Assembly: GCF_014651635.1 (NCBI RefSeq)
Contig: NZ_BMXG01000006.1
Coordinates: forward strand, 1 to 64,000
DNA length: 64,000 nt
Direction: 5' to 3'
DNA from: Cerasicoccus arenae
GTDB taxonomy: Bacteria > Verrucomicrobiota > Verrucomicrobiia > Opitutales > Cerasicoccaceae
Shown: positions 1 to 64,000 of the stretch, in pieces
How the letters are laid out: the number at the start of each line of letters is the position of its first letter
Numbering within the stretch: position 1 is the stretch's first letter
Notes under the pieces: model-generated
Databases searched by the model: none
What the model was told of the DNA's origin: nothing
The model's input: the letters and a program-made list of their open reading frames with translations, nothing else
Translations under genes and position numbers: made by a program

Positions 1-662
1 GGGTTTTCTCTTCGATACCATCGGCGATTCTTCTCAGCGATTTCTGCCATGACCTCATATGCGTCTTCAAGACAAGCATGACGAAATTGAGTCAAATCTG
101 GCCAGCGCTCTTCATCAAATTCGGTTTGCATAATTTTTATTTTCTTCTTCGAACGTGGAGGAGTCTCAAGTAGCGGAGCGCGTAACGGAATTGAGACGTC
201 CGACTGGTTGTGCTTAGTTTTATGCAACCAGTGCCATGGTTCATAGGCGATGCCAAATTGATTGTTGCGTGGGTAACTAAGTATAAAGCCGAATTCTACA
301 GCATGTTCTTGTAGCCAATGAAATGCCTCAGACGTCTCAAATTTCTCCCCAAGAGGAGGGTATCCATCAGTGGTAATATCTATAGCACGCCCTGAATGAT
401 GCTCACTGAACCCAGCTGGGGCACTCACTCTGAAAATTTCGGTGTCGGATATGCCTTTTCTACGTTTTCTTTCAATTATCTCTTCCTGGCGCGCAACGCT
501 ACGAAACGCCGATACAATTCGTAAGTTTATCCCCTCAGATATAGCTTTTGCTTTCAATCGCAGCCACGAATCTGCGGCGTGTGGATGTAGCAGGAATTCT
601 TCCTCTTCATCAATTATTGAGGTTAGATTCTGCTCTTCTGAAATTGGAGGGAGTGTCTGCAT
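1..662 (-). CDS. M15-family D,D-carboxypeptidase (VanY-like), partial at window edge
   Basis: The reading frame is open from the ATG at 662 to base 1, giving 220 residues with the C-terminus outside the window. An in-frame TAG lies two codons upstream of the ATG and fixes the start. The order of motifs is that of VanY-type zinc peptidases: SAFRSVARQ near residue 52, the zinc motif SEHHSGRAIDIT near residues 85-96, then GFILSYPRNN and EPWHWLH near residue 145. The His and Asp of the second motif and the His of EPWHW are the expected zinc ligands. Family members trim D-Ala from peptidoglycan stem peptides. No signal peptide is visible at the N-terminus. The chain continues at least 70 residues past EPWHW into a charged stretch (PPRSKKKIKI) and an acidic/aromatic segment, longer than the usual family end. 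A second gene fused or beginning at an internal Met cannot be excluded. Confidence 0.85.
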   Translation of the reverse strand, partial: MQTLPPISEEQNLTSIIDEEEEFLLHPHAADSWLRLKAKAISEGINLRIVSAFRSVARQEEIIERKRRKGISDTEIFRVSAPAGFSEHHSGRAIDITTDGYPPLGEKFETSEAFHWLQEHAVEFGFILSYPRNNQFGIAYEPWHWLHKTKHNQSDVSIPLRAPLLETPPRSKKKIKIMQTEFDEERWPDLTQFRHACLEDAYEVMAEIAEKNRRWYRREN

Positions 663-904
663 TTTCTATTCTGCACAACAGCTTAGTATACGCGCAGGAT
701 GCGATTGTTGCAGGATTTGCCACTGGTTGGAGCAACGTTCATTGTACCTGATTTAATCATTGAGGAAATGCCTTATCAATATCAATTTTCGGTATGAGTT
801 GACCGATTCAGTGACGCTTGAGGGGATGTGTTCGGCTGCCAAGCTTCATTGACAATTGCGATCGGAGAAGGAAGCATTCAGTGATCATAGATTAACGATA
901 CATA
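663..904. other. intergenic region between divergent genes
   Basis: No convincing gene is present in these 242 bases. A TTGACA hexamer at 849-854 lies about 50 bases upstream of the ATG at 905 and could be a -35 element for the membrane-protein gene, but no good -10 box follows at 17 bases. Confidence 0.3.
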
Positions 905-1336
905 ATGGAAGAGAATCATACGTTACTTTATCTTGGCGCTGGCCTGGCATATGGAGGTTTGTTTTTGGCGCTCATTATCGCCATTGTTGCTTGCACGCGT
1001 CCGCAGTACAAAGATTTCCGCTACGGCGCTTTCTTTCTCTTCGGTAACTTGGTGGCCACGCCGATGGTGGGGCTTGGCAATGTCTGCTTCTACTATGAAT
1101 TTCTCTCAGGCGGCTTGGCCCACGCGCTCGCCATTCCGACAATTTCCATCATCATTGGTGTGCTCTTTGCCTACAAGTTTCTGGATTTGAGAAGTAAGAC
1201 GCTGTTCTGGATCACGAACATTCCTTATATCCTGATGGTGTACACGATCATCCTGCCGATTTTTAACATCATCTACATCTACAAGATTTATAAGCCCACG
1301 GAAACGGCGGACCTGTCGTCCATCGCTGAGGGATAA
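905..1336 (+). CDS. small integral membrane protein, function unknown
   Basis: The protein has 143 residues and about four hydrophobic segments (near residues 8-28, 41-62, 70-90 and 100-125) separated by short polar loops. The C-terminus is short and cytoplasmic-looking (KIYKPTETADLSS). I do not recognise the family. It ends 7 bases before the end of the convergent ABC-F gene and no terminator is visible between the two. The ATG at 905 is chosen because the first hydrophobic segment starts a few residues after it. Nothing in the neighbourhood suggests a role. Confidence 0.7.
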   Translation: MEENHTLLYLGAGLAYGGLFLALIIAIVACTRPQYKDFRYGAFFLFGNLVATPMVGLGNVCFYYEFLSGGLAHALAIPTISIIIGVLFAYKFLDLRSKTLFWITNIPYILMVYTIILPIFNIIYIYKIYKPTETADLSSIAEG

Positions 1337-1343
1337 GGGGGCC

Positions 1344-3353
1344 TTAGTCCTCCAGCCCGGTGAGTTTTTTCTGGACGGTTTCCCAGTCGGCGTAGGCGCG
1401 TTCGATGTTGGTCTTGAGCCAGTCGTAGCGGTCCATGGATTCCTTGGTGGCGGGACCGCTTTGCTTGAAGAAGGCGGGGTCCATCATTTTCTTTTCGAGC
1501 TCGGCGTATTCGGCCTCCCAAGTGGCGATGTCGGCTTCGAGTTTATCGCCTTGTTTGCGGAGCGGTCCAAGCTGGCGGTTGCGCTCGGCAACGAGTTTGC
1601 GTCGTTCTTTGGCGGAGAGTCCGTCGGGCTCGGGAGTGGTGTTGGCCGGGGAGGATGCTTTGCTCGAGTTTTGAGCAGCAGGTGATGCTTTGGCGGCGGT
1701 CTTGGCGGATGCGGATTTGGAGTCTGTTGCGGCGCGTTGGGCGTCGCGCTCGGCGGCGATCTTTTCCAAATAATACGTGACGTTGCCCGCGAACATGCGT
1801 GCGCCATCGGCGCTGATCTCAAGCGTTTTTTCGGCAATGGGGTCGAGGAATGATCGGTCGTGCGAGACAATGATCAAGGCACCATCATACTCCTTGAGCG
1901 CGCGCTGGAGCACTTCCTTGGAACGCATGTCGAGGTGATTCGTTGGCTCGTCAAGGATTAGGCAATTGAAGGGCTGGAGGAGCATTTTGGCCAGCGCGAG
2001 GCGATTTTTCTCCCCGCCGCTGAGCACCTTGACTTTCTTGAAGACATCGTCGCCTTTGAAAAGGAATGCGCCGAGCAAGGTCCGTGCGCGACGGCCTTCG
2101 CCTTGGGGCGCGGCGGATTCGGCGATGCTGAGCGCGTTCTCCATCGGGTCAAGTTCGTCCGCCTGATGCTGTGCGAAATATGCGATCTGCGCCTGATAGC
2201 CGACAATGCGTTCGCCGCCTTGGATGGGCTCCTGATCGGCGAGAATGCGGGCCAGGGTAGACTTACCCGCGCCGTTACGCCCGACGACCGCCACGCGGTC
2301 ACCACGTTCGAGTTTGAAGTCCAGGTTGCGATAGATTTCGAGGTCGCCGTAACGTTTGACGACCTGCTTGAGCTCCAGGATTACTTGGCCGCAATGGGGG
2401 GCTTTGGGGAGGCTAAACTGCACGCGGTCTTCTTCGTCCTCGATTTCGATGCGGTCGATTTTCTCCAGCGCCTTAACGCGGCTTTGGACTTGGGTTGCCT
2501 TGGAACTCTTGGCGCGGAATCGTTCGATGAAGCGTTCGGTTTGGGCAATCTGGCGCTGTTGGCTTTCGGCGGAGCGCTTCAGAGCGTCGCGGCGAATCAC
2601 GCTCTCGGTTTCAAAGAAGGAATAGTTGCCGGAGTAATTTTCCAGCCGCCCTCTGGTCAACGACCACGTGCGCTGCGTCAGGCTGTCGAGGAATGCCCGG
2701 TCGTGTGAAACGATGATTACGGCACCTTCGTATTGACGCAAATATTGCTCAAACCAGCAGAGGGACTCGAGGTCGAGGTGATTCGTCGGTTCGTCCAACA
2801 GGAGGAGCGATGGCTCGCGGAGGAGCAGCTTGGCCATGGCGATGCGCATTTGCCAGCCACCTGAGAATTCTCCGCAGTCGCGCTCCAGATCTTTCACGGC
2901 AAAGCCAAGGCCCAAGAGTACGCGTTCGACGCGGGAGGGGAGTTTGTGCGCCTCGGCGTCGTGGAGGTGGTGTTCGAGCGCGCCGATCACCTCGAGTGTA
3001 TCGGCGTATTCTTCTTCGGCTGGGTCGAGCTCATGAAGGCGTTCGCTGGCGATGTCGACTTTGCGCTGGATTTCGAGGACGTCCTCAAACGCGGTCATGG
3101 CTTCGTCACGCAGGGGGCGACCCTTAACGGCAAGGCCGTCTTGGGGGAGGTGGCCAAGGGTGACATAGCTCGCCTTTTCGACCGCGCCGCCATCGGGCTC
3201 CTGTTCGCCCATGAGTAGTCGGATGAGGGTGGACTTACCGGCACCGTTGGAGCCGACCAAGCCAATGCGGTCGCGTGCAGTGATGGTGCTCGTGATGCCG
3301 CCGAAAATGGTGCGTGCGCCAAAGCGCAGATGGATGTCTCGCAAAGTAATCAT
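1344..3353 (-). CDS. ABC-F family ATP-binding protein (ribosome-associated type)
   Basis: This 669-residue soluble protein has two ATP-binding cassettes and no membrane domain. Cassette 1 carries Walker A GSNGAGKS at residues 34-41, signature FSGGW near 165 and Walker B LLLLDEPTNHLD near 190. A charged linker helix follows, as in the P-site tRNA interaction motif of ABC-F proteins. Cassette 2 carries GRNGAGKS, LSGGE and LILDEPTNHLD. The C-terminus has a Lys/Ala/Ser-rich spacer and then a charged coiled coil (about 590-665), as in Uup/YheS-type members. ABC-F proteins act on the ribosome to resolve stalled or mispositioned tRNA; which subclass this belongs to cannot be told from motifs alone. 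It is divergent from the ABC exporter at 3468. Confidence 0.93.
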   Translation of the reverse strand: MITLRDIHLRFGARTIFGGITSTITARDRIGLVGSNGAGKSTLIRLLMGEQEPDGGAVEKASYVTLGHLPQDGLAVKGRPLRDEAMTAFEDVLEIQRKVDIASERLHELDPAEEEYADTLEVIGALEHHLHDAEAHKLPSRVERVLLGLGFAVKDLERDCGEFSGGWQMRIAMAKLLLREPSLLLLDEPTNHLDLESLCWFEQYLRQYEGAVIIVSHDRAFLDSLTQRTWSLTRGRLENYSGNYSFFETESVIRRDALKRSAESQQRQIAQTERFIERFRAKSSKATQVQSRVKALEKIDRIEIEDEEDRVQFSLPKAPHCGQVILELKQVVKRYGDLEIYRNLDFKLERGDRVAVVGRNGAGKSTLARILADQEPIQGGERIVGYQAQIAYFAQHQADELDPMENALSIAESAAPQGEGRRARTLLGAFLFKGDDVFKKVKVLSGGEKNRLALAKMLLQPFNCLILDEPTNHLDMRSKEVLQRALKEYDGALIIVSHDRSFLDPIAEKTLEISADGARMFAGNVTYYLEKIAAERDAQRAATDSKSASAKTAAKASPAAQNSSKASSPANTTPEPDGLSAKERRKLVAERNRQLGPLRKQGDKLEADIATWEAEYAELEKKMMDPAFFKQSGPATKESMDRYDWLKTNIERAYADWETVQKKLTGLED

Positions 3354-3467
3354 GGATTTTTAGAGCACATTCGTGGACAAACGTGCTTGCCTCAATCAAT
3401 TTTAAAAGGCCATTTTATAAATACGGTAGCTAACCCGTAAGCGGATTGTCGTTCAATTCGCGATCTC

Positions 3468-5213
3468 ATGAGCAAATTTGACCTATCGAACCCGTTTGAG
3501 GGGAGCGATCTTCGCTCTCTAATGTGGAAGAGCAAAGGGATATTTAAAGATTATCTCTTTTGGCGCATCATTAGCGTGATCGTGGTGGTGCCGTTTCCGA
3601 TCATCACCCAGCAGGTGATCGACAAGGGGCTGTCCTCAAAGGACATCGTGCTCTGCCTTCAGTTGGCAAGTGTCTCATTGACGCTGCTCAGTCTGCACAT
3701 CTTCGCGATGATCAAGGCCGTTCGGCTTCTGGCGACCAATTCTCAGGCGCTGACCAACTCCATGCGTGGGCGTATATTTGGCAAGTTGCAGTTTATGCAC
3801 TTTGGCTTTCTGGACAGCACGCAGACCGGGCGTTTGCTCTCCAAGTACGCGTTTGATACGCAGAATGTGGAAATGGCGATGGTGCCCATGGTCTCCTCAG
3901 TGATTCCTGAGCTGTTTCGTTCGGCCTTGTTGATTTGTGCGCTGGCTTTCCTGAATCCATGGTTGCTGCTGTTTGTCTCCGTAGCCTTGCCGCCAGTGAT
4001 TATTGTGCGGGTGGTTTTTATGCGCCGCTTGCGCCTCTCGAATGAGTGCGTCCGCCGTGCACGGGAGAAGCTGACCGGCCACGCCAACGAGTTCATTTCT
4101 GCGATTCGTTTGGTCCGTGGGTTTGGTCAGGAAAAGCCCGTTGAGGCCAATATGGACTCGATCAGCGGGAACTACAGCGAGCGTCGCCGCATTCAGATGG
4201 AGCTCAACCAGACCTTTGGTTGGGTGGTTTTTTCCCTATTTGCCTGCATCGAGATTCTGGCCATTGCGTGTGGTTCGGTTCTGGTGCTGCATGACCAACT
4301 GACGTTGGGCACCCTAGTGGCGCTGGTGGGTTCGCTTCCGGTCATCCTAGCTCCGGCGCAGTTATTGGCGCAATTCAACCTGCAATACATGCAGGGGCAG
4401 GAGGCTTATCGCTCGATCAAGGAACTCGTCGACTCGGGCTATGTTGAGCAGTGGAAGGGTAAGCGTATGCCAGAAAACTTACTCGCCAAGATCGAGCTGC
4501 GCAACGTCTCCTTTAAATATGATCGGGCGGAACGCTATGCGATCCGAGACATGAGCCTCACGATCGAGTCCGGCAAACATGTGGCCTTCGTGGGTGCCAG
4601 TGGCTCTGGTAAGAGCACGATGGTCAACCTGATCCTTGGGCTTTATCCTGCCACCTCGGGTGAAATCTGTATTGATGGTGTGCCTCAGGAGGATCTCGCG
4701 ATTCGCGCCTTTCGTCGGCATTGTGCGATCGTGATGCAGGACAATTTGCTGATATCTGGCTCGGTTGCAGATAACCTTCGTTTTGCCAAACCCAACGCAA
4801 CCAAGGAGGAAGTCATCCATGCGGCTAAGGTCGCTAATGCGTGGGACTTTATTCAGGACATGCCACAGGGACTTGAGACTAAGGTCGGCGAGCGTGGTGT
4901 TGCCCTCTCTGGTGGCCAGCGTCAGCGCATCGCCATCGCACGCGCTGTTTTGCGTGACCCAGTCATGCTGATCCTTGACGAGGCGACCAGCGCGCTGGAT
5001 AACGAGAGCGAGCACATCGTCCAGGAGGCATTGGAGCGTATTGCCAAAAACCGGACAACGATCACCATCGCCCACCGTTTGAGCACCGTCCGCAAAGCCG
5101 ACCTTATCGTGGTTCTTAACCAAGGCGAAGTCATTGAAATGGGCACTTATCAAGAACTGGCTGCCAAGTCAGGTGGTGCCTTTGCCGACCTACTCGCTAT
5201 GCAGGAGCATTAA
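3468..5213 (+). CDS. ABC transporter, fused permease and ATPase (MsbA-like half-exporter)
   Basis: The protein has 581 residues. The N-terminal half is a type I exporter membrane domain of about six helices (residues 30-320). The C-terminal half is an ATPase with Walker A GASGSGKST near 377, signature LSGGQRQRI near 485, Walker B VMLILDEATSAL near 507 and H-loop AHRLST near 541. This is the architecture of homodimeric exporters for lipids, peptides or drugs. The substrate cannot be read from sequence, although lipid A or another envelope lipid is plausible given the envelope-rich surroundings. A bidirectional terminator follows it. Confidence 0.92.
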   Translation: MSKFDLSNPFEGSDLRSLMWKSKGIFKDYLFWRIISVIVVVPFPIITQQVIDKGLSSKDIVLCLQLASVSLTLLSLHIFAMIKAVRLLATNSQALTNSMRGRIFGKLQFMHFGFLDSTQTGRLLSKYAFDTQNVEMAMVPMVSSVIPELFRSALLICALAFLNPWLLLFVSVALPPVIIVRVVFMRRLRLSNECVRRAREKLTGHANEFISAIRLVRGFGQEKPVEANMDSISGNYSERRRIQMELNQTFGWVVFSLFACIEILAIACGSVLVLHDQLTLGTLVALVGSLPVILAPAQLLAQFNLQYMQGQEAYRSIKELVDSGYVEQWKGKRMPENLLAKIELRNVSFKYDRAERYAIRDMSLTIESGKHVAFVGASGSGKSTMVNLILGLYPATSGEICIDGVPQEDLAIRAFRRHCAIVMQDNLLISGSVADNLRFAKPNATKEEVIHAAKVANAWDFIQDMPQGLETKVGERGVALSGGQRQRIAIARAVLRDPVMLILDEATSALDNESEHIVQEALERIAKNRTTITIAHRLSTVRKADLIVVLNQGEVIEMGTYQELAAKSGGAFADLLAMQEH

Positions 5214-5255
5214 TACAGGAGGCGAATTCGCCTTTTGAATTAAGTATCCAGCTAT

Positions 5256-5292
5256 AAAAAAAGCCCGCAGCAGTAACGCCACGGGCTTTTAT
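5256..5292. terminator. bidirectional rho-independent terminator
   Basis: The stem AGCCCG/CGGGCT is flanked by an A-run on the left and TTTTAT on the right, so it can work in both directions. It lies between the convergent ABC exporter (ending 5213) and beta-propeller gene (ending 5316). Confidence 0.75.
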
Positions 5293-5315
5293 AAGTTTAG
5301 TTGCGGAGATATGCC

Positions 5316-6995
5316 TTACTGGAAGGTATACACGCGAACCGTGCCGCTGACTTCGTTGGCAACAACGAGGAGGTTGATCCCGTTGGGGCTGTCGCTCGCT
5401 GGGATAAACAGAAGTCCTTCTGGTCCGAGGTCGCCGGCTTCGGAGCTTTCTGGATCGGCCTCAAAGTCACGGACATTGATGTACTGCACGAACTCAGGAG
5501 TCTCAGCCGAAGTGACGTCGTAAACCATGATCCCGCCGATGCGCTCAAGACCGATGAATGCGTAGGTGCGGTTATTGACAACGCCGATCGTTACGCCTTC
5601 GGGCTCGGGGCCTTTGTCGTCACTACGACTGTCGAAGCCGGATTCGTCGTTGGACGAGTTGAAGTATTCTGGAACTTCGTCGGCGATGATATCTTCGAAG
5701 ACCGAGCCACTGTCGTATACTTGGGTCATCGTATTGCGACGGCCAATTTCCCAGATGGAGAATGAGCGTGCGCCGTAGGCGTAGAGCTTGTCGAAGTCGC
5801 CATCATTGTCGGTGTCGCCGAGGGTGGTGGTGATGTTCAGGCGGCCGAGGTTGGCGCTATCCTGTAGCATGGCGGCGTTGGGAAAAGCAGTGGGGTCGAG
5901 GACGATGTCCTTGATGCGCTCTTCTTCGCTAAAGCCGTCGTAATCGCGCGCGTCGCCTTCATTTGCGGTGATCACGTAGGTGCGTGCTTGGAAGCCAGAT
6001 CCGGTCGACCAAGTGGCGATGGAGTCAGGCTGATACATGCCGTAGATGGGCCAAGGCTGGATGTTTATTTCGTCGTCCTTGTTACTGGCGTCGAGAGCGG
6101 ACTTGGACCAGTCTTTGAAGCCGAATGGGTTGATGGCGATTACGCGGCCACTGGCGATACTGATGGTGGCCAGAGCATTGTTTTCCTGTAAGGTCACGTA
6201 GGCGTAGCGGGAGTCGTCTGAGACAGCGATGTATTCCGGCTCCAGGTCCTGTGCAAGGCTGGCACCGGGGCCGAAGACACGCACATCGTCCAGATCGAAA
6301 CGACGCTTGAAGAAGGGCTTTTCAAACTTCTCGAAGGTGGCATGGCGCGCACGTGGTGCCGTGAAACGTAGGCGTCCGGCCAATTGTGGTCGACGCTCAA
6401 TCAGCTTCATGCGATTGGCGACAGCGCTGACATTGATCACGCTTACCGAGCCTTCTGGGTCGAAGGTGTAGTCGGGGTTTGGTTCGCCTTCATTGGCGGT
6501 CAAAACGAAGCGACCATTAGGCGTGAAAACGATCATGTCGGGCAAGTAGCCAACTTCGGTGGAAGTCAGCAGATTGCCGTTGGCGTCGAAGAAGCCCGCA
6601 AAACCGGTCAATGGCATGTCGTCGGAGTCACGTTTGCGAGCGATTGCCACCGCAACTAAACCGTTGTGGATAGCCACGCTATTGGGCTCTGCGCTGATCG
6701 TATCCGAACCAAAAAGTTCCTGAATGTCGATCTGGTCAATGAAGACGGGATTGGCGGGATTGTTCAGGTCGAGAATGTCGACTGAGCTGTCGTTCGCATT
6801 GACCAGGAAGAGGCGTTCGCTGCCAGGATCGAAGGCGGTGATTTCCGCAGCACTCTCGTCAAAGAGTCCGGTTTCATAGACGCCAATCGGGGTCAGCACG
6901 GGCTGGGCGTGAAGTGATAGCGGTAGCATGATGGCCGACATGGCCACGGAAGCGCCGAGCAATTTTGCCCTCCGGGAGATTTGTTCACGTAACAT
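5316..6995 (-). CDS. secreted choice-of-anchor I family beta-propeller protein
   Basis: From the ATG at 6995 the protein has 559 residues with a signal peptide (MLREQISRRAKLLGASVAM, then a hydrophobic run ending LHAQ). An ATG at 7079 would add 28 residues before this signal, so the inner start is preferred. The body has repeated blades with motifs such as FDPGSERLFLVNANDSSVD, FTPNGRFVLTANEGEPN and SRYAYVTLQENNA, plus VITANEGDARDYDG and PEGVTIG. These are typical of choice-of-anchor I proteins, which are related to esterase-like/PhoX-like propellers. Acidic loops suggest metal binding. The cellular role is unknown. The protein is probably exported and not membrane anchored, as no C-terminal sorting signal is seen. 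Confidence 0.85.
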   Translation of the reverse strand: MLREQISRRAKLLGASVAMSAIMLPLSLHAQPVLTPIGVYETGLFDESAAEITAFDPGSERLFLVNANDSSVDILDLNNPANPVFIDQIDIQELFGSDTISAEPNSVAIHNGLVAVAIARKRDSDDMPLTGFAGFFDANGNLLTSTEVGYLPDMIVFTPNGRFVLTANEGEPNPDYTFDPEGSVSVINVSAVANRMKLIERRPQLAGRLRFTAPRARHATFEKFEKPFFKRRFDLDDVRVFGPGASLAQDLEPEYIAVSDDSRYAYVTLQENNALATISIASGRVIAINPFGFKDWSKSALDASNKDDEINIQPWPIYGMYQPDSIATWSTGSGFQARTYVITANEGDARDYDGFSEEERIKDIVLDPTAFPNAAMLQDSANLGRLNITTTLGDTDNDGDFDKLYAYGARSFSIWEIGRRNTMTQVYDSGSVFEDIIADEVPEYFNSSNDESGFDSRSDDKGPEPEGVTIGVVNNRTYAFIGLERIGGIMVYDVTSAETPEFVQYINVRDFEADPESSEAGDLGPEGLLFIPASDSPNGINLLVVANEVSGTVRVYTFQ

Positions 6996-7308
6996 AGTTT
7001 GCGTTGATTTCGGTTGTATAAAGGTGGGCGGGCACAAAGAAATACCGTGAGCCGCCACGGAATTTTCATCAACGTCCATTGTTACATGGATAGAGACGCA
7101 AAATGGCGTCGTTTACGTGCCAAATATGTGAAGACAGCGACAGAATGCCTTGCAAACGAAAGGGTTATGGCAGCTTGGTTACGATTTTTTCATCGCCGTA
7201 ACGTCGACCCAAGTAATGCCCTTAGAGGGTAAAAGGCGCGCATAGCCGTTCAACGATCGTGTAAATTGCGATCAGTTTTATCGACTGTCGGAGCTTTAAA
7301 AAAACAGC
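6996..7308. other. intergenic region without a supported gene
   Basis: These 313 bases hold the upstream region of the propeller gene and the downstream region of the radical SAM gene, both on the minus strand. A 72-codon frame at 7014-7232 on the plus strand has no recognisable features. No terminator hairpin with a T-run was found after the radical SAM gene. Confidence 0.4.
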
Positions 7309-8628
7309 CTAGCGCCGCTTCTTCAAAATCGAAGGATCTTTTTTGGCTAGCTCCATGATCTGAGCGGGTGGGCGGCCTGACTGGTAGAGCTGCGCCATGA
7401 TTTTCATTGCCGGGTCGATGTGGCGGAAGAATTTCATGTAGGCCGGGCAGAGATAATTGAGGCCATACTCGCCGTCGCTGGTCCAGGTGAAGCGATGCTT
7501 CGGGCACTCGCCATTGCACGCAAAGCGGACGTCGCACTTCACGCATTTCTGTGGGAGCATGGACTTCTTTTCCTCGCCAAAGTTTTTCATCGGCTCGCTC
7601 TCGACGATGGCACCGAGAGACTGGTTGAGCACGTTGCCGACCTTGTAACGCGGGTAAACATAGTGATCGCAGGTGTAGACGTCGCCGTTGTGCTCGATGG
7701 CCATAGCGCGTCCGCACGTCTCAGCGAACACGCAGAGGCCGCCGGGAATGTTGAGCCACTTGCCAAGGGCCATGTCGATGATCTGAACGTAGGTCTTGCC
7801 AATGTCACGTGTGACCCAGCGGTCAAAGATCGCGCAATGAAAGTCGCCGTATTTTTTAGCATCCACGCTCCAGTGCGCCATGACGGGGGGGCGCTTTTCG
7901 ATGGGCGGGTTACGGAAGTCTGGTGGATGGGCGAGTTGCAGGCCAATGTCGCGTGAGTGCTCGTCGGGGAGGCGCTCGACGATGGGGATAAATTGCAGGT
8001 AGCCGGAGCCAATGTTTTTCAGGAACTTATAGACTTCCAGCGGGTGATCGACGTTACCTGCGTGGACGCAGGTCAGCGTGTTGAATTCGACCTTGAATTT
8101 CTTGGCCAGCTCAATGCCGCGGATGACCTGCGAGTAGGACGGGCCTTTCTTTTTATCGACACGGAACTGGTTGTGGAGTTTTTCAGGCCCGTCGATGCTG
8201 ATGCCGACCAGAAAATTCTCGTCATGCAGAAAGCGGCACCAGTTTTCGTCAAGTAAAGTGCCGTTGGTCTGGAGCGCGTTCTCAATATTACGGCCTTTCG
8301 CGTATTTCTTCTGGAGGGCGACAACCTTCTGGAAGAATTTTACGCCGAGCAGGGTCGGCTCCCCCCCCTGCCAAGCAAAGGTGACGTTTTGCTCGGGCTG
8401 CGATTCGATGTAATTGCGGATGTAGCCCTCCAGCACCTCGTCGCTCATTTTGAAGCGTTCGTTGGCGGCGAAGAGATTTTCCTTTTCGAGGTAAAAGCAG
8501 TATTCGCAATCGAGGTTACAGAGCGGCCCGATGGGCTTGGTCATCACGTGGAACGGCGCTTGCGCCAGTTCCTGTTTGGGACCTGCGGTCAGTTTTTCGT
8601 CAATTTGAATTACCGGACTCTGGGGCAT
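7309..8628 (-). CDS. radical SAM/SPASM protein, anaerobic sulfatase maturase-like
   Basis: The protein has 439 residues. The radical SAM cluster motif CNLDCEYC (C37, C41, C44) is followed by the SAM-binding GGEP motif at residues 88-91. The C-terminal SPASM region has cysteines in CVFAETCGRAM, YTCDHYVYP and QKCVKCDVRFACNGECPKH, the pattern of the two auxiliary 4Fe-4S clusters of anaerobic sulfatase-maturating enzymes. Such enzymes oxidise a Cys or Ser in type I sulfatases to formylglycine. No sulfatase is present in this window. The start overlaps the end of the upstream AsmA-like gene by 29 bases, suggesting co-transcription. An eight-base C run at 8361-8368 encodes part of the GGEP motif. 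Another peptide-modifying SPASM enzyme is possible. Confidence 0.88.
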   Translation of the reverse strand: MPQSPVIQIDEKLTAGPKQELAQAPFHVMTKPIGPLCNLDCEYCFYLEKENLFAANERFKMSDEVLEGYIRNYIESQPEQNVTFAWQGGEPTLLGVKFFQKVVALQKKYAKGRNIENALQTNGTLLDENWCRFLHDENFLVGISIDGPEKLHNQFRVDKKKGPSYSQVIRGIELAKKFKVEFNTLTCVHAGNVDHPLEVYKFLKNIGSGYLQFIPIVERLPDEHSRDIGLQLAHPPDFRNPPIEKRPPVMAHWSVDAKKYGDFHCAIFDRWVTRDIGKTYVQIIDMALGKWLNIPGGLCVFAETCGRAMAIEHNGDVYTCDHYVYPRYKVGNVLNQSLGAIVESEPMKNFGEEKKSMLPQKCVKCDVRFACNGECPKHRFTWTSDGEYGLNYLCPAYMKFFRHIDPAMKIMAQLYQSGRPPAQIMELAKKDPSILKKRR

Positions 8629-11600
8629 CGGGTTGGGTTGATGGCTGCTGTTGCTGTGGCGTTTGTTTGGGCTTTAGTAAACCCTTCAGGAGGCCGCCGA
8701 CGGCGTTCGTGGCTTCTTGATTCTGCTTATCTTTTTCAGTCTGCTCAGTTTTGGTCTGATCGGTCGGTTGGCCATCTTTGCCAAAGCCCGTGATGGGGCT
8801 GATGATGGACTCCAACGCCCCGCCTCCAAGTCCGCCTACTAGGTTAGGAACATTGGTGATGAGCGACTTGGCCAAGCTGCTGTAGTAGTCCACACTTGCC
8901 ATACTTCCGGTAATGTCAAACCTTGGTCCGGCTTGGTAGCCGTCCTTGTCCTTCTCCTGTCCGAGGATTCCGATTTTATTAAATAGTTCGGCTTGCTTAC
9001 CCTTGGTCCAGATTTGGCTATTGATAACGAGGGGCTGCTGTTTCATCGGGACGCCTGCTTGATAGGTGATGCCGCCATTGCCCTTGAACTTCAGGTTATT
9101 CGTCGAGCTGACCAGCAAGAATTCCTGCACGTTGATGTTTAGATTCTCCTTACGGTCTGCGACGAATGAAATCTGGTCGTAGTTGATTTCCTTGCTAATT
9201 GCGTCGAGCAAGGCGTTGAGGTTTTGAATGCCTGGGTTCTGTGAAATGGTGTCTCCACCGGCCAGACCCGCTAAGCTGCTGACCAAGCTGAGGCCGCCTG
9301 CGGCAACGCCGACGACATTGTTTTGTTGAAGTGTCCGGACAATGCCGGGGCCGCCCTTGAGGTCAAAGTCAAACAACGCGGATTCGGTCAGTAGGCCGAG
9401 AGTGGGAGCTTCGCCGTTGGCGGAACCCTTGATCGTGAAGGGGCCTGTGACACTGGAGTTTTTGGGGTTTCCGTCCTTCGAGAGCATGGTGCCGACCTCT
9501 AATTGTTGGAGGTCGAGGCTGGCGTCGAACAGGTAGGGCTTTGGGTTACCCTTACGGAAATCGATGATGGTTTTCAGCTCCACGGGCGCGCCGTTGAGTG
9601 TGGCTTTGAAGGGCGTAAGACGCAGTGTCTCGGCGTTGATCACGAGCTTGCCTTCCAGATTATCCACCTGATTGACGTCCCAATAGACCTTGGTGAACTT
9701 GAGGTTCGCTTCGCCTTGGTTGCCATCCCAAACGGCAATTTTGTCTGGCTCGACGGTGGTCTGTTTGACCTTGGGTTGATTGGCGGAGGGGGGGGGGGCG
9801 GCCTTAGCTACAGCATTCGGGTCTTTAAAAGCGTCCATCAGGAAATTCAGCTGATCGTAAACCAGTGTGTTGCCGGTAATGTCCAACTGGAAATCGTTGA
9901 CGCCCTTGGTGCGGTCGATCTTCGCGACAATCTGTGCGTCAGTGGTGCGTGCAACGCCCTTGATCACCAGTGGGCCTTGGAGGTTGATATTATCCGATCC
10001 GTCGACTGTGCCCTTCACCGATAACGTGGCGCTGGGGAGCTGGACGAAAGTCTTCTTGGAGGTCAGGTCTATCAGTGCGAGGGTTGCGTCAATATCCATG
10101 CCGCTGTCACCGGGGACGACGTTGGCCTTGAGCGAGTAATTGCCGCCTGCGAGGCCAGCATAGGCCGCGAGCATTGGCTGGGCTTGAAGTTTCGCGAGGT
10201 CGCCAGAGAGGTCGAGAGTCACGTTGGTCGTCTTTGCAAACTCTTCCATGTTTGCGGCTAGGTCGAACTTGCCTTGGATCAGCTTCTTAGTCCCACTGGC
10301 CAAGAGAACATTGTTAACGGTGACCGTCAGGTCTTTGCCCTTCACGGCGACGTCGGGCGTCATTTGAATGTCCACTGAATCGAGGAGCGGCTTGCCGTCC
10401 TTGACCACGCTTAGTCGCCCGACTTGCCAAGGCTGTGTGCTTTTGACGGAAAATGAGTCAGCGTCGGTGCCGCTGAAGGTGGCGGCACCGGAGATATTAT
10501 CCCCGCTAAGCTTCATGTTTGGGGCAAATGGGCTGAGCCAATCCACAGGGAGGTTGGACAGGGCGATGGAGAGCAATTCGCCGGGCTGGCCATCCAGTTG
10601 CGGTTTGCCGTCCACAGTCTTGATCGTGAACTTGCGCTTAAGATCGATCGCCAAAAGCTTGCGGCCATCGGCGGTGACGAAATTCGCGTCCAGCGTTTCC
10701 AGCAAGACTTGCTTAGGCACGATGGTGGACTTGAGCGTGGCTTTAAGTGTGCCTGAGCCGACATCGGCCAGCTCGGGTTTCCATTGGGCGAGGTTGCGCA
10801 GGTCGAGCTGGAGTGTGCCCGCGACATCAAACTTGTCAGCTTTGCCGTCGAGCTGGAATTTTTCGTCCATGGTCAGCGTGAAGTCTGGCAGGTCGGCTCC
10901 CATCAAAAATGGGGCCAAGTCAGCGCGATCAATATTGGCGGTAAACGAACCGTCGAGCGATTCTGTCTTTGGAGAAAAAGTGGACTGCAGGTTGGCGAGT
11001 TGTTGGCTGTTCGTGCTGACGGTAAACGCGTAGGTTTCGGTGGCAGCCTGCTTCTCCGCCGTCAAGGCGATCGTCATTTTGGCGGGCGAGGTAAGGTTGC
11101 CGCCGCTTGCGCTGATGTCGCCATTGAAGGTGATGTTGTCGAGCTTTTGGCCGGTGGTCTGGTTAAGTGTCAACGCGCCATTCACAGATAACTGACTGGC
11201 TGCGGCACCGGGTGTCTGGTCTTTCAATTGCCCGGAGATCGTGAGATTCCCTTCCTTGCCGGGGGCGATGTCGCCGCCGTTTAGCGCAAAGGTCAGTTGG
11301 CGATTGGGCATGCGCACTTCGCCATCGATGTCGACCTTGCCAATGAAGATTTTGACTGGAATTTCGGTGTTTTCAAAAATGCCCTTAAACTCGGGAACGC
11401 CGCCGTCCACGTTGGGGCTGTCATCCTTATCCTTATCGCTTTTTTCGCTGGGCTTCATGTTCGTGGTGTCCACGTAGAGGCCCTTGATTGCCAGCACGTC
11501 GATGCGGATTTCCTTGTCGAAAATGTAGTCCCACAGCGAATAGTTAAGAGTCAGGTCGCCCAGTTTGACGATGGCTCCGTTTTGCTCGATATCGAGGCCC

Positions 11601-11785
11601 TTGATGGCGACTTTGGATGTGCCCGCTTGCAGGGTTTCGACTTGAACGCTATCAACGCTGCCCTCCATCGCGCTGAGGAAAACGGATTTCTGGAAGCCGG
11701 GCCGTGTAATGACGATGCCGCCGATGACCAAGAGCAGGACAACCAGCACGGCGAGGATAAGGATGATTTTGAGAAACTTTTTCAT
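8600..11785 (-). CDS. large AsmA-like envelope protein
   Basis: The 1061-residue protein begins with a single N-terminal membrane anchor (residues 5-28). A long region of repeated beta-strand segments follows, with phrases such as LNGGDIAPGKEGNLTISG, ITGNTLVYDQLNF and FTIKGSANGEAPTLG. The layout matches AsmA/TamB-type proteins, which are thought to form lipid-transport bridges or aid outer-membrane assembly from the inner membrane. The C-terminus is low complexity, rich in Gln and Pro (about 1030-1061). An 11-base G run at 9788-9798 encodes a Pro-Pro-Pro linker near residue 663. It lies upstream of, and overlaps, the radical SAM gene in the same direction. The substrate is unknown. Confidence 0.82.
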   Translation of the reverse strand: MKKFLKIILILAVLVVLLLVIGGIVITRPGFQKSVFLSAMEGSVDSVQVETLQAGTSKVAIKGLDIEQNGAIVKLGDLTLNYSLWDYIFDKEIRIDVLAIKGLYVDTTNMKPSEKSDKDKDDSPNVDGGVPEFKGIFENTEIPVKIFIGKVDIDGEVRMPNRQLTFALNGGDIAPGKEGNLTISGQLKDQTPGAAASQLSVNGALTLNQTTGQKLDNITFNGDISASGGNLTSPAKMTIALTAEKQAATETYAFTVSTNSQQLANLQSTFSPKTESLDGSFTANIDRADLAPFLMGADLPDFTLTMDEKFQLDGKADKFDVAGTLQLDLRNLAQWKPELADVGSGTLKATLKSTIVPKQVLLETLDANFVTADGRKLLAIDLKRKFTIKTVDGKPQLDGQPGELLSIALSNLPVDWLSPFAPNMKLSGDNISGAATFSGTDADSFSVKSTQPWQVGRLSVVKDGKPLLDSVDIQMTPDVAVKGKDLTVTVNNVLLASGTKKLIQGKFDLAANMEEFAKTTNVTLDLSGDLAKLQAQPMLAAYAGLAGGNYSLKANVVPGDSGMDIDATLALIDLTSKKTFVQLPSATLSVKGTVDGSDNINLQGPLVIKGVARTTDAQIVAKIDRTKGVNDFQLDITGNTLVYDQLNFLMDAFKDPNAVAKAAPPPSANQPKVKQTTVEPDKIAVWDGNQGEANLKFTKVYWDVNQVDNLEGKLVINAETLRLTPFKATLNGAPVELKTIIDFRKGNPKPYLFDASLDLQQLEVGTMLSKDGNPKNSSVTGPFTIKGSANGEAPTLGLLTESALFDFDLKGGPGIVRTLQQNNVVGVAAGGLSLVSSLAGLAGGDTISQNPGIQNLNALLDAISKEINYDQISFVADRKENLNINVQEFLLVSSTNNLKFKGNGGITYQAGVPMKQQPLVINSQIWTKGKQAELFNKIGILGQEKDKDGYQAGPRFDITGSMASVDYYSSLAKSLITNVPNLVGGLGGGALESIISPITGFGKDGQPTDQTKTEQTEKDKQNQEATNAVGGLLKGLLKPKQTPQQQQPSTQPDAPESGNSN
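9788..9798. repeat. poly-G tract (11) inside AsmA-like gene
   Basis: Eleven consecutive G on the plus strand (C on the coding strand) encode consecutive prolines. The reading frame is intact at this length. A one- or two-base change would truncate the protein after roughly two thirds of its length. Confidence 0.9.
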
Positions 11786-11861
11786 AGTGGGTTTGGTTGG
11801 TATAGCTTACTCAGTTGGACAGCAGTAACAAGGGAAAGGGTTAATCTTAGCGGAATATAAA

Positions 11862-13064
11862 TTAAAGGCCCTGCGTAAAGAACCGCTGTAATGCCCCTTG
11901 CAGGAGGCCATTACAACGTGGTTGGCGTGCGCTAGTTACGCCGGATTCGCGGAGGAACTGGATCAGTGCGGCGGGGGCATCCCCAGCCATCCAGTGATGC
12001 CACAGGCCGAAAAAGTCCTGATCCAGCTCTACCGAGAGCAGAGGCAGGAAGGCGTCTACGACGAGTGTATCCAGCCGTGAGCCAGTGAGGACGCCCGCGA
12101 GAATGTCTTCCGCGAGTTCGGCGCGCAGGCGGGTAAAGCTGGCTTGTCGGCGGACAATGCCCGTAGCTTCGTCGGGGTCAGCAGGCGTTTTGAGTGCAGA
12201 CCAGCCTTTTAGCGCGCTTGGCCAGTCGGGGCGGGCGTGGAGCAGGGCGAGGCATTGCTCCAGACGTTTACGGGGGTGGTTGGCTGGCCGGAGCCCCGCG
12301 AGCTTCCATTGCCCCTTTGCGGTGTCAAAAAGCTCCTCCGCGCCCATTCCGCGCATGGTTTCCGGCGGGAAGCGCTCGGCTAAAATGTTCATTGGGGCAC
12401 GATTGCGACGGTAGCCCAGTGTTTCGAGGAATGCCTGATGCAGTGCGAGCGGCCAACCGAGGCGCTTGAGGCGAAGCTGCGCGTAGCGGCGTTTCTGTCG
12501 CCAGCGGTCGAAGGCGAGGTCTCGGAGGTCGGCGCATCGGGCGGGGGGGGGGAGGCTCAGGTAAAATTCGAGCAATTCAACATGGTCACGGCGTTCCAGT
12601 GCGAGGAGGGCGTCCTCCATGGCGTGGGATTCCAGATCACGATTGAGATAAGGCAGTAGCGCAATGACCTCAGGCTGGGCACCCAGTGAAGTATAGGCCG
12701 GGCGGGCACCGTCATCGAACACCACCACGTGCAGGGCGACGCGGTCGAAATTGCCGTCGGTTTCGTGCCCGTGGGCAAACCAGTCGCCTTGGTAGAAATG
12801 AATCTCCACGTCTCCGGTGACGCGTTGGCCGTCGATTTCAATTAGGGCGTCACGAAAGTCGGGGCCTTCTTGCAAATTCCATTGGCCGGGGCGGCGCACA
12901 GTGACGCGTTTCCCAGAGAGCGTTTTCAGGCCATTGGAGCAAAAATCCTGCCGCAGCCAGATGTGTTGCACGACGCGCTCAGACAAGCTGACCGGGCCGA
13001 ATTCACCGGGTATTTCGGCGACCTCTAGGGGGGGGCTTGGTTGGGCGGGTGGAAAAGCAGTCAT
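11862..13064 (-). CDS. DUF2851 family protein
   Basis: The protein has 400 residues from the ATG at 13064; a GTG at 13094 would add ten residues. It shows the family pattern: VVQHIWLRQDF, then PGQWNLQEGPDFRDA, GDVEIHFYQGDWFAHGH and VALHVVVFDDG, all in the first 140 residues. The rest is helical, with many Arg and Trp residues. The family has no established function; the His/Asp-rich N-terminal motifs could suggest a nuclease or hydrolase, but that is inference. Two G/C homopolymers lie within it (8 bases at 13028 and 10 at 12543). It is transcribed toward the AsmA-like gene, with which it may share regulation; the gap is 76 bases. Confidence 0.85.
   Translation of the reverse strand: MTAFPPAQPSPPLEVAEIPGEFGPVSLSERVVQHIWLRQDFCSNGLKTLSGKRVTVRRPGQWNLQEGPDFRDALIEIDGQRVTGDVEIHFYQGDWFAHGHETDGNFDRVALHVVVFDDGARPAYTSLGAQPEVIALLPYLNRDLESHAMEDALLALERRDHVELLEFYLSLPPPARCADLRDLAFDRWRQKRRYAQLRLKRLGWPLALHQAFLETLGYRRNRAPMNILAERFPPETMRGMGAEELFDTAKGQWKLAGLRPANHPRKRLEQCLALLHARPDWPSALKGWSALKTPADPDEATGIVRRQASFTRLRAELAEDILAGVLTGSRLDTLVVDAFLPLLSVELDQDFFGLWHHWMAGDAPAALIQFLRESGVTSARQPRCNGLLQGALQRFFTQGL
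12543..12552. repeat. poly-G tract (10) inside DUF2851 gene
   Basis: Ten consecutive G on the plus strand encode Pro-Pro-Pro on the coding strand (LSLPPPARCA). The frame is intact in this sequence. Confidence 0.9.
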
Positions 13065-13186
13065 GGTGTAGGATAGACTATTGCCATTGAGCACGACGCC
13101 AAGCGCAATCCGCGCCTACGGTGATCCTTTCGGGCAAATTGGAATGCTATTTGCATTCGGCAAGGTGTTGATCTTGAATATTCGAA

Positions 13187-14353
13187 ATGAACATGGAGCT
13201 GCTAGACGAAGAATTATGGGGCAATACCATTTGGCGTTATATTTTGGCGCTGTTGTGCGTGCTGTCGGGATACCTGATCGCCAAATTTCTGGAGATCGGG
13301 GTCCGCGCGATGGCCAAACGCCAAGATCAGGACGGTAAAGATACAGCGGCTAAAGTCTTTTATGAAGCAGTCGGACGATCTTTCGGTGCGATTGGGATGT
13401 CCATTGGCTTTCGGTTTGCCACGGGAATTATCGAATTTCCTGGTCGCATTGAGACGATTGCTGACACCGCTGCAGCCATCCTAATCGTCCTCGCCTTTGG
13501 TTTGATGGTGCTCCACTTGGTCGCTGTTCCTGAATACGTGTTGCGCAAGAAATCACAGCAGGATGATGCGCGGATGGATGCGATGCTCGCACCGCTCATC
13601 GGGCGGACGATTCGTGTGGTGGTGATTGCCGTTATTGTGCTTCAAATTTTCCAAATCGTTAGTGGAAAGGATATTACGACGATTCTTGCCGGTTTGGGAA
13701 TTGCCTCGCTGGCCTTTGGTTTGGCTGCCCAAGAGAGCATTGGTAACATCTTCGGGGCAGTGTTTCTGTTCATGAATAAGCCCTTTGAAATTGGGGAGCG
13801 CTGCAACATCGACGGCCATGACGGCGTGATCACCGAGATGGGATTGACTTGCACGCGCCTGCAACGCCTCGACGGGCATATGGTCACCATTCCTAATGGT
13901 CAGCTCTACAAAAAGACGATCCATAACGTCGGCAAGCGGCCCTACATTCGTCGCTTGATGAACGTGACCATCACCTACGACACGCCGCCGGAAAAGATCG
14001 AAGAGGCGGTTAAAATCCTCCGTGATCTGCTGGCCTACAAGGAGGGCGATGAATCAACGAAAATCAACGAGCCGATCAACCAAGGGGATTTGCTGCCACG
14101 GGTTTACTTTAACGAGTTCAACGCGGATTCGCTGAACATTATTTGCATATATTGGTACCAGCCGCCGGTTTATTGGGACTTTATGGAGCACAGCCAATGG
14201 CTGAATTTGCGTATTATCAAAGCCTTTGGCGATGCAGACATTGATTTTGCCTTCCCATCTCAAACGATTTACTTGGCGGGCGACGATCGCCGTCCGTTGA
14301 CTCTGCCGGGGCTGGATTCGCTCTCCAAACAAGGTGGGGACAAGGAGACCTAA
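13187..14353 (+). CDS. MscS-family mechanosensitive ion channel
   Basis: The protein has 388 residues. About four hydrophobic helices precede the conserved pore-lining helix and beta domain, seen as GLGIASLAFGLAAQESIGN near residues 168-186, then NKPFEIGERCNIDGHDGVIT and VTIPNGQLYKKTIHN. These are hallmarks of the MscS family, which opens under membrane tension to release solutes during osmotic downshock. It is longer than E. coli MscS because of an extra N-terminal helix pair. ATG codons at 13187 and 13193 are both possible starts. It ends five bases from the convergent SulP gene without an obvious terminator. Confidence 0.93.
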   Translation: MNMELLDEELWGNTIWRYILALLCVLSGYLIAKFLEIGVRAMAKRQDQDGKDTAAKVFYEAVGRSFGAIGMSIGFRFATGIIEFPGRIETIADTAAAILIVLAFGLMVLHLVAVPEYVLRKKSQQDDARMDAMLAPLIGRTIRVVVIAVIVLQIFQIVSGKDITTILAGLGIASLAFGLAAQESIGNIFGAVFLFMNKPFEIGERCNIDGHDGVITEMGLTCTRLQRLDGHMVTIPNGQLYKKTIHNVGKRPYIRRLMNVTITYDTPPEKIEEAVKILRDLLAYKEGDESTKINEPINQGDLLPRVYFNEFNADSLNIICIYWYQPPVYWDFMEHSQWLNLRIIKAFGDADIDFAFPSQTIYLAGDDRRPLTLPGLDSLSKQGGDKET

Positions 14354-14358
14354 ACGGC

Positions 14359-16134
14359 TTACGGTTTCTTGTCGTCGACGGCGAAAATGGTAATGTCGGC
14401 GGAGTCGATGCCAGTGATGGCCTTGGCGCGCTTGAGGGCGTCGCGGGTCGAGATGTTGGGGTTGTCTGGATTGTGGCGGAAGAAATTCTCCTCCCCAAGT
14501 AAATCCATGAGACCCGATTGGCGGAAGATGCGTTCGACGTCCTCATGAGCACCGCTGACAATGATGGCACAGCCCTTGTCGCGTCCCAACTTGATGAGTT
14601 GCTGAATGCTCATGGCCACAGTGGCGTCGAGATGGTAGGCGTTGCGCAGGCGTAAGATCAGCGCCTTCTGCGTCGGGTGTTCGGCCAAGCGGCGAATTTG
14701 TTCCAGAAAGACATCGCTGGAGGCAAAAAACAGGTCGCCCTCGACGTGCACGATTGCGATTTCCGGGCGGTCGTGGCTAATCTCGCTTTCAACGAGCTCA
14801 CCGGATTCGGCAATGGAGATTTCCTTGAGCTCGGGGCGGGCAGCCTTGCGGATAAAGAAAACCATGGAGGCCGCGGCCCCCAGATAGATGGCGGTGTCCA
14901 GTGGCAAAAATAAACCGCCGCCGAAAGTGGTAAAAAACACTGCCGCATCGCTCTTGGTGCTCTTGAGCACGAGTTTGATCTGTTCGACGTTAATGAGAGA
15001 GACGCCCACTGTGATAACAAGCGCCGACAGCGCCGGGCGGGGGATGTATTGAATCAGCCCACCCACCAGAAAGAGTGTGGCGATGAGCAACGTGCCGCTG
15101 AACATACTGGCAATAGGGGTCCGCGCGCCGCTGCGGTGGTTGAGTGCCGAACGTGTCAACGAGCCGGACACCGTCATGCCCGAACCAAAGGCGCACACCA
15201 GATTGGCCGCGCCGACGCTGAGCATCTGCTGGTTCACGTCGATGCGATCACCCGCCTGAGCGGCGAGATTTTTGGAGATGGATGAGCTTTCCAAAAGCGA
15301 AAGAAAAGCCAGTGCGAGCGCCGCATTGACCAGCACATTGAGCTCACCCCAGTTGAATTGAGGAATGGACAACGGCCAAGCTGCGGCGTTGACCGGGTTG
15401 AGCATGTCGATTTCCAGCCCAAGTGGTTTCGCCGCCGCCGCGAGGCCGGCAACCACAACAAGCGTGCAGGCAATTGCAGGCAGGAGTCGGGCGAACTTGC
15501 GGAACAGCAAATAAATCCCGAGCGTAACTCCGCCGACCAGCAGCGCGGGCAAATGCGTCCCCTGTAGTCCGCTGATGAAATTATAAAGCGATTCAGCAAA
15601 CGTTCCAGCCCGTGGCACGTGAAGCCCGAAGACGGTTTTGAGCTGGTTGACGATGATCAGACAAGCCGCCGCCGTGATGTAGCCAATGATGACCGTGCGT
15701 GAAATATATTGCGTGATGGTCGCCACCCGGCAAATTGCGCCGATAATCATAAATCCGCCAACCAGCAGCAAAAGCAGTGGCAGAGCGGTGATCGACTGCT
15801 CCTGTGTGTAACCCAGCGTGAGGAACGTTGACAGTAGCATGACCGCCGTGGCGTTGGACGGCCCGAGCATGACAAAGCGCGAACTGGCCAACAACGGCCC
15901 AGTGAGGGACGCCAGCGCGGAGCAAAATATGCCCATCTGAACTGGTAAGCCTGCGATGAGCGCGTATGCCATGCCCATCGTGAAGTCCAGCATGGCGACA
16001 TTGATTGCGGCCCCAAAGTCAGCCCTCGCTTTCTTCAAGTTATAGTTCTTCAGTGTATGCCGCAAAGGAAACAAATCCAGCCCCCGCGCGCGCCACCATT
16101 GACGAATCCCCATCATTCGATCAGATTGATGCAA
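14359..16134 (-). CDS. SulP family inorganic anion transporter with STAS domain
   Basis: The protein has 591 residues. Roughly twelve membrane helices span residues 45-440, with the SulP signature region MLDFTMGMAYALIAGLPVQM at about 49-68 and GMTVSGSLTRSALNHRSGAR near 320. A C-terminal STAS domain (about 460-560) includes VEGDLFFASSDVFLEQI and LRLRNAYHLDATVAMSI, although the usual phosphorylatable Ser is not clear. SulP proteins carry sulfate, bicarbonate or dicarboxylates. Which anion this one carries cannot be decided; being divergent to fumarase makes a dicarboxylate possible but weakly supported. Confidence 0.92.
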   Translation of the reverse strand: MHQSDRMMGIRQWWRARGLDLFPLRHTLKNYNLKKARADFGAAINVAMLDFTMGMAYALIAGLPVQMGIFCSALASLTGPLLASSRFVMLGPSNATAVMLLSTFLTLGYTQEQSITALPLLLLLVGGFMIIGAICRVATITQYISRTVIIGYITAAACLIIVNQLKTVFGLHVPRAGTFAESLYNFISGLQGTHLPALLVGGVTLGIYLLFRKFARLLPAIACTLVVVAGLAAAAKPLGLEIDMLNPVNAAAWPLSIPQFNWGELNVLVNAALALAFLSLLESSSISKNLAAQAGDRIDVNQQMLSVGAANLVCAFGSGMTVSGSLTRSALNHRSGARTPIASMFSGTLLIATLFLVGGLIQYIPRPALSALVITVGVSLINVEQIKLVLKSTKSDAAVFFTTFGGGLFLPLDTAIYLGAAASMVFFIRKAARPELKEISIAESGELVESEISHDRPEIAIVHVEGDLFFASSDVFLEQIRRLAEHPTQKALILRLRNAYHLDATVAMSIQQLIKLGRDKGCAIIVSGAHEDVERIFRQSGLMDLLGEENFFRHNPDNPNISTRDALKRAKAITGIDSADITIFAVDDKKP

Positions 16135-16166
16135 GCTGTGCCCCGCAGCACAAGCGTTATTCTGTT

Positions 16167-16195
16167 TTGGATTAGATGTTCTGCTTTTTTATAAT
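16167..16195 (+). promoter_or_regulatory. sigma-70-type promoter of the fumarase gene
   Basis: TTGGAT at 16167-16172 and TATAAT at 16190-16195 are separated by exactly 17 bases. The predicted start of transcription near 16202 leaves a leader of about 40 bases before the ATG at 16242. Confidence 0.65.
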
Positions 16196-16241
16196 TTTGA
16201 CATTAGTAAATCTATCGAGATAGTTTTGTATCATAAAGATC

Positions 16242-17879
16242 ATGCCGACACCGGAATTCATTTATCAAGACGTCCTGCCGCTTGGCGAGGACCCCACAAC
16301 ATACCGCTTGCTGAGCAAGGAAGGCGTTTCCACGGCTGAATTTGAAGGCCTGGAAATCCTGAAGGTCACGCCTGAGGCCCTGACCTATTTGGCGCGTGAA
16401 GCGTTTAAGGATATTTCCTTCAAGCTCCGTCCGGCGCACCTTCAGCAGGTCGCGGCGATCCTCGACGACCCCGAGGCCAGCGAAAACGATCGCATGGTCG
16501 CGCTTACCCTCCTGCGCAATGCTGAGGTGGCCGCGCACGGTATTTTGCCTTTCTGTCAGGACACCGGTACTGCAACAATCGTTGCGAAAAAAGGTCAGCA
16601 GGTTTGGACGGGTTGCAATGATGCGGAGGCGATCAGCAAAGGTGTTTTCGAGACCTATACGCAGGAAAATCTGCGCTATTCGCAGACTGCACCGCTGGAC
16701 ATGTTTAAGGAGAAAAATACGGGCTGTAATTTGCCTGCTCAGATTGATCTCTACGCGACTGAAGGCGCGGCCTACAAGTTCCTCTTTGTCGCTAAGGGCG
16801 GAGGCTCGGCGAACAAGACTTATCTTTACCAAAAAACGAAGGCTGTGCTCAACCCGAAGGCGCTGGAAGCCTTTTGCATTGAGGCCATGGGCTCCCTCGG
16901 CACAGCGGCATGCCCGCCCTATCACCTGACGTTCGTCATTGGCGGAACCTCGGCAGAAATGTGCCTGAAGACGGTCAAGATGGCTTCAACTAAATACCTC
17001 GACGAGCTGCCCACCGAAGGCAACGACCAAGGGCAGGGCTTCCGTGACCATGAGTTCGAGCAACTGCTTTTGCGCCGTGCCCGTGAGCTTGGCATTGGGG
17101 CGCAGTTTGGCGGGAAATACTTTGCATTGGATGTCCGCGTGGTGCGCTTGCCGCGTCATGGTGCCTCTTGCCCGATCGGTATCGGTGTGTCCTGTTCAGC
17201 GGACCGCAACGCCAAAGCCAAGATCACCAAGGACGGCATTTTTCTGGAGCAACTTGAGGAAAATCCCGGCCAATACATTCCAGACGAGCTGCGCCAAATC
17301 GATGACAACGAAAAGGCGGTCAAAATCGACTTGAATCAGCCGATGGACGCGATTCTTGCCTCGCTAACCCAATATCCGGTGACCACGCGCTTGTCGCTGT
17401 CGGGCACGATTGTCGTCGCGCGAGACATTGCCCACGCCAAGCTTATGGAGCGGCTGGAATCTGAGCAGGGTCTCCCGGACTACATTAAAAACCACCCTGT
17501 CTATTATGCTGGCCCGGCCAAGACGCCAGTGGGCTTTGCCTCGGGTTCATTTGGGCCCACCACAGCAGGGCGGATGGACAGCTACGTTGAGCCTTTCCAG
17601 GCCGCTGGCGGCTCCATGGTGATGATTGCCAAGGGCAACCGCAGTAAGCAAGTCACCGACGCCTGCAACGCGCATGGTGGCTTCTATTTGGGCTCTATTG
17701 GCGGTCCGGCGGCGATTCTCGCTCAGAACAACATCAAGAAAGTCGAAGTCCTCGAATATCCTGAATTGGGCATGGAAGCTGTTTGGAAAATCGAAGTCGA
17801 AAATTTCCCGGCCTTCATCCTCGTCGATGACAAGGGCAACGACTTCTTCCAGCAAATCAAGGGCTGCGCCGCCTGTTGA
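16242..17879 (+). CDS. fumA: class I fumarate hydratase (iron-sulfur, single-chain type)
   Basis: The protein has 545 residues, the length of E. coli FumA/FumB. It carries the three expected cluster cysteines at C105 (FCQDTGT), C224 (TAACPPYH) and C318 (GVSCSADRN), which fall at the E. coli numbering. The C-terminal beta domain shows [19 protein letters not shown] and [18 protein letters not shown]. It interconverts fumarate and L-malate in the TCA cycle using an oxygen-sensitive 4Fe-4S cluster. It is monocistronic, with its own promoter upstream and a strong hairpin downstream. Confidence 0.96.
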
Positions 17880-17894
17880 ACAAAATGATGAGTA

Positions 17895-17916
17895 GGACGC
17901 CTGAGATCAGGCGTCC
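17895..17916. terminator. hairpin terminator between convergent genes
   Basis: A perfect inverted repeat GGACGCCTGA/TCAGGCGTCC has a very short loop and is flanked by ATGATGA and TCATCAT, which can extend the stem. It lies between fumA and the PfkB kinase, so it can serve both strands. The T-run is weak. Confidence 0.65.
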
Positions 17917-17949
17917 GCATTTCATCATGCTAAGTGCGAGCGTTCGTGC

Positions 17950-19074
17950 TTATTTCCACTCGCCCAGGAAGCGGGTGACTTCGCTGAGGCTTGGGCTTTT
18001 AGCGGTGCGGACATAGAGGCCGGAGAAGCATACTGCTGTCGTCAGGCAGGCGAGTGGGGATAGGCCAATTAATCGTCCGCACATAAAGCCTGCGTTAAAG
18101 TGGTCTCCAGCGCCCGTGGTGATCTTAGGCTTCTCGCAGAAGGGGCCTTCAACCCACCAAGAGCCATCGCTTGTCGCGCAGGCCGCAGAATGAGTTGGGT
18201 GGACAACGACGCAGCTGATTTCCAAGGTCTGCCGAATACGCGTGGCAAGGGCCTTGAGCTGGTCGGGGTCTTCAGTCGGAGCAGGCAGCCCCAGTGCTTT
18301 GGCGACTTGGATGCCTTCGCTGTAATTGAGGCCGAGCGTTACGGCACCATGCGCCTGATAGCGGGAAATGATCTTCAGCACGCTGCGCAAGTCGCCGATT
18401 GAGCGCTTGGCCGGATCGGCAAGGTCAAAAAAGAATTGGCGGTTTTCGCCAGGTCCGATGTTCGGGAATACCCGATCGGCCATGTTGTTAAATAGCTCGC
18501 TGAGGCGCGGTAGCATGGTCCAGTTGACGAGGGCGATCATGTCAGCCCGGGCACAGGCATCAAGGAACTGGCCTTCGCCCATCGTCTCAATGATGTGGTC
18601 GTAGTCGACATTCTCAAGTGCAGCCATGTCGCCGAGCATGATTTTGCCATCGGTAAACTCCGCTGCGGTGGTGACGCCGGGGTTGGTCACGGAAACTGCA
18701 TCAGTTTTTTGGGCAAATTCTTCGAAGATGGGGTGAATGGTGGGGTTGCCCAAGGCACCGATGTAGCGGACTTGGACATTGGCGCTATGCATGGCATTGG
18801 CCATGATCGGGCCGTTACCGCCAAGTTTTTCCATCATCTGGTACATCTCGATGTTGGCGCTTTGGCCAACGGCGGCGGAAATTCGGCTGCCGAATTCGGC
18901 GATCGTTTCAATGCGTTCAAAGTCTTCTCCCATGCCATGGCGTTGCTTGACGGGGTGGACAATTTTGTCCACGAAGCCGTCAAACCCAATGAGGGCTTTA
19001 CGCGAGCTGATGCGGCTCGCCTTTTCACTTAATTCTTCCAGGGTTCGTTCACGAGGTGTCATGGTGCTCGGCAT
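17950..19074 (-). CDS. PfkB-family carbohydrate kinase
   Basis: The protein has 374 residues from the ATG at 19074; a GTG at 19104 and an ATG at 19062 are alternatives. Ribokinase-fold motifs are KLGGNGPIMANAM (substrate-binding Gly-Gly-Asn) near residue 83 and TTGAGDHFNAGFM near 320, which holds the catalytic Asp and anion hole. An N-terminal segment IGFDGFVDKI is typical of a subgroup of larger PfkB proteins. The phosphorylated substrate, a sugar or nucleoside, is not predictable. It is followed downstream by the convergent fumarase. Confidence 0.88.
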   Translation of the reverse strand: MPSTMTPRERTLEELSEKASRISSRKALIGFDGFVDKIVHPVKQRHGMGEDFERIETIAEFGSRISAAVGQSANIEMYQMMEKLGGNGPIMANAMHSANVQVRYIGALGNPTIHPIFEEFAQKTDAVSVTNPGVTTAAEFTDGKIMLGDMAALENVDYDHIIETMGEGQFLDACARADMIALVNWTMLPRLSELFNNMADRVFPNIGPGENRQFFFDLADPAKRSIGDLRSVLKIISRYQAHGAVTLGLNYSEGIQVAKALGLPAPTEDPDQLKALATRIRQTLEISCVVVHPTHSAACATSDGSWWVEGPFCEKPKITTGAGDHFNAGFMCGRLIGLSPLACLTTAVCFSGLYVRTAKSPSLSEVTRFLGEWK

Positions 19075-19232
19075 TGTGGAGTAGAATCGGTGAAGGGAAA
19101 GCACGAATTTTATTCAGAAGAGGATCAATTGGACATGATAAACGCTCTGGATAGGGTGGGGGGCTGAGAATATCACCCCAGTTCCGATTTAGTTTTTGCC
19201 AGTGCGGCCAATAACCGTTTGCGTTGGTCAAC

Positions 19233-19976
19233 ATGCCGATTGAGTGGTCTTCCATCACGCTTATCCTGGCGCAGTCCGAAGCAGGGCCCAACGTTTTCAC
19301 CTACTTCAGCCAGTCTAATTTCGCTGGCCAATGCATCATTTTTGCTTTGGCGGTCTTTTCTGTGCTGGCTTGGTCGGTGATGATTGGGAAGTATCTGGAC
19401 CTGTCCCGGCTACGTGCGCTAAACATCAACTTTGAACGCAAGCTGGCGGACGTTAACTCCGTGCTCGGGCTGAACCTGAAGACACAGGCCAAGGGCCTCG
19501 GCCCTTATGCAATGCTGGCTCACGGTGCCGTGACGGCTTATCGCCGATATCGTGGCGGTTCAGCGGAGGGCGAGGTTCGCATCCGCATGGGCCATGTGGA
19601 AAACTCGCTCCAGCGAGGAGTGGCGCAGCAAACGATCAAGTATGAATCGAAAATGGTGCTGCTTGGTTCGATTGTGACTGGGGCACCCTTTCTTGGGCTA
19701 CTTGGCACGGTATGGGGCGTTATGGATGCCTTTGGCTCAATGGCGTTGCAGGACTCGGCCTCGTTGCAAAATTTGGCACCGGGCGTCTCGGGCGCTCTGT
19801 TGACCACCGTTGCCGGCCTGCTCGTGGCGATTCCCTCAGTGTTTGGCTACAACTTTTTACTCACGCAGACCAAGTTGCTGATTACCGAGCTCGAAAACTT
19901 CGCCAGTGCTCTGGCTGATCGCATCGAGCTGGAAATGCAGGGCGAAATTGACGACGCCGAACCGGAGATTGAATAA
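19233..19976 (+). CDS. exbB: MotA/TolQ/ExbB-type proton channel protein
   Basis: The protein has 247 residues from the ATG at 19233. It has three membrane helices (about 30-52, 145-165 and 185-205) and the family segment LLGTVWGVMDAFGSM followed by LAPGVSGALLTTVAGLLVA. With ExbD it forms the inner-membrane proton-driven motor that energises TonB-type outer-membrane uptake or Tol-Pal. The stop codon overlaps the ExbD start (TAATG), so translation is probably coupled. No tonB gene follows in this cluster. Confidence 0.92.
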   Translation: MPIEWSSITLILAQSEAGPNVFTYFSQSNFAGQCIIFALAVFSVLAWSVMIGKYLDLSRLRALNINFERKLADVNSVLGLNLKTQAKGLGPYAMLAHGAVTAYRRYRGGSAEGEVRIRMGHVENSLQRGVAQQTIKYESKMVLLGSIVTGAPFLGLLGTVWGVMDAFGSMALQDSASLQNLAPGVSGALLTTVAGLLVAIPSVFGYNFLLTQTKLLITELENFASALADRIELEMQGEIDDAEPEIE

Positions 19977-20392
19977 TGGCGCGGACTTTTCGTCGAAAGC
20001 GTAGCATGGAAGCGGTCTCGGAGATCAACGTAACGCCGTTGATCGACCTCGCCTTTGCCTTGCTGATCATCTTCATGATCACGACGCCACTGCTGGAGCA
20101 GACGATCCCGCTCAACTTGCCCAAGGAAGAGCAGCGCGACCAGCCCTCGCGTAGTGACATGGAGATCCAAGTCATCTCGATTGACGAAGGCGGCCAAGTT
20201 TACTGGGGTAAGGAGCCAATCAGCCTTGTGAAGCTGGATGATATGCTCAATGGGCTTTCGACGCGTCCGGAACCGCCAGTACTAAGCATTCGCGGGGATG
20301 CAGCCATTCAGTATCAGAAGATTATTGACGTGCTCAACTTGGTCAAAAAGCATAAGCTGTCGCGGATTTCATTGGACACCCAAGTTCGCTAA
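19976..20392 (+). CDS. exbD: ExbD/TolR-type biopolymer transport protein
   Basis: The protein has 138 residues. A cytoplasmic N-terminus (EINVTPLIDLAFALLIIFMI at about 16-35) leads into one membrane helix carrying the proton-accepting Asp of the VTPLIDLAF motif. A periplasmic domain ends in SRISLDTQV. It partners the preceding ExbB, with a one-base overlap. The following acyltransferase starts five bases after the stop, so the three genes probably form an operon. Confidence 0.93.
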   Translation: MARTFRRKRSMEAVSEINVTPLIDLAFALLIIFMITTPLLEQTIPLNLPKEEQRDQPSRSDMEIQVISIDEGGQVYWGKEPISLVKLDDMLNGLSTRPEPPVLSIRGDAAIQYQKIIDVLNLVKKHKLSRISLDTQVR

Positions 20393-20396
20393 AATC

Positions 20397-21089
20397 ATGG
20401 CAGTGGCGACTCAGACTCAGTCCGGCTCTGAGCCCGCACGGGCGGTCCGTGAGCTCACTGGATGGCGTTTGCTCAGTGTACGTGCCTTGGCGTTGATTGC
20501 TCGCGTCTGGAGCGCCAGCTTACGCATCCAACCGGATGACGAAGCTCGTCGCCTGTTGGCGGACCCTCGTCCAACGGTATTTGTCATCTGGCATAATCGC
20601 TTGTTTGGCGTTGCTGAAATTCATCGACGATTTCGTCGACCGTATGTGAATCGCCCGATTTACGGGCTGATCAGCGCAAGTCGAGACGGTGCTTGGTTGG
20701 CCGGATTTTTCCAGCTCATTGGCATTCGGGCGGTTCGCGGCTCCAGCAGTTGGCGTGGCACGCAGGCTGTCCGCGAGTCGTTGAAGATTTTAGAGTATGG
20801 GGACTTGGGCATCACGCCTGATGGCCCGCGCGGGCCATGTTACGATTTTAAGTCCGGAGCGGCCTTGGTTGCCCGCAAGGCGGATTGCCCGGTCGTTATG
20901 ATCAGTCTGAACTTTTCCCGCGCCAAACAGCTTGGTAGTTGGGACGGTTTTTACCTGCCTTATCCCTTCTCTCGCGTGGAGCTGATTGGCCGGAGCGCGA
21001 CACTAAAAACGAGCGGCCCGTTGGAGCCGCTCGCTGAAGCATTAAAAGAGCAATTGACTGCGATCACACGCGACTGCTCAAAGAAATAA
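20397..21089 (+). CDS. DUF374-type lysophospholipid acyltransferase family protein
   Basis: The protein has 230 residues from the ATG at 20397; an upstream TTG-type extension overlapping exbD is not credible. Family motifs are FVIWHNRLFG near 60, LISASRDGAWLAGFF near 85, RAVRGSSSWRGTQAVRE near 107 and ITPDGPRGPCYDFKSGA near 137. DUF374 proteins resemble acyltransferases that modify lipid A or phospholipids at the inner membrane. Co-transcription with ExbB/ExbD suggests envelope maintenance. A hairpin (GACTGCT/AGCAGTC) spans the stop codon but lacks a T-run. Confidence 0.87.
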   Translation: MAVATQTQSGSEPARAVRELTGWRLLSVRALALIARVWSASLRIQPDDEARRLLADPRPTVFVIWHNRLFGVAEIHRRFRRPYVNRPIYGLISASRDGAWLAGFFQLIGIRAVRGSSSWRGTQAVRESLKILEYGDLGITPDGPRGPCYDFKSGAALVARKADCPVVMISLNFSRAKQLGSWDGFYLPYPFSRVELIGRSATLKTSGPLEPLAEALKEQLTAITRDCSKK

Positions 21090-21135
21090 AGCAGTCGCTG
21101 CGTGAGCGCAAATTGGGACTAGCCCAAGCTAGGAC

Positions 21136-21591
21136 TTAGAATACGGGACGTAATACCGCGGTGGATCCGGCGGCGACAGTCGTATTTTCACCCTTGGCCC
21201 AAGTCTTGTCATTCAACAGGAACTTGAAGACGAGGCCATCGGCCGCGTCGGTGGTGGCCCAAGTCCATTTGCCGTCGGCACAGTCCATCTGAATGCCCTT
21301 GTTCCAGGCGAGTGGGCCGCCTTCGCCGCGTAGGTAAATTGCATTGCCCCAACCCACATCAAGATCTGCCACAACTGTGGTCAGGGGGGGGGTGGAAGCG
21401 GTTGCCGTTTTTGCAGGTGCTTCAGTCGCCGGTTTCTTGACCGCAGTCTTTTTGGAAACGGTCTTCTTAACGACGGTTTTTTTCACTGCTTTTTTGGCAG
21501 CGGGAGCTTTTTTAACTGCCGTCTTCACGGCAGTTGGTTTTACAGCCGCTTTTTTGACGGCTTTTTTCTTCGCAGTTTTTTTGATAGCCAT
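21136..21591 (-). CDS. histone H1-like Lys/Ala-rich tail fused to a starch-binding-like domain
   Basis: The protein has 151 residues. Residues 1-62 are almost entirely Lys, Ala, Val, Thr and Pro in AVKK/TAVKK-type repeats, like the C-terminal tails of eukaryotic H1 and bacterial HU/Hc1-type DNA-binding tails. Residues 70-151 form a compact domain with GWGNAIYLRGEGGPLAWNKG, WTWATTDAADG, FKFLLND and WAKGEN, resembling a carbohydrate-binding (CBM20/CBM48-type) beta-sandwich. The linker is encoded by a 9-base G run at 21384-21392. A nucleoid or polysaccharide-granule role is possible but unproved. Clear motif-level assignment exists only for composition and fold resemblance. Confidence 0.75.
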   Translation of the reverse strand: MAIKKTAKKKAVKKAAVKPTAVKTAVKKAPAAKKAVKKTVVKKTVSKKTAVKKPATEAPAKTATASTPPLTTVVADLDVGWGNAIYLRGEGGPLAWNKGIQMDCADGKWTWATTDAADGLVFKFLLNDKTWAKGENTTVAAGSTAVLRPVF

Positions 21592-21965
21592 AATAACTGT
21601 TTCAGGAATTCCTAGTTTGTAACTACAGTAGACGGTTAAATTTCTGTAGCAGGTACGAAGCCAACTTCAAGATCAATCCACGCTAGCTTCCACAATAAGG
21701 TGATGACAGATTTACCTTTGCAAATCGAGGTAAAATGCGTAGCGTAAGGATAGGAATCTTCTTCTGTGTTCGAGACCTCGTTATACTCTTATCCTTTCTA
21801 ATCCATCGGGAGCTTGACGCCAGGCAATGACGGTCAAGCCGTAAACCGGAAGACTTGAGTTGTCTGGAAAGCACCCACCTTGATCAACTGAGGTAAATAG
21901 AGTATTCGCATATTCGGCATAAGCAGAAGGTTCCACCTCTTTTCTCACCATCAACCCATCGCGCC
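21592..21965. other. intergenic region without a supported gene
   Basis: These 374 bases separate the divergent histone-tail gene and the GspE-N-like gene, so both promoters should lie here. A short inverted repeat CTACAG/CTGTAG is present near 21621-21650. A 63-codon frame on the minus strand (21683-21874) shows no protein-like features. Confidence 0.4.
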
Positions 21966-22496
21966 ATGCTAACCGACAAGGAACGCCGTCCGCTCATCCT
22001 ACGCAGTAACCGTTTTCTTGGTTCTGCCTTGCTCGAAAAAAGCCTGATCAAGATTGAGGATCTGGAAGCCGCCAATGAAAAGCTGCTCGAGGCGGTACAG
22101 ACGGGCAATATGCGTGCCGCCAATCTGCTCAATATCCTCCTGTACGATCTTAAATCGATCGACGAAAACGGGCTGATCGAAATGGTCACGGAAGACGAAA
22201 GCCTCGGAATGATCGATCTTGCTCATTACGACATGGCGAAATTTCGGGAAATCAACGTCGATATCGAACTGTGCTACGCGACTTACACGGTTCCTTTTGA
22301 CCGGGTGGAAGACTTTACCATGGTCGCGACCGCTTATTACCTGAGCAAGCCTACCATTCAATATTGGGAGGAGACCATTGGCGGAAACATCATTTGGTAT
22401 ATTTGTTCAGTCGCTTCGATTGCAGAAGCCATTGAGCGCGCGGCTCAGATCGCGGCGCAGCCGGATGAGTTAGCGACCAAGGATGGCGACAGCTAG
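21966..22496 (+). CDS. stand-alone GspE N-terminal (MshEN-like) domain protein
   Basis: The protein has 176 residues with no ATPase motifs. Its layout resembles the N-terminal domain of type II secretion/type IV pilus assembly ATPases. A helical part (FLGSALLEKSLIKIEDLEAA) is followed by an alpha/beta part with YATYTVPFDRVEDFTMVATA and a final helix SIAEAIERAA. In GspE/PilB/MshE this domain binds the inner-membrane platform or c-di-GMP. The secretion genes at 59-64 kb are far away, so this may be an independent regulator. The assignment rests on pattern resemblance only. A bidirectional terminator follows. Confidence 0.6.
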   Translation: MLTDKERRPLILRSNRFLGSALLEKSLIKIEDLEAANEKLLEAVQTGNMRAANLLNILLYDLKSIDENGLIEMVTEDESLGMIDLAHYDMAKFREINVDIELCYATYTVPFDRVEDFTMVATAYYLSKPTIQYWEETIGGNIIWYICSVASIAEAIERAAQIAAQPDELATKDGDS

Positions 22497-22514
22497 TCAG
22501 GCATTTAAGCTCCA

Positions 22515-22549
22515 CAAAAAAAACACCAGTCATCTGACTGGTGTTTTTT
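22515..22549. terminator. bidirectional rho-independent terminator
   Basis: A 12-bp stem AAACACCAGTCA/TGACTGGTGTTT is flanked by an A-run and a T-run. It terminates the GspE-N-like gene on the plus strand and lies 10 bases beyond the 3' end of tRNA-Asp on the minus strand. Confidence 0.88.
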
Positions 22550-22559
22550 GCCAAAAAAA

Positions 22560-22636
<77 letters not shown>

Positions 22637-22655
22637 TAAATAGGGAAAGACTGCG

Positions 22656-22683
22656 AAAGTATGTGGTCGATACGATACGTCAA
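22656..22683 (-). promoter_or_regulatory. candidate promoter of tRNA-Asp
   Basis: On the minus strand TTGACG (22683-22678) and TACTTT (22661-22656) are 16 bases apart. They would place the transcription start about 13 bases before the tRNA. The -10 box is a weak match. Confidence 0.4.
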
Positions 22684-22818
22684 GATGTATTTGGCAGAAA
22701 ATTTCAACATTCGCATTCTCAGGGATTTTTTAGTGGGCATGGGGCACTTTCAATGAACGGCATCAACTGCGCAACGCGCTTGCCGACAGGCCCCGATCAT
22801 GCATAGCGTAGTCGTTCG

Positions 22819-23892
22819 ATGGATGAGGCCCAATCAACGCAAGAGACGATTCGTCGGCTAAAGGAGCTGCGGGGCCAGCATCATGGTAAGCGCAGCAAGT
22901 CGCGCTCATTTATTGCCGCTATCATCCTGCAAGTCGTACTGGTCGCGTTGACAGTCGTTATTGTCGTCATTGCGCCAAAACTTGCTGAGGAGCCGTCCTT
23001 TATCGCGAAGAAAACGATTTACCTGCCACAACGCGAGCTGGAGCATCAGGCTGCGATGGCAGAGTTTCAGCAGGCCGCCAGTGCGCCATTGACCTTAGAA
23101 AAGCTGACTACGCTGTCGTTGCTATCTGATCCGTTGCCGGACATGCCGACCTTGCCCACGATGGACTTTACCCCCTTTGAAAACGAAAATCCTGTACCAA
23201 ACGCTGAGGGCTTGCTGCAAGATTCGGGCTTGGGCAATGCCTTACAGGGGCTGAATGCGGGTGCTTCGCAGGTCAATTATTTCGGCATTCGTGAAGAGGC
23301 ACGACGTTATATGATCCTCATTGATAGCTCCAACTCGATGTTTGAGCGTTCGCGGGACGGTCAGCGGCATCGTTTCGATTTCACGACGATCAAAGAGGAA
23401 TCCATCGCCCTGATCAACACACTCAACGCCAATACGCTCTTCAATGTCGCTATATACGAGGGCGGCTCGATGGCCTGGAACAATTACCTTGTGCCCGCTA
23501 GCATCGGGAACAAAGAAACGGCTGCCCAGTGGGTGCGTGATCTAGATGAGAGTCCGGGGGCCAGCATCCGCTCACGAAAAGGCTCTGGCCCCAAGCTGAT
23601 GGAGGGCGGCGGCACGCGGTTGGACACTGGGCTCAAGCAGGCTTTCAGCTTTCAACCGGAAGTCATCTTCATTGTCACTGACGGCGAGATTAATCGAGGC
23701 TCCAGCAAGATCACCGAAGAGGAGATAGTGGGTATTATCAAAGACCTCCAACAACAGTCTCCTGAGCCTGCGCGGATTCATGTGATCCATTATGTGACCT
23801 CCGTTGCGCGTGATTCGGAGGTTGAGGCGATGCGGGCGATTGCCTCACGTAATAGGGGGCGTTTCCGCAAAGTTGAGGCAAAAGAGCTGTAA
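22819..23892 (+). CDS. membrane-anchored von Willebrand factor A domain protein
   Basis: The protein has 357 residues. A charged cytoplasmic N-terminus (1-29) precedes one membrane helix (about 30-52). A Pro-rich linker follows, then a VWA domain from about residue 160. The metal-binding MIDAS residues appear as LIDSSNSMF, a conserved Thr in the GGGTRLDTG loop, and VTDGEIN. VWA domains mediate metal-dependent protein contacts. It is monocistronic and distant from the MoxR operon, so its partner is unknown. An MMP-type surface signalling role is possible but speculative. Confidence 0.82.
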   Translation: MDEAQSTQETIRRLKELRGQHHGKRSKSRSFIAAIILQVVLVALTVVIVVIAPKLAEEPSFIAKKTIYLPQRELEHQAAMAEFQQAASAPLTLEKLTTLSLLSDPLPDMPTLPTMDFTPFENENPVPNAEGLLQDSGLGNALQGLNAGASQVNYFGIREEARRYMILIDSSNSMFERSRDGQRHRFDFTTIKEESIALINTLNANTLFNVAIYEGGSMAWNNYLVPASIGNKETAAQWVRDLDESPGASIRSRKGSGPKLMEGGGTRLDTGLKQAFSFQPEVIFIVTDGEINRGSSKITEEEIVGIIKDLQQQSPEPARIHVIHYVTSVARDSEVEAMRAIASRNRGRFRKVEAKEL

Positions 23893-23926
23893 TCTTTCAC
23901 ATTGCCAGCGTTATTGGAAAATCGTT

Positions 23927-23958
23927 ATCGCTTCATCGCTTCATCGCTTCATCGCTTC
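23927..23958. repeat. 8-bp tandem repeat (four copies) spanning the pepP stop codon
   Basis: ATCGCTTC is repeated four times without error. The stop codon of aminopeptidase P (TGA on the minus strand at 23943-23941) lies inside the array. Read on the minus strand, each unit junction contains TGA, and the 8-bp period places these in all three frames. Confidence 0.9.
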
Positions 23959-25230
23959 CTCGATTTCCTCGGCTTCCAGTGGGACCTTAGCGCAGAGGTC
24001 TTCATTACCATTTTTGCCCACGAGGAAATTATTTTCCAGGCGGATGCCTAGGCCTTCTTCGGTAATGTAGATGCCCGGCTCGATCGTAAAGACCATCCCT
24101 TCGGCAATGGGAGCATTGCTCGGATAGACGTCGTGCACGTCCAGCCCGAGCGGATGCGAAACACCGTGCATGAAGTATTGGCGGACAGGGTCCTTTTCTG
24201 GCGTGCGATGCTTTAAATCTTCGGCGGAGAGTAGCCCGAGCTGGGCGAGTTCTTCGGCCATACAGTTGTAAACCTCGATCGTGTAATCCTTGATCAACGC
24301 GCCCGGTCGGAGGGTTTTATCCGCGAACCGGAAGACGCGCAGCACGGCGTCATAAACTGCCCGCTGACGAGGGGTGAAACGGCCATTGGCGGGCACGGTA
24401 CGGGTCAGGTCGGCATTCCAGTTGCCCCATTCGGCACCGATATCCATCAGGACAAGCTCACCATCGCCACAGCGTTGCTCATTGCCGACATAGTGTAGGC
24501 ACAGGGCGTTGGCACCGCTGGCAACAATCGGCGAATACGCAAAACCGCGTGAACGGCGGCGGAGGAATTCATGCGTGAATTCTGCCTCAACTTCCCATTC
24601 ACCCACGCCGGGTTGGAGGAAATCGAAAACCCGCCGAAAACCGGCCTCGGTAATGTCGATGGCGTGTCGCTGCATGGCGATTTCCTCGGGTGCCTTGATT
24701 GCCCTCAACTGGGCCATCAGGGGTGCCAGCCGACCGTATTGATGGAGCGGGAACTTGGCTTTACATTCGGCGATGAACCGGTCGTTGCGCGTGGGGGCGC
24801 TCGCTTCGGCGCGCGGGTGTTCGTTGGTTTCCAGAAAAAGGCTTTCAGCTTGGAGCGCGAGGCGTTGGAAATCTGCCTCAAAGGTCGTGGTCAGCTTGAC
24901 GCATTCCACGCCGGACAGATTATGGGCCTGCTCAAGGGTGAGCTTTTCGCCCTCCCAGATGCGCAGGCGCTCGGTGGTTTCACGCACAAATAAAATGGCG
25001 CGATCCTTCTCCTCTGTGGCACTGGGGAACAGGATAAGTGTGGTGTCCTCCTGGTCAATCCCGCTCAGGTAGTAGAGATTGGCGTTTTGCTTGAAGGGCA
25101 TTATACCGTCCGCATTGGTCGGGTAAATGTCGTTGGCGTGGATGACCACCATTGCGCCCGGTGGGAGCAACGCAGCCAGGCGTGCACGGTTACGGACAAA
25201 GAGGGCGGCGTCAGCGGGTTCGTAGCGCAT
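23941..25230 (-). CDS. pepP: Xaa-Pro aminopeptidase P (M24B)
   Basis: The protein has 429 residues, the usual length. The N-terminal creatinase-like domain (1-175) has the family motif YLSGIDQEDTTLIL. The pita-bread catalytic domain holds the dinuclear metal ligands in LMDIGAEWGNWNADLTRT, HGVSHPLGLDVHD, FTIEPGIYI and GIRLENNFLV. It removes N-terminal residues preceding proline. The exosortase gene lies 47 bases upstream on the same strand and pyruvate decarboxylase lies beyond it, so the three may be co-transcribed. The stop codon lies in a tandem repeat. Confidence 0.94.
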   Translation of the reverse strand: MRYEPADAALFVRNRARLAALLPPGAMVVIHANDIYPTNADGIMPFKQNANLYYLSGIDQEDTTLILFPSATEEKDRAILFVRETTERLRIWEGEKLTLEQAHNLSGVECVKLTTTFEADFQRLALQAESLFLETNEHPRAEASAPTRNDRFIAECKAKFPLHQYGRLAPLMAQLRAIKAPEEIAMQRHAIDITEAGFRRVFDFLQPGVGEWEVEAEFTHEFLRRRSRGFAYSPIVASGANALCLHYVGNEQRCGDGELVLMDIGAEWGNWNADLTRTVPANGRFTPRQRAVYDAVLRVFRFADKTLRPGALIKDYTIEVYNCMAEELAQLGLLSAEDLKHRTPEKDPVRQYFMHGVSHPLGLDVHDVYPSNAPIAEGMVFTIEPGIYITEEGLGIRLENNFLVGKNGNEDLCAKVPLEAEEIEEAMKR

Positions 25231-25277
25231 GTCAATCGAGGTAAGGGCGCAGCCTCACAAGCACAAGCTTTTGCGGA

Positions 25278-26258
25278 TTAAGTTTCGGGCAGTTGGGATG
25301 GCTTTGTGGGATTGGCCTGGGCCTTCCCCCGTCCAAAACCGTAGATATACCACCAGAGGAAACCCAAGGCACTGTAGAAGCAGATGAGGCCAACGATTTC
25401 GTGCATCATCAGGTAATTATCAACTTTGGGAGCCAGCAGGATAATGATCAGAATGCGCAGGGTGTTGGCGATAAAAGCGGTTCCAACCGCAAGGATAAAC
25501 ACGAGGATGAAGTCGAGCATGTTGAGCTTGCGGTAAACGGCCAGCAGGATGGTCACCAGGAGCGAGGCCGATAGCAGACCGAAGCCATTACACTCTGCCG
25601 CCACGATGAAGGGACGTCCGGCAACTGAGAGCACAAGCTCCGGTGGGCCGGGCACTGGGGTCGGCAGGTTGAGGAGTTGCAGATTGGCACCATAGCCCAG
25701 CCAACCGAGAAGGTTCATCGACCACTTACCCGCCAGTGCGCGCATTGGCCAATCAAGCACCGGTAACGCCAGCGCCAGTAGCATGAAAAACGTAAACGCC
25801 ACGATGAAGCCTTGGGAGGCACGCGCAACATGGCACCCCAACGTATAGCGTACGAGCGAGGCCAACGTTAGCCCGAAAGCAATTAACAGCAACACCTCAT
25901 GCGCAAACGAACCGGCCACGCTTTGGTTGTTGAGTGGTAGCACCATGACAAGGGCCACCAGAATGAAGGACGCAATCAGCAGGCCAACGCTCCGCTGGTC
26001 ATGCGCGAGCACCAAGGTCAGCTTTCGACGTTTTTCCAGAAGGAGAAATGTCCCCGCAGCGCTTAGCACAATGAGTGCATGCAGGAGTTGCTCGCTGGCC
26101 TCAGTCGCTCGAAACAACCACCGGATCAGGGGGTAAAAAACAAGCATGGCCCCAAGGTAGGTCGCGAGCATGATCGGCCAGTCCACAATGGAAGGAGCCG
26201 ACGCCGTTTTGGGCTTCGGGATCTCTGGACTGGCGGGTTGTTCGCTGTGGTTAGGCAT
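25278..26258 (-). CDS. exosortase/archaeosortase family transpeptidase
   Basis: The protein has 326 residues and about eight membrane helices after a Pro/Lys-rich N-terminus. The catalytic triad of the family is visible: C223 in VAAECNGFG, R268 in IANTLRIL and H286 in LMMHEIVG. Exosortases cleave and transfer proteins carrying a C-terminal PEP-CTERM or related signal at the inner membrane. A PEP-CTERM protein is encoded at 58710-59309. The C-terminal tail (KAQANPTKPSQLPET) is cytoplasmic. The 37-base gap to pyruvate decarboxylase upstream suggests co-transcription. Confidence 0.88.
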   Translation of the reverse strand: MPNHSEQPASPEIPKPKTASAPSIVDWPIMLATYLGAMLVFYPLIRWLFRATEASEQLLHALIVLSAAGTFLLLEKRRKLTLVLAHDQRSVGLLIASFILVALVMVLPLNNQSVAGSFAHEVLLLIAFGLTLASLVRYTLGCHVARASQGFIVAFTFFMLLALALPVLDWPMRALAGKWSMNLLGWLGYGANLQLLNLPTPVPGPPELVLSVAGRPFIVAAECNGFGLLSASLLVTILLAVYRKLNMLDFILVFILAVGTAFIANTLRILIIILLAPKVDNYLMMHEIVGLICFYSALGFLWWYIYGFGRGKAQANPTKPSQLPET

Positions 26259-26295
26259 GCTTTGAAAAAGGATTAATTTTGAATCATGGATGAGT

Positions 26296-27984
26296 TCATG
26301 TCCACTTGGGCGGCGCGCTGTTGACGGTGGCCACGCGCGTGCCCCATTCGAGGAGTTCCTTGGAGCAGTCGTCGCGGTCGATGGTCAGCTCAATTAAGCA
26401 TGGGCCGCCCTCATGCGCGAGTGCGGTTTCAATGGCTGCGTCGAGCTCACCGACGGTGTCGACACGGGTCGACCAGCCTTTGCCATCTTCGGCGTTGAGG
26501 ACGTTCATCAGGCCGGCATAATCCCAGTTTTTGATATTGTTGTAAGGCCCGTCATGGATTTCCACCTCGATGGTGTAGCCACGGTTGTTGATTAAAAAGA
26601 TGATGGGGTTCAGTTCGTAACGAATGATCGTAGAAAGTTCCTGCGCAGTCAGTTGGAACGAGCCGTCGCCGATCATCGAGATCACGCGCCGTTCGCCTTT
26701 CATCGCCATCGCGTAGCCCAGCGTGGCACCCACTGACCAGCCGATGGAGCCATATTGCATCTGGATTTCAAAGTTCGCTCCGTCGGGTAGTTTCGTTTTG
26801 ACGCCGTTAAACCAGGAGTCGCCAGTCTCAGCCAGCAGGGTCATGTCCGGTGTGAGCATGTTTTCGATGCGATCCGTTACGTAGCGCGTGAGTAGCTTGG
26901 TGTCGGGAGTCACTTGCGGACGGCAACAAGGCTCAGGGCGCAGGCGCTTCCAAGCCTCGAGTGAGGTCGGGTTGAGCTTCAGTTTTTCGGCCAGCTTGGA
27001 GAGAAATAGCGGCAGCGGTACGTTGTTGTAGGTCCGGCCTGGCAGCTTGACGCGTTCGGGGTTGGCCTGGATCAGCTTGTCCTTGTTGATCATCGCGCTG
27101 TAGCCGACGGTGGTGTAGTCCGTAAATGTTGGCCCAGCGTAGAGATAGGCATCGGAGCTTTCAACGATCTCTCCGCAGCCAGGCGTGCTCACTGGTCCCC
27201 AATACGTGCCGATGTATTGAGGGTGGCTCTCTGGGAAAAATCCTTTGGCGTTGGGCATCATTGCCACCGCGTAGCCGCTGGCCTCAGCAAGCTGGGCGAA
27301 GGCGGGCTCGGCTTCCCACGGGCGCAGCTTCACGCCACCGACGAGCACGGGTTTGATGGCGGTGTTGAGCATGGTGGCGGCGTGCTCGACCGCGGCATCC
27401 AGCGCAGCCTCATCACAGGGGACGGGCGCGGTCAGTTTTTGATTTGGAGCGGAGGGGATGTTTTCTCCGGCCAAGTTACATGCGATTTCAATGTAGACGG
27501 GCTTGCGACGTCGTAGGCACTCGTTGATGGCGCGGTCGATCAGCTCCGGGGCGTCGTCGATGTGCTCAATGGAGACCGCACAGGCCGTGACCATCTTGAA
27601 CATATCGAGCTGATAGCGATAGCGGACCTCGCCGAGAGTATGGTGGAGGGGGCGATTTTCCGGCCAGGCGTTGGTATTGGGGCCACCAGAGACAAAGATG
27701 ATTGGTAAGTCCTCGGCGTAGGCACCAGCGATGGCGTTGATCGCACTCAGCCCACCAACGGAAAACGTAACGAAGCCTGCGGCCACACCTGTTGCGCGCG
27801 CATAGCCGTCGCATGCATAGCCCAGGTTCAGTTCGTTGCAGCAGCCGACGAACTGCATGCGCTGGTTTTTCAGGAGTTGGTCGAGCAGGACCAGATTGTA
27901 GTCACCCGGAACGGCAAAATAGTGGCGGACGCCGATTTGCTCCAGCCGAGTGGCAAGATAAGAGCCTACAGTCGTAGTGGTCAT
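26296..27984 (-). CDS. pdc: pyruvate decarboxylase (thiamine diphosphate-dependent)
   Basis: The protein has 562 residues, matching bacterial and plant PDCs. Residues corresponding to the Zymomonas active site are D28, E51 (CCNELN) and the His pair H114-H115 (PLHHTLG). The Glu in NNRGYTIEVEIHDGPYNN and the cofactor motif GDGSFQLTAQELS are also present. It would convert pyruvate to acetaldehyde and CO2. The His pair and the GYTIE motif separate it from acetolactate synthase and indole-pyruvate decarboxylase. No alcohol dehydrogenase gene is adjacent. It heads a possible operon with exosortase and pepP. Confidence 0.92.
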   Translation of the reverse strand: MTTTTVGSYLATRLEQIGVRHYFAVPGDYNLVLLDQLLKNQRMQFVGCCNELNLGYACDGYARATGVAAGFVTFSVGGLSAINAIAGAYAEDLPIIFVSGGPNTNAWPENRPLHHTLGEVRYRYQLDMFKMVTACAVSIEHIDDAPELIDRAINECLRRRKPVYIEIACNLAGENIPSAPNQKLTAPVPCDEAALDAAVEHAATMLNTAIKPVLVGGVKLRPWEAEPAFAQLAEASGYAVAMMPNAKGFFPESHPQYIGTYWGPVSTPGCGEIVESSDAYLYAGPTFTDYTTVGYSAMINKDKLIQANPERVKLPGRTYNNVPLPLFLSKLAEKLKLNPTSLEAWKRLRPEPCCRPQVTPDTKLLTRYVTDRIENMLTPDMTLLAETGDSWFNGVKTKLPDGANFEIQMQYGSIGWSVGATLGYAMAMKGERRVISMIGDGSFQLTAQELSTIIRYELNPIIFLINNRGYTIEVEIHDGPYNNIKNWDYAGLMNVLNAEDGKGWSTRVDTVGELDAAIETALAHEGGPCLIELTIDRDDCSKELLEWGTRVATVNSAPPKWT

Positions 27985-28128
27985 AAATAAACAGACTGGC
28001 GCCAGAGCGAACGCCTGTCAGGGAAAAACGGTCGATGGTGATAATCTATATGGCCGTTCTGAGACGCCGATTTTACTTGAAAGTGGGAACTTTCTTCGTC
28101 GATATGTATCAAGATATATTTCAACGCT

Positions 28129-28851
28129 ATGTATTCACAAAATTATCCAGTCCGTTCGATTGCGGATGCCGCTCCGGACACCCGGGCTCAGTTCATTCGC
28201 CGCACCTACGCCCACCTTGCGGGCGCGATCCTCGCCTTTATTGCGCTAGAGTCCGTCTTGCTGAGCTTGCAGCCGGTTCGTGATCTTGGCTACAAGCTGC
28301 TCAATTCCGGCGCTGGTTGGTTGCTGGTGCTTGGCGGCTTCATGCTAATTGGTTGGGTGGCGCGTTCGTTTGCCGCCAACACCGCTTCAAAGTCGGCGCA
28401 GTACATGGGCTTGGGCCTTTATATCGTGGCGGAAGCGATCATCTTCGTGCCTTTGCTGCTGCTGGCTCAGTGGAAAGCTGGTCAGATGGCGGGCACCGAC
28501 CAGAATGCACTAATCGCCCAAGCTGGGATTGTGACGCTGCTTTTGGTCGCTGGTCTTACCGCCACGGTGTTCATTACGCGCAAAGATTTTTCCTTCATGC
28601 GTTCCATGCTCATGGTCGGCTCTTTTGTTGCCCTCGGCTTAATCGTCGCTGGCGCTTTCTTCGGTTTAAACCTTGGCCTATGGTTCTCTGCTGGGATGGT
28701 CCTGCTGGCCGCAGGTGCGATCCTCTACACGACGTCGAACATCATGCTTCACTATGGTGAAGACCAGTATGTCAGCGCTTCGTTGGAGCTGTTTGCCGCT
28801 GTCGCGCTACTCTTCTGGTATGTGCTGCGCATCTTCATGTCGCGCCGGTAA
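28129..28851 (+). CDS. Bax inhibitor-1/YccA family membrane protein
   Basis: The protein has 240 residues with about seven hydrophobic helices. The family start RAQFIRRTYAHLAGAILAF and the C-terminal sequence FAAVALLFWYVLRIFMS fit the BI-1/TMBIM family. YccA interacts with FtsH in E. coli, and BsYetJ conducts calcium in a pH-dependent way. Which role applies here cannot be told. It is monocistronic, and its stop is two bases from the convergent cupin gene. Confidence 0.9.
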   Translation: MYSQNYPVRSIADAAPDTRAQFIRRTYAHLAGAILAFIALESVLLSLQPVRDLGYKLLNSGAGWLLVLGGFMLIGWVARSFAANTASKSAQYMGLGLYIVAEAIIFVPLLLLAQWKAGQMAGTDQNALIAQAGIVTLLLVAGLTATVFITRKDFSFMRSMLMVGSFVALGLIVAGAFFGLNLGLWFSAGMVLLAAGAILYTTSNIMLHYGEDQYVSASLELFAAVALLFWYVLRIFMSRR

Positions 28852-28853
28852 GC

Positions 28854-29204
28854 TTACCAATAGCTGTCGTCCGGGTCCCAATTGGTCTTGAAGACGACAT
28901 AGCGTAACACTTCATCGTGCGGGTTGACCGCATTGTGCATTTCTCCGGGCTCGGTGGTCAATAGATCGCCGGGCCCGAGTTGTATAGTCTCTCCAGCAAC
29001 GGTCATCTCGCCCCGGCCCTCAAGGATGTAAAACACTTCGGTTTGCAGCTTGTGATGATGGTCCGGGCAGGTCGTATGCGGCGGAATTTCCACAATTTGC
29101 ACCAGCGCGCCGGGACAATTTAAATCAGCGGGCAGGAGCAGTGGCTGTTTGCGATAGCCTTTGCCGTTTTGCCAGCCTTCGTCGTGTTGCGGAATGTGTT
29201 TCAT
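28854..29204 (-). CDS. small cupin-domain protein
   Basis: The protein has 116 residues, a single cupin barrel. Cupin motif 1 is PDHHHKLQTEVFYILEGRG (His/His/Glu metal ligands) near residues 47-65, and motif 2 is PGEMHNAVNP near 85. Such small cupins bind a metal and may act as isomerases, dioxygenases or sensors. The substrate is unknown. It lies 15 bases or more downstream of the ion-transporter gene on the same strand and may be co-transcribed. Confidence 0.85.
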   Translation of the reverse strand: MKHIPQHDEGWQNGKGYRKQPLLLPADLNCPGALVQIVEIPPHTTCPDHHHKLQTEVFYILEGRGEMTVAGETIQLGPGDLLTTEPGEMHNAVNPHDEVLRYVVFKTNWDPDDSYW

Positions 29205-29237
29205 GGGTGTTGATCCCGATTAAGAACCAATTGCCAG

Positions 29238-30449
29238 CTACGTCAACCAGAGCCACAGCCCGGCAAAGGCCAGGCTGATAATGGTGATTGGCGCGCCGAC
29301 GCGGGCGTGCTGCCAGAAGCTGATCTTGATGCCGCGGCGGGCGGCGGAGTCGATTACGATGATGTTCGCCAAGCTGCCGAAGATGATTAAATTACTCGCC
29401 AACGTGCTGCCCAGAGCCATGGCGACACCTGCTTCTTCGCCCTCTGCATAAGGCAGCAGCAGCATGACAGCGGGCACGTTGCTGAACAAATCGCTGATCA
29501 CCGCCGTTGCCGCAAAGAGCCACATCGGTTTGCGCAGGTCGATCCCCATCTTGCTCATCTCGTCGACGGCTTGGTGCGGCAGGCCCGTACTTTGGAAGGC
29601 GGCGTTGACCACAAACAGGCCGATGAAGAGCATCAGTAGCTGCCAGTCGACCTCCTTGAGCAAGTTCCGCGTGGTGTAGTGACGATTCACGAGCAGCAGG
29701 CCACCTGCGCTCAATGCTACCAGTTCGCGCGGCATCTTGGTAAAGACGAACATCACGAGGACGATAGCCAGCACAACCATCCCCTTGATCGCACCAAAGC
29801 GGTTTAGCTCGACGCCGTTGCCGTTGGTTTGGTCGGTGCCTGCTGGGGCGTCCCACTGGCCTCGATAAAGCCACACAATGATGCCCCAGATCGTGCCAAA
29901 GGCCACCAATGTCGGCACAATCGTTGCCCCAATGAAGCGGATAAAGTCCAAGTCGAGCGCTTGGCCGATCAGCATGCTTTGCGGGCTGCCAATGAGCGTC
30001 AGGGCGGACCCGGCGTTGACTGCGCAGCACAGCGCCAACAGAAAGGGCAGGGGGTTGAGTCGCCGCTCAATGCAGACGTGGATCAGCACTGGGGCAACAG
30101 CCAGCGCGATGACGTCGTTGGTCAAAAACGCCGCCAGCATCCCCGCAAGTCCGACCACCGCGCCCAGCAGCCCTGCCGGGCCAATATTAAAGTGTGTGAT
30201 TTGCTTGGTCAGCACCTGGTAGGCACCACTCAGTTGCATTTGAGAAGAGAGAATCATTAGCCCCAGCAACAGCGCCATGGTTTCCGTGTTGATCGAATCC
30301 CAAGCCGCTTTCTCCGTGATCCACCCGCCTGACACCAGCACAATGGCACCCAGCAAGGCAATGCCCGTGCGGTCAATTTTCACATAGGGTGCCGTCCCGA
30401 GGGCCATCCCCAGGTAAACGAGTGCAAACACCACCACGATTATAGTCAT
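29238..30449 (-). CDS. SLC13/ArsB-type anion transporter (ion transporter superfamily)
   Basis: The protein has 403 residues from the ATG at 30449; a TTG extension to 30467 is less likely. It has about eleven hydrophobic segments. Two motif regions are typical of the arsenite-permease/SLC13 fold: LTNDVIALAVAPVLIHV near 115 and NVPAVMLLLPY near 325. The remaining helices have the LIGSPQSMLIGQA loop. The transported ion may be a dicarboxylate, sulfate, arsenite or similar; no ars genes lie nearby. Confidence 0.85.
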   Translation of the reverse strand: MTIIVVVFALVYLGMALGTAPYVKIDRTGIALLGAIVLVSGGWITEKAAWDSINTETMALLLGLMILSSQMQLSGAYQVLTKQITHFNIGPAGLLGAVVGLAGMLAAFLTNDVIALAVAPVLIHVCIERRLNPLPFLLALCCAVNAGSALTLIGSPQSMLIGQALDLDFIRFIGATIVPTLVAFGTIWGIIVWLYRGQWDAPAGTDQTNGNGVELNRFGAIKGMVVLAIVLVMFVFTKMPRELVALSAGGLLLVNRHYTTRNLLKEVDWQLLMLFIGLFVVNAAFQSTGLPHQAVDEMSKMGIDLRKPMWLFAATAVISDLFSNVPAVMLLLPYAEGEEAGVAMALGSTLASNLIIFGSLANIIVIDSAARRGIKISFWQHARVGAPITIISLAFAGLWLWLT

Positions 30450-30601
30450 ATAGGCAGCACATGGCAAACGGCAGCACGGGTCAAGCGTCGCCAGTGTGAT
30501 AAACAGTTCATTGCGACTCCGTAAGATTTTTTTATCGAAGGATTTGCGGGAACCCGCTTATCATCTACCTTTCTGCAAAGATAACCAATTTCTTTCAATT
30601 T

Positions 30602-31609
<1,008 letters not shown>

Positions 31610-31617
31610 GCGTGGGG

Positions 31618-31638
31618 TTTCTCACGGAGACACTGAGA
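31618..31638. repeat. left arm of 21-bp inverted repeat framing GxxExxY gene
   Basis: TTTCTCACGGAGACACTGAGA matches the reverse complement of 32042-32062 at 20 of 21 positions. The GxxExxY start codon follows seven bases after it. Confidence 0.9.
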
Positions 31639-31645
31639 CACAAAG

Positions 31646-32026
31646 ATGGACGAAAACGAAATTGGTTCGGTTATTATCGATACGTCAGTGAAGCTCCACA
31701 TGGCTTTAGGGCCTGGTTTATTAGAAAATGTTTATGAAATGACGCTCGCTCACCAGTTGGAAAAGCAAGGACTTAGCGTGGCGCGGCAAGTTGCTATCCC
31801 GGTTGAATATGATGGAATTCAGTTCGAGACAGGCTTTCGAGCGGATCTAATCGTCAATCAACTGGTTATCATTGAACTCAAGTCTCTCGAAAAAATAATC
31901 CCCGTTCATAAGAAACAATTACTTACCTATTTGAAGCTTACAGGCCTGAAGCTTGGTTATCTGCTAAATTTTGGCGAAGAGTATATGAAAAATGGCATCA
32001 CTAGAATCATTCATGGAAGCCTCTAA
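31646..32026 (+). CDS. GxxExxY protein (PD-(D/E)xK-like)
   Basis: The protein has 126 residues. The name-giving motif GLLENVY is at residues 24-30. The core has D67 in FRADLIV and E77/K79 in IELKS, the arrangement of PD-(D/E)xK nuclease folds. Family members are frequent in environmental bacterial genomes and lack a known role. It sits between moxR and the DUF58 gene, framed by 21-bp inverted repeats rich in ACGGAGACAC units. The base composition is AT-richer than its neighbours and the Gly/Glu motifs are intact, which suggests a recent acquisition. Confidence 0.88.
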   Translation: MDENEIGSVIIDTSVKLHMALGPGLLENVYEMTLAHQLEKQGLSVARQVAIPVEYDGIQFETGFRADLIVNQLVIIELKSLEKIIPVHKKQLLTYLKLTGLKLGYLLNFGEEYMKNGITRIIHGSL

Positions 32027-32041
32027 GTATGGCCTCCGTGC

Positions 32042-32062
32042 TCTCCGTGTCTCCGTGAGAAA
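32042..32062. repeat. right arm of 21-bp inverted repeat framing GxxExxY gene
   Basis: TCTCCGTGTCTCCGTGAGAAA is the inverted counterpart of 31618-31638 (20 of 21). Just upstream there is one more CTCCGTG unit, giving three closely spaced copies. The DUF58 gene starts 15 bases after the arm. Confidence 0.9.
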
Positions 32063-32076
32063 ATAAAATCCCCACC

Positions 32077-32973
32077 ATGTCCACCACCGTTAAAGACCTC
32101 CTCGACCCCTCGCATCTGACGCAGATTGCCAATATGCAGTTGTTGGCGCGGACGGCTGTGGAAGGCTTTCTGAGCGGGATGCACCGGAGCGTGTTTCACG
32201 GCTTTGGGACGGAGTTTCTGCAATACCGCAACTACACCCCAGGCGAGGACTTAAAATACATCGACTGGAAGGTCGTTGCTCGCACGGACAAGCTTTATAC
32301 GAAGGTCTATCAGGAAGAGACGAACATGAACTGCACCGTGTTGCTGGATTGTTCAGGCTCGATGGACTATCAGGGCTCGCGCGCCTCGTGTACGAAGTTC
32401 CGCTACGCTGCAATGGTCGCTGCGTGCATTGCTTATTTGGCCGGTCGGCAGGGGGACAATGTCGGCCTGTTCGCCTACAGCGATGAGCTTCTGGAAGCAG
32501 TGGAGCCGGGGCATCGCGCTGGCCAACTGAGCCGCGTCATGCACGCCTTGGCCCGCCTAAAGCCGCATGGTGCCGCCGCGCATCAGCGCACCCTTGACAA
32601 CCTGACGCACCCCTTCAAGCACCGCGGGATTGTCATCCTGATCTCCGATATGCTGGAGGCCGAAGACCAACTGCCGCGCCTGCTCCGTAATTTCCGATTC
32701 CGCCATTGCGACGTGATCGCGCTGCAAGTTCTCGACCCAGACGAGCTGGACCTGCCGCAGCCGCAAGTGACACGTTTCCGCGATCTCGAAGCAGGCAAGG
32801 AAGTCGTCGCTTGGCCGTCCTCCGTCCGCACACAATACACCGAGCGGATGAACGAATTTCTCGCCAACCTGCGCACGGGCTTTTCAAAAAGCCAAGTCGA
32901 TTACCTGCGCCTCCAGTCCACCGATAGCCTGGGCTTGGCCCTCGCGCAATACCTCCACCACAGAACCCTGTGA
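32077..32973 (+). CDS. DUF58 domain protein (VWA-like)
   Basis: The protein has 298 residues. The family signature is FLQYRNYTPGEDLKYIDWKV near 49-68, followed by a VWA-like MIDAS motif LLDCSGSMDYQG near 90 and LISDMLEAEDQLPRLLR near 185. In moxR operons the DUF58 protein is the usual partner of the MoxR ATPase. It follows the GxxExxY gene. The next gene is separated by 76 bases of direct-repeat-rich DNA. Confidence 0.93.
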   Translation: MSTTVKDLLDPSHLTQIANMQLLARTAVEGFLSGMHRSVFHGFGTEFLQYRNYTPGEDLKYIDWKVVARTDKLYTKVYQEETNMNCTVLLDCSGSMDYQGSRASCTKFRYAAMVAACIAYLAGRQGDNVGLFAYSDELLEAVEPGHRAGQLSRVMHALARLKPHGAAAHQRTLDNLTHPFKHRGIVILISDMLEAEDQLPRLLRNFRFRHCDVIALQVLDPDELDLPQPQVTRFRDLEAGKEVVAWPSSVRTQYTERMNEFLANLRTGFSKSQVDYLRLQSTDSLGLALAQYLHHRTL

Positions 32974-32975
32974 TG

Positions 32976-33038
32976 CGAATTGCGACTGACGAATTGCGAA
33001 TGAATTTCCCCGAACCCAGCACCAATCACCCAGCACCA
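32976..33038. repeat. two short direct-repeat pairs between DUF58 and BatA genes
   Basis: CGAATTGCGA occurs at 32976-32985 and 32990-32999, and ACCCAGCACCA occurs at 33014-33024 and 33028-33038. The rest of this operon is tightly spaced, so the stretch looks like inserted or expanded repeat DNA. Confidence 0.7.
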
Positions 33039-33049
33039 AGGCACCCTGA

Positions 33050-35044
33050 ATGCTAGCATTTGGCTCTCCGGCATTTCTTTGGGCGCTGGCTGCACTCGCG
33101 GCTCCGATTATCGTGCATCTGATCAATCGTGATCGCGCCGTGGTGCAGCGTTTTCCGTCGATTCGCTACATCGATCCCTCGCATCTGCCGCAGCAGGGGC
33201 GTCGGCGTTTGAGGGATTTTCTTTTACTGCTTCTGCGGATGCTCGTCTATGCAGCGGTCATTTTGGCGCTCGCAAATCCACGTTGGGTTGCATCGGGTGA
33301 AGACACTGTCGCCGTCACTGCCGAGGCTCCTTTCGCAGTGTTTATCGTGGACGCCTCCGCGAGCATGTCGCACCGCTCTATATTTAACAACACCGCTGAG
33401 GCACTCCGCCAATACGCTGAAGGACTTTCCGCCGAAACCGCCATCGGGCTGGTCGTTTACGATGACCAAGTCCGCGCCGCCCTTGAGCCAACAACGGATC
33501 GTGATGCGTTGATGGATGCTTGGCGTGGTGCCAAGCTCAGTTTCGATCGTGCGGGCAAGCCTTCACTGGGTTTGGCCGAGGCCGCACGTCTGCTTGATGG
33601 CCGTGCTGGCGCGCTGTATGCGTTTTCGGATTTCCAGTCCTCGGATTGGCAAAAAGCCCCCGCCCCCGCCCTCCCGCTTGGTTCGACCTTGGAATTAATC
33701 TCCCTGCGTCCCGACCCTTGGCGCAACGTTGGCATCCAGTGGGTGAAGGCATTCCCCAAGCGTGATGGCAGTATGCGCATTTTCGCCCGCGTGCGTAACG
33801 ACGGTGCCGAAGAAGTGCCTGTGCGGCTGACTCTGTCTTCGCCGGAGGTATCGACTGAGGCCGTGCTTGCGCCCAACCAAGCCGAGCTGATTACGTTGGC
33901 CATCCCTGCGACCAGCGAAGATTTTACCGCGAACCCGGCGGAGCTTAAGCTAACGGTGCTCAGTGACGAATCCTGGCCCGCGAGCAATCTTTACACCGCC
34001 GACGACACGTTTCATTTTTGGCTCGGCGAGCCACGTTCCACGGTTGTTGGGGCAATGCTTCCCGTCGAAAATGAGCCAGAAAAAATGCGTGAAGCAAGTT
34101 TTGTCGCCCGAGCCTTGGAGGTCGGAGACGAGTCCTCCGCAGGCCAGTTTCGCTTTGTCGCAGTTACTGGCGAAGAGCCGGATTGGATGGAAAAACTGGA
34201 TGCCATTTACCTGCCAGGGACGGGTGGGTATTTCGATGCGGATGCTTGGGCGAAAATACGCGTCTTTGTCGAGGCGGGCGGCGTGCTGTTCGTCACGCCG
34301 GGCAAGGCCGCACCGCGTTTGTTTCGTGGAATGCGCGAAGCTGGCCTCAGCCAGACCGCCTATGCGGGCAAGCCTCGACGTGCCCGCGACGCTCAAACCA
34401 TTTATCGCATTGGAGAGCTGCCCACCGATGGCGCGTTGGCGCGGGTCTTTGATGAGGATGCCCGCGAAGATCTCTTCCTGACGGATATTTACGAGCATTG
34501 GCTGCTGAAGCCTGGCGCGGACGCTGAAGTGCTTCTGAAAACGGAAACCGGAGACCCGCTGCTTATACGCGAGCGTTTGGGCAAGGGCGCGATTGTGATC
34601 AGTGCGCTGGAGTTCGACCCTGCTTCGACCGATCTACCGCTGCGCAATTCTTTCGTGCCGCTGCTCTGGGAAACATTGGGTGAGTCTGTTTCGGCGGATG
34701 ATGGCTATCCACGCTTAGCTGTTGGTGAGGCCCTCCCGCCAGAGCTTGCAAAGGCCACCGCCGAGTTTTCCACCGATTTGCCCGGTGTGCTCATGGTGGA
34801 TGGCGTCCCGGTGGAGATCAATGTCGCCCGCTCAGAATCCATTGCACAAGGCGCGGTATTGGCGGATTTACGAGGGCGCATTTTGGCCTCTTCAACGGGT
34901 GTTCGCGGGGCAACGGTGCCTGATGATCAAACCGCACCCGGCGCACGGTTATGGCCTTGGCTCGGTGCTTTGGCCTTACTAGCCTGCGTTATGGAGTCAG
35001 CACTCGCATCAGCTCTGGAACGCCTAACGAAGGCCGCCGCTTGA
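33050..35044 (+). CDS. BatA N-terminal and VWA domain protein
   Basis: The protein has 664 residues. The N-terminal BatA-type segment MLAFGSPAFLWALAALAAP is a membrane helix and is followed by a second helix near residues 58-78. A VWA domain starts with FIVDASASMS near residue 103. A large extracytoplasmic portion has a Ca-type beta-sandwich-like stretch, and one C-terminal helix lies near 640. The architecture matches Bacteroides aerotolerance-type BatA proteins in MoxR operons. The next gene starts within its stop codon (TTGA overlap). Confidence 0.9.
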   Translation: MLAFGSPAFLWALAALAAPIIVHLINRDRAVVQRFPSIRYIDPSHLPQQGRRRLRDFLLLLLRMLVYAAVILALANPRWVASGEDTVAVTAEAPFAVFIVDASASMSHRSIFNNTAEALRQYAEGLSAETAIGLVVYDDQVRAALEPTTDRDALMDAWRGAKLSFDRAGKPSLGLAEAARLLDGRAGALYAFSDFQSSDWQKAPAPALPLGSTLELISLRPDPWRNVGIQWVKAFPKRDGSMRIFARVRNDGAEEVPVRLTLSSPEVSTEAVLAPNQAELITLAIPATSEDFTANPAELKLTVLSDESWPASNLYTADDTFHFWLGEPRSTVVGAMLPVENEPEKMREASFVARALEVGDESSAGQFRFVAVTGEEPDWMEKLDAIYLPGTGGYFDADAWAKIRVFVEAGGVLFVTPGKAAPRLFRGMREAGLSQTAYAGKPRRARDAQTIYRIGELPTDGALARVFDEDAREDLFLTDIYEHWLLKPGADAEVLLKTETGDPLLIRERLGKGAIVISALEFDPASTDLPLRNSFVPLLWETLGESVSADDGYPRLAVGEALPPELAKATAEFSTDLPGVLMVDGVPVEINVARSESIAQGAVLADLRGRILASSTGVRGATVPDDQTAPGARLWPWLGALALLACVMESALASALERLTKAAA

Positions 35045-38000
35045 ATCCGTCTCCTGAGTTTTATGAACGGCTAAAGCTCCAGCGCGGTGCTTTGCTGTGG
35101 CTGTTGCTGCTCGTGCTGGGGTTTTCTTTTTTGGGAGCTTTCAGCTTGGCGATCCTCATCGCCAATGCCCTGAACTCCATCGAGCCGTGGCAGGAAGCGA
35201 GCGCCTTCCAACTCGTGCTGGTACTGACGCTGGTGGGGGGAGTGGGCTATTTGATTGCTCTGGTCGTGGCATTTATGCGTCGCCCTGGGCTGATCTATTT
35301 GGCGCGCATCATTGAAGAGCGGCATCCGGAGTTGCGCGAAAGCCTTTCCACCGCGACGGAGATTCAGGCAAATGGCGGGCCTAAAAATGACTTGGAGGCC
35401 GCGTTGTTTCGTTCCGTGGAGGCGCAGAGCGAGGAAATCAATTTCCGCACAGCGACCCTGCCCAAGCGGCTCCATCCGCTCATGTTGATTGGTTTGGTGT
35501 TCGTTTCGTTCTTTATGTCGAACTGGGCGCGTGAGTCCGCGGTCATGCTCAAGGCACAATACCACCTAGCGGATTTGCGTATGGGCAAATCCACCGGCTT
35601 GTTGGTTGAGCCCGGCTCTGCGGATGCCCCGCGAGGCTCGGATTTGGACGTCGAAGTGGTCATCACCCGTTGGCGTGCTGAGGCAATGATTGACTACCGT
35701 AACGCCGAGGGCGTGGTCGAAAGTTACCCGATGGTTCACTCGGGCGAGGTCTTTGATTTCACTTGGTATGCCCTGGAGGAAAGTTTTGATTATCGGGTGC
35801 GGACGCCGTCGCTACAGTCCGAGTGGTTTACCGTGACGGTTTTCGAGCCGCCCATCATTGACGAGGTGGAAATCAATCTCACGCCGCCGTCTTACACGGG
35901 CGAGGAACCATTGGCCTTCAGTCAGTTGATGGATCTCTTTACGGTGGAGGGCAGCGCGGTGACGTTCCAGCTCGTCACGGCACCGACTGTGCAAACATGG
36001 CTACGGCTCGGGGACGAGGAAACGGCTTTTGAGGGCGAAATCGCGTTTACCGCCGAAGCCACGACCGAGTATCAGTTCCGCTTGCGAAACGCTGAGGGCC
36101 GCGAGGCGATCACTGAGGAATACTTGCTGGAGGTGAAGCCAGATGAGCCGCCGACGGTCGCAATCCTTGATCCCGCTAAGGACACGCAGGCCTTGCTTGA
36201 TGAGATCGTTCCGCTGGAAATTTATGCGGCTGATGATTACGGACTGAGCCGGATCGAGGTCGAGATTTCAGTCTCGGGACTGCCGCGTTCGCCGATTGTT
36301 GCGTTCAAGGCCAACGATCATTTCCCCCCGGAGGAGAATGTCTTGCCGGTCATCGAGCTGAGCCGCTTGGGGGTGGAGTTTGGCGACGTCGTTACCTATT
36401 TTGCCAAGGCTTGGGACAACCGGGAGCCTGAGCCTCAGGTCAGCCGTTCGGAAATTTACTTCATCGAGATTGTCGAAAACATCGATAAGCCAGATCAGGA
36501 CGACGAGGCTGCTGGCGGTGGCGGTGATGGCGGAAAACGTGAGGAAGACGTCGATTTGCGCGCGATCATCACCGAGCTGAAACGGCTCATCCGCCTGGCT
36601 TATCGTGCTGATTTTGAAACGGGCGAACGCCGTAGCTTGGGCAGTCAGGAACTCGGCGCAGGTCTGGCTGAAGTCGCGACGGAGTCCCAAGGCATTTTGG
36701 CTAAGGTCGGCGGTGTCCTGGGGCGGATTGAGGAAGGTATGCCCTACGAAATGTTCCTCGACGCGATTTACCGCATGGTCGATGCCGAGGAGCTCGCCAA
36801 CGCTGGTCAGCCCGGCGAAGCAATCATCCCAATGCAAGAATCGATGTCGCTGCTTATTCGGCTCGAAAAATACCTGGAAGCACTTTTCCCTCCGCAGCAA
36901 CAATCAGGCGGGCAGGGGCAAGGTCAGCCATCCAAGGGTGAAGGCGGTGGGGAGTCCAAGGAGAACGAAGATGGTGACTCTGGCATGTCTATCGCCGAGA
37001 TGCAAAAGGCGCTCGAAGAAATGAACCGCATGGCCGACGAGCAAGCCGCCATGAACCGACGTTTCGAGCGGGCCAGCAGCAAAATGGGGGAATCCGAGCG
37101 CGCGGAACTCGAAAAAATGCAGCAGGATTTGGGCAAAGAAGTTCAAGGCCTGACCTCAGAATTGGGCAAACTGCGCCAAGGCACGAATGTCCGTGACGCA
37201 ATGCGCTCCGTAGATGATCAAATGAGCCAAGCCGCCGGAGCTGCCGGAGAGGGGGACTCTAATCGCGCCGGACGGGCAGGCGCACGCGCTAGACAGGGCT
37301 TGATGGACGCCGCGGGCCTACTCGACGAACGTATTCGCTCGGAGGCGACTGCGGCCATCGCGAGCCTTGCCCAGCAGGCGGAAAAGCTTTCTCAAGGACA
37401 GGGGGCCGCCGCCGCAGATAGTCGGGGTGCTGCCGCCAGCGAGGTCGACGAAGCGGGCAAGGATGCCCTCAAAAATCAACAGGCAGCCTTGAATGAAGAT
37501 TGGGGCAAATTGCGGCAGGATATGGAGCGCCTTACGGGCGATTTGTCCGGCGTATTTCCCGAAGCCGCGGAGGCGCTCAGCGAGGTAGCCACCAACGCCC
37601 GCGAGCAAAATATTGATCGGGAAATGTCCCGCGCCGCCAATGCATTACTCTACGGGCGTTATAGCCGTGCGGGCAGCTCGCAAGAGCAGGCCGCCGAGGG
37701 ATTGGGCAACCTGGCCAACCAACTTGATGAAGCAGCGGGGACGTTGCCTGGACTTTCCCCCACCGAACTTCGCCAGTTAATCGACCGGGTGGCCGAGGCT
37801 CGTCGTGAGCTGGGCAAAGGCGGCGAACAGCTCGGTGAAGGCGAGGGCGAAGCTGGGGAAGCGGGCAAATCCGGCCAGAGTGAGGGCCAAGGTGAGGGTG
37901 AGTCCGCTCAGGCGGCTAAAGATGGCGGCCCAGGAGCTGGAAAATCGCCAGGTCAAGGGCAGGGCGAAGGCCAAGGGGAAGGTCAGCAAGGGCAGGGCCA

Positions 38001-38337
38001 GTCTCCCGGCGAAGGTCAGGGGCAGGGCGAGGGCAGCCAAGCTTCTCAATTGGGTGGATTAGGTGATTCTATTTCGCAGGCTGGGCGCGCGCTCAAAGAT
38101 GATTCGCTGGTGCGCCTCGGTTCTGAACTGAAAGCGACCAAGGGAGGAGAAGGGGCAGGCGGTCATTCGCCAGCTTCAGTCCTCGATTCCACGGCCCGTG
38201 TGCTGCAGGAGTATTTGCGTCAGGAAATCGGCGATCAGCGCCTGCGGTTTAACCGCGAGGGTGGTCCGCCGCCCGAAAAATACCGTGAACTGGTTGAAGA
38301 ATATTTTCGCGACTTGGCGGAAGAACCAAGCAAGTAA
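35041..38337 (+). CDS. DUF4175-type membrane protein with Gly/Gln/Glu repeats
   Basis: From the TTG at 35041, which overlaps the preceding stop by four bases, the protein has 1098 residues. Two N-terminal membrane helices (about 15-40 and 55-75) are followed by a helix near 140-160. A beta-rich periplasmic part includes EVEINLTPPSYTGEEPLAF and EIYAADDYGLSRIEVEI. A long coiled coil runs from about 560 to 900. A low-complexity tail is made of GQGEGQ-type repeats (DNA about 37836-38037). DUF4175 proteins commonly end MoxR/BatA operons. The low-complexity part is probably surface exposed or a flexible spacer. Confidence 0.87.
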   Translation: MNPSPEFYERLKLQRGALLWLLLLVLGFSFLGAFSLAILIANALNSIEPWQEASAFQLVLVLTLVGGVGYLIALVVAFMRRPGLIYLARIIEERHPELRESLSTATEIQANGGPKNDLEAALFRSVEAQSEEINFRTATLPKRLHPLMLIGLVFVSFFMSNWARESAVMLKAQYHLADLRMGKSTGLLVEPGSADAPRGSDLDVEVVITRWRAEAMIDYRNAEGVVESYPMVHSGEVFDFTWYALEESFDYRVRTPSLQSEWFTVTVFEPPIIDEVEINLTPPSYTGEEPLAFSQLMDLFTVEGSAVTFQLVTAPTVQTWLRLGDEETAFEGEIAFTAEATTEYQFRLRNAEGREAITEEYLLEVKPDEPPTVAILDPAKDTQALLDEIVPLEIYAADDYGLSRIEVEISVSGLPRSPIVAFKANDHFPPEENVLPVIELSRLGVEFGDVVTYFAKAWDNREPEPQVSRSEIYFIEIVENIDKPDQDDEAAGGGGDGGKREEDVDLRAIITELKRLIRLAYRADFETGERRSLGSQELGAGLAEVATESQGILAKVGGVLGRIEEGMPYEMFLDAIYRMVDAEELANAGQPGEAIIPMQESMSLLIRLEKYLEALFPPQQQSGGQGQGQPSKGEGGGESKENEDGDSGMSIAEMQKALEEMNRMADEQAAMNRRFERASSKMGESERAELEKMQQDLGKEVQGLTSELGKLRQGTNVRDAMRSVDDQMSQAAGAAGEGDSNRAGRAGARARQGLMDAAGLLDERIRSEATAAIASLAQQAEKLSQGQGAAAADSRGAAASEVDEAGKDALKNQQAALNEDWGKLRQDMERLTGDLSGVFPEAAEALSEVATNAREQNIDREMSRAANALLYGRYSRAGSSQEQAAEGLGNLANQLDEAAGTLPGLSPTELRQLIDRVAEARRELGKGGEQLGEGEGEAGEAGKSGQSEGQGEGESAQAAKDGGPGAGKSPGQGQGEGQGEGQQGQGQSPGEGQGQGEGSQASQLGGLGDSISQAGRALKDDSLVRLGSELKATKGGEGAGGHSPASVLDSTARVLQEYLRQEIGDQRLRFNREGGPPPEKYRELVEEYFRDLAEEPSK
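37836..38037. repeat. GQGEGQ-type coding repeat in the DUF4175 gene
   Basis: The coding region repeats GGCGAGGGC, GGTCAGGGG and similar 6-9 bp units, encoding Gly, Gln and Glu with single Ser/Pro interruptions. The units stay in multiples of three bases. Confidence 0.85.
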
Positions 38338-38402
38338 TATGCGCGCGACCTTTCGGCGCAAGGAATTCAAGTAGCCAATGACAAAGAGGGCGGCTAAAAA
38401 GG

Positions 38403-39443
38403 TCAGCCTCCGGTGCTTTTCAACAAGCGTGCAATAGCCGCTTGGCCAATCGTGTCAATAGACAGTGATTCATGCGCGGCACCGATTTCCACGGCTGCTT
38501 TGGGCATGCCATAAACGACGCTGCTTTCCTTGTCTTGAGCAATGGTGCGCCAGCCGCGTTCGCGAAGCATTTTCAGACCTTCGGCACCGTCGCGACCCAT
38601 TCCAGTCAAAACCAGCGCCACGCCGGGCTTAGGCCAATGAGTCGCCAAACTCTTGAAAAAAATGTCCACGGACGGGCGGTTGACCAAGCTTGTTGGCTCG
38701 ACGGTGAACTCGAAAATTCCCCCGCACTTGATCCGCATGTGGGCGTCGCGCCCAGCCATGTAAACATTACCCGCCTCGACGCGCATCCCTGGTTCCGCAA
38801 GTTGGACGGGTAGGGCGCAGCGGGCGTTGAGCCAGTCTGCCATGCCGGGCGCAAATTGAGGGTCCACGTGCTGCACGATACCCACGGCACCAGGGAAATC
38901 TTTGTCGAGGCAACCGAGGACTTTGGCCAGAGCTTGCGGGCCGCCGGTGGAGGAGCCAATCGCCAGAAAAGGTGGCTTTTCCAGCGAATGGTCGGTGCGA
39001 ATCGGCGAATCGGGTGAGGTCAATCCGGTGTGCGTGGAGAGATGCGTCTTGCCCGAAATCAGGCCGATGCGGTCAATTTTCTCCAACAGCGGCTGGGCCC
39101 CGCTAAAGTCACCCTCAGGCCCAAGCGTAGGCGTCACCGTGGCGTCTAGCGCCCCGTGCCCCATTGCCTCGTAAACAAGGCCGCCATTGGCGTTCATGGA
39201 GGCGGTCACCACGAGGATTGGCACTGGCGTGGCGGCCATAATATGCTGCGTTGCCTCGGCACCGTCCATAACGGGCATCACGAGGTCCATCAGGATGAGA
39301 TCTGGCTGATCCGCCGCACAATAATCCACTGCTTGCTGTCCGTTTTCGGCCATCCACGCCACCGTGTGTACACCACTGGACTCCACCACTCGGCGTAAAC
39401 ACTCGAGGGCGAGTTTCATATCGTTAACGATGCCAATGCGCAT
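38403..39443 (-). CDS. cheB: CheB chemotaxis response regulator/protein-glutamate methylesterase
   Basis: The protein has 346 residues. The receiver domain carries the phosphoacceptor D53 (LMDLVMPVMDG). The C-terminal methylesterase domain carries S165 in AIGSSTGGP, H192 in IVQHVDP and D285 in GMGRDGAEG, the catalytic triad. CheB removes methyl groups from chemoreceptors, or regulates other signal pathways when used in alternative systems. No cheA, cheR, cheW or receptor gene is in the window. It is convergent with the DUF4175 gene. Confidence 0.93.
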   Translation of the reverse strand: MRIGIVNDMKLALECLRRVVESSGVHTVAWMAENGQQAVDYCAADQPDLILMDLVMPVMDGAEATQHIMAATPVPILVVTASMNANGGLVYEAMGHGALDATVTPTLGPEGDFSGAQPLLEKIDRIGLISGKTHLSTHTGLTSPDSPIRTDHSLEKPPFLAIGSSTGGPQALAKVLGCLDKDFPGAVGIVQHVDPQFAPGMADWLNARCALPVQLAEPGMRVEAGNVYMAGRDAHMRIKCGGIFEFTVEPTSLVNRPSVDIFFKSLATHWPKPGVALVLTGMGRDGAEGLKMLRERGWRTIAQDKESSVVYGMPKAAVEIGAAHESLSIDTIGQAAIARLLKSTGG

Positions 39444-39648
39444 GGTTCAGGTGCTTCTATTACGGCCTTTCCTTCAATGAGTTAACCCGCCCTATGCCTT
39501 TGGGCGAATAAAATATCGGTCGATATGCGGGCTTACGTGCCCAATGCGCCGCTCAAGCAGCGAGGCACAGCCTTTTACCACGAAGGGCACAAAGGCTAGC
39601 CATTGCCTAGGCAATGGGAAAGGTCAGGATATTATTAAGTGACGTGGC
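39444..39648. other. intergenic region with repeat-like stretch and a palindrome
   Basis: No gene is seen. TTTTACCACGAAGGGCAC at 39573-39590, continuing AAAGG, resembles in style the ACGGAGACAC-type arms at 31.6 kb. CATTGCCTAGGCAATG at 39601-39616 is a perfect 16-base palindrome. Both lie downstream of the zinc-ribbon gene's stop. Confidence 0.4.
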
Positions 39649-40185
39649 TTACGTCTTTGCCAGTTGCTCCCCACAGTAAAGGCACCGTTCGGCGTGATCG
39701 ACGATTTTCTGATTGCAGGCTGGGCAACGTCGAGTCCGGGTGTCATTCACGCTCTTCTTGCCTATCGGCACCCCCAGTATCGACTGTAGCATGTCCAGTG
39801 TTTGCACCGGGGTATCTTGATTGCCGGTCGAGAATGAAAACTGGTTGGGCGGCGCAAGGTAGCTTTCATTATTCTCATGATACTTATATACGGCCACGAG
39901 GATGCGTTTCTCATCGTGGGTTGCCAACTCGATTCGGCTTAGCGATGACTCGCTGTTGACTTGAACGCCATTGATGCCCAGTCCGTGATCCATCCGACTC
40001 TGTTGCACATAATAGTCGATGTAAGCGATGTCCTCAAATCGGAGTTGGTCGAGGATCACCCCTTTGCTTATCTGCCCTTCGTAGACAGTAATGCGCCGGG
40101 TGTCCGAGTTGATGATAGTGGAATTCGTATCGCCGGATTTGCCAAATGCAAGCTGTTGAAATCCTGGTTGAATCACTAATTCCAC
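39649..40185 (-). CDS. zinc-ribbon protein with PH-like N-terminal domain, unknown role
   Basis: The protein has 178 residues from a GTG at 40185; no ATG lies in frame near the start. The N-terminal 120 residues are beta-rich (RRITVYEGQI, DIAYIDYYVQQ, SLSRIELATHD), like small PH-type or YcxB-like domains. The C-terminus ends with a four-Cys zinc ribbon CPACNQKIVDHAERCLYCGE. The family is not recognised. One copy of a repeated non-coding hairpin element lies 92 bases upstream of the start. Confidence 0.7.
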   Translation of the reverse strand: MELVIQPGFQQLAFGKSGDTNSTIINSDTRRITVYEGQISKGVILDQLRFEDIAYIDYYVQQSRMDHGLGINGVQVNSESSLSRIELATHDEKRILVAVYKYHENNESYLAPPNQFSFSTGNQDTPVQTLDMLQSILGVPIGKKSVNDTRTRRCPACNQKIVDHAERCLYCGEQLAKT

Positions 40186-40276
40186 AAAAATATCATGAGT
40201 TTAATTGGGAACTCTGACAAGTTGAAATCATGTCGCTTGGCAGCGGAAAGGCCGTGAGTCAAAATCCTTCACCAAA

Positions 40277-40344
40277 AGCAAAACTTTGCTCTAGTTTACA
40301 TTTTTGGGGTAATTTAGCCCAAAAAAGAGCATAAAAGTATCAGT
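40277..40344. repeat. 68-bp interspersed hairpin element, copy A
   Basis: This copy and 56084-56151 share 58 of 68 bases with no gaps. Two hairpins are conserved: AGCAA/TTGCT with loop AACT, and TTTTTGGG/CCCAAAAA with a nine-base loop. Differences in the second loop do not break the stem. GCATAAAAGTATCAGT at the right end is identical in both copies. It is not a terminator, since the T- and A-runs are in the wrong order. No protein is encoded; in this copy the frame homologous to the minus-strand frame at copy B is broken by a stop. Confidence 0.85.
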
Positions 40345-40449
40345 CAGTTTTTACAGCAGAATAGGCCAAAATCGCCGGGATCATTGATGAATATTGGGCT
40401 GGCGGGCTTTTTGGGTGTTTTTCCGGGCGATACCCCCCCTTGGTCTTTT

Positions 40450-41094
40450 TTAAAGGCTATCCAGCAGGTGCCCGATCGGATCCTTGTCGCGAAAAACGTA
40501 ATAAAGAAAGGCACCAAAAACACCGTGAACCACGGCCAAGGTCCAGATGTTGGGAATGCGATAATAGACCGCGCTGATCATCAGCCCGCCTATCGCGGTG
40601 ACCTGCATCAGTAGTGATGAGGGGTAGTGCACCAGTGAGAACGCGGTTGCCGTAATGGGAATGCTCCACCAGCCGAGGCCCAGGCGTTGTAAGTTCCCCA
40701 GCAAGATGCCGGAATAGGCGAACTGCTGGATCAGCCCCCAAACAGGGTAAAGTAGCAGCGCATAAACGAAATGCAACGGGTGTACCACGCCCTGTATCGC
40801 CGCATAAATAAAGGCCGACACGATGAATGGCCCGAAGACAAATGCGCAGAGTTTGGCCGATTGGAGGAGGTTGTCGAGCCGTAGCCCGAAGTCGCGCGGA
40901 CGGCGTTTTCCAAAGGCGAATTCGTAGCCCAGATACCCAATGATGACGACCAATAACGGCCCGATAAACCACCCGTTAAATGCAAGCTGACGATGGAAAA
41001 TGACATACCCCACGCTGACCACTAGAACGGCGCTGGTCTCAAGCCACAACTGGCCTCTAGGGGCGTTGGCGGGCGCTGAATTCAGATCAGCCAT
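40450..41094 (-). CDS. CPBP-like intramembrane protease family protein with altered motif
   Basis: The protein has 214 residues and about seven hydrophobic helices. The two distal CPBP His motifs are present as FSLVHYP near 153 and AVVHGVFGA near 187. The expected EExxxR motif is replaced by GLIQQFAYSG near 120, so both glutamates are Gln. This may be an inactive or divergent member. CPBP proteins include prenyl-protein proteases and bacteriocin immunity proteins. It is downstream of the TPR gene on the same strand, 40 bases away. Confidence 0.7.
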   Translation of the reverse strand: MADLNSAPANAPRGQLWLETSAVLVVSVGYVIFHRQLAFNGWFIGPLLVVIIGYLGYEFAFGKRRPRDFGLRLDNLLQSAKLCAFVFGPFIVSAFIYAAIQGVVHPLHFVYALLLYPVWGLIQQFAYSGILLGNLQRLGLGWWSIPITATAFSLVHYPSSLLMQVTAIGGLMISAVYYRIPNIWTLAVVHGVFGAFLYYVFRDKDPIGHLLDSL

Positions 41095-41134
41095 TGGCGA
41101 TCATAAGGCCGTTGCCTCCCATGCTGCGAGGGGC

Positions 41135-42775
41135 TTAGCCGGCCTGCTCTTGCGGATTGAGGACGGTATTCAGCTCAATGAGCAGGTTCTCGCGATCAGG
41201 CGTGAAAATGAAACGATCGCTGCCAAGCTTTTGATAGGCCTGCTGAAGGATGTCGACTGATGGACGACGCATTTGCAGCAGCTTTTTCAAGTAGTTGCCC
41301 AGCTCAGCAGCATTGCCCGTTTTGATCTCGATCTCGATGAGATTGGACAGAGCAGCCTGGTTTTTCGGGTTGTTTTCGTAGGCCTGCTTGAGGACTTGCC
41401 GTGAGTATTTATCGCCCCCTAACTGGGAGAAACGCCGGGAAACCGCCATCAGTGACTCGACGCGCAGATTGGGCTGCTGGAGAAATTGTTCGATGTAGAT
41501 GTCGGCTAAATTCTCGTTGCCAACGCCATAGTAGGCGACCGCGCGCAAGCTGTTGAAGATCGGCATGTTCTGCTCAAGCCAGGCTGGGCGTTCCTTGGCG
41601 AGCTCCTCACTGAAGCTGATGGCCCCTTGGTAGTCGCCTGCGGTGATGTGAGACTCGATGAGCAGGAGCGCAAATGGCGCAATCGGGAAATCGTTCTCAA
41701 GAGCCTGTTCATAGATGCGGCGCGCGAGATCGACAAGGCCTTCATCGGTGGCGTAGTTGGCCAGCTTCATCATTGCAGCTTCGTCATTGCGGAATTGGCG
41801 GAGGATGGCGTCGGCCTCGTTTTTGGCGCGTTCGTTTTGCCCTGTCAGACTGAGAGTGTAGAGCAGGTCTACACGTGGGGAGACGGCCAAGGGGGCATCG
41901 ATGTTGCGAAGTACGGCGTATTCACGGGCTTTCTCGCCCTCGCCGCGGTCGCGGTAATACTGGCTAAGTCCGGCGTAAAGAGGCTCGTCAGTATTAAATT
42001 TGCCGATGCCGTTTTCCAGCTTGGCAATGGCGGCCTTTTGAGCGCCGCGTTCCCAAGTGATTCGGGCGGAGAGCCGGAGACCGTCAAGCCGCTTTTCTAA
42101 GTCGTAGGTTCGCACGAAGTCCTCTGCTTCATCGAAATTACCGCGGTAGAGGTGGGCCGTGGCCGCAGCGGTTGCGAGCAGCTCGGTGATTTCATCACTC
42201 GGCTTTTCAGCCAAAATTTCCTGGGCAATGTTAATGACTTCTTCGTCCTCCTGTTGGCGGAGGAGCAGCTTGATGTAGCGCTGTAGGTAGCGGGCGTCAT
42301 CGTGGGCATAGGGCAGCCCTTCACTGAGGAGGGCCAAGGCGCGATCAGTGTCCTGCATATTGGGTATATAGATGAAGAACTCGCTGACGAGCAACCGGCC
42401 TTCCAAATTGGTGGGTGATCGCTGCACACCTTCGCGCAGGAAGGTGAAGGCATCCCGATAATTGCCATCTTCCAGCATTTCTTTGGCTTTTTCGATCTGA
42501 TAGTCACCGACTTTTGCCCGGTGCTCCTTCATATTTAAGAAGATCGTGAACATGTCGGTGTATTTCACGTCGTCGAATTTCTGTACCTCTTTAAAAAAGA
42601 AGAACAGGGCCGTCGTGAGTGAGATATACCCAATAATTACCAAGCTGAATAGCACGGCTAGAATACGACCCCAGCGAAACTGAATGTGCCAGCGGCCGCT
42701 TGGCCCGCGCTTGCGCACAGCAAATCCGAGCAAGACGCTCTTTTGGTTCTGGGTGCTTGGGGCCTCATCACTCAT
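41135..42775 (-). CDS. membrane-anchored TPR protein
   Basis: The protein has 546 residues. One N-terminal membrane helix (about 34-57) is followed by long helical repeats from about residue 85, with TPR-like motifs such as NYRDAFTFLREGVQRSP, DTDRALALLSEGLP and LVDLARRIYEQALEN. TPR regions act as protein-binding scaffolds. The gene is divergent from the exopolysaccharide export set and could be linked to it. This is inference. Confidence 0.8.
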   Translation of the reverse strand: MSDEAPSTQNQKSVLLGFAVRKRGPSGRWHIQFRWGRILAVLFSLVIIGYISLTTALFFFFKEVQKFDDVKYTDMFTIFLNMKEHRAKVGDYQIEKAKEMLEDGNYRDAFTFLREGVQRSPTNLEGRLLVSEFFIYIPNMQDTDRALALLSEGLPYAHDDARYLQRYIKLLLRQQEDEEVINIAQEILAEKPSDEITELLATAAATAHLYRGNFDEAEDFVRTYDLEKRLDGLRLSARITWERGAQKAAIAKLENGIGKFNTDEPLYAGLSQYYRDRGEGEKAREYAVLRNIDAPLAVSPRVDLLYTLSLTGQNERAKNEADAILRQFRNDEAAMMKLANYATDEGLVDLARRIYEQALENDFPIAPFALLLIESHITAGDYQGAISFSEELAKERPAWLEQNMPIFNSLRAVAYYGVGNENLADIYIEQFLQQPNLRVESLMAVSRRFSQLGGDKYSRQVLKQAYENNPKNQAALSNLIEIEIKTGNAAELGNYLKKLLQMRRPSVDILQQAYQKLGSDRFIFTPDRENLLIELNTVLNPQEQAG

Positions 42776-43056
42776 GCTTTTTTACGTTTACATGACGTGC
42801 ATCTAGGTCAATAGTAAATGCCTAAAGCTTACTCTATATAGTAGGCTTGTTATAATTCTTTAAGCCCTTTATAATTCTTGTTTTAACCTGTTCGTGACAT
42901 ATGGAAGCAGTTGATGGCGAAAATTTTGGAATTTTAGAGTTCCGAGGCATACTTGGGCTTGATTTTTATAATTCTTTAGCCCACATTTAACGACACGCCT
43001 TTACCAGACGAAGTATTATCCTGCTTCGGAAATAATCCAGCTACACCGATAATCCT
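42776..43056. promoter_or_regulatory. intergenic region with three TTATAATTCTT repeats
   Basis: The 281-base region is AT-rich and contains TTATAATTCTT at 42850-42860, 42869-42879 and 42966-42976. The first and third continue into TTAAGCCC and TAGCCC respectively. They could be repeated operators or several -10 boxes for the divergent TPR and beta-barrel genes. No matching -35 box stands out. Confidence 0.45.
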
Positions 43057-44448
43057 ATGAAATCCTTTGCTCAGAAATCCCTTGTGGCTGTCGCCGCCAT
43101 GATTGGTTCAAGTGCTGTCATGAACGCAGCGCCCTTAATTTCGATTGGCGATTCTGTTGACGTCTTCTTTAATGGCAGCACCAATGCCCAGTGGCGCTCA
43201 AATCTGTTTTACACGGATGGCATCGACAATTTACAATCTGCAGTGATCGCCAATTCACCCGCTGGCACGGTTGCATTTCCCACGCTAGCCGCAAATGGTG
43301 GCGCAGCGGTGATTGCTCGCCCCAAGGTGGATGCTTGGGTTTTTTATGTTTCGCCTGGCGTCGAAGTGAATGTTGGCCGTAACAGCAACGCCAGCCTCAC
43401 GCTTTATTTTCGCGAAGACTTTCTGTTTTATACTCGTTACTCGGATGAGCTAAACACGGAACTGGCCAATCTCTTTATTGATGGTAGCTACGACTTTGGT
43501 AATCTGACGACCTCTGCTGGCTTCTCGTTCGTTCAAACTCAGCAGAATTCACCTCAGACCAACGGCACCAATTTTGTCGCTAATCTGGTCGAGACGAATC
43601 AGCTAAATGCTTATGCGGACGCCAATTACGACATTTCGCCCAAGGCTTGGGCAAGTGCAGGATTTAGTTGGAGCCAAACGGATTACACCAACAACGATGA
43701 GTTCCAAGATCGTTATTCGAATAATAACATCTATTCTGCTCCGGTATCCTTCTTTTGGCGTATTACGCCTAAGCTAAGCGTTGGTCCGAGCTTCCGTTTC
43801 CGCTATACGGATCCATCGGCGAATGGCGGCTTTACGGGAATCGTCGGAACGACTCCTATTGGACCAACTCCAAGGGTGACCCCATCGGATTATTACGACT
43901 ACTTCTTCAACATCGCCGTTCAGGGTGAAGTGCTTCCTAAACTCAATGTTGGGCTGAATGTCGGTTACCAGTTCCGTGATCCAGGCCGTGATCGTGTTAC
44001 CACGACTGCGGGTATTTCGAGGACTTCTTCTCAGAGCCAGCGCCATCAATTCACGATCGTTGCAGACGCGGAATATGAAATCACCCCTAAGCTAATGAGT
44101 TACGTGAATTTTTACCACGATTTCGGTGTGGGTGCTGAAGGTCAGACAGTGGTCAATCTCGGTGGTGATACGGGTGTGCTTTATCAATTCAATAATTACA
44201 TTTCCTCGAACCTTGAGTTCGGTATGGAGAATTCAGATTACCAAGACACCCAAGGTCGCAATGACCTCACGACCACCTCGAGCTTTTCGGTTAATTATAA
44301 CCCAAATCTCTACTGGCAGTTCAGCGTTGGTTATTTCTATATGAACAACAACTCGACTGGTAATGTGACTGCTGCCAATCTCTCGGGCAATACCGGGGCG
44401 AGCTTCCAAGCGCACACGATCAATATGCAGGCGACGTTCCGCTACTAA
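43057..44448 (+). CDS. outer-membrane beta-barrel protein of the polysaccharide export set
   Basis: The protein has 463 residues. A signal peptide (MKSFAQKSLVAVAAMIGSSA, then VMNAAP) is followed by many alternating aromatic/polar strands and a C-terminal TFRY, which resembles the outer-membrane insertion signal. Asn-, Thr- and Tyr-rich strands dominate. It precedes the Wza-like and Wzc-like genes, and similar barrels of unknown detail occur in exopolysaccharide loci. A terminator hairpin separates it from the next gene. Confidence 0.78.
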   Translation: MKSFAQKSLVAVAAMIGSSAVMNAAPLISIGDSVDVFFNGSTNAQWRSNLFYTDGIDNLQSAVIANSPAGTVAFPTLAANGGAAVIARPKVDAWVFYVSPGVEVNVGRNSNASLTLYFREDFLFYTRYSDELNTELANLFIDGSYDFGNLTTSAGFSFVQTQQNSPQTNGTNFVANLVETNQLNAYADANYDISPKAWASAGFSWSQTDYTNNDEFQDRYSNNNIYSAPVSFFWRITPKLSVGPSFRFRYTDPSANGGFTGIVGTTPIGPTPRVTPSDYYDYFFNIAVQGEVLPKLNVGLNVGYQFRDPGRDRVTTTAGISRTSSQSQRHQFTIVADAEYEITPKLMSYVNFYHDFGVGAEGQTVVNLGGDTGVLYQFNNYISSNLEFGMENSDYQDTQGRNDLTTTSSFSVNYNPNLYWQFSVGYFYMNNNSTGNVTAANLSGNTGASFQAHTINMQATFRY

Positions 44449-44481
44449 TCTAGCGCTCACAAGTTCGTTTGAACATTTCCT

Positions 44482-44522
44482 GGAAAGGAAGGTCTATTGA
44501 AGTGCCTTCCTTTCCTTATTTA
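44482..44522 (+). terminator. terminator or attenuator hairpin between barrel and Wza-like genes
   Basis: A perfect 11-bp stem GGAAAGGAAGG/CCTTCCTTTCC with a 12-base loop is followed by TTATTTAT. It lies 20 bases upstream of the Wza-like ATG, so it may reduce rather than end downstream transcription. Confidence 0.65.
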
Positions 44523-44541
44523 TACCAACCGGATTTTGACC

Positions 44542-45144
44542 ATGAAAAAAACCTCATGCCTTTGCCTGCTACTGTTTGCCTGCTTAATTCCTAGTTTGGT
44601 GAACGGCCAGTCTGATTCTTCAAGAAACAAGGGGTTGATCGGTTCCAATTACACCTTGCAGCCGCTGGATGTTATTCAAGTCACTGTGTTCAAGGAGCCG
44701 GATTTAGAGCAGCAGGTTCGTGTGAGTCAGGACGGGAGCATCAACCTCCCGTTGATTGGTAAGGTGCATGTGGCGGGGATGACTGTGAATGACGCGAATG
44801 TATTGATCACCGATCTCTATAATCGCGATTATCTGGTGAACCCACAGATTTCCATGATTCTCATCTCTTATACAGAGAGCCGAGCTTATGTTCATGGTCA
44901 AGTGAATCGGCCGGGACCAGTTATCATTCCACCCGAAGAAACGATGACTTTGTCTCAAGTCATTAGTGCCGCTGGCAGCACGACGCGCTTGGCAAGTGAT
45001 CGAATCCAACTCACGCGAACAGATAAGAACGGCAAGAAGACCGTTATGTATTTTGATTTCAGTGACATTATGGAAGATCCTGAGGCAAATGACATTATTG
45101 TAAGAGATGGAGATACCATCTTCATTGACGAACGTATTATCTAA
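44542..45144 (+). CDS. Wza-like polysaccharide export protein
   Basis: The protein has 200 residues from the ATG at 44542, which begins MKKTSCLCLLLFACLIPS, a signal peptide ending near NGQ. A TTG at 44497 would place residues before the signal. The Poly_export domain begins YTLQPLDVIQVTVFKEPDLE near residue 37, and the SLBB domain spans SRAYVHGQVNRPG to the end. Poly_export/SLBB proteins carry polysaccharide across the outer membrane with a partner inner-membrane Wzc. It is short, without the C-terminal helix of full Wza. The Wzc-like gene follows 36 bases on. Confidence 0.88.
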   Translation: MKKTSCLCLLLFACLIPSLVNGQSDSSRNKGLIGSNYTLQPLDVIQVTVFKEPDLEQQVRVSQDGSINLPLIGKVHVAGMTVNDANVLITDLYNRDYLVNPQISMILISYTESRAYVHGQVNRPGPVIIPPEETMTLSQVISAAGSTTRLASDRIQLTRTDKNGKKTVMYFDFSDIMEDPEANDIIVRDGDTIFIDERII

Positions 45145-45180
45145 CAAGGTTGGCAGCACCTCGACTGTATTCTTCTTCCT

Positions 45181-47487
45181 ATGAACGACGACAAGCGTAA
45201 CGCATCGAACGAGTCTGCAGGCTCTTACGGCGGCTATCAAGGATATGGCTCCTATGGCAATTATGGTGGCTACTATTATGGTTACGGGTATAATCATGGC
45301 GGTTATGGCGGGTCTGATCAGGGGCCTTCCCGCAGCTTTAAGGACTATTTGGTAATCCTGCGTGAGCGTATTTGGTATCTCGTCGTTACGTTCTTTATTA
45401 TTTTCACTGCGACATTGCTCTATACTTTTAATGTAACACCGGAGTTTAGTTCGACCGCTACCATTCAGGTTCTGCGTGATGATCCAAATATTTTTGGAGA
45501 TGGTGTGGATGTCATGGATAACACCATTCGAGGGATGGAGGACTTCCAGACTCAGATGGGTATTTTAGGGAGCGGAGTTCTGATTAGCTCAGTGGCCGAG
45601 CGCATTAAGGATGAGGACCGCCAATTGTTCATGGCTCCTTATAAGGACCAGTTCAGCCTATCTGGACCCATGTCTCTTGAGGAAGTGCTGCAGAAGTATC
45701 GCACGATCTCTCCAGTACGTATGACATGGATCGCGGCTGTTTCCTATCTTCACCCCGATCCCAATATTGCGGCTAAGGTGGCCAATTATTTTGCCGACGA
45801 ATACATCAATTACAACGTTAAGCTGAATATTGAGACTTCGATGCGTGCGGTGGAAGACCTCCGCATTCGCGCCGATCATCAGCGCGAAAAAGTTGAGGAG
45901 ATCCGGGAGAATATCAATGAATACCGGAAAAAGTATAAGCGCCTCGGTTTTGACACCGAATCCAATGCTGGTTTTGAAGGGCAGGAGCTTAACAGCCTCA
46001 AGCAGGCATCTCTAGAGGATGAGCGCATTTTGGCAATTGCCGAGCGCAATTGGAGACTCGTTCAGGACTACATGAGTGAAGATCGCCCGCTCTGGGATAT
46101 CCCATTTATTGCCGAAATGCCTCGTATCTCCGACTTGCTGACTCAGCGTTCGCAACAGAATATTACGGTTGCGTCACTGCGCAAACGCTATCGGGCTAAG
46201 CACCCCAGCATGATCGAAGCAGAGCGGGCAGTTGAAGAAACTGAAATCGAATTGAAGAAGGCGCTTGATTCCGCGGTTGAAAAAACGCGTATCAGTTACG
46301 AGCAGGTGAAGCGGACCTTTGAGCAGACCAGCAGCCGTCTGGCTGAGAAGGAGCTCGATATGATGAATTTGGGAGAAATTGCCGTCAAATTTAACTCCAT
46401 GCAGGATGAATTGGAGGTGAACAACGCACTTTACCAAGCCATGATGGGGCGTTTGCAGACGGAGATGGCCCAGGTCGCATTGACTGGCCCCAGCGCTCGT
46501 ATCATTGATCCTGCCGGACCATCCAATAAGCAAGCTAAACCGGACATCGTGATGAATTTGGCGCTTGGCGTCTTTGGTGGACTTTTCGCCGGTGCCGGCC
46601 TCGTCTTCCTCATTGCAATTCTCGACGACCGCATCAAGAGCGCCTACGATATTGAAAATGCCGTTGGACTGCCGCTGATCGGCATTATCCCCCGCATCAA
46701 GCGCCTCAATTCACCGGAAAAGGCACAGGCAGTGGCTTCCAATGCGGAGCGCCGCGTTACCGAAGCTTTTAGGGCGATTCACTCCGCGCTCAAGCTCAAT
46801 GAGGCGAGTAAGAAGGCGAAGATTATCATTACTACGAGCACGTCCCCGAGTGAGGGTAAGTCATTCGTTTCCACGAACTTGGCGATCACTTTTGCTATTC
46901 ACGGCGAACGCACCCTCATCCTTGACGGTGACTTGCGTATGCCAAACGTGGCAAAATCCCTCAATATCGAAGAGCGCACAGATGGGGTTGTTAAATATTT
47001 TGCTGGTGGCTGTACATTGGAACAGGCCATCTTGACTGAGCTTTATCCAAATCTGGATGTGTTGCCAGCTGGCCAGAAGGCGAAAAATCCGACCCAAATT
47101 CTCAACAGCCCGGACTTTGAGCAATTGCTTGCGACCTTAAGCGAACGTTACGACCGTATTTTCATTGATACACCGCCCATCGCCGTGGTGAGCGACGTCT
47201 TGACGGTTCTGCCTTTTGCAGACGGCATCATTTATGTGATCAAATTCAATGCGGTAAAGCGCAAGACCGCGAAATCGAACCTTCGCCGCATTATTGAGTC
47301 CAATACGCCGGTCTTCGGTGCCATTCTCAATCAGATCAGTGTCTCTGTCGCTAGTTACTACTACGCGAATTACTACGATAAGTCTTACGCCAGTTACTAT
47401 GGCCATGACGAAGATGGTGACTCCATCGACGTGCCGATTAAGACCCGCCGCAGCAAGACAGAAGACAAGGCGCTGCCTAAAACTTAA
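45181..47487 (+). CDS. Wzc-like chain-length determinant and tyrosine autokinase
   Basis: The protein has 768 residues. A Gly/Tyr-rich N-terminal segment (about 15-42) precedes the first membrane helix. The Wzz domain, a long coiled coil from about 220 to 430, is followed by a second helix near 460. The BY-kinase domain has Walker A STSPSEGKS near 560, Walker A' TLILDGDLRMP near 582 and Walker B FIDTPPI near 660. The tail ends with a tyrosine cluster (SYYYANYYDKSYASYYG), the usual autophosphorylation site. It controls polysaccharide polymerisation and export. Confidence 0.93.
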   Translation: MNDDKRNASNESAGSYGGYQGYGSYGNYGGYYYGYGYNHGGYGGSDQGPSRSFKDYLVILRERIWYLVVTFFIIFTATLLYTFNVTPEFSSTATIQVLRDDPNIFGDGVDVMDNTIRGMEDFQTQMGILGSGVLISSVAERIKDEDRQLFMAPYKDQFSLSGPMSLEEVLQKYRTISPVRMTWIAAVSYLHPDPNIAAKVANYFADEYINYNVKLNIETSMRAVEDLRIRADHQREKVEEIRENINEYRKKYKRLGFDTESNAGFEGQELNSLKQASLEDERILAIAERNWRLVQDYMSEDRPLWDIPFIAEMPRISDLLTQRSQQNITVASLRKRYRAKHPSMIEAERAVEETEIELKKALDSAVEKTRISYEQVKRTFEQTSSRLAEKELDMMNLGEIAVKFNSMQDELEVNNALYQAMMGRLQTEMAQVALTGPSARIIDPAGPSNKQAKPDIVMNLALGVFGGLFAGAGLVFLIAILDDRIKSAYDIENAVGLPLIGIIPRIKRLNSPEKAQAVASNAERRVTEAFRAIHSALKLNEASKKAKIIITTSTSPSEGKSFVSTNLAITFAIHGERTLILDGDLRMPNVAKSLNIEERTDGVVKYFAGGCTLEQAILTELYPNLDVLPAGQKAKNPTQILNSPDFEQLLATLSERYDRIFIDTPPIAVVSDVLTVLPFADGIIYVIKFNAVKRKTAKSNLRRIIESNTPVFGAILNQISVSVASYYYANYYDKSYASYYGHDEDGDSIDVPIKTRRSKTEDKALPKT

Positions 47488-47499
47488 TCAGTCAGAAGC

Positions 47500-48495
47500 C
47501 TAGCGTTTGCTGGCGCGGATGAGGCGGTCGCGAATTGCGTCCGCCACACCAGTGGCAGTGTCCGGCATTTCACAGTGGATATCGACGATCTCAGGTTGAT
47601 CATCCAACGTGTGCAGCAAAGCGAAGAGATTGTGTGCGGCTTCTTTTAGATTGCCGTCCTCGCTTAGCCAGTATTGAGAATCCTCAATCTCGCCTGAAGG
47701 GCGTTGTAGAAAAATTTGTGCTTCTTGCTTTAGGGGGGGGGGCAGTTTGCCCACCGCGTGCAAGGTTAGTCGCGTACGTGGGCTGTAATGCCGCTCCAGT
47801 TGTCCAGGGGCAAGTGTGGGGTCGGGCTTGGCGATAGGGGAGGGGGCAGAGCGCCCTAGTACCTGCTCTAGCTCGCTCCGACTGATGGGGCCAGGGCGTA
47901 GTAAGACGGGCGTCGCCGGATTGCGCAGGTCGACAATGGTGGACTCCAGGCCTTGTTCGCAAGGGCCACCATCGAGGATATACGGGCAGCGATCACCTAA
48001 TGAATCCCGGACGTGCTGTGCCGTGGTCGGGCTGATATACCCGAATGGATTTGCACTGGGCGCGGCGAGGAATAAGTTGCTGACCTGCAATAGCTTGCGC
48101 ATGACTGGATGCGCGGGACAACGAACGGCAACGCTACTTTGGTTCGCCGTAACCAAATCCAGCACCTCGGTCCGCTTAGGCAGAACGAGAGTCAGCGGGC
48201 CAGGCCAGAATGCTTCTGCTAGAAGCTGAATGGTGGCATCTTGCTCGGTTGTCGTGCTAGTGAGTTTAGCAAGTTGTTCTAGCCCATGGATATGGATGAT
48301 TAGCGGGTCGATGAACGGTCGACTTTTAATCGCAAAAATATCACGGACTGCGGCTTCGTTAAAGGCATCGGCAGCCAGCCCGTAAACCGTTTCAGTTGGC
48401 GCGGCAACGCACTTGCCTGCTTGCAAATGGGCAGCGGCTTCCGCAATCCCGGCCTCATCGCCGGTCAGGAATGGCTTGCTGGGCAGTGCGTCCAT
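47500..48495 (-). CDS. tsaC: threonylcarbamoyladenylate synthase (Sua5/YrdC)
   Basis: The protein has 331 residues: a YrdC domain (about 10-200) and a Sua5 C-terminal domain. Motifs are AAPTETVYGLAADA near 31, DPLIIHIHGLEQL near 63, WPGPLTLVLPKR near 97 and LESTIVDLRNPATP near 185. It makes threonylcarbamoyl-AMP from threonine, bicarbonate and ATP for t6A37 in tRNA. The linker between the two domains holds a 10-base G run (47733-47742) encoding Pro-Pro-Pro. It is convergent with the Wzc-like gene. Confidence 0.94.
   Translation of the reverse strand: MDALPSKPFLTGDEAGIAEAAAHLQAGKCVAAPTETVYGLAADAFNEAAVRDIFAIKSRPFIDPLIIHIHGLEQLAKLTSTTTEQDATIQLLAEAFWPGPLTLVLPKRTEVLDLVTANQSSVAVRCPAHPVMRKLLQVSNLFLAAPSANPFGYISPTTAQHVRDSLGDRCPYILDGGPCEQGLESTIVDLRNPATPVLLRPGPISRSELEQVLGRSAPSPIAKPDPTLAPGQLERHYSPRTRLTLHAVGKLPPPLKQEAQIFLQRPSGEIEDSQYWLSEDGNLKEAAHNLFALLHTLDDQPEIVDIHCEMPDTATGVADAIRDRLIRASKR
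47733..47742. repeat. poly-G tract (10) inside tsaC
   Basis: Ten consecutive G on the plus strand encode the proline linker between the YrdC and Sua5 domains. The frame is intact. Confidence 0.9.
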
Positions 48496-48523
48496 AAAAA
48501 AAGCGCCAACTGGCGCTTTTGGT
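48496..48523 (-). terminator. rho-independent terminator of rpsR
   Basis: The stem AAAAGCGCC/GGCGCTTTT with loop AACT is followed on the minus strand by a T-run. It lies just downstream of rpsR and at the start of tsaC, and may also lie in the tsaC leader. Confidence 0.7.
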
Positions 48524-48546
48524 TTTATGATTTCAAGGGACCAACC

Positions 48547-48738
48547 TTACTTCATCAGAAGCATGTTGCGGGCACGCTTGATTGCTTTGGTGACGCGGCG
48601 CTGCTGGAGTGCGGTCATTCCGGTAATGCGACGTGGGAGGATCTTGCCCGTGTCTGTGACATAACGTGAAAGTAACTCGACGTCATTGAAATCGAAATCT
48701 AGCGGTGTACGGCTTTGCTTTTTGGCTTCTTCGCTCAT
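48547..48738 (-). CDS. rpsR: 30S ribosomal protein S18
   Basis: The protein has 63 residues from the ATG at 48738. It has the family core [20 protein letters not shown] and [22 protein letters not shown] longer frame to 48918 would add 60 residues unlike any S18, so the inner ATG is used. S18 binds 16S rRNA with S6. No rpsF, ssb or rplI gene is beside it, unlike the common operon. Confidence 0.96.
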
Positions 48739-48863
48739 GGTGATAAATTGGAAAACGCTCCAGCAAAGCGTTTTGAAATGGCATTGCAAGAAAAAACTAC
48801 ACCCTGCGTCAATCTGGAGTTTGCAGTTGCGCGGAGGGCGCTCACCGAGAAACTTTGCCTTCC

Positions 48864-50555
48864 ATGCATTTACCGGAATCCACCCGCTCGCTGCGGCAAG
48901 ACTTGGCCCTTCTGGCATTGTTTTTCGGCGTGCTGTTTTTCGGCACGACTTGGGTGCGCCCGTTGGGCAACCCCGACGAGGGCCGCTATAGTGAAATCCC
49001 CCGCGAAATGGTGGACGGCGGGGATTGGATACTGCCCCGGCTCAATGGCGTGCTCTATTTTTATAAACCTCCGCTACCTTATTGGCTCCATGCCTCGGCG
49101 ATCACGGTGGGTGGGCATTCGCTGTGGGTGCTTCGATTTTGGCCCGCGGCGATCTCGCTACTCGGTGTGCTGGGAACTTACCTTGCGGCGCGCCATTTTT
49201 ACGGACGCTTGGCTGGCGTGTTTGGCGCATTGATACTGGGCACTAGCCTGCTGTTTTTCGGCTTGAGTCAGGTCATTACGCTGGACCCTTTCGTCAGCGT
49301 GTTCATGACGCTGGGGCTGTATGCCTATCTGGTTGGGCTTTACGCGCCACCGGGCAACGTGCGTCGTTGGCTGTTCGCCGGGTTCTACACGGGTATCTCG
49401 TTGGCGGTGATGTCCAAGGGCTTCATGGCCATCGCGATTCCGGGCGCGATTATTTTCCTATGGTTCTTAGTGCTCAATGAATGGCGTCGGCTGCGCGATC
49501 TGCACCTCGTCATGGGCGCGGTGATTTTCTTGATCATTGTTGGGCCGTGGCATCTGGCGGCGGCGCTTGCCAACCCAAACTGGTTCGATTTCTACGTGAT
49601 CCACGAGCACTTCGACCGCTATCTGCACGACGTGAGTGACCGCACGCAGCCCTTCTGGTATTTCCTGGTGCTTTTACCAATCGGCCTGTTGCCGTGGACG
49701 ATTTTTCTGCCGCAAACGCTGATTGACGTCGTGAAGAGCTGGGGTGAACGGCGGGAGCGCCCCGCCTCTTGGTTCTTATTGATTTGGGCCGCGTTCGTGG
49801 TGGTGTTTTTCTCCCTTTCGCAAAGTAAACTGCCAACCTACATCCTGCCTGCAATGCCGCCCTTGGCGATTTTAATGGGGCGTTACGTCGCCCTGCGAAT
49901 CGAAGAGCGGCGCTGGGAAGTGCTGCGCCCGGCGATTTGGTGGCTGGCTGGCTTGTTGCTGGTTTTGGCGTTGGTTTTGCCAGTGTTGGCGTGGGTGCGG
50001 TCAGACGACATGACCTCTGGTGCGACACCTTGGATTATCGTTGCCGCGCTCATGCTGATCGTTTCGGGAGGCGTGGCGATTCGCTTTCTCCGGAAAAAAG
50101 AAGAAGCTCTGGCCTTGCTCACAGCCTTTGCTGGCGTGGTGTTGACGTTGCTTTGCTTCAATGGCTTGGCGGCGCAGTTTCAGCAACCGGGCACGCGGGC
50201 CTTCGCAGAGTTTCTTAAGCCCAAACTCCAGCCCGGTGACCGCGTTTATCACTTTGCCGATTATTTTCAGGACTTCCCGTTTTACTTGGGGCAGCCGGTG
50301 GACCTGCTGATGCAGTTTCCCAACGAGCAGACCTTCGGGGTGGAATGGGAGCCTGATCAGGCCAGCCGTTATATCGTCGACCAAGCGGACATCCCTGCGG
50401 CGTGGAGTGCCCCTGAGCGGCAATTCGCGCTCGCCCACGCCGAGCACCTGCCGATTTACCAACAGCTTTTCCCCGACTTACCGGTCTACGTCTGGATGGC
50501 CGACCCGAATTACGTACTCTTCTCCAATCGCCCGATGGAAAATGAGCCGCACTAG
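48864..50555 (+). CDS. GT39-family glycosyltransferase (ArnT-like)
   Basis: The protein has 563 residues from the ATG at 48864; a TTG at 48855 is less likely. It has about twelve membrane helices and a C-terminal periplasmic domain. The N-terminal GT-C motif [20 protein letters not shown] lies near residues 36-55, and [11 protein letters not shown] follows near 64-76. ArnT moves 4-amino-arabinose or another sugar from a polyprenyl phosphate to lipid A. The adjacent arnB supports an aminoarabinose-type sugar, but the other arn genes are not in the window. Confidence 0.85.
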
Positions 50556-50602
50556 CGAATAAAGGTTTTGCGCTGGCGCGGGGCTTTGCTGAAGTTAACG
50601 GC

Positions 50603-51766
50603 ATGCCCGATGACGCGCCCTTTCTGCCGTTCGCCAAGCCTAGTATCTCGCCGGAGGCCATTGCCGAAGTTGTTGCCTGTCTGGAGTCGGGCTGGATAAC
50701 GACTGGGCCGCGCTCTCAGAAGTTTGAGGGCATGTTACGGGAGTTCTTTCATGCGCCTTCCGCACAGTGCTGTTCCTCGGCCACGGCGGGCCTGCACATG
50801 GCGTTGCTGACACTGGACCTCCAGCCCGGCGACGAGGTCATTACGACAGCGATGACCTTTGTGGCCACGCTCAACACCATTGTGCTGGCGGGCAGTAAAC
50901 CGGTCCTCGTCGATGTCGATCCTGCGACGGGCAATCTGGACGTCAATCAACTGGAAGAAGCGATTACGATGAAAACGCGCGCAATCATGCCCGTGCACTT
51001 CGCCGGGCTGCCCGTCGATTTAGACGCAGTTTACGCGCTCGCCGAACGCCACGAGCTGCGAGTCATCGAGGACTGTGCGCACGCGATCGGCGCCGAGTAT
51101 CGGGGGCAACGCTTGGGCAGCTTTGGGGATACTCAGGTCTTCAGTTTTCACCCCAACAAAAACATGACAACCGGGGAGGGCGGGGTCGTCGTCACACGTG
51201 ACGATCAAATGGTCGCCGCCATTGAAAAACTCCGCTTTCACGGCATCGACCGCTCGGCGGAAAATGAATTTGGCCAGCCCGGAACCGCTCGCTACGACAT
51301 CGCGCTTGCCGGGTATAAATTTAACTTCATGGACTTGCAGGCCGCGTTGGGAATCCATCAGTTGCCCGCGCTGGAGGGCTTCAATACCCGTCGTTGCGAG
51401 CTGGCCGAGCGCTATTTGCACGAGTTGGTGGACTGCCCGGCGGTGACCATTCCAAACTTCGACGGCGTCAACTATCCCTACCGGCACGCCTGGCATCTGT
51501 TTGCGCCGCGGCTGAACCTCGACACGATTGGGATGAGCCGTGATGCGGTTACGGTGGCGCTCAAGACTAAGGGCATCGGCAGCGGGCTGCATTACCAAGC
51601 GCCGCACCTCTCGACATACTACCGTGATGAATGGGGCTTTAAGCGGGGCCAGTTCCCTGGCGCGGAGGACTTGTCCGACCGCATCATTTCGCTGCCGTTA
51701 TTCCCCGATATGACCAACGCCGACCAAGACCGTGTCATCGCAGCAGTGCGGGAGCTCATTGACTAG
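50603..51766 (+). CDS. arnB: ArnB-like sugar-nucleotide aminotransferase (DegT/DnrJ/EryC1 family)
   Basis: The protein has 387 residues. It resembles E. coli ArnB along its length: FLPFAKPSISPEA at the start, ESGWITTGPRSQKFE, AMTFVATLNTIVLAG, EDCAHAIGAEYRGQRLG, then FSFHPNKNMTTGEGGV with the PLP-binding Lys, and IISLPLFPDMT near the end. ArnB transaminates a 4-keto sugar nucleotide to give UDP-L-Ara4N. It starts 47 bases after the GT39 gene, so they are probably co-transcribed. Confidence 0.86.
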   Translation: MPDDAPFLPFAKPSISPEAIAEVVACLESGWITTGPRSQKFEGMLREFFHAPSAQCCSSATAGLHMALLTLDLQPGDEVITTAMTFVATLNTIVLAGSKPVLVDVDPATGNLDVNQLEEAITMKTRAIMPVHFAGLPVDLDAVYALAERHELRVIEDCAHAIGAEYRGQRLGSFGDTQVFSFHPNKNMTTGEGGVVVTRDDQMVAAIEKLRFHGIDRSAENEFGQPGTARYDIALAGYKFNFMDLQAALGIHQLPALEGFNTRRCELAERYLHELVDCPAVTIPNFDGVNYPYRHAWHLFAPRLNLDTIGMSRDAVTVALKTKGIGSGLHYQAPHLSTYYRDEWGFKRGQFPGAEDLSDRIISLPLFPDMTNADQDRVIAAVRELID

Positions 51767-51834
51767 CCCAGCGTTAACCGAAGAAACTTTTCTCCTTATT
51801 CTTGGGCGCGCCTGCGCTACCTCTGGAATAAGCG

Positions 51835-52119
51835 TTACTTGGCTTCTGCCTCGGTCTTGGGCTTTGCTCGGTAAAAGGCGGCTGTCTTGCCGACATGGCC
51901 GACGCATTCGCAGGTGGTGCGCTGCTCGATGTCGCTGATCACGGCCTTCATTGCGTCGCGGTCGACGATGAACTTCACCTTGACGAGCTGCTGGCGCTTG
52001 AGCATCAGCTCAAGCTCCGCAACGAGCGAATCGGTCAAGCCGAGTTTGCCAACATGGGCATGGTTGGGCAGGCGCTGGGCCATGCCACGGAGCTTTTTCT
52101 TTTCGGCGGAAGTGAGCAT
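51835..52119 (-). CDS. yhbY: YhbY-family RNA-binding protein
   Basis: The protein has 94 residues, a single CRS1/YhbY (CRM) domain: LTSAEKKKLRGMAQRLPN, then HVGKLGLTDSLVAELELMLK and VGKTAAFYRA. The GxxG-type loop is present as HVGKLG. YhbY binds pre-50S particles. It is downstream of alaS on the same strand, with a 35-base gap. Confidence 0.9.
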   Translation of the reverse strand: MLTSAEKKKLRGMAQRLPNHAHVGKLGLTDSLVAELELMLKRQQLVKVKFIVDRDAMKAVISDIEQRTTCECVGHVGKTAAFYRAKPKTEAEAK

Positions 52120-52154
52120 TAGATTTGGAAAATTAAACAGGAAATCGGGAAGCG

Positions 52155-54833
<2,679 letters not shown>

Positions 54834-54916
54834 GGGAAAAGCCAGAGAGCTTGGCATGCGTTGGCCAGAGATTAAAGTTTAAAGATTAACGATTAAAGGG
54901 GGGAGTTTGGGGGGCG

Positions 54917-55357
54917 TTAGCGACAGAGGCTGCCGCCCGCATCCGCTTCTTCGTCTTGTGAAAATAGTCCACCGCCAACGAGGGATTCCATGCGCCCGCG
55001 CAGTATGTCATAACGCTTCAAGGTGCTGGTGCCGTCTTCTCGAATAGTCGATAAAACATAGTCCCTGAACCGCTCCTCGACAGGAGATGTCAGCAGCCAA
55101 ACCGCAAACTGATCCCGCGTCAGGTCAATCTCGCAACCATCATCCAAGCGGTTCCAAAAATGGGAATTTCCGCATACCTTGGATCGTACAATGATGCCTC
55201 CAAACATGTCTTGTAACAGGAGAGCCGTAACGGTGCACTGGCCTTTCGATGGGGAATCTTGGTTCCAGCCGTGTGGGTCAGTGCTTGTATCCGGGCCCCA
55301 GACGCGTTCAAGCGTTGCCCGCAGATCAGTAAGCGATTTTGTTAATTCTTCGATCAC
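54917..55357 (-). CDS. YunG-like protein
   Basis: The protein has 146 residues from a GTG at 55357. The core SPSKGQCTVTALLLQDMFGG near residue 35 and SHFWNRLDDGCEIDLTRDQF near 65 match the YunG family seen in Bacillus and others, whose role is unknown. The Gly-Gln-Cys segment followed by His-Phe-Trp-Asn resembles a papain-like Cys-His arrangement, which is inference. It follows the OB-fold membrane protein by 23 bases on the same strand. Confidence 0.68.
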   Translation of the reverse strand: MIEELTKSLTDLRATLERVWGPDTSTDPHGWNQDSPSKGQCTVTALLLQDMFGGIIVRSKVCGNSHFWNRLDDGCEIDLTRDQFAVWLLTSPVEERFRDYVLSTIREDGTSTLKRYDILRGRMESLVGGGLFSQDEEADAGGSLCR

Positions 55358-55380
55358 GGGAGGGCATTCCGGGTTGTTTT

Positions 55381-55917
55381 TTAATCCACCAAAATAGCGG
55401 GGCTGACCACGGCCTTTCTCATAACAACAGTACTTACGTAACCACGAATCTTAACCGAGTCGCCCTTTTTAAGCGCTTCGATTTTGACGCGATCAGCTTT
55501 GCCTCTTGGGTATACATCTAGAAATGCACCTACGTTGTGCCCTGCCGCAGTCTCGATCATGTAGAAGTCGCTATGCGCTGTTACTTCATCCACGAGCATC
55601 TCCCATTCGACAACTTTCCCTGCTATCGATTTTGCCTCATTATCACGTTGGGTATCTGTATCTGTTGACCCGATCTTGAACAGTTCTTCGAGCTTCCCGT
55701 CGGGTTGAAGGTCTGAAACTTTAGCTGTGGCCAAAGCAGCAAGCTGCTCTTGAGTTTTCTGCTCAGCTTTGGAAATTACGTGCTCAACTCCAGATCGCGC
55801 TTGCGTCATAAAATAAACGCCGATGGAGAGGACCCCAATGACCACGACGATAGTAGTCAAAGCTATCAAGGAGCCGTTTTTCTTCTTTTTCTCTCCAGTT
55901 GTATTTATTTCGCTCAT
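55381..55917 (-). CDS. membrane-anchored OB-fold (tRNA_anti-like) protein
   Basis: The protein has 178 residues from the ATG at 55917. A charged N-terminus (GEKKKKNGS) leads to one membrane helix (about 17-38), then a coiled region, then an OB-fold: GKVVEWEMLVDEV, FLDVYPRGKADRVKIEALK and GDSVKIRGYVSTVV. This is like the tRNA_anti-like family of small periplasmic/membrane OB-fold proteins. The ligand is unknown. The second copy of the repeated hairpin element lies 167 bases upstream. Confidence 0.7.
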   Translation of the reverse strand: MSEINTTGEKKKKNGSLIALTTIVVVIGVLSIGVYFMTQARSGVEHVISKAEQKTQEQLAALATAKVSDLQPDGKLEELFKIGSTDTDTQRDNEAKSIAGKVVEWEMLVDEVTAHSDFYMIETAAGHNVGAFLDVYPRGKADRVKIEALKKGDSVKIRGYVSTVVMRKAVVSPAILVD

Positions 55918-56462
55918 TATATTTTCGTTTGTTTTTTGATCTGCGAGAATATTCACCCAACGCTAAGAGTCGGAGCGATGTTAATCGTCTCTTAGTTCGC
56001 CTTGATCTTGGCTTGTTATGTGGCAATTGGCAACCATTCGGTTGCGCTTAGCGATTTTACGACGATTTTGACGCGTTCGCCCGAGCAAAACTTTGCTGTA
56101 GTTTCCATTTTTGGGCAGATTTTGGCCCAAAAGGGGCATAAAAGTATCAGTTCTTGGAAACGATCGTTGCCCCGAAATCCCCGGTAACGCAGATTGCGGG
56201 CGGCTAGCCGATCGATTGGCCGAAAAGCACCCCCCCCTCATTTTCACTCTTCGGGAAATTACGCCCTGATTTTGGCTATCCGGATGGAGGGCCAATAGTG
56301 TTGCGATAGGTGCGTGCGTAGCAGTTTGGATATTGCTCACGGCAGTGCAGTGCGAGGTTGCGGAACCCCGCAGGCGGCTTGCTGAGCGCACATCTTCGCT
56401 GGGGTAAGAGATTTTCCGCTCCTGGCCTTGCCAGCGCGGAATCCGTTCCCCAAGTTGTTGCT
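55918..56462. other. intergenic region with hairpin element, no supported gene
   Basis: This region of about 545 bases lies between divergent genes. It contains element copy B, an eight-base C run at 56230, and GC-rich DNA. A minus-strand open frame (55981-56391) exists, but its composition is poor and it runs through the repeat. The corresponding frame at copy A is stopped. Confidence 0.5.
56084..56151. repeat. 68-bp interspersed hairpin element, copy B
   Basis: This copy matches 40277-40344 at 58 of 68 positions. Hairpins AGCAA/TTGCT and TTTTGGGC/GCCCAAAA are kept. The second stem uses a different outer GC pair from copy A. Weaker similarity seems to continue rightward for about 90 bases to a C run (56230-56237 here, 40433-40439 at copy A). 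Confidence 0.85.
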
Positions 56463-57515
56463 ATGCAGGCGGGATCACTACCTCTGACTCTGGCCACCGG
56501 ATGGAAAAATGCCCCTCCGCGAGCCATTGGCCGACGCCTTATCTGGAAGGATCAGGGCCACTGGCGCATCTCAGATACCGATTTTGCCCAGCCAGTGGAT
56601 TTGGGGCAGGCCTGCCCGGTTGATTGCCCACCGGCCTTCGACGCGGCCCGCGGCTACATCTACCGCTATCACTGCGCTCAATGGGGCGAGCAGCGGGACG
56701 CCAGCGAGTTCCGACAGATCGAACCTGATGGCCAAGGCGACGAACGCATCTTCGCCTTAGGGAATAATAAATGGGCGCTTTGGCTGTGTGCTTATCTGCC
56801 TGCAATGGACAAGCTTGCGGCTCTGGTCGCCACCGAAATGCCCTCGCGGGCTGATGGCACGGTGGTGATCCAGCACCAACTAGGAATGTTTGATCTGGCT
56901 CGGCGGCGGTCATTGCTCGTTAATTTGCCCCGCGATTGCTTTTTCCCACTGGATATTGCGTCTGCGCCTGAGCGTTTGCTTTTCCACGGGGGGGAGGGGT
57001 TCCAGGTGGTGGATTTTGCCGGTCGCCGAGTTTGGCGACTTGGCCCAAAGGGGCTCCCCGAGGGGCGTGGCGGCGCATTTCACCCTCATAATGCCGACCA
57101 AATCGCCCTTGGGGGCGGGGGGGTGGTTCTGATCGACCGCTCAGGAAAATTCAGCACGGTGCGGGAACGCGGGCTGAATCCGGTTTGGGCTCCGGATGGC
57201 GAGTCGCTGTATTTTGCTGAAAGCAGCAGTGATCTCTGGTGTCGGGCACCAAATGGAGACTGCGAGCGCCTGCTATCCGTTGCGGGCAATCGCTACTCAG
57301 AAGTGAATCGCGCTCGTCCGGCTCGGTTTACGGCTGACGGGCGTTACTTGGCGATTCCGCTCACGCGGCGTATTCGCCGTCAACCGCTGGAGGGCGCATT
57401 GGGCGGCGACAACGCCCCGGCTTGGGCCGAGTGGCAGGCCATCTGCATCCTTGATCTGGCGGAAAAAGAGGTTTGGCAAACCTCTGGCGGCGGTCCAATT
57501 TGCTGGGCCGAGTGA
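56463..57515 (+). CDS. beta-propeller-like protein of unknown function
   Basis: The protein has 350 residues from the ATG at 56463; a TTG frame from 56358 would add 35 residues through GC-rich DNA. Repeated beta segments end in patterns such as GFQVVDFAGRRVWRLG, GGVVLIDRSGKFSTV and NPVWAPDGESLYFAE, like WD40/TolB-type propellers. No signal peptide is obvious. G runs of seven lie near 56990 and 57120. Function and partner are unknown. Confidence 0.65.
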   Translation: MQAGSLPLTLATGWKNAPPRAIGRRLIWKDQGHWRISDTDFAQPVDLGQACPVDCPPAFDAARGYIYRYHCAQWGEQRDASEFRQIEPDGQGDERIFALGNNKWALWLCAYLPAMDKLAALVATEMPSRADGTVVIQHQLGMFDLARRRSLLVNLPRDCFFPLDIASAPERLLFHGGEGFQVVDFAGRRVWRLGPKGLPEGRGGAFHPHNADQIALGGGGVVLIDRSGKFSTVRERGLNPVWAPDGESLYFAESSSDLWCRAPNGDCERLLSVAGNRYSEVNRARPARFTADGRYLAIPLTRRIRRQPLEGALGGDNAPAWAEWQAICILDLAEKEVWQTSGGGPICWAE

Positions 57516-57741
57516 TCTTTTTCGGAATAATCCGCAGTTTGCGTAGCTCTTTACCCAGCCAAGTGATATTATTGCGTGATGATCCGTTTCGGGATGTTCA
57601 CAAAATTATACTTGTTATAAGTAGTTAAAAATCTATGATTGTTCTCGATGATGTTCAAATTTTTATTGATCTATTAATTTTCTGAACACATCATCCTTGC
57701 AATTTCCACCAATTAGACTTCCTAAATCTAAATCATTTGCC

Positions 57742-58662
57742 ATGAAATTAATTACCTCCCTATCGCTGCTAGCGGGCATCGCGACGATCGCTCCGGCACT
57801 TGCAGCTGAAACAACTGAAGTCGCAACCATTCCAGTAGGCGTGGTGAAAATGGTTATCCCCGGTGGGAATACGTTGGTGTCCCCTGTTTTTGTCAACGCA
57901 GACAGTTTTCAGGGTGTTTCAACATCGATTGTTGATTCGACGGATACGTCGACAATTACATTTGCTAGCGATATCTTCACTACAGGAGAATTTAACGAAG
58001 GGGAATACCCAAAGTTTTACGTTGAGGTTGCTTCAGGGGAAGCTGAAGGGTTTGCTTTTGATATTATTTCAAACGACACCGATTCGGTTGTCGTTGCGGC
58101 ACGTTTGGTTGCAGATTTTGACCTAACCCAAGCAGAGAGCTTTAAAATCAGAAAGCACATCAGTGTTGGGCAGTTTTTTGAGGGAGCCGCACTCGCACGT
58201 CGTGATTCTGTCAAGTTCTTCAATGCGGATGGTACTTCAGATCGCTTGGAGTTCGATGGAACCCAGTTTGAAGAGGGGACTGAGCGCCCGATTTATCCAG
58301 GGACTGGATTTCTTTCAACGCTGCGAGGTGAAGTTGATATCGTCACATCGGGCACCGTTAAGGTCACTAATACGGTTGTGCCAGTGTACAGCAACCCGGG
58401 TGCCATTAACTTAGTAAGCACAGCTAGCCCTGTCGATGTGTTCATTGAAGGGCTTGGGCTTGCCGGTAACTTGGCTCGCCGTGATAAAATTCGTTTTCTT
58501 GCCGCTGGTACGCTTGATGTATTGGCGATTTATGAAGTTCAAAGTGATGGGAGCCTTGAGCTTCAAGAAGGTAGTCTAGATGATGTGCCAGCTGGAGAGC
58601 CATTTGTGGTCGCAGTTCGTGGATCTGCAAATATAACATTGCCTAAGGCTTACGTGCAGTAA
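57742..58662 (+). CDS. TIGR02597-type secreted protein
   Basis: The protein has 306 residues from the ATG at 57742, starting with a signal peptide (MKLITSLSLLAGIATIA, then PALAAE). The body is beta-rich and begins VATIPVGVVKMVIPGGNTLV, with SKFYVE-like strands and FFEGAALARRDSVKFFN later. This resembles a family described from Verrucomicrobia (TIGR02597) with unknown function. There is no C-terminal sorting motif. It is 47 bases upstream of the PEP-CTERM gene in the same direction. Confidence 0.75.
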   Translation: MKLITSLSLLAGIATIAPALAAETTEVATIPVGVVKMVIPGGNTLVSPVFVNADSFQGVSTSIVDSTDTSTITFASDIFTTGEFNEGEYPKFYVEVASGEAEGFAFDIISNDTDSVVVAARLVADFDLTQAESFKIRKHISVGQFFEGAALARRDSVKFFNADGTSDRLEFDGTQFEEGTERPIYPGTGFLSTLRGEVDIVTSGTVKVTNTVVPVYSNPGAINLVSTASPVDVFIEGLGLAGNLARRDKIRFLAAGTLDVLAIYEVQSDGSLELQEGSLDDVPAGEPFVVAVRGSANITLPKAYVQ

Positions 58663-58709
58663 TATATAAAATTCTTTACTTCTGAAATCTAAATAACACT
58701 CTACTTTCC

Positions 58710-59309
58710 ATGAAACTATTTCGCACCTTGGCCTGCAGTTTACTGCTTCCAGTCGCCGCAATTGCCGCAATTGACGTTAATATATACGTTTCAGTACCTG
58801 ACGGGTTGTATTTTGAGTCTGATGGCGCTACTCGCGTAGATGATTCGTATACTCTAGATTGGGGCGTATTGAGTATCTCATTTGCAGATTTCACGAATTT
58901 AACTCCACAAGAGCAGATTGCTTATCTCGCGGACATAGACACCAATTTTACGTCCCTTGGATCTTTTCAATTTAACTCAGATGGTACTCTGGAGCAGGAG
59001 CCGGCTTATCGTGGTGATGTTCCTGTAGGAACTAGCCCTGGAGATCAACTTTACACTCTTGTGAAGAATGCTCTTGGAACTCAGTTAGGCTTATTTACAG
59101 CTACTGGAACTGCTTTTTGGACAATGCCAGCTTCGCCAGGCGAAGCTAATTTATTTCTTGAGGCAGGTACTCCTACCGCACTGATTGGTTCAACAAGTGG
59201 CGTAAATGGTATTTTGGCTGATCAAGTTCCTGAGCCTTCGACCTATGCTTTCCTGGCTGGTGTGATGACTCTGGGTCTGGTGGCTTATCGCCGTCGCCAG
59301 AAGATCTAA
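58710..59309 (+). CDS. PEP-CTERM sorting-domain protein
   Basis: The protein has 199 residues. A signal peptide (MKLFRTLACSLLLPVAAIAA) is followed by a beta-rich domain. The C-terminus reads VPEPSTYAFLAGVMTLG then LVAYRRRQKI: a PEP motif, a hydrophobic helix and a basic tail. This is the exosortase recognition signal, and the enzyme is encoded at 25278-26258. The mature surface function is unknown. A strong terminator follows. Confidence 0.88.
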   Translation: MKLFRTLACSLLLPVAAIAAIDVNIYVSVPDGLYFESDGATRVDDSYTLDWGVLSISFADFTNLTPQEQIAYLADIDTNFTSLGSFQFNSDGTLEQEPAYRGDVPVGTSPGDQLYTLVKNALGTQLGLFTATGTAFWTMPASPGEANLFLEAGTPTALIGSTSGVNGILADQVPEPSTYAFLAGVMTLGLVAYRRRQKI

Positions 59310-59333
59310 GCGACTAGATCAACGAATTTTTCT

Positions 59334-59366
59334 AATCCCCCTGTGTTATGCAGGGGGATTTTTATT
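59334..59366 (+). terminator. rho-independent terminator of PEP-CTERM gene
   Basis: The perfect 10-bp stem AATCCCCCTG/CAGGGGGATT has loop TGTTATG and is followed by TTTATT. It separates the PEP-CTERM gene from the secretion operon. Confidence 0.88.
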
Positions 59367-59447
59367 GTCCAAAGTGGGCGAGCCATCTAGTTAAGTTATA
59401 TTAATGATTGTCGGAACATTCTGACCGCTTCCCTCTCTTAACATATC

Positions 59448-59903
59448 ATGAACACGACGCATTACCCTATGAATCGCCGCACGCGTGGACGTGCAGCTGG
59501 TTTTACGCTTTTAGAAATTATTATCGTTGTTGGCCTGATCGCTGCGCTCTCGGGCGCGTTGATCGTTGGTTTACAAGGCACGGGTAACGCTGGGCAAAAG
59601 CAGATTGAAAAGCAGTTTGTGACCACAGGCGTAAAAGCTCCTTTGATGGCATACCGGCTGAATATCGGCGATTATCCCAGCTCAGATCAAGGCTTAGGTG
59701 CGCTGATCATTGCTCCATCGGGCGTTGGTAGTAAGTGGTCGGGGCCTTATCTGGACAGTGCTGCGGTCGATTCATGGGGGCAGCCCTACAACTATCGTTA
59801 TCCTGGCACGAACAATAAGACCTTCCCTGATATTTGGTCAAACGGTCCGGATCGCCAGAATAATGAGGGTGGGGGAGACGACGTTAATAATTGGGATCAC
59901 TAA
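59448..59903 (+). CDS. gspG: type II secretion major pseudopilin GspG
   Basis: The protein has 151 residues. A short charged leader ends in AAG, with prepilin cleavage before FTLLEIIIVVGLIAALSGAL and the conserved Glu at +5. The C-terminus DIWSNGPDRQNNEGGGDDV is the GspG calcium-site region. An inner Met at 59469 could also start it. It is the main subunit of the pseudopilus that pushes folded proteins out of the periplasm. It heads the series gspG-H-I-J-K-L. Confidence 0.92.
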   Translation: MNTTHYPMNRRTRGRAAGFTLLEIIIVVGLIAALSGALIVGLQGTGNAGQKQIEKQFVTTGVKAPLMAYRLNIGDYPSSDQGLGALIIAPSGVGSKWSGPYLDSAAVDSWGQPYNYRYPGTNNKTFPDIWSNGPDRQNNEGGGDDVNNWDH

Positions 59904-59931
59904 GACAGGCGTTCACTAGTCGCTGAATTCC

Positions 59932-60558
59932 ATGAACCGGCGAACGCTCCAGCTTCATCGTGCGGACTTACGCGGATTCACCTTGATGGAGGTGGTCATG
60001 GTGCTTGGGATGATTGCGCTGCTCGCAGGCATCGTCACATCACTGAGTTTGGAGTCGTTGATTGGTAACAATGGAAGCAAGCCCGCTTACGAGGTATTCC
60101 GCGAGGCTGCGCATGAAGGGCGGATTCAGGCAATTAACCGGGCGGAGATCATTTACATGACCTTCAATCCAGAGACGCAGACGTTTCTTCTTTCGGCCAA
60201 AGGCGCGGTGAGCGAGGAGGAGATCGATGGAGAGCCTATCGTGAATCGCTACGGCTATTTTGAGGACGACCCAGAAGAGGAGGCACCGGTGAAGGATGTC
60301 GCTCGGACAGATTTCCCGATTTTTGAAGATGAGCTTGAGGTCGAATTCCGCGGAGTGCAGGCCGAAACAGATGGACCGTCCGCATTTTCCAACGAATTTA
60401 CGCAAGACCCGCTGCCTCATCTGATTTTTCATCCTAGCGGTGTGTGTAGCCCAGCGATCGTCGTTATGCGGTATCAAAATGGTGACGAGCTGACGCTGAC
60501 GATGGATGCATTTTCTAATGGACCGCAACTTTCTCGCCAAGAGAGGGTTAGCTTTTGA
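59932..60558 (+). CDS. gspH: type II secretion minor pseudopilin GspH-like
   Basis: The protein has 208 residues. The prepilin signal is RGFTLMEVVMVLGMIALLAG at residues 14-33 with Glu at +5. The C-terminal globular part is acidic (DDPEEEAP). The assignment to GspH rests on position between gspG and gspI and on size. It is 28 bases after gspG. Confidence 0.8.
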   Translation: MNRRTLQLHRADLRGFTLMEVVMVLGMIALLAGIVTSLSLESLIGNNGSKPAYEVFREAAHEGRIQAINRAEIIYMTFNPETQTFLLSAKGAVSEEEIDGEPIVNRYGYFEDDPEEEAPVKDVARTDFPIFEDELEVEFRGVQAETDGPSAFSNEFTQDPLPHLIFHPSGVCSPAIVVMRYQNGDELTLTMDAFSNGPQLSRQERVSF

Positions 60559-60614
60559 TTACATTAACCGGAAACAAGCTTTCAGATCCGCAGTCATAGA
60601 GGCGGACACACTAC

Positions 60615-61085
60615 ATGGAATCCAGCCGTCAGAGCCTCCGCACGGGCTTTACCTTAGTTGAGGTATTGCTGGCCTTGGGGCTGTTCGCTTTGGCTTCGGC
60701 GATGCTCGTCCAATCCGCCACGAACGCGATACGTGCTTACGAAGCGGTTCAGTCGAATTCCAATCAGGAGCAGATGTATCGCTTCATGCTGCGTTCGATC
60801 ATTGCGATTGAGGATCGCGAAGAGGTGGAAGACGGCGGTGATTGGGAATTGCCTGATGAGTCTGCCGCTAGCTGGGAAGCCGAGATTGAAGAGACGGAAA
60901 TGCTGGATCTGTTTCGAGTAACGATTCAAATCGAAATCGAGAGCAATTCATCGCAATCGTCGTCAGACGAGCCGCGCTCTTTCGAGGTTTATTTGTACCG
61001 GCCGGATTGGTCAGAAGCAGGCGAGCGCGAGCAATTGCTCAATGAGCGGCGTGATGCTTGGGAGGACCGTAATTTTGGCTTCTAA
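60615..61085 (+). CDS. gspI: type II secretion minor pseudopilin GspI-like
   Basis: The protein has 156 residues. TGFTLVEVLLALGLFALASA is the prepilin signal with Glu at +5. The body is acidic. Its order after gspH supports GspI. The end overlaps gspJ by 11 bases if gspJ starts at the TTG at 61075. Confidence 0.8.
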   Translation: MESSRQSLRTGFTLVEVLLALGLFALASAMLVQSATNAIRAYEAVQSNSNQEQMYRFMLRSIIAIEDREEVEDGGDWELPDESAASWEAEIEETEMLDLFRVTIQIEIESNSSQSSSDEPRSFEVYLYRPDWSEAGEREQLLNERRDAWEDRNFGF

Positions 61086-61749
61086 TCTCCGCACCCACAG
61101 GCGTGGTTTCACGTTGATCGAAATGATGCTGGTCGTTGGCTTGTCGGGCTTAATTTTGACCGCTGCGGCTTCGTTGACTTTTGGGCTAATGCAGCTCAAG
61201 ACTGCGGCAGAGGCGGCACCTCAGGAGTCCGAGCACATCGCGAATATCCGCCGCTTTCTGGAATTTGCATTTTCTGAAGCAGAGGCGATTCAAAATGTGG
61301 GCGAGACTGGCTCAGCACCGGAGACCCCAGTTGCCTGGTGTAACCTGCCGGGCAGCAGTGATCTCAATGAATTTGCCCTAGCTTTCCGTCTTCCGGGCGA
61401 TATCCCGCTGTTCATGGACGACCAGCTTTATCTGCCAGCGGTGGATTGCTATTTGCGCTTTTTGCCGGATGAAGGGCTTTACCTGTTTTGGCAAACGGAC
61501 GCCATGGCCGATGAGGACATTGACGACCTTCGCCGTACCCGGCTTTCCCCGCTCGTGGATAAAATTGAATACCTCTGGTACGATCCGGAAGACGAGCGGT
61601 GGGACATTTCCGAGGAAATGGAGGAGAATGACGAAGGGGCCAACGTTACTCCGGATTTCATCCGCCTGACTTTTCAGGGCGATAAGGACAATCCACCCAC
61701 GGCGCTCTTGCTCTTGCCTCCGTCCGATGACGCAACGCCACGACTATGA
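61075..61749 (+). CDS. gspJ: type II secretion minor pseudopilin GspJ-like
   Basis: The protein has 224 residues from the TTG at 61075. That start is chosen because GGAGG at 61061-61065 lies nine bases before it and gives the usual short leader. An ATG at 61042 would give 11 more residues. The signal RRGFTLIEMMLVVGLSGLIL has Glu at +5. It ends overlapping the gspK start (ATGA). Confidence 0.8.
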   Translation: MASNLRTHRRGFTLIEMMLVVGLSGLILTAAASLTFGLMQLKTAAEAAPQESEHIANIRRFLEFAFSEAEAIQNVGETGSAPETPVAWCNLPGSSDLNEFALAFRLPGDIPLFMDDQLYLPAVDCYLRFLPDEGLYLFWQTDAMADEDIDDLRRTRLSPLVDKIEYLWYDPEDERWDISEEMEENDEGANVTPDFIRLTFQGDKDNPPTALLLLPPSDDATPRL

Positions 61750-62924
61750 ATACACATCGCACCGCATTTTACCAAGACCGTCAGGCGCGCCAAGGCGGGT
61801 TCGTCCTGCTGCTGGTGCTAGTGTTTCTGTTCCTGACGTCGGTTGTTGTTGTGTCGCTGTTGGAAAGCATGACGCGCAATATTCGCTCTGCCGCAACCGC
61901 GTCCGCCCGAGACGATCTACGCTTGGTCGCCTTTTCGGCGATGGAAGTCACGCTTGCCACGTTGGCAGAGATCAAGGAGCTAGACGAAGGACTTTACAGC
62001 CCCAGTCAGGACTGGGGCAATCCAATTGGTTACGCGCCAGTTACTTGGCCAGCTGGATTGGATGTCAGCGTGACGGTGACCGATGAGACCGGCAAGCTGC
62101 CTCTAGACCCGCCCGATCGTGACACCCTGCACCAGCTATTGGACCAGCTCGGGGTCGAATTTATGCAGGCCGAAGAACTGATTGACGCCTATCTGGACTG
62201 GGTTGATCAGGACGACCTGGAACGGCTCAATGGTGCCGAGGTCGATTATTACGAACGACTTGAGCCGCCGCGCACGCCACCAAACGCCAAGATCACGTCT
62301 TTTGAAGACTTTCGCTACATCAAGGGCTTTGACGAGGTGTTTTTGGACGAAAACGGCTCACCGAACGCTTTGTTTAAGCAATTCAAGGAATCAACGTCAC
62401 TCCGGCACGGGCATCCAGTTAACATCAACACGGCTTCGGGTGCGATTGTTGGGATGCTCAAGGAGAATAGCGGGCTCAACGATCATGCCTTGTCGGACCT
62501 TAAATACGGCCTCGACCGGACGCCAGGCACCGACGATGACGGGATGATCCGCTCCAGTGATGATCTAAGCTCCGTCGGCCTCGGCTCAAACGATGGCTTT
62601 GGCTACGAGTCGCATGTCTACCAGATCACAATCCGTGTCGAGCAGGGAGAAAAACAATTTCAGCTCACGGCCCTCGTCGATGACGGCAGTTCCGGGACGG
62701 AGAACGACGGAACTAACCAAGAGAGCGAAAATGGAGAAGGGGGGGGGGGTAATGGAGGTGATATTCCTAGTGGCGAAGTTGGCGGTGGTGGCAAGCCCAG
62801 TACCGGAGACAGCAATTCTAATGAAGATGCGTCGAAAAGCTCATCGACTGAGACCAAAGTCATTTATACCAACGGAGAATGGAGAATTCTCAAGCTGACC
62901 GAGAATGGCCCCGAAGACGGTTGA
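61746..62924 (+). CDS. gspK: type II secretion pseudopilin-like GspK
   Basis: The protein has 392 residues. The prepilin-like start QGGFVLLLVLVFLFLTSVV lacks the +5 Glu, as is normal for GspK. A large helical domain has LIDAYLDWVDQDDLERLNGA, as in the GspK helix-hairpin-helix part. The tail is Gly/Asn/Ser-rich and holds an 11-base G run (62739-62749) encoding Gly4. GspK caps the pseudopilus. Confidence 0.85.
   Translation: MNTHRTAFYQDRQARQGGFVLLLVLVFLFLTSVVVVSLLESMTRNIRSAATASARDDLRLVAFSAMEVTLATLAEIKELDEGLYSPSQDWGNPIGYAPVTWPAGLDVSVTVTDETGKLPLDPPDRDTLHQLLDQLGVEFMQAEELIDAYLDWVDQDDLERLNGAEVDYYERLEPPRTPPNAKITSFEDFRYIKGFDEVFLDENGSPNALFKQFKESTSLRHGHPVNINTASGAIVGMLKENSGLNDHALSDLKYGLDRTPGTDDDGMIRSSDDLSSVGLGSNDGFGYESHVYQITIRVEQGEKQFQLTALVDDGSSGTENDGTNQESENGEGGGGNGGDIPSGEVGGGGKPSTGDSNSNEDASKSSSTETKVIYTNGEWRILKLTENGPEDG
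62739..62749. repeat. poly-G tract (11) inside gspK
   Basis: Eleven consecutive G on the coding strand encode Gly-Gly-Gly-Gly in the low-complexity tail (ENGEGGGGNGG). The frame is intact. Confidence 0.9.
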
Positions 62925-62963
62925 TTTATTTCCGCACACTCTTGATACTCCGCAACTTTCCCG

Positions 62964-64000
62964 ATGTTGAAACTTCCCGATAACCTCATCCGCGTAGCCG
63001 AAGCACGAGCACCAGAAGTGCCGCTGGTTCCTGGTGGGTATTTTTTCAGTCGGTTGATCCAGCTCCCACCAGAGGTGACGCATGAGGAGTTTTCAGGCCT
63101 TGCTGAGCTAACACTGGAGGAGTGTGCCCCTTTTCCGCTGGATCAGTTAGCCTGGGGCTTCATGGCAGACGACGTTCGCCGTGAGCTTTGGGTGTATGCT
63201 GCCTGCCGCCCCCGTATTGGTGCTGGGGCAATGGATTCCTGGGATGACGCCGAGCATGTTTTCCCTGCTTTTTTGCCGTTAGTTTTGGCCTTTCCCAAGC
63301 CGCCGAAGCACCTTGTGTGGAAATCCGAGCAGGAAATCATGCTGCTGGAGTTTGCCGATGGCGCACGATTCCCATCCCGCATTCGTCATCGCAAATTGAC
63401 CGAGCGTGATGCCGATACTGAGGGGGAGGGCGATTTGGATCCTGCGGGCGAGGTCGCAGAGTACCTTCGTAATCAAGGGCTTAGTAAGGATACAACGCCC
63501 GTTTACACACTTTCAGAAACGCTGGTGGGGGATGATCGACAGGTGTCGTTCATCATCCGTCGTGATCAGGAAGACGCCAAGCCTGAGCCGCCAGTCGTTC
63601 TGGCTGACGCCGAGGCAAGCTGGTGGGCCGACCTGCGCTCCCCGGATTTTATTGCGTCGGAGCAGCGTTCCCGCCGTTGGCAGAACCATCTTTGGGCCTC
63701 GTTGCAATGGGCAACTTGGGCGACGGTGGCGCTGATACTCCTAGTGCTGTTTAATATCGTTGGTAGTATGCTGATAAAGCGGCGCGAGGCTTTAATTATC
63801 GCCCAAGCACCTTCAGTGGTTGCGGTGGAACAGAACAGTGAATTCCTCAATGACTTGCGGCAATTCTCCGAACGCCCCTTGCGACCCTATGAGGTATTGG
63901 GCATCACCAACGAAAATCGCCCTATTCAGAAAATCTGGTACAGTGCGGCGGAAGTAGACACCACCGATGGGGTGACGATTCAAGGCTTCGCCAACAGTGT
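62964..64000 (+). CDS. gspL: GspL-like type II secretion platform protein, partial at window edge
   Basis: The open frame runs from the ATG at 62964 past the end of the window, giving 345 residues. Its position after gspK, a cytoplasmic N-terminal domain of about 250 residues, and one membrane helix (ATVALILLVLFNIVGSMLI) near residues 252-270 fit GspL, which links the platform to the GspE ATPase. Sequence-level similarity to GspL is weak to the eye, so the name rests mainly on order and topology. Confidence 0.65.
   Translation, partial: MLKLPDNLIRVAEARAPEVPLVPGGYFFSRLIQLPPEVTHEEFSGLAELTLEECAPFPLDQLAWGFMADDVRRELWVYAACRPRIGAGAMDSWDDAEHVFPAFLPLVLAFPKPPKHLVWKSEQEIMLLEFADGARFPSRIRHRKLTERDADTEGEGDLDPAGEVAEYLRNQGLSKDTTPVYTLSETLVGDDRQVSFIIRRDQEDAKPEPPVVLADAEASWWADLRSPDFIASEQRSRRWQNHLWASLQWATWATVALILLVLFNIVGSMLIKRREALIIAQAPSVVAVEQNSEFLNDLRQFSERPLRPYEVLGITNENRPIQKIWYSAAEVDTTDGVTIQGFANS

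Follow-up and report, generated by a model that had tools for sequence, protein, structure and literature searches.

A single gene enclosed by inverted repeats, lodged between two genes that are usually direct neighbours, raises the question of what kind of unit it forms and how it came to lie there. The gene is found in the window analysed here, a stretch of 64,000 nucleotides from Cerasicoccus arenae (contig NZ_BMXG01000006.1). The initial annotation, made from the letters alone, described it as a PD-(D/E)xK-type GxxExxY gene framed by 21-nt inverted arms and forming, without a transposase, a non-autonomous mobile or repeat-associated element inserted between moxR and a DUF58 gene. Direct reading of the sequence confirmed the anatomy: the 445-bp unit at 31618–32062 consists of a left arm, a single GxxExxY ORF and a right arm, and the matched arms, 21 nt each with 403 nt between them, are complementary at 20/21 positions (95%). 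The left arm runs from a T-rich outer end through the units CACGGAGA, CACTGAGA and CACAAAG to the ATG of the GxxExxY gene, and on both sides the runs of units reach beyond the matched 21 nt. The fit between the host genes is tight, with 8 nt from the moxR stop codon to the left arm and 14 nt from the end of the right arm to the DUF58 ATG. A profile search found no transposase family in the unit, its ORF matching GxxExxY and PDDEXK_3 only, and an Rfam search of positions 31400–32300 gave no match. A reading of the right arm as an intrinsic terminator was rejected, as the sense strand has A's after the arm, not T's.

Table 1 Features of the armed GxxExxY unit and its host genes (window coordinates).
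Feature	Coordinates	Strand	Evidence
MoxR-type AAA ATPase gene, upstream host gene	30602..31609	+	PF07726, E 1.2e-62
Left arm; matched part 31618-31638	31618..31645	+	Inverted-pair search and reading
GxxExxY gene, 126 aa, PD-(D/E)xK-type	31646..32026	+	Profile, conservation, structure model
Right arm, inverted units; matched part 32042-32062	32033..32062	-	Inverted-pair search and reading
DUF58 gene, downstream host gene	32077..32973	+	PF01882, E 6.3e-47

The proposed identity of the gene was borne out by profile searches. The window ORF matches TIGR04256 (GxxExxY) with E 3e-40 and 137.2 bits against a curated cut-off of 35, and PF13366 (PDDEXK_3) with E 4.5e-40 and 137.1 bits against a cut-off of 22. 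Residues Gly24, Glu27, Tyr30, Asp67, Lys79 and Asn108 are present in all 120 GxxExxY proteins of the survey set described below, Glu77 in 115 and Gln91 in 119. The window protein carries the putative PD-(D/E)xK residues Glu27, Asp67, Glu77, Lys79 and Gln91, which are conserved across the class and to which we presumptively assign active-site roles. Comparison with the ortholog of Cerasicoccus frondis gave a pN of 0.094 and a pS of 0.75, rates that indicate that the protein is under purifying selection. An AlphaFold2 model of the protein (pLDDT 96.6) had as its best matches in the PDB SSO0001 (4ic1; E 2.7e-3), which we take to be a Cas4 protein, and LHK-Exo, with lambda exonuclease further down; these fold matches are weak, none having an E value of 0.001 or lower, and the match of the protein to a Cas4 profile is also weak (E 0.0018). 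The model thus weakly suggests an enzyme like Cas4 and lambda exonuclease, a predicted likeness in which the alkaline/lambda exonucleases are included among the nearest folds. Compared with these nucleases the window protein is a minimal form of 126 aa, and its gene has those for MoxR and DUF58 as neighbours, where a CRISPR or recombinase gene might be expected for such enzymes. No established role of these proteins is known to us, although GxxExxY genes are multi-copy in many of the genomes examined.

We then asked how far the arms exceed chance. The window pair scores 37 in an inverted-pair search. Within 464 kb of its genome (G000; the window plus 20 stretches of 20 kb, from an assembly that is 97.6% complete) 12 inverted pairs score at least 30 and three at least 37, and an order-1 Markov sequence of 464 kb holds six of at least 30 with a best score of 37; at this scale the 21-nt match taken alone lies close to what chance can produce. 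By contrast, 40 shuffles of the surrounding 530 nt gave a best score of 26, well short of the window pair. Moreover, the arm recurs in the genome and in relatives, a check that had been proposed with the original description: TTTCTCACGGAGACAC, allowing up to 2 mismatches, is found at 16 sites in G000, two of which are the arms of the window unit, whereas the reversed control sequence has 4. The inverted-pair finder is blind to short-loop palindromes, and missed an armed insert without a gene (hereafter a mini) at site 3 of G000 (see below), so the density of elements is underestimated.

The gene and its arms were surveyed across phyla. TIGR04256 matches are present in 29 of 54 relatives (profile search; 1–11 matches per genome) and in 69 of 145 genomes of a phylum sample. 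Nine GxxExxY loci lie in named records, among them C. frondis, Phycisphaeraceae, Desulfobulbaceae, Nitrospiria and Geomonas, and eight record genomes, picked for having a match, hold 1–12 TIGR04256 matches each. The survey set comprised 120 non-redundant full-length GxxExxY genes from Verrucomicrobiota and other phyla, mostly high-scoring fetched matches and not every match, which biases it toward intact copies; 14 ORFs (7 duplicates and 7 partial) were left out, and the window locus and its C. frondis ortholog, fetched more than once, were each entered a single time. If an arm may extend into the ends of the gene, 96 of the 120 genes have inverted arms that score above all 600 shuffles (above 30; shuffle maximum 28). 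An earlier test that did not admit such overlap gave 81/120 above 30 (shuffle maximum 30), and a first inverted-repeat test on a smaller set 48/72 (shuffle maximum 24). Armed genes make up 57/69 of the order-level relatives, 19/24 of the other phyla and 20/27 of the phylum sample. Among neighbouring control ORFs only 6/221 have arms above the same threshold, and five of these six show arm-like units by reading; the unit pattern is also visible in several of the 24 GxxExxY loci that scored as unarmed, which were still counted as negative. The arms have a median length of 33.5 nt and are 88.8% identical over aligned positions, and the best self-offset is 8–10 nt in 70 of 81 arms. The common design is one of tandem units, mostly of 8–10 nt and mirrored on both sides, the sequence of which varies by locus. 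The window unit is one member of a widespread class that spans multiple phyla. At two other loci (L030 and L168) back-to-back arms flank the gene on both sides, as if two elements abutted.

MoxR and DUF58 genes lie close together in two relatives, in line with what was first stated: the gap between the aligned ends is 12 nt in one (G007) and 23 nt in the other (G005), and the moxR-DUF58 junctions of G005, G007 and G008 hold no insert. Occupancy of this junction differs among congeners and other relatives. It contains GxxExxY in C. arenae and in C. frondis (G001), and the C. frondis ortholog also has arms and is not a fixed operon member devoid of them. In G003, a different ORF of 108 aa is enclosed by an inverted pair of 41 nt that differs in sequence (score 77), and G004 has a short pair with no ORF (score 27; shuffle maximum 19). 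A small ORF, hydrophobic by reading, is located between CCACGGAGACACGGAGA-type arms in G006, the strongest pair there being another repeat (score 55). The small hydrophobic ORF of G002 has a right arm of the G000 type and a left arm that does not match it; the best pair scores 20 with 21/40 shuffles as good, so this insert is not a clean cassette. By eye, the armed insert is followed in G002 (L110) by a short copy of the DUF58 5' end and then a toxin-antitoxin-like pair, and in G006 (L114) by a short copy of the DUF58 5' end and then an antitoxin-like fragment.

Different occupants were also found at other junctions. At site 1, G001 and G003 have GxxExxY, G002 has a mini with other arms (score 36) and G000 has neither. 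The occupants of site 2 are again GxxExxY in the first two of these genomes and a differently armed mini in G002 (score 38), G000 being not contiguous there. At site 3, G000 has its armed mini, and G001–G003 have no arm-type insert, the G001 site containing a 15-nt pair of other sequence (score 30). Site 4, which precedes a pheT-like start (named from reading), is occupied by GxxExxY in G002 and G003, by a GxxExxY gene with an internal deletion and both arms kept in G000, and by a four-helix-bundle gene with weak arms in G001 (score 21; 1/40 shuffles as good), where the flanks are ~95% identical to those of G003. Eleven genome-junction cases were able to hold a different insert (seven at moxR, two at site 1 and one each at sites 2 and 4), and a different insert is present in 4/11 counted strictly and in 7/11 if weak inserts are admitted. 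There are three inward-facing arm pairs with the most frequent unit pattern in 464 kb of G000 and three in 400 kb of G003, and our rough guess at a base rate of armed inserts is a few per cent of junctions, with other arm types adding to it. Junction reuse looks higher than this base rate and may be caused by targeting, by arm-to-arm exchange or by selection. One junction before an SDR-like gene (named by reading) carries GxxExxY in five relatives (L020, L025, L028, L032 and L057), with arms of different unit types. Elsewhere in G000 (C4; L136:17455-17996), 37-nt arms of the CGCGGAT type, 97% identical, surround an ORF of 73 aa with a hydrophobic stretch at its end, and may form a cassette that carries different cargo.

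Arms are matched within an element. A left flank finds its best partner in the right flank of its own locus at 60/96 loci and has it within the best six at 91/96. Of 24 same-site pairs (protein identity at least 0.5), 18 have arms that agree better within an element than the corresponding arms do between the two loci. The exceptions are one tie (the window with G001, 0.83) and, of the six pairs that exceed 0.85, five. These pairs share loci and are not independent, one being two neighbouring copies in L064, and the limits of the same-site arms were set by aligning the two arms with each other, a procedure biased toward this outcome; that the arms of one element may change in concert is thus an indication, not a clean test. 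Arm similarity also correlates with protein identity. At non-orthologous sites the Mantel r is 0.37 with arms taken outside the conserved domain (81 loci; maximum of 500 permutations 0.127). It is 0.40 overall (96 loci; maximum of 1000 permutations 0.115) and 0.39 when a locus of the Verrucomicrobiota sets is paired with one from another phylum (maximum of 1000 permutations 0.20). Pairs from the same genome with less than 45% identity (72 pairs) have a median arm score of 14; for different-genome pairs the median is 12 below 45% (3051 pairs) and 23 at 60% or above (159 pairs). In particular, a protein from a Phycisphaeraceae MAG that is 75% identical to that of the window is adjoined by TCTCACGGAGGCAC units, the same type as the window's, the best-scoring pair at that locus being a longer composite and not these units alone. 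At the level of sequence comparison, arm type is shown to track the nuclease lineage, between phyla too, more than the genome, a pattern that agrees with inheritance of gene and arms as one unit, with recognition of the arms by the enzyme, or with the two together.

Gene-less copies that share arms with a gene-bearing copy of the same genome are present. The arm family of site 4 occurs at 17 other places in G003 and 8 in G002, both of which have an intact GxxExxY in those arms, and at one other place each in G000, which has the deleted copy, and in G001, which has no GxxExxY with those arms. The site-2 family occurs at 11 other places in G001 and 4 in G003 (both intact), one in G002 and none in G000. 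This link of minis to an intact enzyme covers two arm families in four genomes, with queries from G003, 40 of the 52–84 candidates per genome scored in G001–G003 and all in G000, and two matches outside the arm segments of the query excluded. Of 20 mini loci read, 16 have an inverted pair, most measuring 80–190 nt overall, and two short hairpins have strong predicted folds (z -8.4 and -10.7). An origin of minis by internal deletion can draw on the one partly deleted copy of G000, which has both arms; no GxxExxY remnant was recognised in the 20 minis.

Some minis are nested. A second pair inside scores above all 60 shuffles in 4/16 (L288, L292, L302 and L304), L288 and L302 representing a single orthologous site; the inner pair of L297 is below this threshold (4/60 shuffles as good). 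The core of L288/L302 is flipped between G003 and G002 with co-linear flanks, 108/129 positions being identical when inverted and 80/134 when co-linear. Among the arm-type inserts of G000 and G003, an arm from the same genome is the single best match in only 2/12 (L185 and L092), and for all six G000 inserts a foreign arm matches better than those of the own genome. The arms of the L185 mini are identical (23/23) to those of a four-helix-bundle gene of G003 (L152). By reading, another arm-like repeat of the AAACAGGAAGATCGGGAAGAGCGGGAAGC type stands beside or within minis at L288, L295, L304 and L008.

Signs of movement were sought in several ways. Target duplications, which had been suggested as something to look for at the ends, are not in excess: abutting repeats at the 96 armed loci average 1.55 nt against permuted means of 1.06–1.81, and repeats of at least 5 nt occur at 3/96. 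Among fetched intact copies of the same genome only 2/102 pairs are >70% identical, same-site pairs excluded, so the copies do not look like recent jumps. Searches for carriage of GxxExxY gave zero matches in phages, six plasmid records, each with <60% identity, and one viral contig (single search pattern). The median distance to the upstream stop codon is 9 nt (n=63, a figure given with no control set). A preference in orientation was dismissed, as 63/78 elements are co-directional with the upstream gene against 86/120 controls. At shared sites GxxExxY has the same orientation in 51 locus pairs and is inverted in two (42–43% identity); inversion was rejected here, the two pairs being probably independent insertions. 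Neither an excision nor a new insertion was observed in the genomes compared. Mobility of the window element is likely but unproved. Of the initial reading as a non-autonomous mobile element, the arm-bounded unit, its recurrent arms and the differing occupancy of the junction stand and mobility stays inferred, and the term non-autonomous more likely fits the gene-less minis than the gene-bearing window copy.

We favour, with a probability of about 0.48, the reading that the window unit is a minimal, transposase-less selfish inverted-repeat element with its own cognate enzyme acting on the arms. The Cas4/lambda-exonuclease-like enzyme would recognise its own arms, folded as a hairpin or cruciform in single-stranded DNA exposed, for example, at replication forks, and would process them. 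The unit could then be inserted into a different spacer or trade places with an arm already resident, copying from one arm to the other would keep the pair matched, and minis with the same arms could be served in trans. Our confidence is lowered by the foreign arm matches of the inserts and by the weaker count of nested minis. Against the nuclease as a requirement stand the armed TIGR02436 genes described below and the armed ORF of G003; armed genes devoid of a nuclease show that the design can do without one in the unit.

These same genes are what would be expected if the units were passive inverted-repeat cassettes, in which host replication or recombination (template switching, conversion between arms) spreads the arms and keeps them matched, the ORFs being framed cargo and GxxExxY perhaps having a maintenance role. 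The joint change of arms in the 18/24 same-site pairs, non-independent and alignment-biased as these are, agrees with this explanation, as do the flipped mini core, which points to recombination between arms, and the lack of a transposase and of target duplication. The frequency of arms at GxxExxY genes relative to their neighbours is, however, tight for random cargo, and the type of arm goes with the lineage of the nuclease, also across phyla, more than with the genome. We consider passive cassettes possible, though doubtful.

A third explanation places the element at the level of RNA, as for the intervening sequence (IVS) of 23S rRNA: the transcript arms would pair, RNase III would cut the stem, and the insert would be removed from the operon mRNA or insulated from it. 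The predicted fold of the window transcript does pair the arms (-138.1 kcal/mol, z -3.1), TIGR02436 genes also lie within arms, and size and anatomy resemble the Coxiella IVS (PMC4990558). However, the mismatches between arms are 82 of the G-U type and 109 of the A-C type on the sense strand (p 0.06), or 67 and 96 in another count (p 0.028), and pairing of sense RNA was rejected as the force that matches the arms, since the mismatch types do not favour G-U. In addition, co-directionality differs little from that of the controls and the window unit is not in rRNA. An RNA-level element is therefore improbable.

Mobilisation as a REPIN by a Y1/RAYT transposase is highly unlikely, even though the minis resemble REPINs as inverted doublets with a short loop and hairpin folds. 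PF01797 (Y1) has zero matches in G000 and in five relatives with GxxExxY (G005, G007, G008, G020 and G038), the TIGR04256 matches in these six genomes numbering 3, 2, 7, 7, 3 and 2, respectively, with two of those of G000 full-length, and REPIN/RAYT was rejected for the window unit on this lack of a Y1_Tnp match in G000. A single window arm folds weakly alone (left, -2.2 kcal/mol, z -0.67; right, -1.7 kcal/mol, z -3.74), and a RAYT-like ORF of G003 (by reading; L182:12808-13591) is framed by GGAGGGCAACGCTTCGTCGTTGC repeats and goes with separate pairs of other sequence. The G003 sample contains other REP-like pairs, a repeat system apart from the armed elements. Finally, an ordinary operon gene with chance repeats, which the near-chance score of the bare 21-nt match would allow, is negligible in view of the recurrence of the arms, the control ORFs and the lineage-tracking arms.

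The armed design, recurring in several phyla, may represent an undescribed kind of minimal mobile element. A broader proposal is that GxxExxY defines a new class of mobile elements in which the nuclease replaces the transposase, reads cognate arms of tandem 8–10-nt units and moves minis and other single-gene cassettes (with four-helix-bundle or unknown ORFs) into and out of shared gene junctions across several phyla; the rRNA IVS would then be a branch that landed in rRNA. We regard this proposal as speculative and, taken whole, unlikely to hold. Should GxxExxY genes generally form the core of inverted-repeat units, this would point to a function for them and would explain many purine-rich intergenic repeats. 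The old question of how rRNA IVSs moved would also become testable, since a candidate enzyme could be matched with minis. GxxExxY is mentioned in PMC8934634, and the open-access literature yielded no description of an armed GxxExxY element.

Compared with known systems, of which 23S rRNA IVSs and REPINs come nearest, the window unit lacks tested defining features of insertion sequences (IS), REPINs and IVSs. IS and miniature inverted-repeat (MITE) pairs combine copies with and without a gene that have their terminal inverted repeats in common, and a target-site duplication is usual, although not universal, for classical insertion sequences. The armed class likewise has gene-bearing and gene-less copies with common arms; unlike IS and MITEs, it has no transposase family in the unit, no target duplication and few close intact copies. 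REPINs with RAYT are described (PMC3116915) as inverted doublets predicted to form hairpins and located in spacers. The minis are also inverted doublets with a short loop and hairpin folding, whereas the arms here also frame whole genes.

The IVS offers a link through the four-helix-bundle genes, TIGR02436 and S23p being presumably one family. Among relatives, TIGR02436 genes lie in the same kind of arms, and at one junction (site 4, G001) a four-helix-bundle gene takes the place of GxxExxY. In all, 18/29 TIGR02436 genes of relatives score above 24, a threshold borrowed from the GxxExxY shuffle maximum and used with no shuffles of their own, some of the arms being simple tandem runs; 30 of the 60 listed matches had loci, and one was too short. 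These armed genes link the armed class to the 23S rRNA IVS. The Coxiella IVS (PMC4990558) has 428 nt, a 28-bp terminal stem and one small ORF of the S23p four-helix kind, and is termed selfish, with its origin and mobility unsettled. The window unit shares its size and its anatomy of arms around one ORF. Unlike the IVS, it lies in the spacer between protein genes and not within a 23S rRNA gene, its ORF is a PD-(D/E)xK-like GxxExxY and not an S23p/four-helix-bundle protein, and the arms of its class consist of tandem units that track the lineage of the nuclease.
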